Shown piece after piece: positions 1 to 32,634 of a stretch of DNA of 32,634 nt. Source of the DNA: a virus. The position numbers were made by a program, and so were the translations under genes. The DNA is taken from positions 1 through 32,634 of the IMG/VR virus record IMGVR_UViG_3300037502_003531. One strand, given 5' to 3'. Positions within the stretch are counted from its first letter, which is position 1; every line of letters begins with the position of its first letter. A model generated the notes under the pieces. That model worked only from the letters and a program-made list of their open reading frames with translations. It was not told the origin of the DNA and did not search any database.

Positions 1-12
1 AGTACTACTTTT

Positions 13-45
13 AAAATTTAGCCCCATTTTTAACGGGGCTAAATT
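13..45 (-). terminator. Probable rho-independent terminator
   Basis: Arms 15-25 and 35-45 make a perfect 11-bp stem (AATTTAGCCCC and its complement) with a 9-nt loop, followed on the minus strand by TTTTAAAA. It would end transcripts coming from the lipoprotein gene about 190 bp upstream. I see no supportable gene in the rest of 1-238. Confidence 0.6.
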
Positions 46-238
46 CCTAATTAACATATGCACGAATCACCATGCAGTTATAAATTAAGAATATGTAAGT
101 TATAAGATATGGTAAGGTATTTATAGATCATTTATGCTAAATTCCTCTTAATAATGTGGTATTATTTGAGTTTAACATAAATGACCTTCTTTTATAAGTA
201 TGTGTTGCGATTCTGATCTAACATCCAATAAAATAAAT

Positions 239-823
239 CTATTTATAATTTACTTCTTGAACCCTCCAATTATGATCCTCATTCACTAATGTTACTACAT
301 AATTGAAATCTTTATTATAGGCCGCTCCAGCCCATTCTGTTGCTGGATAGTATCTAGTAGTATTAAAACTAACCTCTACTTTATTATCTTTCTGACTTTC
401 TATTTTAGATGATTTAACTACTTCATGAGTAGGAAAAGATACCTCTCCTTCTCCTCCTTTGTTAATGTCAGTTAACTTTTGAATATATTTTTCTATCTCT
501 TCTTCTGATACAAAAGGTGATAAATTTGCACCTAAAACAGATGTTATCTGTTCAAAATTTCCCTCATTATTTTTCGTTACTCTACTTAAATTAATCCAAC
601 TTTGATAAGCACTTTTAAATGTTGAACGTATCTGTAACTCTAATTGATAAGCTAATAATTTTAGTTCAGGATTATCCAATTTCAATTTTTGCTGAGTATC
701 TATAGCCTCTTGATTATTATCAATTTGGTTAGTATCATCTTGATTTGCTGCACAACCAATTAATTGGACTATAATTAAAAATAAGACTATCGATAAATAA
801 AACCTATTATTTCTATTTTTCAT
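239..823 (-). CDS. Predicted lipoprotein of unknown function
   Basis: A 194-residue protein with a type II signal peptide: basic start (KNRNNR), a hydrophobic stretch at about residues 8-22, and a lipobox LIGC with the acylated cysteine at residue 24. It should be anchored to the outer face of the cytoplasmic membrane. The mature part starts with an Asn/Gln/Asp-rich linker, then a helical region and a C-terminal part (about 100-194) that looks like a small mixed alpha/beta fold; I do not recognise the family. The ATG follows AGGAGGTGAATTT. It is followed by a terminator and preceded by an L,D-transpeptidase gene, so a role at the cell envelope is plausible. It looks like host sequence rather than phage. 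Confidence 0.75.
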   Translation of the reverse strand: MKNRNNRFYLSIVLFLIIVQLIGCAANQDDTNQIDNNQEAIDTQQKLKLDNPELKLLAYQLELQIRSTFKSAYQSWINLSRVTKNNEGNFEQITSVLGANLSPFVSEEEIEKYIQKLTDINKGGEGEVSFPTHEVVKSSKIESQKDNKVEVSFNTTRYYPATEWAGAAYNKDFNYVVTLVNEDHNWRVQEVNYK

Positions 824-922
824 AAATTCACCTCCTAATTATATTTTATAATTCCCAAATAGAAAACTAAAATTATATAATTAGGCATAAAATCTTAATT
901 AAAAAATAAATTTAATTTGATT

Positions 923-1846
923 TCACTTAATATTTAAGATATATAAAGTATTTTCATCACCTTCTAAATCATCTTTAAGACCATAGATATATTTTAGTTC
1001 TTTCATAGCATCTTGAGTATTCTTACCAAATATTCCATCAGTAAGATCTATATTAAAACCATGCTCTCTTAATTTTTCTTGAAATAATATAAGCTCTTTT
1101 CCTTCATCCCCCAGCTTAAGATTATGAGTTATTTTGATAGGATCTCTATGACCAATTATCTTTACTTTTGTTCCCACTTTAACCCATGAGTATAGAATTT
1201 TAACATCGTGATTAAACATTCTAATACATCCATTACTAGCAGCATAACCTATAGAACCAGGTTTATTGGTACCATGAATTCCATAACTGCCCCAAGGAAC
1301 ACTCAGTCTCATCCATTTATCACCAAAAGGACTTTCATTCCACATGTCTACCTTCTCTATTATCCTAAATTCACCTATAGGAGATTTAGTAGATGACTTT
1401 CCAATAGCTACAGGAAATTCACTATACTTCTCTCCATCTGAATAAACAATTAATTTTCTTTTATAGGTATCCACTAGAATTGAAATTTCACCTGTAGGTG
1501 GTTCCTTTTTATTAGTCTCTCTAGCTTCTTCTCCATGGATTGCCATTCCTAAATACCACCATAACTTATTATCAACTATACCATTATTATCTTCTAACTT
1601 ATTTACATATTCAAATTTTTTAACTGCTATATATGTATTCCAATCATATAAGGAATTAATTTCTCCCTTATAAAATCCTAATAGTTTAAGCTCTCTTTGT
1701 AATTCCCAAATATCTTCTCCTCTTAATGGAGGATATTGTAATGATATTATACGCTCTGGTCGACAACTACACTTATAATTAGCTTCTGATGAACTTGTAA
1801 TTATAAGTAAAGTAACTAAGATGAAATATAATACTTTTTTTATCAT
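923..1846 (-). CDS. L,D-transpeptidase (YkuD domain) with two peptidoglycan-binding domains
   Basis: A 307-residue exported enzyme. Residues 1-22 form a signal peptide. Residues about 44-100 are a PG_binding_1-type domain (WELQRELKLLGFYKGEI pattern). The YkuD catalytic domain spans about 120-232, with the family motif around H191 and the nucleophile C207 (SNGCIRM). A second PG_binding_1 repeat lies at about 244-300 (LKLGDEGKEL, then DGIFGKNTQDAM). YkuD enzymes make 3-3 cross-links in peptidoglycan or attach proteins to it outside the membrane. Flanking the catalytic domain with a binding domain on each side is less common than one. The ATG has AGGAGGG upstream. Probably a host gene next to the prophage. 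Confidence 0.93.
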   Translation of the reverse strand: MIKKVLYFILVTLLIITSSSEANYKCSCRPERIISLQYPPLRGEDIWELQRELKLLGFYKGEINSLYDWNTYIAVKKFEYVNKLEDNNGIVDNKLWWYLGMAIHGEEARETNKKEPPTGEISILVDTYKRKLIVYSDGEKYSEFPVAIGKSSTKSPIGEFRIIEKVDMWNESPFGDKWMRLSVPWGSYGIHGTNKPGSIGYAASNGCIRMFNHDVKILYSWVKVGTKVKIIGHRDPIKITHNLKLGDEGKELILFQEKLREHGFNIDLTDGIFGKNTQDAMKELKYIYGLKDDLEGDENTLYILNIK

Positions 1847-1926
1847 AAACTGTCAACCCTCCTTTATTAAATTTTATGTCTACATGTTAATTATTATGAA
1901 ATATCTAATATACTATAAGAGTAAGC

Positions 1927-1962
1927 TTAACAAGGACAGCATCTAAGCTCTGCCCCTGTTAA
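1927..1962 (-). terminator. Stable hairpin, possible terminator of the LysM gene
   Basis: Arms 1927-1939 and 1950-1962 pair over 13 positions, two of them G-T wobbles, with a 10-nt loop. It lies 28 bp past the stop of the LysM gene and 80 bp before the L,D-transpeptidase start. There is no clear T-run on either strand, so a processing or attenuation role is equally possible. Confidence 0.4.
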
Positions 1963-1989
1963 ATTCAAATTATTTTATAAAGAAAATAA

Positions 1990-3150
1990 TCAATTATATT
2001 CATTTACAACCCATGTTGTCTTACTATCTTCATCTAAAGTTACTATAATAGTCTCACCTTTCTTCAATTTAACATTTAAGTCTTTAAGATAATTAGCTTG
2101 AACAATTGATCTAATATTCACACCATTTTCATAGGCAATATCTGCAATATACTCTTCATCTTTTCTAACAGTATAAATTCTATGCTTTTTAAAGAAGCCT
2201 TGGCTAACAGGCATTAGTAATTTTTGACCGTAACGAACCTTTTCTTCACTTCCTAAAGCATTTATAGTTCTTAAAACATCCTCTGAAATATTAAACTTTT
2301 TAGCAATATCTGTTAGAGTTTCATCAGCATTTACCCGGTAATAATTATTCAATAACTTACTATATCTTTTTACATAAGCAAATTTATTTGAATTATCTAA
2401 TGGGATAATTAAATTACTACCAACTTGAATATTATTTATATTATCCAACATATTGTTTGCTTTCATAATCTCTAACATTCTAACTCCAAACTTATCAGCT
2501 ATTTTTACAAGATTATCTCCTTCTTGTACTTGATAACTGTAGTAAAGAGGATAAGAATAAACTTTTATCTCTTCTTTGTCTATATTAGTGTTTGGTAAAA
2601 TAAGCCTTCTACCTACATATAAATCATATGAGTTCTTGATATTATTTAACTCGACTAACTTTTGCACTGTAGTATTATATTTTTGAGCAATATTCCATAA
2701 AATATCTCCTTCTTGAACAATATAATAGTTATTTTCTTCTTCAACATTTTGATTATTATTTAAAGGAACAAGCAATTTACGTCCAATATATAAATCATAG
2801 GCATCTTTAATATCATTTAATTCTACTAATTTCTCTACTGTAGTGTTATATTTTTGGGCAATATTCCATAAAATATCTCCCGCTTTAATAGTATAATATC
2901 CATACTTATTTTGATCATTTGGATATTCAATATTAATTCTAATAATCAATCTTTGTCCAACATAAATATTACTAGGGTTAGAGATATTATTTTGTTCTAT
3001 AATAACCTCTATTGGTACACCTATTTCTTTAGAAATTTCTATCAAGGTATCTCCACTTTTAACTTTATATACTGTACTAGCTTCTGCCTGAGCTAATGAC
3101 ATAGCCATTATTGTGACCAGCAATAATACAATTGCTGTAAATTTCTTCAT
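1990..3150 (-). CDS. Secreted protein with six LysM domains
   Basis: About 386 residues: a signal peptide ending near AQAEAS, then six LysM repeats, each beginning with a Y-x-V/I-x-x-G/D-D/E motif (for example YKVKSGDTL, YYTIKAGDIL, YYIVQEGDIL) and ending in an 'xxGxxLxxP' strand. LysM domains bind N-acetylglucosamine in peptidoglycan or chitin. No catalytic domain is attached, so it probably works as a wall-bound structural or adaptor protein. I start at the ATG at 3150 because the site GAAGGAGTG sits 8 nt before it; the in-frame GTG at 3159 overlaps that ribosome site. Repeats 2 and 3 are almost identical in DNA, with a period of 171 bp. The last two repeats are the most diverged. It faces the prophage across a gene-free 210 bp. 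Confidence 0.9.
   Translation of the reverse strand: MKKFTAIVLLLVTIMAMSLAQAEASTVYKVKSGDTLIEISKEIGVPIEVIIEQNNISNPSNIYVGQRLIIRINIEYPNDQNKYGYYTIKAGDILWNIAQKYNTTVEKLVELNDIKDAYDLYIGRKLLVPLNNNQNVEEENNYYIVQEGDILWNIAQKYNTTVQKLVELNNIKNSYDLYVGRRLILPNTNIDKEEIKVYSYPLYYSYQVQEGDNLVKIADKFGVRMLEIMKANNMLDNINNIQVGSNLIIPLDNSNKFAYVKRYSKLLNNYYRVNADETLTDIAKKFNISEDVLRTINALGSEEKVRYGQKLLMPVSQGFFKKHRIYTVRKDEEYIADIAYENGVNIRSIVQANYLKDLNVKLKKGETIIVTLDEDSKTTWVVNEYN
2570..2905 (-). repeat. Tandem duplication of a LysM unit
   Basis: The DNA of LysM repeats 2 and 3 (including ATTCCATAAAATATCTCC at 2692 and 2863) is nearly identical at a period of 171 bp, 57 codons. The other four repeats have diverged. This indicates a recent in-gene duplication. 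Confidence 0.75.
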
Positions 3151-3360
3151 TAATATCACTCCTTCGTCTTATTTTGGTGACACAAATAGGAGTTTAACAT
3201 ATAAATTAGGGGAGTACAATGATAAAAATATTGTTAATAAGGATATTATATACAATAATATTTGTTATAAATTATCAAGGCAAATATTATTCACTTAATA
3301 GCGTATAAAATTTACAATAAACAAAATTAAACCTTCCTAGAACCTTATCCTTCAAGACTT

Positions 3361-3837
3361 TTATCTCATAACTTCCTTCCTATTACTATCATGTGATCCT
3401 GACACCCTACCAGCCACAATCTCAGCACTCTTTCCAAAGGTAAAAGTACCTAATATAAGTTTGATTATACCTCCCAAATCTGGTGGCATACTGAATTGAA
3501 CACTAGTTATATCTGTATATTTAGCAATTGCAGGAGCTATTATATAGTTATTGGTTAAGATAAGCACATAGATTCCTACTAAACTAAGTATAGTAATAGG
3601 TCTCCAACTCTCTAGTAACCAGTTATCGCTTTTGGCATCAGTTTTTAATATTTCTGTCTTTGACTCTAGTTCTTGCTTTTGAACCTCAATTAATTTATTG
3701 GTCAACTCATTTTCTAATACACTTATCTTTTCTTTAACTTGTAACTTCTCTTCTTCAGAGGTATGGAAGTCATCTACAGTCTTACGAACTGTGTCTAAGC
3801 CATCTTTAATTAAATTCCCTATGCCTAATATATCCAT
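3361..3837 (-). CDS. Holin-like protein (3TM / GTA_holin_3TM type)
   Basis: 158 residues. The N-terminal half (about 10-75) is a charged helix likely to be a coiled coil, then a WRP motif (ESWRPITI) and hydrophobic segments at about 82-103 and 122-140, with FGKSAE near the end. This arrangement fits the 3TM holin family seen in gene transfer agents and many Bacillota prophages. It would sit in the cytoplasmic membrane and let the lysozyme reach the wall. It is the last gene of the late operon and is separated from the lysozyme by a terminator hairpin, so its dose may be kept low. Ribosome site GGAGGTG precedes the ATG. Assignment is from pattern and position; membrane topology is predicted by eye. 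Confidence 0.7.
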   Translation of the reverse strand: MDILGIGNLIKDGLDTVRKTVDDFHTSEEEKLQVKEKISVLENELTNKLIEVQKQELESKTEILKTDAKSDNWLLESWRPITILSLVGIYVLILTNNYIIAPAIAKYTDITSVQFSMPPDLGGIIKLILGTFTFGKSAEIVAGRVSGSHDSNRKEVMR

Positions 3838-3861
3838 TTAAACACCTCCAGTATTAATAAA

Positions 3862-3886
3862 ATAAATAAACCACCGAAAACGGTGG
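3862..3886 (-). terminator. Intra-operon terminator between lysozyme and holin genes
   Basis: On the minus strand CCACCG-TTTT-CGGTGG forms a perfect 6-bp stem (3881-3886 with 3871-3876) followed by TTTATTTATTTTA. It begins only a few bases after the lysozyme stop. Because the holin-like gene follows 25 bp later with no visible promoter, the terminator is probably leaky. Confidence 0.75.
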
Positions 3887-3889
3887 CTA

Positions 3890-4348
3890 CTAATCCTTCC
3901 AATATCTGAATACCTTATCTACATAAGCTTGATTTACATAAGCACCATTATCATCTTTTCTAGGGCTTCCTGCATTATAACTTGCCACTGCATCCTCCCA
4001 GTTACCATATCGATTATAATAATGCTTTAAATGCTTACAACCATACTCTATACCTAATAATGGATCACATAATTCAGTAAAGAAGTCACCTTTAAATCCT
4101 CGTTCTCTTGCTACTGCCCCCATTACCTGCATTAATCCCCATGAAGTCTTTTGACCATTCTCTTCAGTATCGAAACTGGCCATACTGTGATTAGCAAATT
4201 CCTCAACCTTATATAACCATCTATAATTAGGCTCATACCTAGTTGCATAAGTATTACCATTACTTTCAATCTTGATTATAGCAGCAATGAGTTTAGTTGG
4301 AATTCCATGCTTTTTAGCTTTCTTTTCAATAATATCTCTTAAATTCAT
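3890..4348 (-). CDS. Phage lysozyme, SLT-type lytic transglycosylase
   Basis: 152 residues without signal peptide or wall-binding domain: a single goose-type/SLT catalytic domain. Motif I contains the catalytic glutamate E28 (IIKIESNGN), motif II is GLMQVM at 71-76, and motif III is the YNAG element at about 124-127. Such enzymes cleave the glycan strand between N-acetylmuramic acid and N-acetylglucosamine, forming the anhydro product. Position between XhlA-like and holin-like genes points to host lysis as its job. The ATG is preceded by AAGGAGGAG. Lack of a signal peptide means export depends on the neighbouring membrane proteins. Confidence 0.88.
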   Translation of the reverse strand: MNLRDIIEKKAKKHGIPTKLIAAIIKIESNGNTYATRYEPNYRWLYKVEEFANHSMASFDTEENGQKTSWGLMQVMGAVARERGFKGDFFTELCDPLLGIEYGCKHLKHYYNRYGNWEDAVASYNAGSPRKDDNGAYVNQAYVDKVFRYWKD

Positions 4349-4362
4349 AATATATCTCCTCC

Positions 4363-4641
4363 TTAGAAAAGTGGTAACTGGTCTACATTAACTCCAAAGA
4401 TAGTTAATATAATTCCACCTATAACGATTAATAATCCAAAGATAACTTTCCACATATTGTTGGTATACTTATCTTCCCTGCCTTCAAAGAATCCTTGCAA
4501 CTCCTTCAAGTCCTCTTTTGTAGCCATTCTGGTATCTACTTTCTCATCTATCTGCTCTATCTTTTCTGTATTTTTAACAACATTAACCTTTAATGATTCA
4601 ATATCAGCTTCTGCTCTAGTTATTCTTTCATTCATCTCCAA
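4363..4641 (-). CDS. XhlA-like lysis-associated membrane protein
   Basis: About 92 residues: an amphipathic helix/coiled coil (residues about 5-60, rich in E, K and D with heptad spacing) followed by one membrane segment (WKVIFGLLIVIGGIILTIF) and a short tail. This is the layout of the haemolysin XhlA family, which assists holin-driven lysis in Bacillus PBSX and relatives. The start is uncertain: GGGGAGG overlaps a GTG at 4650, so I prefer the TTG at 4641, 8 nt downstream; an ATG at 4635 is also possible. It opens the lysis cassette after a terminator. Confidence 0.75.
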   Translation of the reverse strand: MEMNERITRAEADIESLKVNVVKNTEKIEQIDEKVDTRMATKEDLKELQGFFEGREDKYTNNMWKVIFGLLIVIGGIILTIFGVNVDQLPLF

Positions 4642-4665
4642 AGAGCTCACCTCCCCTATTAAAAT

Positions 4666-4689
4666 AAAAAAAGACGCCTCTCGGAGTCT
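4666..4689 (-). terminator. Terminator between tail and lysis genes
   Basis: On the minus strand AGACTCC-GAGA-GGCGTCT (one mismatch) is followed by TTTTTTTATTTT. It lies 16 bp beyond the stop of the last tail gene and 25 bp before the XhlA-like gene. No promoter is visible between, so partial read-through is the simplest view. Confidence 0.7.
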
Positions 4690-4705
4690 AAATGCTAATA
4701 AATAA

Positions 4706-5326
4706 TTAAAGTTTTATAACATAACCTCTAATATTAAAGGTACACTTATTAACAGACGAATACTCTTGATTCAATTGATTAATTAATTGATATTCATCAT
4801 ATATATCTCGGAATCTATAATAGCTATAACCTGAATTTCCTCCATGACCTAGATAGACGCTCCCTAACATGACTTTTATTTCTATTTTATCTTTAACTAT
4901 TAGCGGTGGTAAATTAGTATAGCTATTTACAACTTCTCTATTATCTATTTTAAAAGAAATCACTTTTTGTCCATCAAATTCTTTCGTTCCTTTCCCATAC
5001 TTTAGAATAGTATTTCTCATACCTGTACTACTCCCCTCATCATCCTTATAAGTAAAAGGAGCTCCAGATTCAATATAATTCATATTTGATGTATACCATA
5101 AAAATGGCGATCCTAAATCTATAGTTAGTGTTTTAATTTCGAAATCAGAACCATTACTTGCAGATTTATTTATATATGTTAACCCATCTACATCGAAAAA
5201 CATTTCGTTTTTAAGGCTATTTAACCGATTATGATTATCTTGTATATTGCCTTCAATCCTATTGAAATTTTTGTTATCAACTCCATCATCAGGAGTCCAA
5301 TCAGTTTTAGTCCCTTCCCAACTCAT
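4706..5326 (-). CDS. Phage tail-tip or fibre-associated protein
   Basis: 206 residues. The opening W-x-x-TKTDW-x-PDDGVDNKNFNRIEGNI pattern is common at the N terminus of tail-appendage proteins in Bacillota siphophages, where it is thought to attach the protein to the tail tip. The rest is beta-rich with aromatic residues (GYSYYRFRD) and no motif I can name; it could be the receptor-binding or an appendage part. Its ATG overlaps the stop of the upstream 614-residue gene (ATGA), so the two are translationally coupled, and GGGAGG precedes it. It is the last gene of the tail block before a terminator. Confidence 0.65.
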   Translation of the reverse strand: MSWEGTKTDWTPDDGVDNKNFNRIEGNIQDNHNRLNSLKNEMFFDVDGLTYINKSASNGSDFEIKTLTIDLGSPFLWYTSNMNYIESGAPFTYKDDEGSSTGMRNTILKYGKGTKEFDGQKVISFKIDNREVVNSYTNLPPLIVKDKIEIKVMLGSVYLGHGGNSGYSYYRFRDIYDEYQLINQLNQEYSSVNKCTFNIRGYVIKL

Positions 5327-7167
5327 TCATTTTTCCTCCCTTCTAGGTTTGCTCTTAATCCTCCATCATATTCTAACTCTTGTTTAGTTACATAAAATTG
5401 TCCAACCTTATTGATACCCAGTTTTTGAAATTCTGGTACAGTAATTAGATCAGCTAATATTAATGCTGGATTACCTCGCCAATCCAAAGACACATCTCGC
5501 TTAGGGTCAGCAAAGGAACCTTTAAGTTTATCAGCTATCTTCTGAGCCATTTCTTTAGTTTGAATCAGATGATTTATAGGAAGAGTATAATCTATCTTTC
5601 CATTCTCAGTTATACTCCTATCATCTTGTGAATATACTCTTTCTGCTCCTTTTACTTTTAAAGGCTTACCTTCAAGTATTAACTTGAAAGTATCTTGGCT
5701 AGTTCCACTGTTGCTAATCTCAATTTCAGCATTACAAGCATAATAATTAGCATGAGTAATTGAAGTGTTCACTGTATTATTCTCCAAGTGAGCTGTAACT
5801 TCTATAGCTGGTTTCTCTGAATACTCAGCATTAATAGTGATAGTCTCAGCTGCTCCAATTGTTCTAACTTCACTAGTAGAAAAAACTTCTTCTAACCCAT
5901 CAGATAATACAAGAGGTTGAGTTTCTACTATTATATAATTTGCTACACTAGACGAATCAGCAGGTTGATTCTTTGTAAAATAATCATCTGCTGTTATTTC
6001 ATATAATCCTGTGGGGATAATCAGTTTCAATGACCTAACAGTCATTTCTGTTTGACCTAACATATCACTTGTTACATTAGCTATAATATAAGGTCTAATA
6101 TTCGCAGAACCTTTTACTACCATATTAGCTGAGACTTCTCTTATTCTAGTAGAAGCAAGGGTTATTGTAGCATTACCTGTTATCATTTCAAACATATGAC
6201 CTGTAATTTTCTGTATTTCTGTGGTCATAATTCCACTAGATAATATATTAGCAGAAGAATTTTTTAGTCTAGCAGAATTGATTGATATTATGGCACTAGC
6301 TGAAAAATCAGCAGAAGCTTCAATATAATTAGTTATACTTCTACCATAAATATAGACATTATTATCATATGAAGCAGCGTAAAGGTAATCATTATCAGCA
6401 TAAACAGAGTAAATATAACCTGTTGCATCTGTTAACTTAGTTACTAATGTAAGATCTCTTCTGTCATAGATATATATATTCTTATCATGGGCTCCAGCAT
6501 AAATATAATTGCTATCAACATATATAGAATAAATATAACCAACTGGATCTGTTAAAGTAGTTATTAAGGTCAAATTTGTTTTATTATAGACATAGATTTT
6601 ATCACTGGAACCGGCATAAATATAATCACTATCAGCATAGACAGACCGAATAATATTATTTGCATCAGTGAAGGTAGTTACTAATGTAAAATCTATTCTA
6701 TCATAGATATATAACTTATTATCACGTGAGCCAGCATAAATATAATTACTATCAGTATAGACAGAAAAAATAAAATCATTTGTATCAGTTAATATAGTTA
6801 TTAAGGTTAAATCTGCTCTATCATAAATACATATTCCATTATATGAACCAGCATAAATATAATCTTCATTAACATAAATAGAATAAACAATTCCACTTAC
6901 ATCAGTTAATGTAGTTATTAAAGTCAAATTTATTCTATCATAAATACATATTCCATTATATGAGCTAACATAAATATAATCGCTATCAGCATAAACAGAA
7001 TAAATATAACCAACTGGATCTGTTAACTTGGTTATTGGTGTAAGGCTTGTTTTATCATAAATATAAATTTCATTCTGTGAACCAGCATAAACATAATCAC
7101 TATCAGCATAAACAGAATAAAGATGATTACTTGTAGCTGTTAATGTAGTACTTAGATCAAAAGACAA
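5323..7167 (-). CDS. Tail-tip protein with N-terminal seven-bladed propeller and tail-hub-like C terminus
   Basis: 614 residues in three parts. Residues about 16-285 hold seven repeats of 38-40 residues, each with a core S-V/I-Y-x-D-x-D/N-Y-I/V-Y-A-G-S ... I-Y-D/N-x-x-x-L-T-L-I/V-T-x-L-T-D, which should form a seven-bladed beta-propeller. Residues about 286-385 are a low-complexity beta-type stretch rich in S, A, T and I. Residues about 385-614 look like the distal part of a siphovirus tail-hub protein (ITADDYF, NYIIVET, AQKIADKL, a long beta region, then VGQFYVTKQELEYDGGL). The 403-residue gene upstream ends where such a protein would continue, so this looks like the second half of a split tail-tip protein. 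Start is TTG, 9 nt after GGAGG. Confidence 0.7.
   Translation of the reverse strand: MSFDLSTTLTATSNHLYSVYADSDYVYAGSQNEIYIYDKTSLTPITKLTDPVGYIYSVYADSDYIYVSSYNGICIYDRINLTLITTLTDVSGIVYSIYVNEDYIYAGSYNGICIYDRADLTLITILTDTNDFIFSVYTDSNYIYAGSRDNKLYIYDRIDFTLVTTFTDANNIIRSVYADSDYIYAGSSDKIYVYNKTNLTLITTLTDPVGYIYSIYVDSNYIYAGAHDKNIYIYDRRDLTLVTKLTDATGYIYSVYADNDYLYAASYDNNVYIYGRSITNYIEASADFSASAIISINSARLKNSSANILSSGIMTTEIQKITGHMFEMITGNATITLASTRIREVSANMVVKGSANIRPYIIANVTSDMLGQTEMTVRSLKLIIPTGLYEITADDYFTKNQPADSSSVANYIIVETQPLVLSDGLEEVFSTSEVRTIGAAETITINAEYSEKPAIEVTAHLENNTVNTSITHANYYACNAEIEISNSGTSQDTFKLILEGKPLKVKGAERVYSQDDRSITENGKIDYTLPINHLIQTKEMAQKIADKLKGSFADPKRDVSLDWRGNPALILADLITVPEFQKLGINKVGQFYVTKQELEYDGGLRANLEGRKNE
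6318..7125 (-). repeat. Seven tandem propeller repeats, about 117 bp each
   Basis: Seven in-frame repeats of about 114-120 bp encode the blades of the propeller domain. Several blades share long stretches of near-identical DNA (the segments encoding DSDYIYAGS and NGICIYDR), indicating recent internal duplication. Confidence 0.85.
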
Positions 7168-7182
7168 TCTATATCACCTCCT

Positions 7183-7572
7183 TTAATCTAACTTTACTGT
7201 TAACTCACTAATTGGAACTTTAAATATATCGTCAGTAGTGATAGTTTTAGCAGTAGTTAACTCTGCATAAAATAATGGATTACCACCAGTTTCAGCATCC
7301 ATTAATATAACATGAGTAATTATTCCCCAGTCAGCTGTTGCTTGTGGAAATTCAATATCATAGGTATTCTGTGTTACTCCATCTACAATCTCATCAAAGG
7401 TTATTGCTTGCCTTGCATAACTACCTCCAGAAACCTCACTTGTAATATCTCCTGCTTCTGCTGGATTAGAAGTTAACAAAGCTATATAGATTGTAGTAGG
7501 TGATGTATAGGGTACATTTCTTAATACATGATCAAGCAATTTATTTTCTAGATAATTACACATATTAGACAT
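7183..7572 (-). CDS. Small phage structural protein (tail fibre / gp80-like family)
   Basis: About 129 residues. The pattern YTSPTTIYIALLTSNP followed by SGGSYARQ and later 'ITHVILMDAETGG' with a closing beta strand is typical of a small phage family annotated as tail fibre or gp80-like structural protein. It is thought to be a virion component; its exact place is not known to me. I start at the ATG at 7572, because the GTG at 7581 overlaps the site AAAGGAG. It stands between the two parts of what looks like one ancestral tail-tip protein, which suggests it was inserted there. Confidence 0.6.
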   Translation of the reverse strand: MSNMCNYLENKLLDHVLRNVPYTSPTTIYIALLTSNPAEAGDITSEVSGGSYARQAITFDEIVDGVTQNTYDIEFPQATADWGIITHVILMDAETGGNPLFYAELTTAKTITTDDIFKVPISELTVKLD

Positions 7573-7577
7573 TATTA

Positions 7578-8789
7578 TCACTCTCCTTTTATATTTATAA
7601 AACTTGGCCCTTCTACTCTAATTACATTCTTCCTATCACAATATACCTGCCCTCCACAAGCCTCTGCTATCTGTCTTAATGCTTCTCTATGGCTGACTGG
7701 CTGAAAATATCCCCAAGGGATTACAAACTCCTGTAACTCTGTATCTATCCAATATTCATCAGCTTCTATATCTGCATCATCAAAAACTATCAATGCCAAC
7801 TTATATAATGTAATATTCTGATAGACCTGACTAGTTGAAAAGGTTGTCTTTCTCAATAGCTCTAATCTATCTCTAGCACTTGTACTTGCATAAATTTGCT
7901 GTTCTGAAACTGACCAATCACCACTCCAAAAAGTACCTAAGGGGAGATATTCAATTATTCCATTTGGCAATTCTAATCCTAGCCAAGCCCTTATCTTTCT
8001 ATTAACTTTAATCTTTTGATGGAGTGGAGAATTGATATTCCCTGCTGAAAAGCGATAGTCTATATTGCTTAACTTAATATCTATTTCATTAGATGATATA
8101 TTTCCAATAGGGAGGCTGCCATCACTTAGCTCTCTTTCTTCTAGAAGATTAATTTGCATAATCTGGTCATCATCATAGATTTCTTGTACACTAGAAAAGA
8201 ATTCTAAAATCTTAACTTGCTTACTAGAATGGGACCATCTTTTTACTATTAATTTCATCTCTGTTATTGATGATAATTGTAAATCTGATATATCTTTTTG
8301 CCAGCTCACTCCTGTATTACCTACAATTGATTCAGTATGAACTAGAATTTCTTCCTCATAGAGATTGATATCAAAATCTTGAGGAAACTCTTCTCTTGCA
8401 TCATCCCCTACCACTTTTAACCCATATACTGGTCTAGCAAAGAAACGGACCGTTAAGGTAGGATAAGGTGAAGAAAAGTATCCATCTTCATCAGACATTG
8501 AACTCCCCCACCAACCCACCTGGTAATCATCTGCTTCCTTTTTAGTTGATGGTGCAGGATAATAAGCACCATCTAAAGTAGATGAACCATCAAGTGATAA
8601 CCACTTATGATTTGCAGATTCTTTTGAGTCAGCAACTTGCTTAACCCAAGATATATTAGCTTCTTCATTAGCAAATACTTGAATACTTTGGTCAAGATAG
8701 GGATCTGTCCATGTAACTTCTATTCTAGCTTTAAAATTTCTTGTGCCTGCTTTGATTGCTTCAAGAAAGTCTGGGCTGACTGGAAGCAT
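7578..8789 (-). CDS. Tail-tip/baseplate protein, N-terminal half
   Basis: 403 residues, beta-rich. The start (LPVSPDFLEAIKAGTRNFKARIEVTW) and the section around residues 220-280 (LPIGNISSNEIDIKLSN, then SPLHQKIKVNRKIRAWLGLEL) are typical of siphovirus tail-tip proteins that precede the hub. The last 40 residues (SHREALRQIAEACGG, VYCDRKNVIRVEG) resemble the middle of larger tail-hub proteins rather than an end, supporting the view that this gene has lost its C-terminal half to the 614-residue protein two genes on. It follows the 111-residue tail gene and has GGAGGTG before its ATG. Confidence 0.7.
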   Translation of the reverse strand: MLPVSPDFLEAIKAGTRNFKARIEVTWTDPYLDQSIQVFANEEANISWVKQVADSKESANHKWLSLDGSSTLDGAYYPAPSTKKEADDYQVGWWGSSMSDEDGYFSSPYPTLTVRFFARPVYGLKVVGDDAREEFPQDFDINLYEEEILVHTESIVGNTGVSWQKDISDLQLSSITEMKLIVKRWSHSSKQVKILEFFSSVQEIYDDDQIMQINLLEERELSDGSLPIGNISSNEIDIKLSNIDYRFSAGNINSPLHQKIKVNRKIRAWLGLELPNGIIEYLPLGTFWSGDWSVSEQQIYASTSARDRLELLRKTTFSTSQVYQNITLYKLALIVFDDADIEADEYWIDTELQEFVIPWGYFQPVSHREALRQIAEACGGQVYCDRKNVIRVEGPSFINIKGE

Positions 8790-8791
8790 GA

Positions 8792-9127
8792 TTACACCTC
8801 CTCAAAAATAACAGTAACATCTTTTGTATATTGTGGCTTTAGATTATATATCTTTCTTGGTAAAGGATTAATATATACTTCTTTTGAATGTATTCCTTCA
8901 ACATCCTCATATTCAAAAATCACAGCTTCACCACTTCTATACAAGTTAATAAAAGTCAGAGCATCAGCAGGCAATAATCCTTTATAAGAAAGAGTATAAG
9001 TGTTTTTGGTAGTAGTTATATCTTTAACCAACCTACCACTTGCAGTTCTTTCTGACTTTCCAATCTCAGTCTCTTTAATCTCCATATCTTCTCTGGGAGT
9101 AGGTATATTAATTCCGTTTAATTTCAC
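8792..9127 (-). CDS. Small phage tail protein next to tape measure
   Basis: 111 residues with a beta-rich pattern (NTYTLSYKGL, AVIFEYEDVEG, DVTVIFEEV). I recognise it only as a conserved phage tail protein placed between tape measure and tail-tip genes; it may take the position of a distal tail protein but is far shorter than known Dit proteins. The GTG start overlaps the TGA of the tape measure gene (GTGA), so translation is coupled. The next gene starts 2 bp after its stop. Confidence 0.6.
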   Translation of the reverse strand: MKLNGINIPTPREDMEIKETEIGKSERTASGRLVKDITTTKNTYTLSYKGLLPADALTFINLYRSGEAVIFEYEDVEGIHSKEVYINPLPRKIYNLKPQYTKDVTVIFEEV

Positions 9128-12100
9128 CTTGTATTCACCCCTAACCTTGCATTTTCACCTATTCTTATACTCCTTAATTTTCTTTCTAGCTTCTTAAGTC
9201 CTAAATCATCTGCAATAAGAGTTCCTACCTGTAAAGTTACTTCAATTGGTCGAGTACTTACAGTTGCTTCTTGTTGTTGAGGCATAGGCATATGAGCTGC
9301 TATTCCTGCTCCAAGGTTTGCTAATACATCTTTTCTAAGAGGAATGACTGCTTCATCATCTCCTGCTTCACCTATTAACCCTACAGTTGGTCCTGTTACA
9401 ACACCACCATCTGCAAATTTTCTAATTACTGCTTTCACAGTTTCAAAGGTTGCTAATGCAGGGGCTACTGCTGCCGCAATTTGTCCTATATAGGCAAGAG
9501 AAGCTCCAAAAGTTAAAGGAGCTTGTGCCCATGAAGCTGCTATACCCGCTGCTTGAGCTGCAATTACTTGTTGTTCTGCCATAGTTACAAAAGATAATGC
9601 CATTTCTTTAACAGCTTCTCTAAAGGTCTTAGTCCCATTTGCAAAACTATCAAAGAACCCTGTCATTGATTTAGCCATTGCCATAGATGCTTCTGCTGTA
9701 TTGTTTTTAAGATTAGTAACATAATTTTTTACAGAATCCTTCCAGATTGCTACTGCAGCTGAAATAGCATTTCCATGATTTTGATAGTTAGCTAATTGAG
9801 TACTTAGTAACTCCTGCTCTTTTTGAGCATAGTATTCTAAAATTGCTTGTTTGCTAACTCCTAATTCTTCTGCTCTTGCAAGTGCCCTCTGCTTTTCTAG
9901 TTCAAGTAATTGCTCTTTGTTAGCAGTTAATCTAAATAACTTATTTTGCCAAGACTCTTCATAGCTTTCTCTGATTTCATTCTTTTTTTGTGCATAATAT
10001 TGTTCTATAGCTTCTGTACTTGCTCCCTTTGCTTTAGCCTTAGCTATAGCTTTGGCTTTTTCCCTTTCTAATATCTCCATCCTACTTGCTGTTAGATTGA
10101 ATAATTTATTATTCCAAGACTCTTCAAACTCTTCTCTAGCTTCAGCTCTTTTCTTGATTTCTCCTTTAACTTTCTCAGTCTGCTCTTCTTCGATTTTCTG
10201 CCGCTTAATTGAGTATATTTCATTGATTTTAGTTATTGTTTCTTGAATTTCTTCTTCTGTTAACTCTAACTCTTTAGCTTTTTGTCTGGCTTTCTCAATA
10301 ACTTCTTTTCTCTCTTGTTCTAATTTATTAATTGCTTCCCGCTTTTCTTCTTCAATAATTTCCAATCTCGAAGCAGTCAACTTGAAAAGTTCATTATTCC
10401 ATTTCTCTTCAAACCTTTTTCTTAACTTTGCTCTTTTCTCAGCTTCTTCTTGGGTTCTCTTAGTCTGCTCTTCTTCCTCTTCTTCAACAGTCTCAGTTTG
10501 AGCAGCATAGGCAATTTGAGTTCCTGTTACAAAATCAAAAACTTTTGTTGTAACATTTTTCAAATCTTTACCTACTGATGAACCTAAATCTCCAAAAGCT
10601 TTGCCCACATCTACTGTAGAACTGGCAATTGCTTTTCCATTCTTCTTAATTTCATTAGCTAATTCTACTACTTCTTGTCTCGATTTTTCTGCTGAATCTC
10701 CTATTGCATCAGATAATCCAGCAAATTGGTCTCCTACTTTTGGTATTTTCTCTAGTACTGATAGCTTTTGGACTATAGTATCTACTACGGTTAAGACAAA
10801 AGCTTCTAAAGATTTAAATTCTAACTTCCATACATTGACTACAATTTTGACTATAGATTTAAGAGTATCAAATACTGCTTTTAGCAATGATTTAACCTTT
10901 TCCCAATGTCTAACCACTTCTATTCCAATTGCAATCAATCCTCCCACTGCTGCAACAGTTCCTAGAATGGGAGCTGCCATTCCAGAAAGAGCAGGAATGA
11001 GAGTTGCTGAAACAAAAGTACTTACTGTAGCAAATGTTGTAGATAGAGTTCCCCAAGCGGTTATCATGCTACCAACTGTGACAAGAACTGGTCCTATTGC
11101 AGTTGCTATCCCTCCAAATATCAGTGCTATTTTTTTACCTACTGGAGATAGGTTATTAAATACATCTACAACTTTAGTAATTGCAATAGTTATTTGGGTC
11201 ATTATTGGCTCAAGAGTTTTACCTAATTTACTAAGTGATTCTTGAAGTGAATAATTAGCCTCAGCACTATTAACAAGTTCTGAGTTATTCTGCCTATATT
11301 GCTCATAAACATTTGCAAGACCAGTATTGGCTAGAGTTTCTAAAATATAATTTTGCTCAGTTCCACTAGTTATAGCTTGTTGTAACCCAGCATTAAAATT
11401 ATCAATTTGAATCCCAGATCTTTCAAGTAGTTCTGCAAAAGGACCAACTGCTGAACCAGTTGCAAGAGTTTCCTGTAATCCATCAGCTATACCTTCAAAT
11501 TTTAAAGTATCTTTAAATTTGATTGCAGCACCTGACAATTCATCAAGTACCTGTTGGAACTTGTCACCCTTAAAACCTGCTGCTAAAAGATTGGATAATC
11601 CTTCTACATTACTATCAAGTTCGCCAGTTACTCCCTGCATCTGCTTCATAGCAGCAGACATATTCTCCATATTAGCTCCAGCAGTTTTAGTGTTATTTTC
11701 TAACACAGCTATTTCTTTTCGAAAGTCTCTAGTCCCTACTACAAGACCTGTAAAAGCACCAGTAATAGCTGCTGACATACCAGACAATTTCTTTCCTATC
11801 CCTTTGAGCTTATTTCCAACACCTTGTAATCTCTCACCTGTAGCTTGTATTCTTTGAGCAAGAGTACTTGAACTTTGACCTGCATTGTCTAACTGTTCTC
11901 TAAAACTATTAAGCTGGCTTTCTGTTCTTACTAACTCTCTTTGAAAATCTCTGTAAGCTTCAGCGGATATTTCTCCATTCTGAAATTGCTCATTTACCTG
12001 TTCTTGTACAGATCGCAATCTTTCTAGTTTTTCACTAGTATTGGCTACCCTTTGAGATAATAATTCTTGTTGCTGAGCTAATAATCTAGTGTCATTAGGA

Positions 12101-12240
12101 TTGAAGCGAAGTAATCTTTGAACTTTCCTAAGTTCTGATCGTATGTCTCTACTTTTTTTATTAACATCCTTCAATGCTTTACCCAACCCTGTAGTATCTG
12201 AACCTATTTTTACATTAATCCCACGTATTGTCTCTGCCAC
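9124..12240 (-). CDS. Tail tape measure protein
   Basis: 1038 residues, long and mainly helical. Residues about 1-150 are a charged coiled coil (for example LLRFNPNDTRLLAQQQELL, typical of tape measure N termini); hydrophobic segments lie at about 370-395 and 410-445; three tandem repeats occupy about 600-805; an Ala-rich membrane-like region is at about 880-930; near the end FADGGVV and GLIGEAGDDEAVIPL form the signature found in many tape measure proteins. It sets tail length and, at infection, is expelled and helps DNA enter. Start is GTG, 7 nt after GGAGG. The length predicts a tail of roughly 150 nm by the usual 1.5 angstrom per residue rule, before any processing. Confidence 0.93.
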   Translation of the reverse strand: MAETIRGINVKIGSDTTGLGKALKDVNKKSRDIRSELRKVQRLLRFNPNDTRLLAQQQELLSQRVANTSEKLERLRSVQEQVNEQFQNGEISAEAYRDFQRELVRTESQLNSFREQLDNAGQSSSTLAQRIQATGERLQGVGNKLKGIGKKLSGMSAAITGAFTGLVVGTRDFRKEIAVLENNTKTAGANMENMSAAMKQMQGVTGELDSNVEGLSNLLAAGFKGDKFQQVLDELSGAAIKFKDTLKFEGIADGLQETLATGSAVGPFAELLERSGIQIDNFNAGLQQAITSGTEQNYILETLANTGLANVYEQYRQNNSELVNSAEANYSLQESLSKLGKTLEPIMTQITIAITKVVDVFNNLSPVGKKIALIFGGIATAIGPVLVTVGSMITAWGTLSTTFATVSTFVSATLIPALSGMAAPILGTVAAVGGLIAIGIEVVRHWEKVKSLLKAVFDTLKSIVKIVVNVWKLEFKSLEAFVLTVVDTIVQKLSVLEKIPKVGDQFAGLSDAIGDSAEKSRQEVVELANEIKKNGKAIASSTVDVGKAFGDLGSSVGKDLKNVTTKVFDFVTGTQIAYAAQTETVEEEEEEQTKRTQEEAEKRAKLRKRFEEKWNNELFKLTASRLEIIEEEKREAINKLEQERKEVIEKARQKAKELELTEEEIQETITKINEIYSIKRQKIEEEQTEKVKGEIKKRAEAREEFEESWNNKLFNLTASRMEILEREKAKAIAKAKAKGASTEAIEQYYAQKKNEIRESYEESWQNKLFRLTANKEQLLELEKQRALARAEELGVSKQAILEYYAQKEQELLSTQLANYQNHGNAISAAVAIWKDSVKNYVTNLKNNTAEASMAMAKSMTGFFDSFANGTKTFREAVKEMALSFVTMAEQQVIAAQAAGIAASWAQAPLTFGASLAYIGQIAAAVAPALATFETVKAVIRKFADGGVVTGPTVGLIGEAGDDEAVIPLRKDVLANLGAGIAAHMPMPQQQEATVSTRPIEVTLQVGTLIADDLGLKKLERKLRSIRIGENARLGVNTR
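9830..10450 (-). repeat. Three tandem repeats in the tape measure gene
   Basis: Residues about 605-805 hold three copies of a charged unit: F-E-E-K/S-W-N-N-x-L-F-x-L-T-A-S-R-x-E-I/L-x-E-x-E-K-x-x-A-I/L. Copies start near coordinates 10430, 10140 and 9970; the second and third share the following QYYAQKKNE / EYYAQKEQE element. Repeats of this kind change tail length in whole units. Confidence 0.75.
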
Positions 12241-12285
12241 ATACTCACCTCCATATATAAAATACCACTCTAGTTAACTAGAAGG

Positions 12286-12543
12286 TTAAGCAAATAACTT
12301 ATCTATATCTGCTTGTGTAGCTCTTTTAGAGCCTGTTACTTTCTTCTTACCAAGATGAATATCTGTCATTTCTATAAAATCACTAACTCTTAATTGATTA
12401 AGTTCTTGAAATGATAATCCAATGTGTTTCGCATTTGACAGTATTATTAAATCAAGTCTATCAGAAACGGGATTACTTTCCTTTGAGCTTTGGGTTTCCT
12501 CCATTTGCTGCGGAACGAAAAAATCCATCTGATGCTTCCTCAA
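12286..12543 (-). CDS. Tail assembly chaperone, downstream (gpT-like) frame
   Basis: This 85-codon frame overlaps the upstream chaperone gene by 71 bp in the +1 (or -2) frame and ends just before the tape measure gene. In long-tailed phages the two chaperones are made as a short protein and a longer fusion by programmed frameshift. A shift at TTTTTTC (12523-12517) would give a fusion of about 183 residues: 107 from the upstream frame, then VPQQMEE and on. The C-terminal segment (SFQELNQLRVSDFIEMT, KKKVTGSKRATQADIDKLF) resembles phage tail-chaperone tails. Separate initiation at the ATG at 12528 (AGGAAG upstream) cannot be excluded. Confidence 0.7.
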   Translation of the reverse strand: MRKHQMDFFVPQQMEETQSSKESNPVSDRLDLIILSNAKHIGLSFQELNQLRVSDFIEMTDIHLGKKKVTGSKRATQADIDKLFA

Positions 12544-12838
12544 TTACATTCATCATAAAATTTTCATCTGCAAAGTCTATACTTTCTAATTCAGATAACC
12601 ATTTCTCAAAACCATGAAACTGTTTGCCAAAATTATCAGCTTTGTTCATGGCATAACAAATTTGAAGTATCTTAACAGAGTCAAATCCGCTAAAATCTCC
12701 ATCTGCCATTTTTGCCATATCTTGTAGGCTTACCAAATCCTCTATTAAATCTTCATCAAACTCCTGTTTATAATATAAAAGAGCTAAAGGAGTAGCCCTT
12801 AGCCCTAATTCTTTATTTCCAATTTGTATTGTTCTCAT
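12473..12838 (-). CDS. Tail assembly chaperone, upstream (gpG-like) frame
   Basis: 121 residues, mostly helical (LALLYYKQEFDEDL, ILQICYAMNKADN, FEKWLSELESIDF). Size, fold pattern and place between major tail protein and tape measure fit the gpG-like chaperone, which binds the tape measure protein so that tail tubes can assemble around it and which is absent from the finished virion. Its last 15 codons overlap the second chaperone frame. It begins at an ATG 13 bp from the major tail protein stop. Confidence 0.8.
   Translation of the reverse strand: MRTIQIGNKELGLRATPLALLYYKQEFDEDLIEDLVSLQDMAKMADGDFSGFDSVKILQICYAMNKADNFGKQFHGFEKWLSELESIDFADENFMMNVIEEASDGFFRSAANGGNPKLKGK
12517..12523 (-). promoter_or_regulatory. 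Candidate +1 ribosomal frameshift site (TTT TTT C)
   Basis: In the gpG-like frame the codons read GGA TTT TTT CGT. A tRNA-Phe (anticodon GAA) on the second TTT can move forward one base onto TTC, which it pairs with better, while the next zero-frame codon CGT is uncommon in A/T-rich genomes. A -1 shift at the same T-run would meet a stop after about 24 codons; only +1 (or -2) opens the long second frame. A purine-rich GGAGG follows 16 bases later and may pause the ribosome. Confidence 0.55.
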
Positions 12839-12851
12839 TAATAATCAACTC

Positions 12852-13748
12852 CTAAGCTATATTTGGTAATAATACACTATCAAAGAATGAATTGTACACT
12901 GCTTGATTACTCTCTGATAACTGCAATTTACCTTTAACATATTTATTCTTATCTTCAGTTGGAAGCATCTCTAAATTTAATGTATCAGTTGAAGGGTTTA
13001 CACTTGCTTCATTGGTACTGTTCTCTTCTGAAGGTCTAGATGCTTTACATCTATAATAAACCATCCTTCTATTTTTTTGGTCACCTTGAACCTGGAAGAG
13101 CAAAGCAAAGTATTTTGGTTCATCATTTGCAGATTCGACAAGCATTCCGTTAGAATCTATAGTCATCCCAAGCATTTCAGCAATTATCTCATCGGGGATA
13201 TTAGCCATTTCTAAATCTCCTGTATATCCGTTATTAGTTGTATATGTGAAATACTTAGTATTATCAGCATAAAATTCTGATGTATCTCCCTCTGGAGAAG
13301 TTGAAAATCCAACTGCTCCTGGTATAGGTTTAGGAATTCCCCAACTAGTTGTACCTTCTGCGACATCTTGAGCAACTCCTAATGTAGCTCCTGTAGATCC
13401 AGTATCTGTGAATGTAATATCTAATGTGCTATCATTATCCTGTGCTACCTTAGTAACTAGCTTAATTACTCCTGCATTATGGCTTGCTCTAAATACAGCA
13501 TTAAGAATACTGTTATTATTTAAAGCATTAACTAATACTGATGCTACCTTTGCAACATTATCGTGAGTTTCAGAAGCTAATGGAACTATAACAGTAACTG
13601 GAGAATCAACTCCTAAAAGAGTATCTGCTGTAACTGTTATCTCACCATCTGCAGATGGTGTTTTAGTTACCTCTATGCTTTTGGTCTGAGACACACCTAA
13701 AAATGCCACATGAACCTGTTCGAGTCCAAATTTGACTTTGTTACTCAT
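12852..13748 (-). CDS. Major tail protein (phi13 type) with an inserted domain
   Basis: 298 residues. The phi13-type major tail protein signature is clear: MSNKVKFGLEQVH at the start, then GIPKPIPGAVGFS and SPEGDTSEFYADNTKYF at about 137-168, NGYTGDLEMANIP, ALLFQVQGDQKNRRMVYYRC and ATRPSEE-like SRPSEEN. It forms the tail tube. Residues about 22-132 do not belong to the core: they form a separate beta/alpha unit (GEITVTADTLLG, THDNVAKVASVLVNALNNN, LDITFTDTGSTGATLG) inserted into the N-terminal loop, probably exposed on the tail surface. Ribosome site AGGAGG precedes the ATG. Confidence 0.9.
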   Translation of the reverse strand: MSNKVKFGLEQVHVAFLGVSQTKSIEVTKTPSADGEITVTADTLLGVDSPVTVIVPLASETHDNVAKVASVLVNALNNNSILNAVFRASHNAGVIKLVTKVAQDNDSTLDITFTDTGSTGATLGVAQDVAEGTTSWGIPKPIPGAVGFSTSPEGDTSEFYADNTKYFTYTTNNGYTGDLEMANIPDEIIAEMLGMTIDSNGMLVESANDEPKYFALLFQVQGDQKNRRMVYYRCKASRPSEENSTNEASVNPSTDTLNLEMLPTEDKNKYVKGKLQLSESNQAVYNSFFDSVLLPNIA

Positions 13749-13760
13749 ATTTTCTACCTC

Positions 13761-14075
13761 CTATATTAATTGAATTTCATATATGATTTGATATAAATCT
13801 TCACTATCTAAAAAAGACTCAACTTTTGAATAAGGGAGTCTTAATTCTTTAAGTTTATTTTCAATTTTCTGCTCATCTGGTGGATATTTAATTGAATTAT
13901 AATATTCAAGCTGGTAGTTACCTATATCTTTATAATTATGATTATCCGCTATCATATCGTTATTATAAGCTAATTGTACTGTTACAAATGGTATTGGTGG
14001 TTGTGACTTAAAACTTCCATAAGTGCAAGGGAATCCTATAAATTTTATTTCATCTATTAAATCCATATAAGTCAT
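13761..14075 (-). CDS. Tail terminator / tail completion protein
   Basis: About 104 residues with the pattern MTYMDLIDEIKFIGFPCTYG, PPIPFVTVQL and YQLEYYNSIKYPPDEQKIENKL. This is the family found between HK97-gp10-like proteins and the major tail protein, thought to cap the tail tube and join it to the head. I start at the ATG at 14075, one base after the stop of the upstream gene; an in-frame GTG at 14087 lies inside the ribosome site GGTGGTGG. Confidence 0.7.
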   Translation of the reverse strand: MTYMDLIDEIKFIGFPCTYGSFKSQPPIPFVTVQLAYNNDMIADNHNYKDIGNYQLEYYNSIKYPPDEQKIENKLKELRLPYSKVESFLDSEDLYQIIYEIQLI

Positions 14076-14076
14076 A

Positions 14077-14463
14077 TTATCCACCACCGTTCTTAATGAT
14101 TTTCTCTATTTTTTTCTCCATCTGTGGAATTAAGTTATCATACGAAGGTCGAATATGGGGGATTGCCGCTACCTTACCCCCATTTCTTTTAGCATGACCC
14201 ATTTCTAAAAGATGTGTAAGACTAGGTTTTTCTTTATTGTAGATTGTGACCTCAATCTGACCACCTTTAGTACTTGTTTTTCTGCTCCATCCATCAGCAT
14301 ATTCTCCAGTATCCTTAGGGGACTTTGCTTTTATCTCTTTTTTAACTTTACTTGCAGTTGACTTTACCTCTTTTTTTATACTTTCTTGAACATCATCAGT
14401 GTATTTTTTTACTTCTTCAGTAATTACAGCTGCTAGATCATCTACACTAACTGTTCTAACCAT
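14077..14463 (-). CDS. HK97 gp10-like head-tail joining protein
   Basis: 128 residues: an N-terminal helical part rich in Lys and Glu, then the family motif KAKSPKDTGEYADGW and LTHLLEMGHAKRNGG with IRPSYDN near the end. The HK97-gp10 family takes part in joining the tail to the filled head. It overlaps the head-closure gene by 8 bp and is followed at once by the tail terminator gene. Confidence 0.88.
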   Translation of the reverse strand: MVRTVSVDDLAAVITEEVKKYTDDVQESIKKEVKSTASKVKKEIKAKSPKDTGEYADGWSRKTSTKGGQIEVTIYNKEKPSLTHLLEMGHAKRNGGKVAAIPHIRPSYDNLIPQMEKKIEKIIKNGGG

Positions 14464-14758
14464 CTCCAGCCACCTTCTCTCCGATAATTACTATTTTCTC
14501 ACCTTTGCCTTGAGTACGAATTATTTTATATTCTTCATCGTTATATTTGAATTTCTTTTCCTTATTATACTCAAAAGAATATATCTCAAAGGATTCTTCA
14601 GGTCTTAATCCATTGACAGCAGCATTATAATACTCATTAGAACCAATAGAATACTCGTTAGCATATACAAGTTTCCAGTCAGGGACTTCTACTTCATTTC
14701 CCCATTCATCTTCTTTAATTGTCATAGTTGGTAGATATATCACTTTGTTATGTCGCAT
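14456..14758 (-). CDS. Phage head closure protein (head-tail adaptor)
   Basis: About 100 residues. MRHNKVIYL at the start, DEWGNEVEV, then NAAVNGLRPEESFEIYSFEYN and YKIIRTQGKG match the Phage_H_T_join / head-tail adaptor pattern. It would sit below the portal-connector ring and close the head after packaging. I chose the ATG at 14758, since homologous proteins begin with MRH; ATG 14764 and TTG 14767 are just upstream. It overlaps the connector gene by 11 bp. Confidence 0.82.
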   Translation of the reverse strand: MRHNKVIYLPTMTIKEDEWGNEVEVPDWKLVYANEYSIGSNEYYNAAVNGLRPEESFEIYSFEYNKEKKFKYNDEEYKIIRTQGKGEKIVIIGEKVAGDG

Positions 14759-15032
14759 TGTCATCAACTACCGCATACTCAGAAGATAGTGCCAAGTGGT
14801 TCTTGAGCATATCATAAGATTTTTGAAATTTATCTGAGTCTGGATTATCATAACCAAAATTAGCCTTACAATAGAGAATTATAGCTCTTTTGATTAAGGC
14901 ATCTGTTTCATCTATATTGTTAATCCCAGATATTCTTAAATCAACTTTCGCTGCATCAATCAAACCTTGTATTTCTCCATTGAAATCGCTGGCTGTAATT
15001 CTTAATACTGGCTTAACTTCATCTATAAGCAT
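14748..15032 (-). CDS. Head-tail connector (gp6-like)
   Basis: 94 residues, helical: LIDAAKVDLRISGI, DALIKRAIILYCKANFGYDNPD and FQKSYDMLKNHLALS. The last two are the hallmark of the phage gp6-like / QLRG-type head-tail connector family that makes the ring below the portal. It lies between a small gene after the capsid and the head closure protein, as expected. Confidence 0.85.
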   Translation of the reverse strand: MLIDEVKPVLRITASDFNGEIQGLIDAAKVDLRISGINNIDETDALIKRAIILYCKANFGYDNPDSDKFQKSYDMLKNHLALSSEYAVVDDNAT

Positions 15033-15037
15033 TTACA

Positions 15038-15319
15038 TCATTCCTTTTCATCAAGCTCCTTTTGAGCTGCTATTGCTTTCTCTTCTCCTTGAATCTTTTC
15101 TCCATTTGATAGCTCATACCAATTCCCGCCTGTATTTTTGGGGAATTTATCACCCTGACCATTATTTTCTTTGCTTTTGACAGTTTGCTCTTTATATAAA
15201 AACCCTTTCTCCTGCAACTCTTTTATTCTAGCTTCATCCTCAGACTCATAAATGCTACCTTGGTTATAAGGTTTTTTAGTGTTTTTATCAATAAAAGATC
15301 TAATTACTTTTTCTTTCAT
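15038..15319 (-). CDS. Small phage protein between capsid and connector genes
   Basis: About 93 residues, rich in Lys, Glu and Gln. The first half (VIRSFIDKNTKKPYNQGSIY, then DEARIKELQEKGFL) is a small domain often found next to phage capsid genes; its role is not known to me. The second half looks disordered. I start at the ATG at 15319, which has AAAGGAGA upstream; the upstream in-frame codons to 15364 lie in the terminator and ribosome site. Confidence 0.6.
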   Translation of the reverse strand: MKEKVIRSFIDKNTKKPYNQGSIYESEDEARIKELQEKGFLYKEQTVKSKENNGQGDKFPKNTGGNWYELSNGEKIQGEEKAIAAQKELDEKE

Positions 15320-15347
15320 ATTCCCATCTCCTTTTAATGTGTTATAA

Positions 15348-15379
15348 ATATAAAAGCCACCCACAAATATACAGGTGAC
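15348..15379 (-). terminator. Weak terminator after the capsid gene
   Basis: On the minus strand GTCACC (15379-15374) pairs with GGTGGC (15361-15356), with one G-T pair and a 12-nt loop, followed by TTTTATATTT. It lies 20 bp after the capsid stop. A leaky stop here would lower expression of connector and tail genes relative to capsid. Confidence 0.5.
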
Positions 15380-15399
15380 TTAACTATGTTTAGTTAGTT

Positions 15400-16575
15400 T
15401 TATACCGCTGAAGCTTTCTTAATTCTCAAAAATCCATTCTTAGATACAACATTACCACCAAAGTATCCAGAACCTCTATGAGCAATAACTCCTTGCTTGA
15501 ATTTGAAGTCATCTGAACGTTTAATTTCTGTGTCGCTGAACAATACTAATTTATAGTTGGATAATGAACCATACGCCATCGAATAACTTCCAGCTGTAGT
15601 TGCATCATCGGAGATAGCTTTACAAGCACTATTGATAATAAATGGTATTCCGTCGATAGTGCCGGTATTTCCGTTAGTTACAATAGTATGGAATTTCTTA
15701 CCGTCATTAGTGCGAAGTTGAGAAAACGCCTTTAAATCTTTCTTATTTAAGATTAATACTGCTGCATCTTCTACGTCTTCGTCCCCACCATAACTAAAGA
15801 TGATATTATCTAAAGTATTATTGTCTATTGCAGCAATTTCTACATCAGTTGCAGGGTCGATTGCTGTAGCATTAGTAGAGAAAATACCCACTAAGTGGTT
15901 AGTTGCTCCATCTCCTACTAAAATTTCTCTAGTAATTTTCTTTCTTTGAGCTTTTTCAACACCATCTATAACCATAGTTGCATAGTTAGCTTCTGGTAAT
16001 CTTTCAATCTCTTCTGGATGCTCTGCATAAGCAGTTATTTTAGCTTTATTTATTTCTGCATAATCAAAGACAGTTTCTGTATCAGTATAGTCAGCACCTT
16101 GTCCAGTGTAACCGCCTTCGCCATATCCTTTAATATATGGTTGTTTAAAGCTTTCTCCACCTTGCATCTCTACAACATCAACTCTATCAATTAAGCTTGA
16201 CACCTCATTGAATGTACCATTAATACTACTTGATGAACGCTCAGGAGTAACAATTTTACTAGTTCCTACAGTAATGATATTATCCATTTTTAAATCACTA
16301 CCGTAAGCTTTTAATTTTTCTTTGTCGGCATTTTGGTTTCCTGCAATCTCTACAGTTTCAGTATTTCCGGCAACAATATTATCCATTTCAGAAGTTGTTT
16401 TATCCTTTAAAGCTTCCATGTTAGCTTTGGCTTTACAAACATTATCATATTTTTCATCTAATTCTTCAATCTCTTCCATCTTAGCATTTGCTGCAACTAC
16501 ATCTCCGGCATCAATCAAGTTTTGAGCTTCTGTCATCATTGTATTTCTTGTCTTAAAATATTCTGCTTTAGTCAT
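15400..16575 (-). CDS. Major capsid protein, HK97 fold
   Basis: 391 residues. Residues about 1-100 are a helical, charged scaffolding-like delta domain (MTKAEYFKTRNTM, ELDEKYDNVCKAKANMEALK) that the neighbouring protease should remove. The mature part has the HK97-type pattern: SSLIDRVDVVEMQGGESFKQPY, AEINKAKITAYAEHPEEIERL, LVGDGATNHLVGIF, LILNKKDLKAFSQLR, and C-terminal LKFKQGVIAHRGSGYFGG-like sequence. It builds the icosahedral head. Its ATG overlaps the protease gene by 8 bp. I see no clear sign of the lysine-asparagine cross-link pair, but this needs a structure alignment. Confidence 0.92.
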   Translation of the reverse strand: MTKAEYFKTRNTMMTEAQNLIDAGDVVAANAKMEEIEELDEKYDNVCKAKANMEALKDKTTSEMDNIVAGNTETVEIAGNQNADKEKLKAYGSDLKMDNIITVGTSKIVTPERSSSSINGTFNEVSSLIDRVDVVEMQGGESFKQPYIKGYGEGGYTGQGADYTDTETVFDYAEINKAKITAYAEHPEEIERLPEANYATMVIDGVEKAQRKKITREILVGDGATNHLVGIFSTNATAIDPATDVEIAAIDNNTLDNIIFSYGGDEDVEDAAVLILNKKDLKAFSQLRTNDGKKFHTIVTNGNTGTIDGIPFIINSACKAISDDATTAGSYSMAYGSLSNYKLVLFSDTEIKRSDDFKFKQGVIAHRGSGYFGGNVVSKNGFLRIKKASAV

Positions 16576-17356
16576 TTATCATCTCTCCTTTTAATTTCAA
16601 TAAGTTTAGTCTTGCTTTAAATTTATCTATATCTTGATTAACTGCAGTTTCAATTTCTTCAACTACTTCCTTACTTGCAGCAGCATCTTTAGTTGTAGCC
16701 GCTTCTTTTTCAGCTTGATTATTCTTTAAATCAGGTAATAAGTTCCTCATTTTATCAATAACATTCTGAGGTAACATACCATTATCCAATTGAGCATTAG
16801 CAACCAGCTTATTACCTGTATCAAACATAATTTCATCAACAAGGTTTAATTCTTTAGCTTTTTGAGCTGTTAGCCATGCACCTGTATTAGCTGTCCCGCC
16901 TGTATCCATTAATTCAAGCAAGTCATCCATTTCCATGCCACTTTTTAATATATAAGCATTAGCTATTGATTTATTGTAGTTCTTTAGCATTTCTGCTTTA
17001 TGCTCCATACTTCTATAATCTCCACTAGCTCTACTAGATACATTATGAATCATAATCTGAGCAGTAGGCGAGATTCTAACAATATCTCCTGCCATAGCTA
17101 TAACGCTAGCAGCACTTGCAGCAACACCTACTATATCAACATTAACCTTTCCTTTGTAATTCATTAATGCTGTATAGATTTCTGAGCCACTATAGACGTC
17201 TCCGCCAGGACTGTTGATTTCAACTTCTAACGTTTCTCCATTGGTTTTTTCTAGCCAACCAGCAACATCACGAGGGCAAGTTACTTCATAACCAAACCAC
17301 TCATAAATTTCTTTCTCATCATTTGCAACAATAAAACCTCTAATCGGTATCTTCAT
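16568..17356 (-). CDS. Prohead protease, ClpP-like (S14 family)
   Basis: About 262 residues. The ClpP fold is shown by EINSPGGDVYSG (about 46-57), the nucleophile loop GVAASAAS with the likely catalytic S81, and IMIHNVS with H104; LTAQKAKELNLVDEI closes the domain near 160. The last 70 residues are a charged helix. It cleaves the capsid delta domain during head maturation inside the prohead. The gene overlaps the portal gene by 17 bp. Start is uncertain: GTG at 17371 overlaps GGAGG, so I take the ATG at 17356 although its spacing is long (14 nt). Confidence 0.9.
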   Translation of the reverse strand: MKIPIRGFIVANDEKEIYEWFGYEVTCPRDVAGWLEKTNGETLEVEINSPGGDVYSGSEIYTALMNYKGKVNVDIVGVAASAASVIAMAGDIVRISPTAQIMIHNVSSRASGDYRSMEHKAEMLKNYNKSIANAYILKSGMEMDDLLELMDTGGTANTGAWLTAQKAKELNLVDEIMFDTGNKLVANAQLDNGMLPQNVIDKMRNLLPDLKNNQAEKEAATTKDAAASKEVVEEIETAVNQDIDKFKARLNLLKLKGEMIND

Positions 17357-18533
17357 TATCTTCTGTCTCACCTCCCTCTGTGACTATTCCTGTATCTTTT
17401 CTTCTTAGCGGTTTATCTCCACCCTCAATAGGACTAAGATTTAATATTTCTCTCCATTCATTTGGAGTCATAGCTCCTCTATCAACCATTAACCATAGGT
17501 TGAGCTTAGTTTTCATACTTGCATACTGTAAGCTATTGGCTGAGAATATGATCTTATTACCAAATCCTCGCTCTTTTCTAGTGAATAGTTTTCTAGTGAA
17601 TTCTAAGCTCATTTGCTTAGCTAATGGTTCTAATTCGGCTTCAAAATAAGCATTCCAATCATCCTCATTGTACTTAGATTGAACTATCTTCTCATTAGTA
17701 CCAAAGAAACTATATATACGAGCGGTTGTCCTATCCATTTGTGCGGCATTTGGTACATAATTATTTGGCTCAACTTGCTCAGCATCAAACTTAGGATCTG
17801 TAGCTGCTGCCCCTGCATCATTGTCTATTGATAAGTAGTTTTTAACAAACTTTTTAACTTCTAACTCTTTATCCTCTGGTCTAATAGTACTTTTGAATTT
17901 AAGTAACCATCTAATCACATTACTATTTTTAATAGCTTTGATTATCCCCTGATCAGTGGTATTAACCACTTCCATAAGTGATGTTAGAGCCTTTTGGGGA
18001 TTCTCTCCAAAAATATCATTGTCGTTGTAATCTTGCCTTAGATGGATGACATCACTATACTTAACTTTGATATATTGACCAGTTTTAAGCAGGAATTTCA
18101 ATTGCATCTCTTTATTATCTTCAAATACAACTTGTACTCCTGTAGCTGGAATGGGATATATCTCTTTTGGATATCCTCCATCGCCTCGGATAATTAGAGC
18201 AAAGGCATTATTGTTAAGTTGAAGTTGATTAGTCAACTTCTCCTGCATCATCTGACCTGTCATATAAGGGTTAGGCTCCTCCAATAAAAAACGCATATAA
18301 GGTTCAGGGTTAATTTTGATTCCATCTGTCCCCTCTCTTATATGCTTAGCTTCAAGTTTTCCTATTGCTTTAGTTTTTGGCCTTATACAGGATCTAATAA
18401 TATCTGATTGAAATAACTTCCCATTCCAACTATAAAAACTATTCCCCCTCTCTGTTACAAGTTTGAGAGTATCTACTGTTTCTGTTTTATTTGTTGGACT
18501 TTTATTACCAAATAAGTTACTGAATATTCCCAA
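17340..18533 (-). CDS. Phage portal protein, HK97 type
   Basis: 397 residues with the HK97 portal pattern: NSFYSWNGKLFQSDIIRSCIRPKTKAIG-like start, LLEEPNPYMTGQMMQEKL, NNNAFALIIRGDGGYPKEIYPI, IHLRQDYND and FFGTNEKIVQSKYNEDDWNAYFE, and C-terminal REILNLSPIEGGDKPL. A ring of twelve forms the DNA entry and exit pore and the site where terminase docks. The acidic tail (EGGETEDNEDTD) also encodes the ribosome site of the protease gene. Its ATG follows AGGAGGTGA, 12 bp after the terminase stop. Confidence 0.93.
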   Translation of the reverse strand: MGIFSNLFGNKSPTNKTETVDTLKLVTERGNSFYSWNGKLFQSDIIRSCIRPKTKAIGKLEAKHIREGTDGIKINPEPYMRFLLEEPNPYMTGQMMQEKLTNQLQLNNNAFALIIRGDGGYPKEIYPIPATGVQVVFEDNKEMQLKFLLKTGQYIKVKYSDVIHLRQDYNDNDIFGENPQKALTSLMEVVNTTDQGIIKAIKNSNVIRWLLKFKSTIRPEDKELEVKKFVKNYLSIDNDAGAAATDPKFDAEQVEPNNYVPNAAQMDRTTARIYSFFGTNEKIVQSKYNEDDWNAYFEAELEPLAKQMSLEFTRKLFTRKERGFGNKIIFSANSLQYASMKTKLNLWLMVDRGAMTPNEWREILNLSPIEGGDKPLRRKDTGIVTEGGETEDNEDTD

Positions 18534-18545
18534 ATAATCACCTCC

Positions 18546-20387
18546 TTAAATCATGTTAATATAATCTTGCATCTTATCTTGCAATACTACATAAGCATTG
18601 AGCAAAGCAGCAGTACCATCTATTCTCATTCTTTGGTTTCTTTGCTTATTAGGTTGAATATTTAAATTTTTATCTATATCTACAGAAGTATTACTCAAGC
18701 ACCACTTGTCTATAGGGTTATTATTGTAAATTATCTTATTAGCTTTTAAGTCAGCTCCTAACTTCTTCATTGGACCTGATAAAGTTTTCTTTCCTTGAAT
18801 AACCTTAATCATTGCTTCTGCTCCAAAATGGCCCTCCATCTCCTCAACCCAGTACTTAGCACTCCAAGCATCATAACCTATCCAAGGTAAGTAAATATCA
18901 TATTCATTTTGTACTTCTAGATACCACTGAGTAACAAACTTAGGGTGTACAGAGTTACCTGGAGTAGTTCTTAATAATCCCATATCATTCCATTTATCAT
19001 AAGGAATCTTATCTTCTCTTGCTCTTTGCTCCAATAAGTCCTCTGGTAACCAATACATCTGTAATACGTAGATATGATTATCGTTAGGTATCATAAATAA
19101 TACTTTGGCAGCAGTTAAGTCTGTAGTAGAAGATAAGTCTGTACCTCCAATACCATATCTAGGCTTTAATTCTTCTAATTTGAAAGTTCTTTCATTATTC
19201 AAATCCTCAAAAGGTAACCAAGCTTCACTAGAAGTCTCTCTAATATTAAAATCCTTTGTCAGCAAATTTTTTACCAACAAAGGATTAGCTTTAGCTTTAT
19301 TAACTTTAGTTTCTAGGTTATCTATTTTCTTAATAGTCCCTAGCCCTGGATTAGCTTTCTTCCACTTTGATTTATCAGTCCATTCCTCTCTTTTATCTAA
19401 CTCGTAGATAATCGGTAAGAATCTTTCATCCTTATATCCCTCTGGGTCTTCATACCCATCGAGAACCATTTCTGCTTCTTCATATTTTAAATCATATACC
19501 GACTCTCTAACTGTACCTGCTGTTGTAATCATAAAAATAAGAGGTTGTTCTCTAGCTGATGTACCGTCTTTTATAACATCATACAAATTTTTATCTTTCC
19601 ATGCATGGACCTCATCAAGAGAGGCACAGTGAACATTGAGACCATCTAATTTTTCACTATCAGAACCTAAAGGTACAAAAATCGATTCATTGAAATCTCC
19701 TCTCAATTCTTTTACTAAAGGTTTAATACTTTTTAGTAATACAGGAGACTTTTTAACCATTTTTTTAGCTTCTGTCCAAACTATTTTTGCTTGTTTTTCT
19801 TTTGTAGCTGCCGCATATACTTCTGCTCCAGGTTCTCCATCGGCCACCTGCATATATAAACATACAGCAGACATCCAAGTTGACTTTCCATTTTTACGAG
19901 CTACTACAAAAAATACTTCCTGATATTTTCTAGTTCTGTCTATCTTATGGACAAATCCAAATATAGCAGCAGTAGCAGCCTTTTGCCATAGTTCAAGCCT
20001 TATAGGTTTGCCTCCCCATTTCCCCTTACTATGTTTACAGAAGTTTTCTATAAATTCAATAGCATGATTAGCATGGTCTGAGCTATATTCATATTCGCTA
20101 TTTTTATCTCTTATGTCTGTAACTAATTTCTTATATACTCTTCTAACTTTATTGGATACAATTATTTCTTTATTTTTAATCTTATTGTAATATTCAATTA
20201 TAGGATTATAATCAGAACTATAAACTACAACATCATCATTACTAGTCTTTTTATTGTTTTTAACTTTTTTAGTAGTGTGTTGCCAACAAGTGTAGTCTTT
20301 TGGTGTTTCATCTTCTGAAAAGTTTTTTGTTCTAGTACACCTTGAGCCATCATTCTTTTCTCCAGTACATTGTAAAGTTACACTCAT
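18546..20387 (-). CDS. terL: Terminase large subunit with N-terminal zinc-finger-like domain
   Basis: About 613 residues. The ATPase domain shows Walker A ARKNGKST (about 165-172) and Walker B CASLDEVHAW; TTAG is the coupling motif. The nuclease domain has acidic positions in GGTDLSSTTDLTA and GYDAWSAKY. It pumps DNA into the head and cuts it at cos or pac. Unusual is the N terminus: C7, C17, C34 and H37 (CTGEKNDGSRC, then TCWQH) form a zinc-binding pattern like DUF5763, and a Lys-rich linker joins it to the terminase proper. The ATG at 20387 has GGAGGT 8 nt upstream; the GTG at 20396 overlaps that site. It is preceded by the small subunit. Confidence 0.94.
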   Translation of the reverse strand: MSVTLQCTGEKNDGSRCTRTKNFSEDETPKDYTCWQHTTKKVKNNKKTSNDDVVVYSSDYNPIIEYYNKIKNKEIIVSNKVRRVYKKLVTDIRDKNSEYEYSSDHANHAIEFIENFCKHSKGKWGGKPIRLELWQKAATAAIFGFVHKIDRTRKYQEVFFVVARKNGKSTWMSAVCLYMQVADGEPGAEVYAAATKEKQAKIVWTEAKKMVKKSPVLLKSIKPLVKELRGDFNESIFVPLGSDSEKLDGLNVHCASLDEVHAWKDKNLYDVIKDGTSAREQPLIFMITTAGTVRESVYDLKYEEAEMVLDGYEDPEGYKDERFLPIIYELDKREEWTDKSKWKKANPGLGTIKKIDNLETKVNKAKANPLLVKNLLTKDFNIRETSSEAWLPFEDLNNERTFKLEELKPRYGIGGTDLSSTTDLTAAKVLFMIPNDNHIYVLQMYWLPEDLLEQRAREDKIPYDKWNDMGLLRTTPGNSVHPKFVTQWYLEVQNEYDIYLPWIGYDAWSAKYWVEEMEGHFGAEAMIKVIQGKKTLSGPMKKLGADLKANKIIYNNNPIDKWCLSNTSVDIDKNLNIQPNKQRNQRMRIDGTAALLNAYVVLQDKMQDYINMI

Positions 20388-20399
20388 TAGCTGCACCTC

Positions 20400-20789
20400 C
20401 TAATCCGGCCTTCTTTGAGCAAATTGCTCAATTATATTGATATTTTCTTGCTTTTTTTCAGCAGGTAACAAGTCTGTTAACTGCTTCATAACTGAACTAT
20501 GTCTATTAATTAGCGAAATATAAGTTTTAACCTCATCAGATTGCTTAGTACCATATTGATTTTCACCATTCTTATACTCACTAATAACTCCATTCTCATT
20601 AATCGCAACTTGTAGATCTTCTAAAGTGATAGTCATAAATGCAGCATTTTCAATAAGAGAATTAGCCACCTGCATCTTCTTCTCATCTAGCTCTAAATCT
20701 TTAAAAATCTTTTTTAATCTATTTATCTCAACTTTAACCCTTTTATCTTTTTCTAAAAATTGCTTTTTCTTAGCTATTGCCTTAGCCAT
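20400..20789 (-). CDS. terS: Terminase small subunit, P27-like
   Basis: About 129 residues, helical and Lys-rich, with KVEINRLKKIFKDLELDEKKMQVANSLIENAAF-type pattern (shown in part) and the closing Q-F-A-Q-R-R-P. P27-type small terminases bind the packaging start site and regulate the large subunit. Position directly before terL (12 bp) supports the call. I start at the ATG at 20789 because GAGGGGGGTG precedes it; in-frame codons up to 20837 lie in the putative cos region. Confidence 0.82.
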   Translation of the reverse strand: MAKAIAKKKQFLEKDKRVKVEINRLKKIFKDLELDEKKMQVANSLIENAAFMTITLEDLQVAINENGVISEYKNGENQYGTKQSDEVKTYISLINRHSSVMKQLTDLLPAEKKQENINIIEQFAQRRPD

Positions 20790-20854
20790 ATACCACACCC
20801 CCCTCGCGTGCGACTTGTGTATTAATTGTGTGTCCACTCTACGGTCTCCTAATA

Positions 20855-20888
20855 TATACCCCCTATACTAAAAATAGGGGGGGATATA
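20855..20888. other. G/C-rich inverted repeat, candidate cos region
   Basis: CCCCCTAT (20859-20866) pairs with ATAGGGGG (20874-20881) around a 7-nt loop, and TATA tracts outside can extend the stem past two or three unpaired bases. It is the most G/C-rich block in an A/T-rich stretch, there is no T-run, and it lies between an HNH gene and the small terminase, where cos sites of HK97-like phages are usually found. Cut position cannot be read from the sequence. Confidence 0.4.
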
Positions 20889-20891
20889 CTA

Positions 20892-21212
20892 TTATCGCTT
20901 AGGAACTAACTCCCCAAACTCATTAAACTTTAATCCTTCTCTAGTCACCTTAGCTTGATTAACTCCATGACCATCATGTTTATCATGACACTCTTTACAC
21001 TCATACTTGAGTTTATCCCAATTCAAAGTGATCTCTGGATCATTAATATTCTCTTGTGTTAAATGCTCTGTATGATGAACTATATATCCTGGAGTATATC
21101 TTCCTTTCTCTAAGCAAGTCTCACACAATCCATTGACACTCTGAATATAACCTTCTCTACAATCCTTCCATGCTTTAGAATTATAAAAAGGTTTAGCCCA
21201 AGGTTTAGCCAT
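20892..21212 (-). CDS. HNH endonuclease of the packaging module
   Basis: 106 residues. Zinc-binding pairs CETC and CKECH frame the HNH core: IVHHTEHL supplies the histidines, LNWDKLKYECKECHDKHDG the Asn and the last His. Phage HNH proteins next to terminase genes work with TerL for specific cutting at cos and are needed for DNA packaging in several phages. It is the first gene of the late operon, 16 bp after a terminator hairpin, with GAGGTGATAAG before its ATG. Confidence 0.88.
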   Translation of the reverse strand: MAKPWAKPFYNSKAWKDCREGYIQSVNGLCETCLEKGRYTPGYIVHHTEHLTQENINDPEITLNWDKLKYECKECHDKHDGHGVNQAKVTREGLKFNEFGELVPKR

Positions 21213-21227
21213 CTTATCACCTCAATT

Positions 21228-21256
21228 AAAAAAACACCCAGCTTCTGCCGAGTGTT
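21228..21256 (-). terminator. Strong terminator in the late leader, upstream of the HNH gene
   Basis: On the minus strand AACACTCGGC-AGAA-GCTGGGTGTT forms a 10-bp stem (two G-T pairs) followed by TTTTTTAATT. It lies about 45 nt downstream of the predicted late transcription start and directly before the first late gene. It can end early transcripts, but late transcripts must pass it. Confidence 0.85.
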
Positions 21257-21306
21257 AGTCTATATTTGTCATATATTTAATTGTGAACTCAATATTACTT
21301 ATAATC

Positions 21307-21373
21307 ATTATAGCACAGATTTTAAATTATTTATTTCAACTTCATTCCAAAACCATTCCACATTTATTCCACA
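21307..21373 (-). promoter_or_regulatory. Late promoter with four phased activator repeats
   Basis: Minus strand, reading to lower coordinates: four copies of an 8-bp element (TGTGGAAT, TGTGGAAT, TTTGGAAT, GTTGAAAT; + strand positions 21366, 21355, 21344, 21333) at an exact 11-bp period, then an extended -10 TGCTATAAT (21315-21307). No -35 box is present at 17 bp; the last repeat occupies that place. This fits a promoter that depends on an activator, most likely the ArpU/RinA-like protein encoded just upstream. Confidence 0.7.
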
Positions 21374-21835
21374 TCAAATTATACTCACTATTTCTCTATA
21401 AAGTGAGTACAATCCTTTCTCCTCTAATAACTCTAAAGCCTTACTTTTTCTTCGATGCATAGTAGTATGACTAATAGCCAATTCAGTTTCTATCATCTCA
21501 TTCTTATAATTCTTCAAATATTTGAATTCAATCACCTTAGCCATCTCTTTACCAAACTCTGGATCCTCTTCTTTTAATTCTTCTATATCATCTTTGATTA
21601 TCTTCATCAATTCATCTGCTCTATTAGCTCTTCTAAGTAAATCATCTTTGATAACAGCATTACTCTCTACTTGCCCTCCTCCATAACAAATAGCACTCAA
21701 TCTTCCTGGAATAATATCAGCAGCTTTATATCCAGACTTTATACCATCGTTAATTGTACAAGCTCTTCTTCTTAACCTCTTACTAGCTCTCTTTAAATCT
21801 CTGTATAAATACAATACCTTCTCTACTTGCTTCAC
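21374..21835 (-). CDS. ArpU/RinA-like late transcription activator
   Basis: 153 residues, helical. The N-terminal part (LYRDLKRASKRLRRRACTIND) and the C-terminal helix-turn-helix (KVIEFKYLKNYKNEMIETELAISHTTMHRRKSKALE, abbreviated) are like the sigma-70 region 4-type domain of ArpU, RinA and related phage late regulators. RinA is known to activate the promoter upstream of the terminase genes. The gene ends next to a repeat-rich extended -10 promoter that faces the terminase genes, so its role here is well supported by context. The start is GTG after GGAGGCGGGG. Confidence 0.85.
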   Translation of the reverse strand: MKQVEKVLYLYRDLKRASKRLRRRACTINDGIKSGYKAADIIPGRLSAICYGGGQVESNAVIKDDLLRRANRADELMKIIKDDIEELKEEDPEFGKEMAKVIEFKYLKNYKNEMIETELAISHTTMHRRKSKALELLEEKGLYSLYREIVSII

Positions 21836-21914
21836 TTTACCCCGCCTCCCTCATATGGTATAATGAAACGGAGACGGGTGCCCATGCCTGTCCTTTTTTT
21901 ATTTATTGAGCAAA

Positions 21915-22379
21915 TTATCTATTATTTACTAACCTTAATCCCCCACCTTCAAATCTATCATCAATTGGTAGTTTCATTTGAGTTAAACTAGTTCTCAAAC
22001 TCTTTAAGTCTCTATCATAAAATCCATATAGCTCTAATACATCTAAGAAACCAGTAAAATCATGGTTAAAAGTTGTCCAATTGTCATTTTCATCCCTACC
22101 ACAGTGATTTAACTCATGGTGAACTAAAGCATATTTCCCTTTCTCGGTTAATTGCTTCCATTCATCTTCAGCAATTTCAATTATATAATCCAATCCTGTT
22201 ACATGATTATATATATTACTAACCTTTCTAGCTCTACCTTGAACAATATCACCTTTACTTTTAGCTGCTTTATCTCTAAACATATAATATATTTGAGCAT
22301 TAGCTAAATCATTTCTATGTTCTTTAATAATTTTTTGAGCAATCTCTTCAACTTCTGGTGCTTCACTATAATTAGCCAT
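21915..22379 (-). CDS. Putative phage metallopeptidase (zincin)
   Basis: 154 residues with a zinc-binding HHELNHC motif (H88-E89-x-x-H92), preceded by IEIAEDEWKQLTEKGKYAL. This is the putative phage metallopeptidase domain pattern, with the usual second half rich in H, F and D (FNHDFTGFLDVLELYG). Its substrate is not known. It lies between a 32-residue membrane protein and the late activator, the last part of the early operon. Ribosome site AAAGGAG is encoded in the end of the small gene before it. Confidence 0.82.
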   Translation of the reverse strand: MANYSEAPEVEEIAQKIIKEHRNDLANAQIYYMFRDKAAKSKGDIVQGRARKVSNIYNHVTGLDYIIEIAEDEWKQLTEKGKYALVHHELNHCGRDENDNWTTFNHDFTGFLDVLELYGFYDRDLKSLRTSLTQMKLPIDDRFEGGGLRLVNNR

Positions 22380-22478
22380 CTACATCTTCTCCTTTCTCTT
22401 CTTATCTTCTTTTAACCACTCTATAATAACTAAAGCCATAATAATAGCAAATATAATTTTAGCTATTAAAATTCTCAT
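22380..22478 (-). CDS. 32-residue single-pass membrane protein
   Basis: A short gene: ATG at 22478 with AAAGGA 10 nt upstream, stop TAG at 22380, one base from the start of the metallopeptidase gene. The product is one hydrophobic helix (ILIAKIIFAIIMALVIIEW) followed by a strongly basic tail (KEDKKRKEKM), so the C terminus should be in the cytoplasm. Function unknown; it may be a small toxin, a superinfection factor or a partner of the metallopeptidase. Good ribosome site and tight coupling support that it is real. Confidence 0.65.
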   Translation of the reverse strand: MRILIAKIIFAIIMALVIIEWLKEDKKRKEKM

Positions 22479-22484
22479 AAATGC

Positions 22485-22692
22485 CACGTCCTTTAAGAAT
22501 AAATCTTTATTTGTAGCTGACCTTAGGCTCAGACCAGCTACTTAAGATGAATAATAACTAGGTGGCTCCTCCTCTCTTATTTTTGGTTTTTGCCTTGAGT
22601 TATTCCATGCTCTAGGCTAAACCAACTAGGAGTTATAAGCCTGTCCTTCTCTGCCACTTGTTCCTTAGTGGATACAGGTAGCAGATAATTTT
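22485..22692 (-). other. Gene-poor stretch with hairpins, possible structured RNA
   Basis: Between two early genes lie 208 bp with several paired elements on the minus strand: nested CCTGT/ACAGG (22674-22678 with 22640-22644) and CCACT/AGTGG (22667-22671 with 22654-22658), AGGCT/AGCCT further on, and a 7-bp GTAGCTG/CAGCTAC hairpin at 22513-22541. An open frame of about 26 codons from GTG at 22665 also runs through it, but with a weak ribosome site. It could be a leader RNA, a small RNA or remains of a gene. Confidence 0.35.
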
Positions 22693-22857
22693 TTACTTAT
22701 TAAACTTAATAATAATTTCATCACTTACATAATAAGGTCCAATTAAGTCTTCTTCTTTACAATCAATAACTTCGATATCTTCTCTACCCTTTAACTCTTT
22801 GATTAATTCTTCAGTTGAAAGTTCTTTGAAGAAATTTACTTTGACTCTTTCTCTCAT
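22693..22857 (-). CDS. Small early phage protein, unknown
   Basis: 54 residues, charged, with a helix (LSTEELIKELKGRED) and a beta-rich end (YYVSDEIIIKFNK). I do not recognise it. I chose the ATG at 22857 since TGGAG lies 9 nt upstream; ATG 22884 has no ribosome site. It follows the dnaC-like gene by 41 bp. Confidence 0.6.
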   Translation of the reverse strand: MRERVKVNFFKELSTEELIKELKGREDIEVIDCKEEDLIGPYYVSDEIIIKFNK

Positions 22858-22898
22858 TCTGCTTTTCTCCATTTCTGTAGTCATAAAAGACTAAGTTT

Positions 22899-23873
22899 TT
22901 AGTAACCATTTCCTAATCTGCTTTTAAGCCTAGCAATATTCTTATTCCTCAAACTAGTTATCAATTCGCCTTGTTTAACTCTCATATCTATTCCACCAAC
23001 TTTAATCGGTTCTCCATTCTTACCAATTAATCGACTGACATGATCAGAAGCTAACTTCTTGTTGAGATAATCTAAGTCTCCTGTAGAATTGATAATTGTT
23101 GGCTTCTTATTCTCAATTCTATAATTAATGATGATAAAGAGCTTATCTATCTCATCTGCTCCAAACCTTTCAGCATTTAGGTTATCTATTATTAATAGAT
23201 CGACTTGTTTGGCAGAGCTAACTAAGTCCCCTGTATTCTTACTAAAATCGTTATAGGTTGCTTTGATATCCTCATAGAACTCTTTGGCTACTGTATTAAT
23301 GACTGTATAGCCTTTCTTGATGATTTCTTGGCCTATAATATGACTTAATAAAGTCTTACCTCTCCCACATTTGCCAACTAAGGTTAGTCCAATACCCCTT
23401 TCATTATAAAAATCAAAGTTTTCAACATAGTCCATAGCTACTAATTTGGCTTCTTTCTTACCTTCTAGCCACTTGAAATCCTTAAAGGTCTTAGCTTTGA
23501 ACTCTTCTCTTATCTCAGCAGATTTAATATTCTGCTCATACTTCTTCTGCTCTTGTTCCTTTTTAGCCTTAATCTCCTTCTCATGTCGACACTTACAGTC
23601 TTCTGCAGTAAATTTATCTCCAGCTTTGCTTACTACTATCTCCTTATCACAGCAGAGTTGACAAGCAAATTGAGATTTATCTACTTCTCCATTTTGCAGC
23701 TCCCAAATCTGCTTATATCTAAGCTGTTTAACTTTATTTATTGGATTAGAGGTCATCGATTGTGAGGTCAATTTCTTGGAGTTCTGGGCTGTCAAAGCAC
23801 CCTTCTCCATACTCCGATTGAGACTGATTATCTTTTGTGGATTCTCTTGTATTATCTGAGCCATTCCTTCCAT
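22899..23873 (-). CDS. DnaC-like helicase loader (AAA+ ATPase)
   Basis: 324 residues. Residues about 71-97 hold a Cys-rich zinc-finger-like patch (CQLCC, then CKCRH). The AAA+ domain follows: Walker A GKCGRGKT (167-174), Walker B LLIIDNLNAE (D230), and an arginine-finger region near VSRLIG. Proteins of the DnaC/DnaI/IstB type load the replicative helicase at an origin. The start ATG at 23873 has AGGAGGT at 7-nt spacing, although this lies inside the upstream initiator gene (128-bp overlap); later ATGs lack ribosome sites. The pair initiator plus loader defines the replication module; no phage helicase is visible, so host helicase is likely used. Confidence 0.88.
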   Translation of the reverse strand: MEGMAQIIQENPQKIISLNRSMEKGALTAQNSKKLTSQSMTSNPINKVKQLRYKQIWELQNGEVDKSQFACQLCCDKEIVVSKAGDKFTAEDCKCRHEKEIKAKKEQEQKKYEQNIKSAEIREEFKAKTFKDFKWLEGKKEAKLVAMDYVENFDFYNERGIGLTLVGKCGRGKTLLSHIIGQEIIKKGYTVINTVAKEFYEDIKATYNDFSKNTGDLVSSAKQVDLLIIDNLNAERFGADEIDKLFIIINYRIENKKPTIINSTGDLDYLNKKLASDHVSRLIGKNGEPIKVGGIDMRVKQGELITSLRNKNIARLKSRLGNGY

Positions 23874-24858
23874 TTCCCTTACCTCCTGTTGATTTATGCT
23901 TTGGATTTTCCTCTAAAGCTTCCTGAGCTTCAGCGATAAAGTAACGGATAAACTTATAGCTATTGATATTAACACCAGCTTCAGGATCACCATGTCTATA
24001 ATTTCCCTTTTCTTTTTGTTTCCAAATTGCTATATCACAGGCCCTCTTAATAACCTCTGGACTATAATCTTTAAGATCATCCTCGATTAGATAGCCTTTA
24101 GTCAGCTTTCGAATATTGAGCTTGCTGGTTATATACTCCATCAGCTCTTGAAAAGGTGTTTGCTTATCTTTTGAAGCTAAGTCTCCACTTTTATTGCTTT
24201 GTCTATCATTCTGCTTATTTCCAATTTTTTCTTCGCCTGCGTTATTATATAATATAGTATTATCTGTAGTAATCTCTGTATATGAAATCTCTGTATTAGT
24301 CTGGACATCTGTGTCCATACCCTCTGGACATTCTTGTCTAGAACTTAAGACAGATTTGTCCATATGGACATCTTTGTCTATATCAAGACATTCTTGTCCA
24401 GTTGCTTCTACCTCTTGCTCTTCTAGCTTTCCATAAGTCAGCTTCCTAATTGCTTCGACATTGATATCTATGTAAGGAACATTATTATAGGGCTTTCCGT
24501 TTACTCTGATATTTCTATATTCAACTTCAATCAGTCCCTCATCTTCTAAATAATCATATTCACGTTGAATTGTCTTCTCAGAGCAATTAAGTTGCTCAGC
24601 ATAATAAGCCTTACCCCGTTGTAACTTATCAGCTTTAAACTTCTGTTCATAGCTAATAACCATATTAGTTCTCGGATCTCTAATCTCTCTAGGTCGATAC
24701 CAATAAACTAAATCAGATAATATCCAGGCAGACCTAAAGCGAGGCTTCCCACTTTTGGTTCTCAGTTTCTCTAACCAAGTGGGTGGTATAACATTTCCTG
24801 TAATATTTAATTGCTCTATCTTTTTAACATTCTCATTCTGTATCTTATAGCTCATCAT
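23746..24858 (-). CDS. Replication initiation protein, winged-helix type
   Basis: About 370 residues. The N-terminal domain (about 10-130) has a winged helix-turn-helix (YYAEQLNCSEKTIQREYDYL, EDEGLIEVEYRNI) as in phage RepA_N/DnaD-like initiators. A low-complexity linker at about 140-215 is encoded by DNA that contains five palindromic iterons and an A/T-rich tract. The C-terminal part (about 230-330: ELMEYITSKLNIRKLTKGYLIEDD, FIRYFIAEAQEAL) is helical, like the domain that meets the helicase loader. It should bind its own gene to start replication. The ATG at 24858 follows AAGGAG; the GTG at 24864 overlaps that site. It is followed by the dnaC-like gene in a long overlap. Confidence 0.82.
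   Translation of the reverse strand: MMSYKIQNENVKKIEQLNITGNVIPPTWLEKLRTKSGKPRFRSAWILSDLVYWYRPREIRDPRTNMVISYEQKFKADKLQRGKAYYAEQLNCSEKTIQREYDYLEDEGLIEVEYRNIRVNGKPYNNVPYIDINVEAIRKLTYGKLEEQEVEATGQECLDIDKDVHMDKSVLSSRQECPEGMDTDVQTNTEISYTEITTDNTILYNNAGEEKIGNKQNDRQSNKSGDLASKDKQTPFQELMEYITSKLNIRKLTKGYLIEDDLKDYSPEVIKRACDIAIWKQKEKGNYRHGDPEAGVNINSYKFIRYFIAEAQEALEENPKHKSTGGKGNGRNGSDNTRESTKDNQSQSEYGEGCFDSPELQEIDLTIDDL
24239..24399. other. Iteron-type replication origin inside the initiator gene
   Basis: Five 14-bp imperfect palindromes with consensus RGACATnYTTGTCY begin at 24303, 24326, 24348, 24366 and 24386, so they are 18-23 bp apart, about two helical turns. Next to them (24239-24302) is an A/T-rich tract with a short direct repeat (AATCTCTGTAT), a likely unwinding element. 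Placement within the linker of the initiator gene is like the lambda origin in gene O. Confidence 0.7.
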
Positions 24859-25028
24859 TACCACTCCTTAGGTAAGTTATTATAATAATTTTTAGTTCAA
24901 CAACCGAATATTATCTATTCTAGGTCCAGCTGTATCTAGGACTATAGACGAAGATTAATCAAAGAATCCAGCTGATAAACTTCCCTATAATCCTTAGGAC
25001 CTAATAACTTTATCTTAAATATTCACTT

Positions 25029-25289
25029 CTATGCACTCTGTCTTTGCTCTCTATCACCATTAACTGATTCTAAGTTCCCCTGCAACCATCCAATAAACTG
25101 CTCTGCCTTATCATAAGTACAGTCATCACTACTTAAGCTAATCAATTCCATCTCATGGATTTCTGAGAAATCTGACATAATCTTCTTTCTAAGTTGATTA
25201 ACAGTAGTTGTTACACCTTTCCCTTTCATCCAAGTTACAATTTCTTTGATGATAGCAAAGATCCTTTTCCGTTGACTATGCTTGATCAT
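25029..25289 (-). CDS. Small early phage protein, unknown
   Basis: 86 residues, helical: RKRIFAIIKEIVTWMKGKGV, then VNQLRKKIMSDFSEI and ending in a hydrophilic tail. I do not recognise the family. Its ATG overlaps the TGA of the Rad52-like gene (ATGA), suggesting a linked role in recombination or replication. The 170 bp between its stop and the initiator gene hold only short broken frames and no clear promoter. Confidence 0.6.
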   Translation of the reverse strand: MIKHSQRKRIFAIIKEIVTWMKGKGVTTTVNQLRKKIMSDFSEIHEMELISLSSDDCTYDKAEQFIGWLQGNLESVNGDREQRQSA

Positions 25290-26023
25290 GCTATCTGCTT
25301 TCCCGTATCCCTGCTTTCTAGGACCTTTTGGGCTGCTATTCTATATTTATCCTTATTGGCATTTTGAACAACCCACTTTAGGTAATCACTATCTATATCT
25401 TTTAACTTAGTTCCTTTATGCTTACCAAAGGGCAATTCAATCTCTCCTGGATCATCACCATTGTTAGAATGATTATTACTATTTTTATCTGATTGATTGT
25501 TATCACCATTCATCATCTCATTTAGAGCTGGGTTAGCAAATCTCATCCTTAAGGCCAGCTCTAAGTCCTCAGCAGCTCTCTTAATCATATTCCCTCTGGC
25601 ACTCTCGAAGGCATCACCTAAGGATTTAATCTCTCTATCATCATAACTTGCTGCTTCATTGCCATCTCTATCTTTTTTCTTCTTAACTACTTCAAAGCGA
25701 CCAATAGCATCCTTAGATATATCTGGCATACCCTGAGGAGTTCTAAAGGTAACATTCCCTCTAACTATACATTCATAGGTTCTCTCCTCATAATAATGCT
25801 CATCTATCTTTACATCCCAGAAAGGTCCAAAGACTCGATTGAGCCTCTCTTTGACATCTTCAATGGGAGTATATCTGTTATCATTGTTATCTTGTTTGAT
25901 TTCAATAGGCTCTGTAATTATCTTATAGGCTGCTTCCCACCACTTAGCTGGATCAGTTTCAGTTATCATCTTATACACCCACCACCCTTTTATAGTTTGT
26001 AAATCGTCTGGAGCAGGCATCAT
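25286..26023 (-). CDS. Rad52-like single-strand annealing protein with ExoX-like C-terminal domain
   Basis: 245 residues. Residues about 45-150 have the Rad52/22 pattern: YTPIEDVKERLNRVFG, W-x-V-K-I, VRGNVTFRTP, then SLGDAFESARGNMIKRAAEDLELALRMRFA. Such proteins anneal single strands during phage recombination and replication. A Gly/Asn-rich linker leads to a C-terminal module (about 195-240: ELPFGKHKGTKLKDIDSDYLKWV) like the small domain at the end of exodeoxyribonuclease X and DUF3820. Start ATG at 26023 has GGAG 8 nt upstream; another ATG at 25969 directly follows the stop of an overlapping 51-residue frame. No partner exonuclease is visible. Confidence 0.8.
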   Translation of the reverse strand: MMPAPDDLQTIKGWWVYKMITETDPAKWWEAAYKIITEPIEIKQDNNDNRYTPIEDVKERLNRVFGPFWDVKIDEHYYEERTYECIVRGNVTFRTPQGMPDISKDAIGRFEVVKKKKDRDGNEAASYDDREIKSLGDAFESARGNMIKRAAEDLELALRMRFANPALNEMMNGDNNQSDKNSNNHSNNGDDPGEIELPFGKHKGTKLKDIDSDYLKWVVQNANKDKYRIAAQKVLESRDTGKQIA

Positions 26024-26126
26024 AGCCCAACTCCAGATTAAGTTTATTCTCTTTTTCCTCTATTACTAAAGAATCCGATTTGACAACCTCTATATCCAGA
26101 AGTTTCAGTATAATCTTTGCCTTCAT
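25971..26126 (-). CDS. Possible 51-residue early protein
   Basis: ATG at 26126 shares one base with the stop of the upstream gene and has AAGGTGG before it. The first 35 residues (MKAKIILKLLDIEVVKSD, EEKENKLNLELGYD) look like coding sequence; the last 15 overlap the Rad52-like gene and may be chance. The stop at 25971 lies one base before an internal ATG (25969) of the Rad52-like gene, which would fit operon spacing if that were its real start. Unknown function. Confidence 0.5.
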   Translation of the reverse strand: MKAKIILKLLDIEVVKSDSLVIEEKENKLNLELGYDACSRRFTNYKRVVGV

Positions 26127-26611
26127 CAAACCACCTTAGCTAAACCCTTATCACCAAGCTCTATTGTATCTATCTTCTGCTCTAACTTATCCTTTAAGAT
26201 ATATTCAACTTGACCATTATTAACATAGTTAACAACTTCAATAATATCTGTATCAGTTATTCTCTGAGTTTGACCGATGCCAACTAATAAGCATAGTCCT
26301 AGCTGTTTACTGATTAATTCATCATCTATTACCTTTCTACTATAAGCTGTAACCTGATACTGAATGAGTCTGATAGCTGGGATCACTTCCCACCGATCAT
26401 TGACCACATCATCAGTAAATTTAAGGACTACTTTACAATCTCCATCAATCTCATACTCTTTCAGCTTGCCTTGACTAATATCACTGATAAAGGCCTGAAG
26501 CTGATTCTGGTTATTCTTTGATATTACAACTGCTCCATCTTGTCGATATTGGATAATTTTATAATAACCTTTGCCAATTCTCTTTAACATTCCCGTTAAA
26601 TTTAGTTTCAC
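26126..26611 (-). CDS. Early phage protein, unknown
   Basis: About 161 residues, mixed alpha/beta with a basic, beta-rich N-terminal half (YYKIIQYRQDGAVVISKNNQ, LKEYEIDGDCKVVLKF) and a C-terminal half with hydrophobic strands (LGLCLLVGIG). I cannot assign a family. The GTG at 26611 is preceded by AAGGAG at 10 nt and is preferred over the GTG at 26620, which is too near. It lies between a small membrane protein and the recombination genes. Confidence 0.6.
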   Translation of the reverse strand: MKLNLTGMLKRIGKGYYKIIQYRQDGAVVISKNNQNQLQAFISDISQGKLKEYEIDGDCKVVLKFTDDVVNDRWEVIPAIRLIQYQVTAYSRKVIDDELISKQLGLCLLVGIGQTQRITDTDIIEVVNYVNNGQVEYILKDKLEQKIDTIELGDKGLAKVV

Positions 26612-26625
26612 TCTATCCACTCTCC

Positions 26626-26814
26626 TTAATTGTCTTTGATAGTATAGTTAATCCCATTGACATTAGCAGTAGTATCTACAGGCTGATTAATCAACTTTTC
26701 GATGTCCCAAGCTGGTTGAATCACCTTGCCATCAGCTCCACTATCTGATATAATTAAGGATAGTAGTAGTAATAGTGAAGCGATGATTATAGTTACAGCT
26801 ATAATCTTTTGCAT
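26626..26814 (-). CDS. Small exported or membrane-anchored early protein
   Basis: 62 residues. Residues 3-24 form one strong hydrophobic helix (IIAVTIIIASLLLLLSLII); the rest (SDSGADGKVIQPAWDI and on) is polar and would face outside. There is no lipobox. Good ribosome site AGGAGGTAAGC before ATG. Function unknown; phage proteins of this type often act in superinfection exclusion, but nothing here proves it. Confidence 0.65.
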   Translation of the reverse strand: MQKIIAVTIIIASLLLLLSLIISDSGADGKVIQPAWDIEKLINQPVDTTANVNGINYTIKDN

Positions 26815-26844
26815 TTGCTTACCTCCTTTTGAGGTACATCCCTA

Positions 26845-27432
26845 TTACAATGCATTAATACTTAAGACACTTACTTTTGCGGGGTAGGTGTCTTTTGCTA
26901 TTTGTGTTGAGATGTAACCCCTTTTCAAATATTTTTTAAGGTTAGCTGTGCTGACCTCATCAGGATTTAGTCCAATATCCTCAGCAGCTATATTGACGAT
27001 ATCGATACAGTGCTTGATATCATCCATCTCTTGGAGCATCTCCTTTAATAGCTTCTGCTCTGACTGCTTATAAGAGTTGAGGTTAAATGCATTCTGAAAT
27101 TGGTTGAGCCTCTTCACCTCTCTAATCTTCTTTAAGAGTTCTTGGCATTCTGTCTCTAATCTATCCACATTAAGCGGAAAGCAGATAGGAATCTTGTCCA
27201 TATAGACACCATCAGAGGTCGTTCCTGTGAGAATTAATCTCAACCTTCTACTATTTAGAGCTGTAGCAGTAGCTTCTAAGAAATGCTCTGGTCCATACTC
27301 CTTGTTGAGATATTGGCTAATGGTGCTCTCACTATAATCTGTCTCTTTGGCTAATCTCTTTTGAGTCCATTTCTTCCTTGCTAGCTCTTCTCTGACTATC
27401 GAGAAGAACTTCCTCATATCAGTTCTATCCAA
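26845..27432 (-). CDS. Early DNA-binding protein with N-terminal XRE-type helix-turn-helix
   Basis: 195 residues. Residues about 8-60 contain a helix-turn-helix of the XRE type (KKWTQKRLAKETDYSESTISQYLNK). The C-terminal part (90-170) is a coiled-coil-like helical region (LETECQELLKKIREVKRL, SEQKLLKEMLQEMDDIK), probably for oligomerisation. It may regulate early genes or act in replication; it has no protease or ligand domain. TTG at 27432, 6-7 nt after AAGGGGGG, is the likely start; an ATG five codons on is the alternative. Confidence 0.65.
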   Translation of the reverse strand: MDRTDMRKFFSIVREELARKKWTQKRLAKETDYSESTISQYLNKEYGPEHFLEATATALNSRRLRLILTGTTSDGVYMDKIPICFPLNVDRLETECQELLKKIREVKRLNQFQNAFNLNSYKQSEQKLLKEMLQEMDDIKHCIDIVNIAAEDIGLNPDEVSTANLKKYLKRGYISTQIAKDTYPAKVSVLSINAL

Positions 27433-27444
27433 GTCAATCCCCCC

Positions 27445-27609
27445 TTAAGCTATCGCTAGTTTCTTATCAACAATCTCAATTAATCGCTTTAGCTCTTCTA
27501 CCCTCTGTAGATCTTCTTGCTCTTGAGCCTGAGCTAGTCTAGCATTAAGTATTTTCTTCTTCTCTAAGTATCTCTGCTTATAGTTAGGATGTAGCTCTCT
27601 TTGCTCCAT
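27445..27609 (-). CDS. Small coiled-coil early protein
   Basis: 54 residues from an ATG at 27609 with AGGTGG 8 nt upstream; stop at 27445. The product is almost wholly charged helix (KQRYLEKKKILNARLAQAQE, VEELKRLIEIVDKKLAIA), a likely coiled coil. It lies 12 bp before the XRE-type gene and shares its orientation. Function unknown. Confidence 0.65.
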   Translation of the reverse strand: MEQRELHPNYKQRYLEKKKILNARLAQAQEQEDLQRVEELKRLIEIVDKKLAIA

Positions 27610-27765
27610 TGAATTCACCACCTTTCAGTTTCAAAAACTCTAAACTTTAGCTATAGATTATTTACTTAGCTTTAATTTATAATTAAAGTAGATGAAGACT
27701 TAACTTCCCTCCACATAAAATCTCCCCTGATTGAGCTTGTACACTTTCACTTCGCGGTCAGCTCA

Positions 27766-27978
27766 TCACTGACCCATGACAACCTTCTTCTCTATCTCTT
27801 CCTTAGGGCATTCTTCCTTAATCCTTTTAGCAGTTGCCTTAATATATTTAACTCTCATCATATATTCAAACTCTTGCTTCTTCAGCTCTCTGTCTAACTC
27901 TGTATAGTCAGGAGTGATCTTAGCCTTAGTTTCATTGCGAATGCGTAAGCCTCCAAAACGTGGATCATCATAGTCCAT
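27766..27978 (-). CDS. Small early phage protein, unknown
   Basis: 70 residues, charged and helical, with MDYDDPRFGGLRIRNETKA at the start, a likely disordered end. I do not recognise it. Its ATG follows AAAGGGGTG. A 6-bp hairpin (27756-27774, GGTCAG/CTGACC) spans its stop codon, and the 156 bp beyond hold a 17-bp A/T palindrome (TTTAATT-TAT-AATTAAA at 27671-27687) but no clear gene. Confidence 0.55.
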   Translation of the reverse strand: MDYDDPRFGGLRIRNETKAKITPDYTELDRELKKQEFEYMMRVKYIKATAKRIKEECPKEEIEKKVVMGQ

Positions 27979-28043
27979 AGATCAACACCCCTTTCCATCT
28001 TACTTACTCTTATTAATCTATATGGTCTTGCTTGATTGTCCTA

Positions 28044-28268
28044 TTAGTGATACTCAACTCCACTTTTATCCAACCAGATTGTATTGACTCCAAAGTCTCC
28101 ATAGAGGATCACTGAATCACCTGTTACTGTAAAGGCTTCGATCTGATCAATACTACAGATTCTAAAATTTAATCCTGACTTATAGCTCATCAGCTCACGG
28201 TTCAGATAGTAATATTTAATGTCGCCACTATTCAATAGATTTAGAATTGCTGATAGTTGTTCTAGCAT
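28044..28268 (-). CDS. Small early phage protein, unknown
   Basis: 74 residues: one N-terminal helix (LEQLSAILNLLNSGD) followed by beta strands (IKYYYLNRELMSYK, AFTVTGDSVILYGDFGV, TIWLDKSGVEYH). It may be a small single-domain protein; family unknown. Its ATG overlaps the end of the zinc-ribbon gene by 7 bp, so the two are probably translated together. Confidence 0.55.
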   Translation of the reverse strand: MLEQLSAILNLLNSGDIKYYYLNRELMSYKSGLNFRICSIDQIEAFTVTGDSVILYGDFGVNTIWLDKSGVEYH

Positions 28269-28504
28269 TCTTCCACCTTCTTAAACTGTTTTCCACATCT
28301 CTTACACCTATAGCTGACTAAATGATGCTTTGTATCGATCACTTCAATAGGAACTAGTAGATCCCAATTTTTATAACCATGACCACCTTTAAGTCCACAT
28401 TTAGGACACTCGTCACTAAATTGATTTAAGAGCAATTTAACCCCTTGGTTCTCAGTTTTATTCCAAAGATCTCGAGCAATTTGAATCTCACTAGTTTTAT
28501 TCAT
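28262..28504 (-). CDS. Zinc-ribbon protein
   Basis: 80 residues. Two Cys pairs, CPKCG at about 34-38 and CKRCG at about 71-75, frame a 30-residue beta-rich segment (HGYKNWDLLVPIEVID, HHLVSYRC), forming a zinc ribbon. Such small phage proteins may bind DNA or modify host polymerase; no closer assignment is possible. ATG follows AAAGGGTGATTTAA. Confidence 0.6.
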   Translation of the reverse strand: MNKTSEIQIARDLWNKTENQGVKLLLNQFSDECPKCGLKGGHGYKNWDLLVPIEVIDTKHHLVSYRCKRCGKQFKKVEEC

Positions 28505-28570
28505 TTAAATCACCCTTTTAATTTGAAAGTATTTCTTCCCTTTCAGCTATCTCTCTAACCCTTACTCTAC

Positions 28571-29107
28571 TCAATGAATCCAATAACGCTTTCCTGCTCT
28601 ATAACTTTTCACTCCTGCAATCACTGCTTGTTGAGCTTGTAAAGTTGCAACTAAGCTTTCTTTTAATTCATCCTCTATTGGGTCAGCTTTTAGCTCAATT
28701 CCTACTACTTTTAGCTCTTCTCTCATAGCTTCAATTGAGTCAAAGACTACATATACACACTCTTGCTTGTCTTTGCTATACATAAAGACTCCCTTGTCAC
28801 TCTGACTTACTGCTATCCAGCAACTGTCATTCTCTAGCTTTAATTCAAATCCAAGCTCAATTAATTTAGCTAAGATTAGTTGATCGTCTATTCCAGAACT
28901 TCCACCTATGAATTTGATATACTCTTCTTCTTGCTCAAAGCTAGCTTTGGAAAGGACATTGATTATTAGTCGGTTTCTCTTTGATTGCTCATTTACTTTG
29001 GCTTCATTCTCTGCTCTAGCCTTTGCTTTTGCTTCTATTCTGTGACGATATGCTCTCTGAACTCTCTCTAGCCCATTATCACTTCTCAACCCTGCCCATC
29101 TAGTCAT
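28571..29107 (-). CDS. Early phage protein, unknown, with basic coiled-coil start
   Basis: 178 residues. Residues about 15-45 are a charged helix rich in Arg, Lys and Ala (YRHRIEAKAKARAENEAKV); the rest is mixed alpha/beta (CWIAVSQSDKGVFMYSKD, CVYVVFDSIEAMREEL). No family recognised. It is the second gene of the early operon, after the Cro-like gene, and has AAGGAGGAG before the ATG. Confidence 0.6.
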   Translation of the reverse strand: MTRWAGLRSDNGLERVQRAYRHRIEAKAKARAENEAKVNEQSKRNRLIINVLSKASFEQEEEYIKFIGGSSGIDDQLILAKLIELGFELKLENDSCWIAVSQSDKGVFMYSKDKQECVYVVFDSIEAMREELKVVGIELKADPIEDELKESLVATLQAQQAVIAGVKSYRAGKRYWIH

Positions 29108-29128
29108 ATTTATCTCCTCCTTAGTTTT

Positions 29129-29359
29129 TTAGCTTGCTTTATGATTTTTGATGATACATTTTGTTTCGTTGTTGATTAAAAAAATATCCTCTACCTTCTT
29201 ATCAAATAGCTTACCTATATTTAAAGCTAATTTTAATGGAGGATTTCTTCTTCCAGTTTCTATATGCCCATAATAACCTCTAGTTATTCCGAGAATTTCT
29301 GCTACTTCTTTTTGAGTCAATCCTTTATTTTTACGTAATTTAATTAGTTTATTTCTCAC
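29129..29359 (-). CDS. Cro-like XRE-family regulator
   Basis: About 76 residues: a helix-turn-helix (LIKLRKNKGLTQKEVAEIL, ITRGYYGHIETGRRNPPLKLAL) with a short tail. First gene of the early operon, facing the repressor across a shared operator region, so it is most likely the Cro-like counterpart; it may bind the same GATACAA sites. GTG at 29359 is 8 nt after GGAGG and is preferred over a TTG at 29383. Confidence 0.85.
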   Translation of the reverse strand: MRNKLIKLRKNKGLTQKEVAEILGITRGYYGHIETGRRNPPLKLALNIGKLFDKKVEDIFLINNETKCIIKNHKAS

Positions 29360-29384
29360 CAATAACACCTCCCTACGAAACAAA

Positions 29385-29417
29385 TTGTATCACTACACTT
29401 ATATTATAGCGATACAA
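29385..29417. promoter_or_regulatory. Operator, inverted repeat at the early promoter
   Basis: TTGTATCACTACA (29385-29397) and TATAGCGATACAA (29405-29417) are inverted copies with two mismatches. The right arm covers the -10 box of the early promoter, the left arm the transcription start, so binding by the repressor or Cro-like protein would block early transcription. Confidence 0.7.
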
Positions 29418-29431
29418 AATGAATCTGTCAA
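29403..29431 (-). promoter_or_regulatory. Early (lytic) promoter, consensus
   Basis: On the minus strand TTGACA (29431-29426), a 17-nt spacer and TATAAT (29408-29403) give a perfect sigma-A-type promoter. The start would be near 29396, about 37 nt before the Cro-like gene. Confidence 0.88.
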
Positions 29432-29457
29432 GGGTTTTTCAAAGAAAATGAAACTTT

Positions 29458-29498
29458 TTGTATCTAAAGTTTATTGATGATACGCATTGTAGTATAAT
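29458..29498 (+). promoter_or_regulatory. Repressor promoter and second operator
   Basis: TATAAT at 29493-29498 has a weak -35 (TTTATT, 29470-29475) at 17 bp and lies about 30 bp before the repressor ATG. TTGTATC at 29458-29464 and GATACG at 29479-29484 repeat the half-sites of the first operator and flank the -35, pointing to autoregulation. Confidence 0.6.
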
Positions 29499-29526
29499 TA
29501 ATATGAGATAATTAGGAGGGCTTGTT

Positions 29527-29925
29527 ATGGATACAGGTAAAATAATTAAAAAACTAAGAAAAGAACGAGATTTAACTCAAAAAGATTTAGCAGATAAACT
29601 AGGCATTACAAGAGGAGCAGTAGGTTTATATGAGCAGGGAAAGAGAAGTCCTGATAATGAAATGTTAAGTATGTTAGCAGACTTCTTTGAAGTATCAACA
29701 GATTACCTCCTAGGTAGAACTGACAATCGCCAAAACCCTAACGATAAAATCAAATCAGCAATCTCTGATGATCCTGAACTATTAGAATTTTGGAATGAAC
29801 TTAGTCAACGAGAAGATTTGCAGCTATTATTTAAGCAAACTCGTGACCTTCCCAAAGAAGCTATCCAGGATGTAATCAATATTATTAGGAGAATTGAGCG
29901 AGATGCACATAAAAGACATAATTAA
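29527..29925 (+). CDS. Prophage repressor, XRE family (ImmR/CI-like)
   Basis: 132 residues: an N-terminal helix-turn-helix (KLRKERDLTQKDLADKL, ITRGAVGLYEQGKRSP) and a helical C-terminal region (LEFWNELSQREDLQLLFKQTRD) that fits the ImmR/YdcN-like repressors. It keeps the early promoter off during lysogeny. There is no LexA-type self-cleaving domain, so release should come from the ImmA-like protease encoded next. Ribosome site TTAGGAGGG at 7 nt. It overlaps the protease gene by 23 bp. Confidence 0.9.
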   Translation: MDTGKIIKKLRKERDLTQKDLADKLGITRGAVGLYEQGKRSPDNEMLSMLADFFEVSTDYLLGRTDNRQNPNDKIKSAISDDPELLEFWNELSQREDLQLLFKQTRDLPKEAIQDVINIIRRIERDAHKRHN

Positions 29926-30211
29926 TACTGATGGAGTCTATATCGCCTTTGAAAAGATGCACCCTTCTATCTGGGGTTTTGTCTATAGAGATTCCTTTGC
30001 TGAATATCACTTGATTATCAATAAGAAACTAAGTCATGAGAAACAGAAAGAAATCTTTATGCATGAGATGACTCATATCAATGAGCATCTCCCAAACAAG
30101 CCTTATATGGTTGGATTGGATATGCAACACTCTGAGATGGAGAAAGCTGCTGATTTAATTGCTGTACAAGCTCTGGAGGCTTTGGAGGAAGAATATTTAT
30201 TAGAAAATTAA
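29903..30211 (+). CDS. ImmA/IrrE-family metallopeptidase
   Basis: About 102 residues with the zinc motif HEMTH (H54, E55, H58) and downstream glutamates (SEMEKAADLIA) that can supply the third ligand. ImmA-type proteases cleave the partner repressor on DNA damage or signalling and so induce the element. It is only one short catalytic domain. The start at ATG 29903 is preferred over a TTG at 29894; AGGAG lies 11 nt upstream. Its overlap with the repressor gene ensures coupled translation. Confidence 0.9.
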   Translation: MHIKDIINTDGVYIAFEKMHPSIWGFVYRDSFAEYHLIINKKLSHEKQKEIFMHEMTHINEHLPNKPYMVGLDMQHSEMEKAADLIAVQALEALEEEYLLEN

Positions 30212-30221
30212 AGCTGATATT

Positions 30222-30249
30222 AACTTAGCAGTTTGCTAAGTTTTTATTT
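30222..30249 (+). terminator. Terminator after the ImmA-like gene
   Basis: AACTTAGCA (30222-30230) and TGCTAAGTT (30234-30242) form a perfect 9-bp stem with a 3-nt loop followed by TTTATTTA. It ends the repressor-protease unit, so the cargo genes downstream must have their own promoter. Confidence 0.9.
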
Positions 30250-30474
30250 ATACTTATTTGGGATATTTTTAACATTAATGTATTATGTCGGTAATTGATA
30301 GTTTATGTCGAAAAAGTGAGTAAAACAGTAATAAATAATGATGAAACTTTTTTATTTTAGTTTAGTTGCGAAAATTGTGGTATGGTGGGGGATTGTGTTG
30401 GGTTGAGTACCCTGCCCTACTCTGTTTTTGGGGGAAATACTTATGATATCAAATTAGAGATTTATTTAAAGGAG

Positions 30475-30500
30475 TATTAACGACATTTGGTTCATTAATA
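30475..30500. promoter_or_regulatory. Degenerate copy of the cargo palindrome
   Basis: A 26-bp element that starts TATTAACGACA and ends TTAATA, 41 bp upstream of the perfect copy. The left half is identical over 11 bases; the right half differs at three or more. Distance of 41 bp is close to four helical turns, so two proteins could sit on the same face. Confidence 0.6.
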
Positions 30501-30515
30501 TCTTGATATATAGAG

Positions 30516-30541
30516 TATTAACGACACTAGTGTCGTTAATA
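30516..30541. promoter_or_regulatory. Perfect 26-bp palindrome upstream of the cargo operon
   Basis: Half-site TATTAACGACACT followed directly by its exact complement, with no spacer. It lies 57 bp before the start of the membrane protein gene. It is unrelated to the GATACAA sites of the phage repressor. Likely binding site for a dimeric regulator that I do not see encoded in the window; a promoter may run between the two copies (TTGGTT at 30488, TAGAGT at 30511), but its match is weak. Confidence 0.65.
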
Positions 30542-30597
30542 TAAGAGTTATATGACATTTAATTTTTGACATTATTAAGAAAGGAAGTGTAACAATA

Positions 30598-31272
30598 ATG
30601 AGTAGTTTTTTTAGTAAATTAAATTTATATGATTTTTTGGGGTATATAATTCCAGGAAGTTTGATTGTTTTAATTTTAAATTCTTTTTTTGAAAATGTTT
30701 TAGATACAAATTTTATTTTGAATGTTAATGATGGAAGTATAGTAGAAACAACTTCATTTATTATTTTAAGCTATTTTATTGGTATTTTAATGCATGAACT
30801 TAGTCAAATTATAGAGAAATATTTTTTAAAGAAAATATGGGGAGGATTTCCTTCTGAAAGATTTTTATTAGATAATGATGAAAAATATTCGGAGGAATTC
30901 AAGAATGAGTTAAAAAAAGTGATTGAATCTAAGTATAATATTAAATTAAACAATACTAGAAAGAAAAATCAAGAAGCTTTTAATTTGATTTACTCAAAAG
31001 TTCAAAAACTTGATGGCAATGACAAAATTCAATTATTTAATACAATTTATGGGATGTGTAGAAGTTTATTTTCTGGAGTTATTGTTAGTAGTGTATTCTA
31101 TATAATAAAATTCTTCATTGAATATGGAGAAAATAACATGGTTAATATGACTTATATAATGTTATTTGTTTCAGCTAGTTATTTATTATATAGGAGAAGT
31201 ACAAGGTTTTCAAAGAGATTTGCTGATTATGTTTACAGAGATTTTTATAATTATTATAAAGAGAATATATAA
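30598..31272 (+). CDS. Four-pass membrane protein, candidate effector
   Basis: 224 residues. Hydrophobic segments at about 11-31 (starting YDFLGYIIPG), 50-70, 157-178 and 182-198; between the second and third lies a charged helical domain (about 75-150: FKNELKKVIESKYNIKLN, NLIYSKVQKLDG) likely to be in the cytoplasm, and the protein ends with a basic tail (YRRSTRFSKR). The Y-D/E-x-x-G-Y-x-x-P-G start occurs in uncharacterised membrane proteins, some near defence genes; I know no function. It is A/T-rich in codon use (TTT, TTA, ATT, AAA) compared with phage genes. It stands 12 bp before the hydrolase gene, so they work as a pair. Inferred role: membrane effector or sensor. Confidence 0.75.
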   Translation: MSSFFSKLNLYDFLGYIIPGSLIVLILNSFFENVLDTNFILNVNDGSIVETTSFIILSYFIGILMHELSQIIEKYFLKKIWGGFPSERFLLDNDEKYSEEFKNELKKVIESKYNIKLNNTRKKNQEAFNLIYSKVQKLDGNDKIQLFNTIYGMCRSLFSGVIVSSVFYIIKFFIEYGENNMVNMTYIMLFVSASYLLYRRSTRFSKRFADYVYRDFYNYYKENI

Positions 31273-31284
31273 GGAGAGGATATT

Positions 31285-32517
31285 ATGGTAGAGGTTTATT
31301 TTTTGGATGTAGGTCAAGGAGATAGCAGTTTAATTAAATTTCCTAATGGAACTACCATGTTAATTGATTGTAAAGTTAATGATGATTATTTTAAACAATT
31401 AGATACACATTTATTACAAGATGAAGATGGAAAAAAAATTATTGATTATTTAGTTATTACCCATCCACATCAAGACCATATACAGGGTATAGGAGAATTA
31501 GGCAAAAAGTATTTAATTAAAAACATATGGGAATCTGGTCATAGATTATATGTTGAAAAAGAAAAACAAGATCAATATAAGCATTATTATGATATGTTAG
31601 ATCTTATTCAAAAAGTAAAAAGAAAAGATGGACAATATAAAGAATTAAAAGCATATAAAAAACTATCAATTAAAAATCAACCTGATGTGAGTTTTACAGT
31701 TCTTTCTCCTACCAAAGCTTTTTTAGCAGATGAAAAACCTACTAAAAGAGATATTCATGACCAATGTCTTGTTTTAAAAATGGATTACAAAAATAGATCT
31801 ATTGTATTTTCAGGAGATTCAAGTATGGAAGCTTGGAAAGAGCGTATAGTACCTTATTATTCTGATGAAAGTGGTCGTTCTAATCTTCTTGATTCTACAA
31901 TATTACATGCAAGTCATCATGGATCATATACTTTTTTTAAACCTAAGGGTAAAAAAGATGATGAACCATATATAGAAGGGTTAAAAAAGATAAATCCTGA
32001 GATTACCATTTTATCAGTAGGAAAAAATAATAATCATGACCATCCTGATAAAGAAGCATTAGAATTGTATAAAAAATATACGGAGAATGAGCAAGTATAT
32101 GAAACAATGAAACATGGAACTCTAAATGTTGGTATAGAAGATACAGGAGATTATCACATAATAACTGAAAAAATGAAAAAGAGTATGAAAAAGAATACAC
32201 TAGCAAAAGTGGAAATTAAGGTCAATCCAACTCCCTCTGATGGAGAATTTTATGAAAAAAATGTTGAATTATATTTTAATGCAAGAGTAAGTAATATACC
32301 TTCTAATCAATCGATAAAAAGCATTACTTGGATTGTTCAAAATAATGCTACTGGTGATGATACTCATCATGATTGGTATATTGGAAAAATAGATAAATCC
32401 CGAAATTATAAAAATAAAACAAAATATTCAGGTTTTCATATTTTACTTTGTGAGGTTAGAAATCAAAGGGGAAGAGTAATAGCTACTGATTATTTAATTG
32501 TTAAGGTGAAAAATTAA
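31285..32517 (+). CDS. ComEC-type metallo-beta-lactamase hydrolase with AGS-C-like C-terminal domain
   Basis: 410 residues, no signal or membrane segment. Residues about 1-290 are a metallo-beta-lactamase fold of the ComEC type: DVGQGDS at 8-14, THPHQDH with H60, H62, D64 and H65, SGDSS with D178, HASHHGS with H211/H212, and HDHP at 251-254. Residues about 305-410 form a second domain whose pattern (W-x-V-x-N at about 349, then T-x-Y-x-G-x-H-x-x-x-C at 379-389, and a closing V-I-A-T-D-Y-L-I-V-K-V) resembles AGS-C, the C-terminal nucleotide-sensor domain of many CBASS nucleotidyltransferases. It may hydrolyse a nucleotide or nucleic acid. AAGGAGAGG precedes the ATG. The AGS-C call is by eye and should be tested. 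No gene follows in the last 117 bp. Confidence 0.78.
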   Translation: MVEVYFLDVGQGDSSLIKFPNGTTMLIDCKVNDDYFKQLDTHLLQDEDGKKIIDYLVITHPHQDHIQGIGELGKKYLIKNIWESGHRLYVEKEKQDQYKHYYDMLDLIQKVKRKDGQYKELKAYKKLSIKNQPDVSFTVLSPTKAFLADEKPTKRDIHDQCLVLKMDYKNRSIVFSGDSSMEAWKERIVPYYSDESGRSNLLDSTILHASHHGSYTFFKPKGKKDDEPYIEGLKKINPEITILSVGKNNNHDHPDKEALELYKKYTENEQVYETMKHGTLNVGIEDTGDYHIITEKMKKSMKKNTLAKVEIKVNPTPSDGEFYEKNVELYFNARVSNIPSNQSIKSITWIVQNNATGDDTHHDWYIGKIDKSRNYKNKTKYSGFHILLCEVRNQRGRVIATDYLIVKVKN

Positions 32518-32634
32518 ACGTCATATAAACCAGCTAATAAAAGTCAAGAATAAATTAAAAAATATTTACATACCTAAAAATAGGCATGACAAAATAAGCT
32601 TACTTTTCAGCAAACTTTAAAAAATTTAGTAAAA

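Follow-up and report, generated by a model that had tools for sequence, protein, structure and literature searches.

An 11-bp-period repeat array between a RinA/ArpU-like regulator gene and a phage late promoter, a predicted operator for late transcription

The window, by which we mean the whole 32,634-nucleotide stretch of viral DNA that was analyzed, contains a gene for a 153-aa regulator followed by a promoter, an HNH endonuclease gene and the terminase genes (Table 1), an order that fits the features listed for activators of the RinA/ArpU/Alt/Ltr kind (PMC13123087). A further feature of these activators, about four imperfect direct repeats ahead of the late promoter, is present as well. 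The terminase large-subunit position is occupied by a 616-aa open reading frame, which we assign by position only. Elsewhere in the window, a 614-aa late gene contains a tandem repeat of ~117 bp (6339-7121; 6.6 copies) that encodes repeated YIYAGS/SVYADSDY motifs, and our guess is that its product is probably a beta-propeller-like tail or fibre protein.

Table 1. Features at the regulator gene and late promoter of the window
Feature	Position	Strand	Basis or remark
Probable small terminase subunit	20400..20837	-	phrog_1066, 3.1e-31 (no assigned function); phrog_5110, terminase small subunit, 6.6e-5
HNH endonuclease, first late gene	20892..21212	-	phrog_119, E = 1.5e-19
Intrinsic-terminator-like hairpin and U tract, late leader, about +45 to +75	21226..21256	-	Predicted from sequence; just ahead of first late gene
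Extended -10, TGTGC-TATAAT (TRTGn type)	21307..21317	-	Sequence; kept in all close family members
Repeat unit 4, GTTGAAAT	21333..21340	-	Nearest the promoter, about -40 to -33; spacing wrong for a -35 box
Repeat unit 3, TTTGGAAT	21344..21351	-	Sequence
Repeat unit 2, TGTGGAAT	21355..21362	-	Sequence
Repeat unit 1, TGTGGAAT	21366..21373	-	Sequence
RinA/ArpU-like late regulator, 153 aa, C-terminal sigma-region-4-like helix-turn-helix	21374..21835	-	PHROG matches and model
Antisense promoter-like site, TTTACC-17-TATAAT	21836..21864	+	Overlaps regulator ribosome-binding region; conserved in relatives
Terminator-like hairpin directly downstream of antisense promoter	21873..21899	+	Sequence; conserved in relatives

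Judged by its sequence matches, the regulator is a remote member of the phage transcription regulators of the RinA/ArpU/Alt/Ltr family. It matched phrog_36 (E = 8.9e-8), phrog_248 (5.2e-5) and the "Q-like" phrog_79 (1.4e-4), and it had a weak NCBIfam sigma70-ECF match (2.6e-4) that fell below the cut-off. No Pfam family was matched, a tblastn search of 50,697 phage records gave no match, and a sequence search against solved structures returned nothing useful. With 8 close sequences as input, AlphaFold2 gave a poor model (pLDDT 50.7), while a model built from 42 diverse relatives reached a pLDDT of 87.5. The C-terminal part of this second model resembles region 4 of sigma factors, among them that of sigma-E on -35 DNA (2h27; TMt 0.74, probability 0.99, E about 0.9), and the Foldseek E-values of the model against solved structures were not significant.

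The repeat array begins directly 3' of the regulator's TGA codon, with four 8-bp units on the minus strand between 21373 and 21333 whose starts (21373, 21362, 21351 and 21340) are exactly 11 bp apart; the minus-strand sequence from 21376 to 21307, past the end of the regulator gene, is TGATGTGGAATAAATGTGGAATGGTTTTGGAATGAAGTTGAAATAAATAATTTAAAATCTGTGCTATAAT. We predict that transcription starts near 21300 on the minus strand, and relative to this start the units would span about -73 to -33. The initial annotation had described four repeats with an exact 11-bp period at 21333-21373, an extended -10 (TGCTATAAT) and an ArpU/RinA-like gene ending at 21374, all of which we confirm. It had also placed the last repeat where a -35 box should be, and this does not hold. 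TTGAAA (21339-21334) lies 21 bp from TATAAT instead of 17, and the sequence that is 17 bp away is AATAAA, so unit 4 is ruled out as a correctly placed -35 box and the late promoter has no -35 element. A four-copy array as good, at any period from 8 to 22, appeared in none of 300 dinucleotide shuffles of the 150-bp stretch. The array is absent from the Tandem Repeats Finder listing for the window, and a loose two-unit pattern, for which chance alone would give an expectation of 0.74, matches only the array copies within the window. On its own sequence alone the array is weak, and it is conservation in relatives that settles that it is real.

Relatives of the regulator at 65-97% identity occur in virus contigs, in Orenia metallireducens and Halonatronum saccharophilum, and in further genomes of the same order, which suggests that the host is a halophilic member of the Halanaerobiia. 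Five distinct relatives (the window with L002 and L016; L003 with L004; L005; L017; and L019) carry four to six units right after the gene, always with a period of exactly 11 bp. The distance from the unit TG to TATAAT is 26 bp in all close family members, and these share a TRTGn-TATAAT element, which reads TATACT in L017. The letters of the unit differ between relatives, being TGGAAT, TGGCAG or TGAAGT, with six TGAAGT copies in L005. A distant match from the same order (L018; E 2.5e-6) showed no array by eye.

At the start codon of the regulator gene, the window (21836-21899, plus strand) and L003, L004, L005, L017, L018 and L019 all keep an antisense unit, in which a TTTACCC-rich -35 region over the ribosome-binding site is followed by an extended -10 and then, almost at once, by a hairpin with a T run. 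The transcript of this unit would be some 30-60 nt long. A comparable arrangement of antisense extended -10 and terminator is found at 11 of 101 regulator genes, the alt gene of TP901-1 included.

We gathered 105 non-redundant loci of phrog_36, phrog_248 and ArpU-like regulators, 104 of which were scorable, and defined a strong array as three copies with at least 20 of 21 matches lying between -70 and +90 of the regulator stop. Strong arrays were found in 30 of the 104 loci (14 at period 10 and 16 at period 11), counts that are not fully independent because some of the loci are related to each other; none was found at these periods in either of the two control regions or in shuffles. Two further readings at period 22 probably represent a double period. 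Among the remaining 74 loci, 9 have an exact 6-mer that recurs at 10 bp and 13 have one that recurs at 11 bp, compared with 1-2 in controls. The last unit lies mostly 26-28 from the -10 in arrays of period 11 and 18-21 in those of period 10, and a TGn extended -10 is present in 25 of the 30 strong-array loci. By the criteria used, 52 of the 104 loci have no array; some of these are probably not late regulators, and some have damaged or misread frames. A search for relatives with L041 gave none. The initial annotation had suggested looking for the array downstream of homologous genes, and had held that homologues without repeats would speak against its view of the array as a late-promoter operator for the neighboring RinA/ArpU-like regulator. 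The survey found such arrays, the close relatives do carry them, in the same place in every case, and that view is supported.

The letters of the unit change together with the predicted recognition helix of the regulator. The helix SHTT, whose HTT occupies residues 122-124, is found with TGGAAT, SERT with TGGCAG, and SD(S/A)T with TGAAGT (three loci). Held-out variants, fetched afterwards, came from staphylococcal RinA: the common form has the helix SDRT with TTGGCAG and GTGGCAG, and a ~93%-identical form has the helix SEST with TTGACAG and ATGACAG, the same base having changed in both copies. Loci L043, L127 and L238, which belong to other groups and have the helices SDRT, TERT or SERT, show TGGCAG at 11 bp too. 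These variants fit a pairing of arginine with G, and of serine or alanine with A, at the third base of the unit, which suggests a code but does not prove one. When helix similarity was compared with unit similarity across 34 loci in a general Mantel-type test, permutation gave a significant result, but randomly drawn sets of protein columns did equally well in 101 of 300 cases, and we rejected the test as proof of a helix-unit code. Since the general test is not specific, the correspondence rests on the selected natural variants.

Our best explanation, to which we give a probability of roughly 85%, is that this locus switches on late transcription in a temperate-type phage or prophage and consists of an activator of the RinA/Alt/Ltr kind and its predicted operator array. 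The computation directly shows the array with its conservation and spacing, the change of the unit with the recognition helix and the predicted DNA-binding fold; regulator binding, activation and the start near 21300 we infer. In this scheme, several copies of the regulator would line up along the same face of the DNA on the four units spaced by 11 bp, the copy nearest the promoter sitting at about -40 to -33. There they would retain or activate RNA polymerase at a promoter whose extended -10 is good but which lacks a usable -35, and expression of the HNH, terminase and structural genes would have to wait until the regulator had accumulated.

The late leader of the window also contains a terminator-like hairpin, AACACTCGGC-AGAA-GCTGGGTGTT-TTTTT, with its stem-loop at 21256-21233 (-15.6 kcal/mol, z -5.9), and Rfam found no relevant RNA family in this leader. 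Sense-strand terminator-like hairpins, the window's type included, occur at +20 to +300 in 39 of the 52 array loci; the control counts were 6/52 for the antisense strand, 3/52 for upstream sequence, 6/51 for sequence farther downstream and 0-1 for shuffles. The initial annotation had mentioned neither the leader hairpin nor the antisense unit at the regulator's start codon. The recurrent hairpins have a median energy of -14.8 and a median distance of 54 nt to the next start. Phages phi11 and phi13 likewise have a terminator-like hairpin behind the late promoter, and TP901-1 has one with a T-rich tail ahead of terS that was recognized by eye and missed by the hairpin detector. Further intergenic hairpins of the intrinsic-terminator type lie on the minus strand of the window's late operon at 15381-15354, 4689-4672 and 3888-3869, each shortly ahead of the next gene, and these would hinder a long late transcript unless they were read through.

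Two relatives showed additional features in this region. In L004, the hairpin motif CACTC(G/A)GCAGAAGCT appears twice in one late leader, at 3573 and 4103, and the stretch between the two looks as if it had been inserted. Between the late promoter and terS, L004 (3640-4060) and L005 (3690-4010) have a layout like that of a type I toxin-antitoxin system, with a strong sigma70-type promoter in one direction and, on the opposite strand, a ribosome-binding site and a short hydrophobic peptide; this layout was not seen in the short leader of the window.

The frequency of these hairpins raises the possibility of Q-like antitermination, in which the regulator, wholly or additionally, might load onto polymerase at the repeat-bearing promoter and allow it to pass the terminator before the late genes and later ones, a reading that we consider rather unlikely. 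In phage lambda, the Q gene is followed by its own late promoter pR', the terminator tR' and the late genes, and the window matches lambda and phage 21 in this order of regulator gene, late promoter, terminator-like hairpin and late genes. The recurrent leader hairpins, those of phi11, phi13 and TP901-1 among them, and the three additional hairpins of the late operon are consistent with antitermination, as is the weak phrog_79 match. When we looked for a Q-type pause element, the window family showed a second TATAA-like run after TATAAT, but in a region that is very AT-rich. Direct repeats are the binding target of 21Q, a protein with a sigma-region-4 fold (PMC6606751). However, the 21Q subsites, with substitutions at -21 and -13, lie between the -35 and -10 elements, as does the lambda binding element (PMC6606751), whereas the units of the window lie upstream of about -33, and no 21Q structure was among the 50 matches listed for the regulator model. 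The hairpin is also imperfect in L004, and in L005 it contains a mismatch and its T tract is weak. The predicted hairpin in the late leader might do no more than end early transcripts, or it might be leaky, and in the literature searched we found no published case of antitermination by the RinA/ArpU-like family. Slightly more doubtful still is the broader proposal that the widespread RinA/ArpU/Ltr "activators" of Gram-positive phages are activator and processive antiterminator in one, with a helically phased, sigma-region-4-like row on 10-/11-bp arrays that would start transcription at the extended -10 and then pass the late-gene terminator.

Much less probable is a reading in which the repeats belong to a different protein, for instance a host factor or a phage repressor, and merely lie beside the regulator gene. 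Binding of the regulator to the units is a prediction from sequence, which leaves room for such a protein, but in two separate families the letters of the units vary with the recognition helix encoded next to them, and the arrays recur beside this gene family and not in control regions. That the array is chance or low-complexity AT-rich sequence is scarcely credible, since, even though Tandem Repeats Finder misses it and matches to the loose two-unit pattern are not unusual at such a base composition, the shuffles never equaled it and relatives conserve its period and spacing with different letters.

For the activator with its predicted operator, the reading that we prefer, the wider consequence is that the DNA sites of a large, poorly mapped regulator family can be read directly from sequence, because they are located in the last bases of the regulator's own gene, or just after it, with a 10- or 11-bp period. 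The natural variants suggest a simple helix-to-base correspondence that is testable by swaps, and the recurrent terminator-like hairpin makes the assumed pure activation directly testable against antitermination.

The initial annotation had considered the sites of this regulator class to be rarely known. Repeat arrays at late promoters are already reported for TP901-1 Alt and phi13 Ltr (PMC13123087), and two units spaced by 11 bp lie downstream of phi11 rinA, so that description is too strong and the array of the window is another case of a known type. For phi13 Ltr (family IV), deletion of the repeats is reported to abolish P23 activity (PMC13123087). Phage phi13 resembles the window in having a hairpin after the late start, but its repeats have an 18-bp period (L052, 3960-4025) as opposed to 10 or 11 bp, so helical phasing is not universal among these regulators. 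The published P23 reporter extends 50 bp past the start (PMC13123087); by our own count, with a start near 4067 in L052, it takes in the hairpin together with some of the U tract, and it may therefore not separate activation from antitermination.

The arrangement in Lactococcus phage TP901-1 is similar, with a small regulator gene directly upstream of the late promoter and, for Alt, four imperfect direct repeats at -76 to -32 (PMC13123087), a stretch of 45 bp that fits an 11-bp period. In the TP901-1 record, alt is followed by CACGAAA units with an 11-bp spacing, and terS is preceded by a hairpin. TP901-1 differs from the window in its repeat letters and in its leader of about 500 bp. The RinA/terS promoter of Staphylococcus phage phi11 has the same gene order as the window; downstream of rinA come TTGGCAG and GTGGCAG, 11 bp apart, then an AT-rich -10 and, ahead of terS, a terminator-like hairpin. 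Unlike the window, phi11 has only two clear copies, with TGGCAG instead of TGGAAT, and its RinA helix SDRT resembles the SERT of the Orenia relative, which also has the TGGCAG unit. To these known arrays, our analysis adds a survey with two period classes, a fixed placement, changes of the unit with the helix and a recurring terminator-like hairpin.
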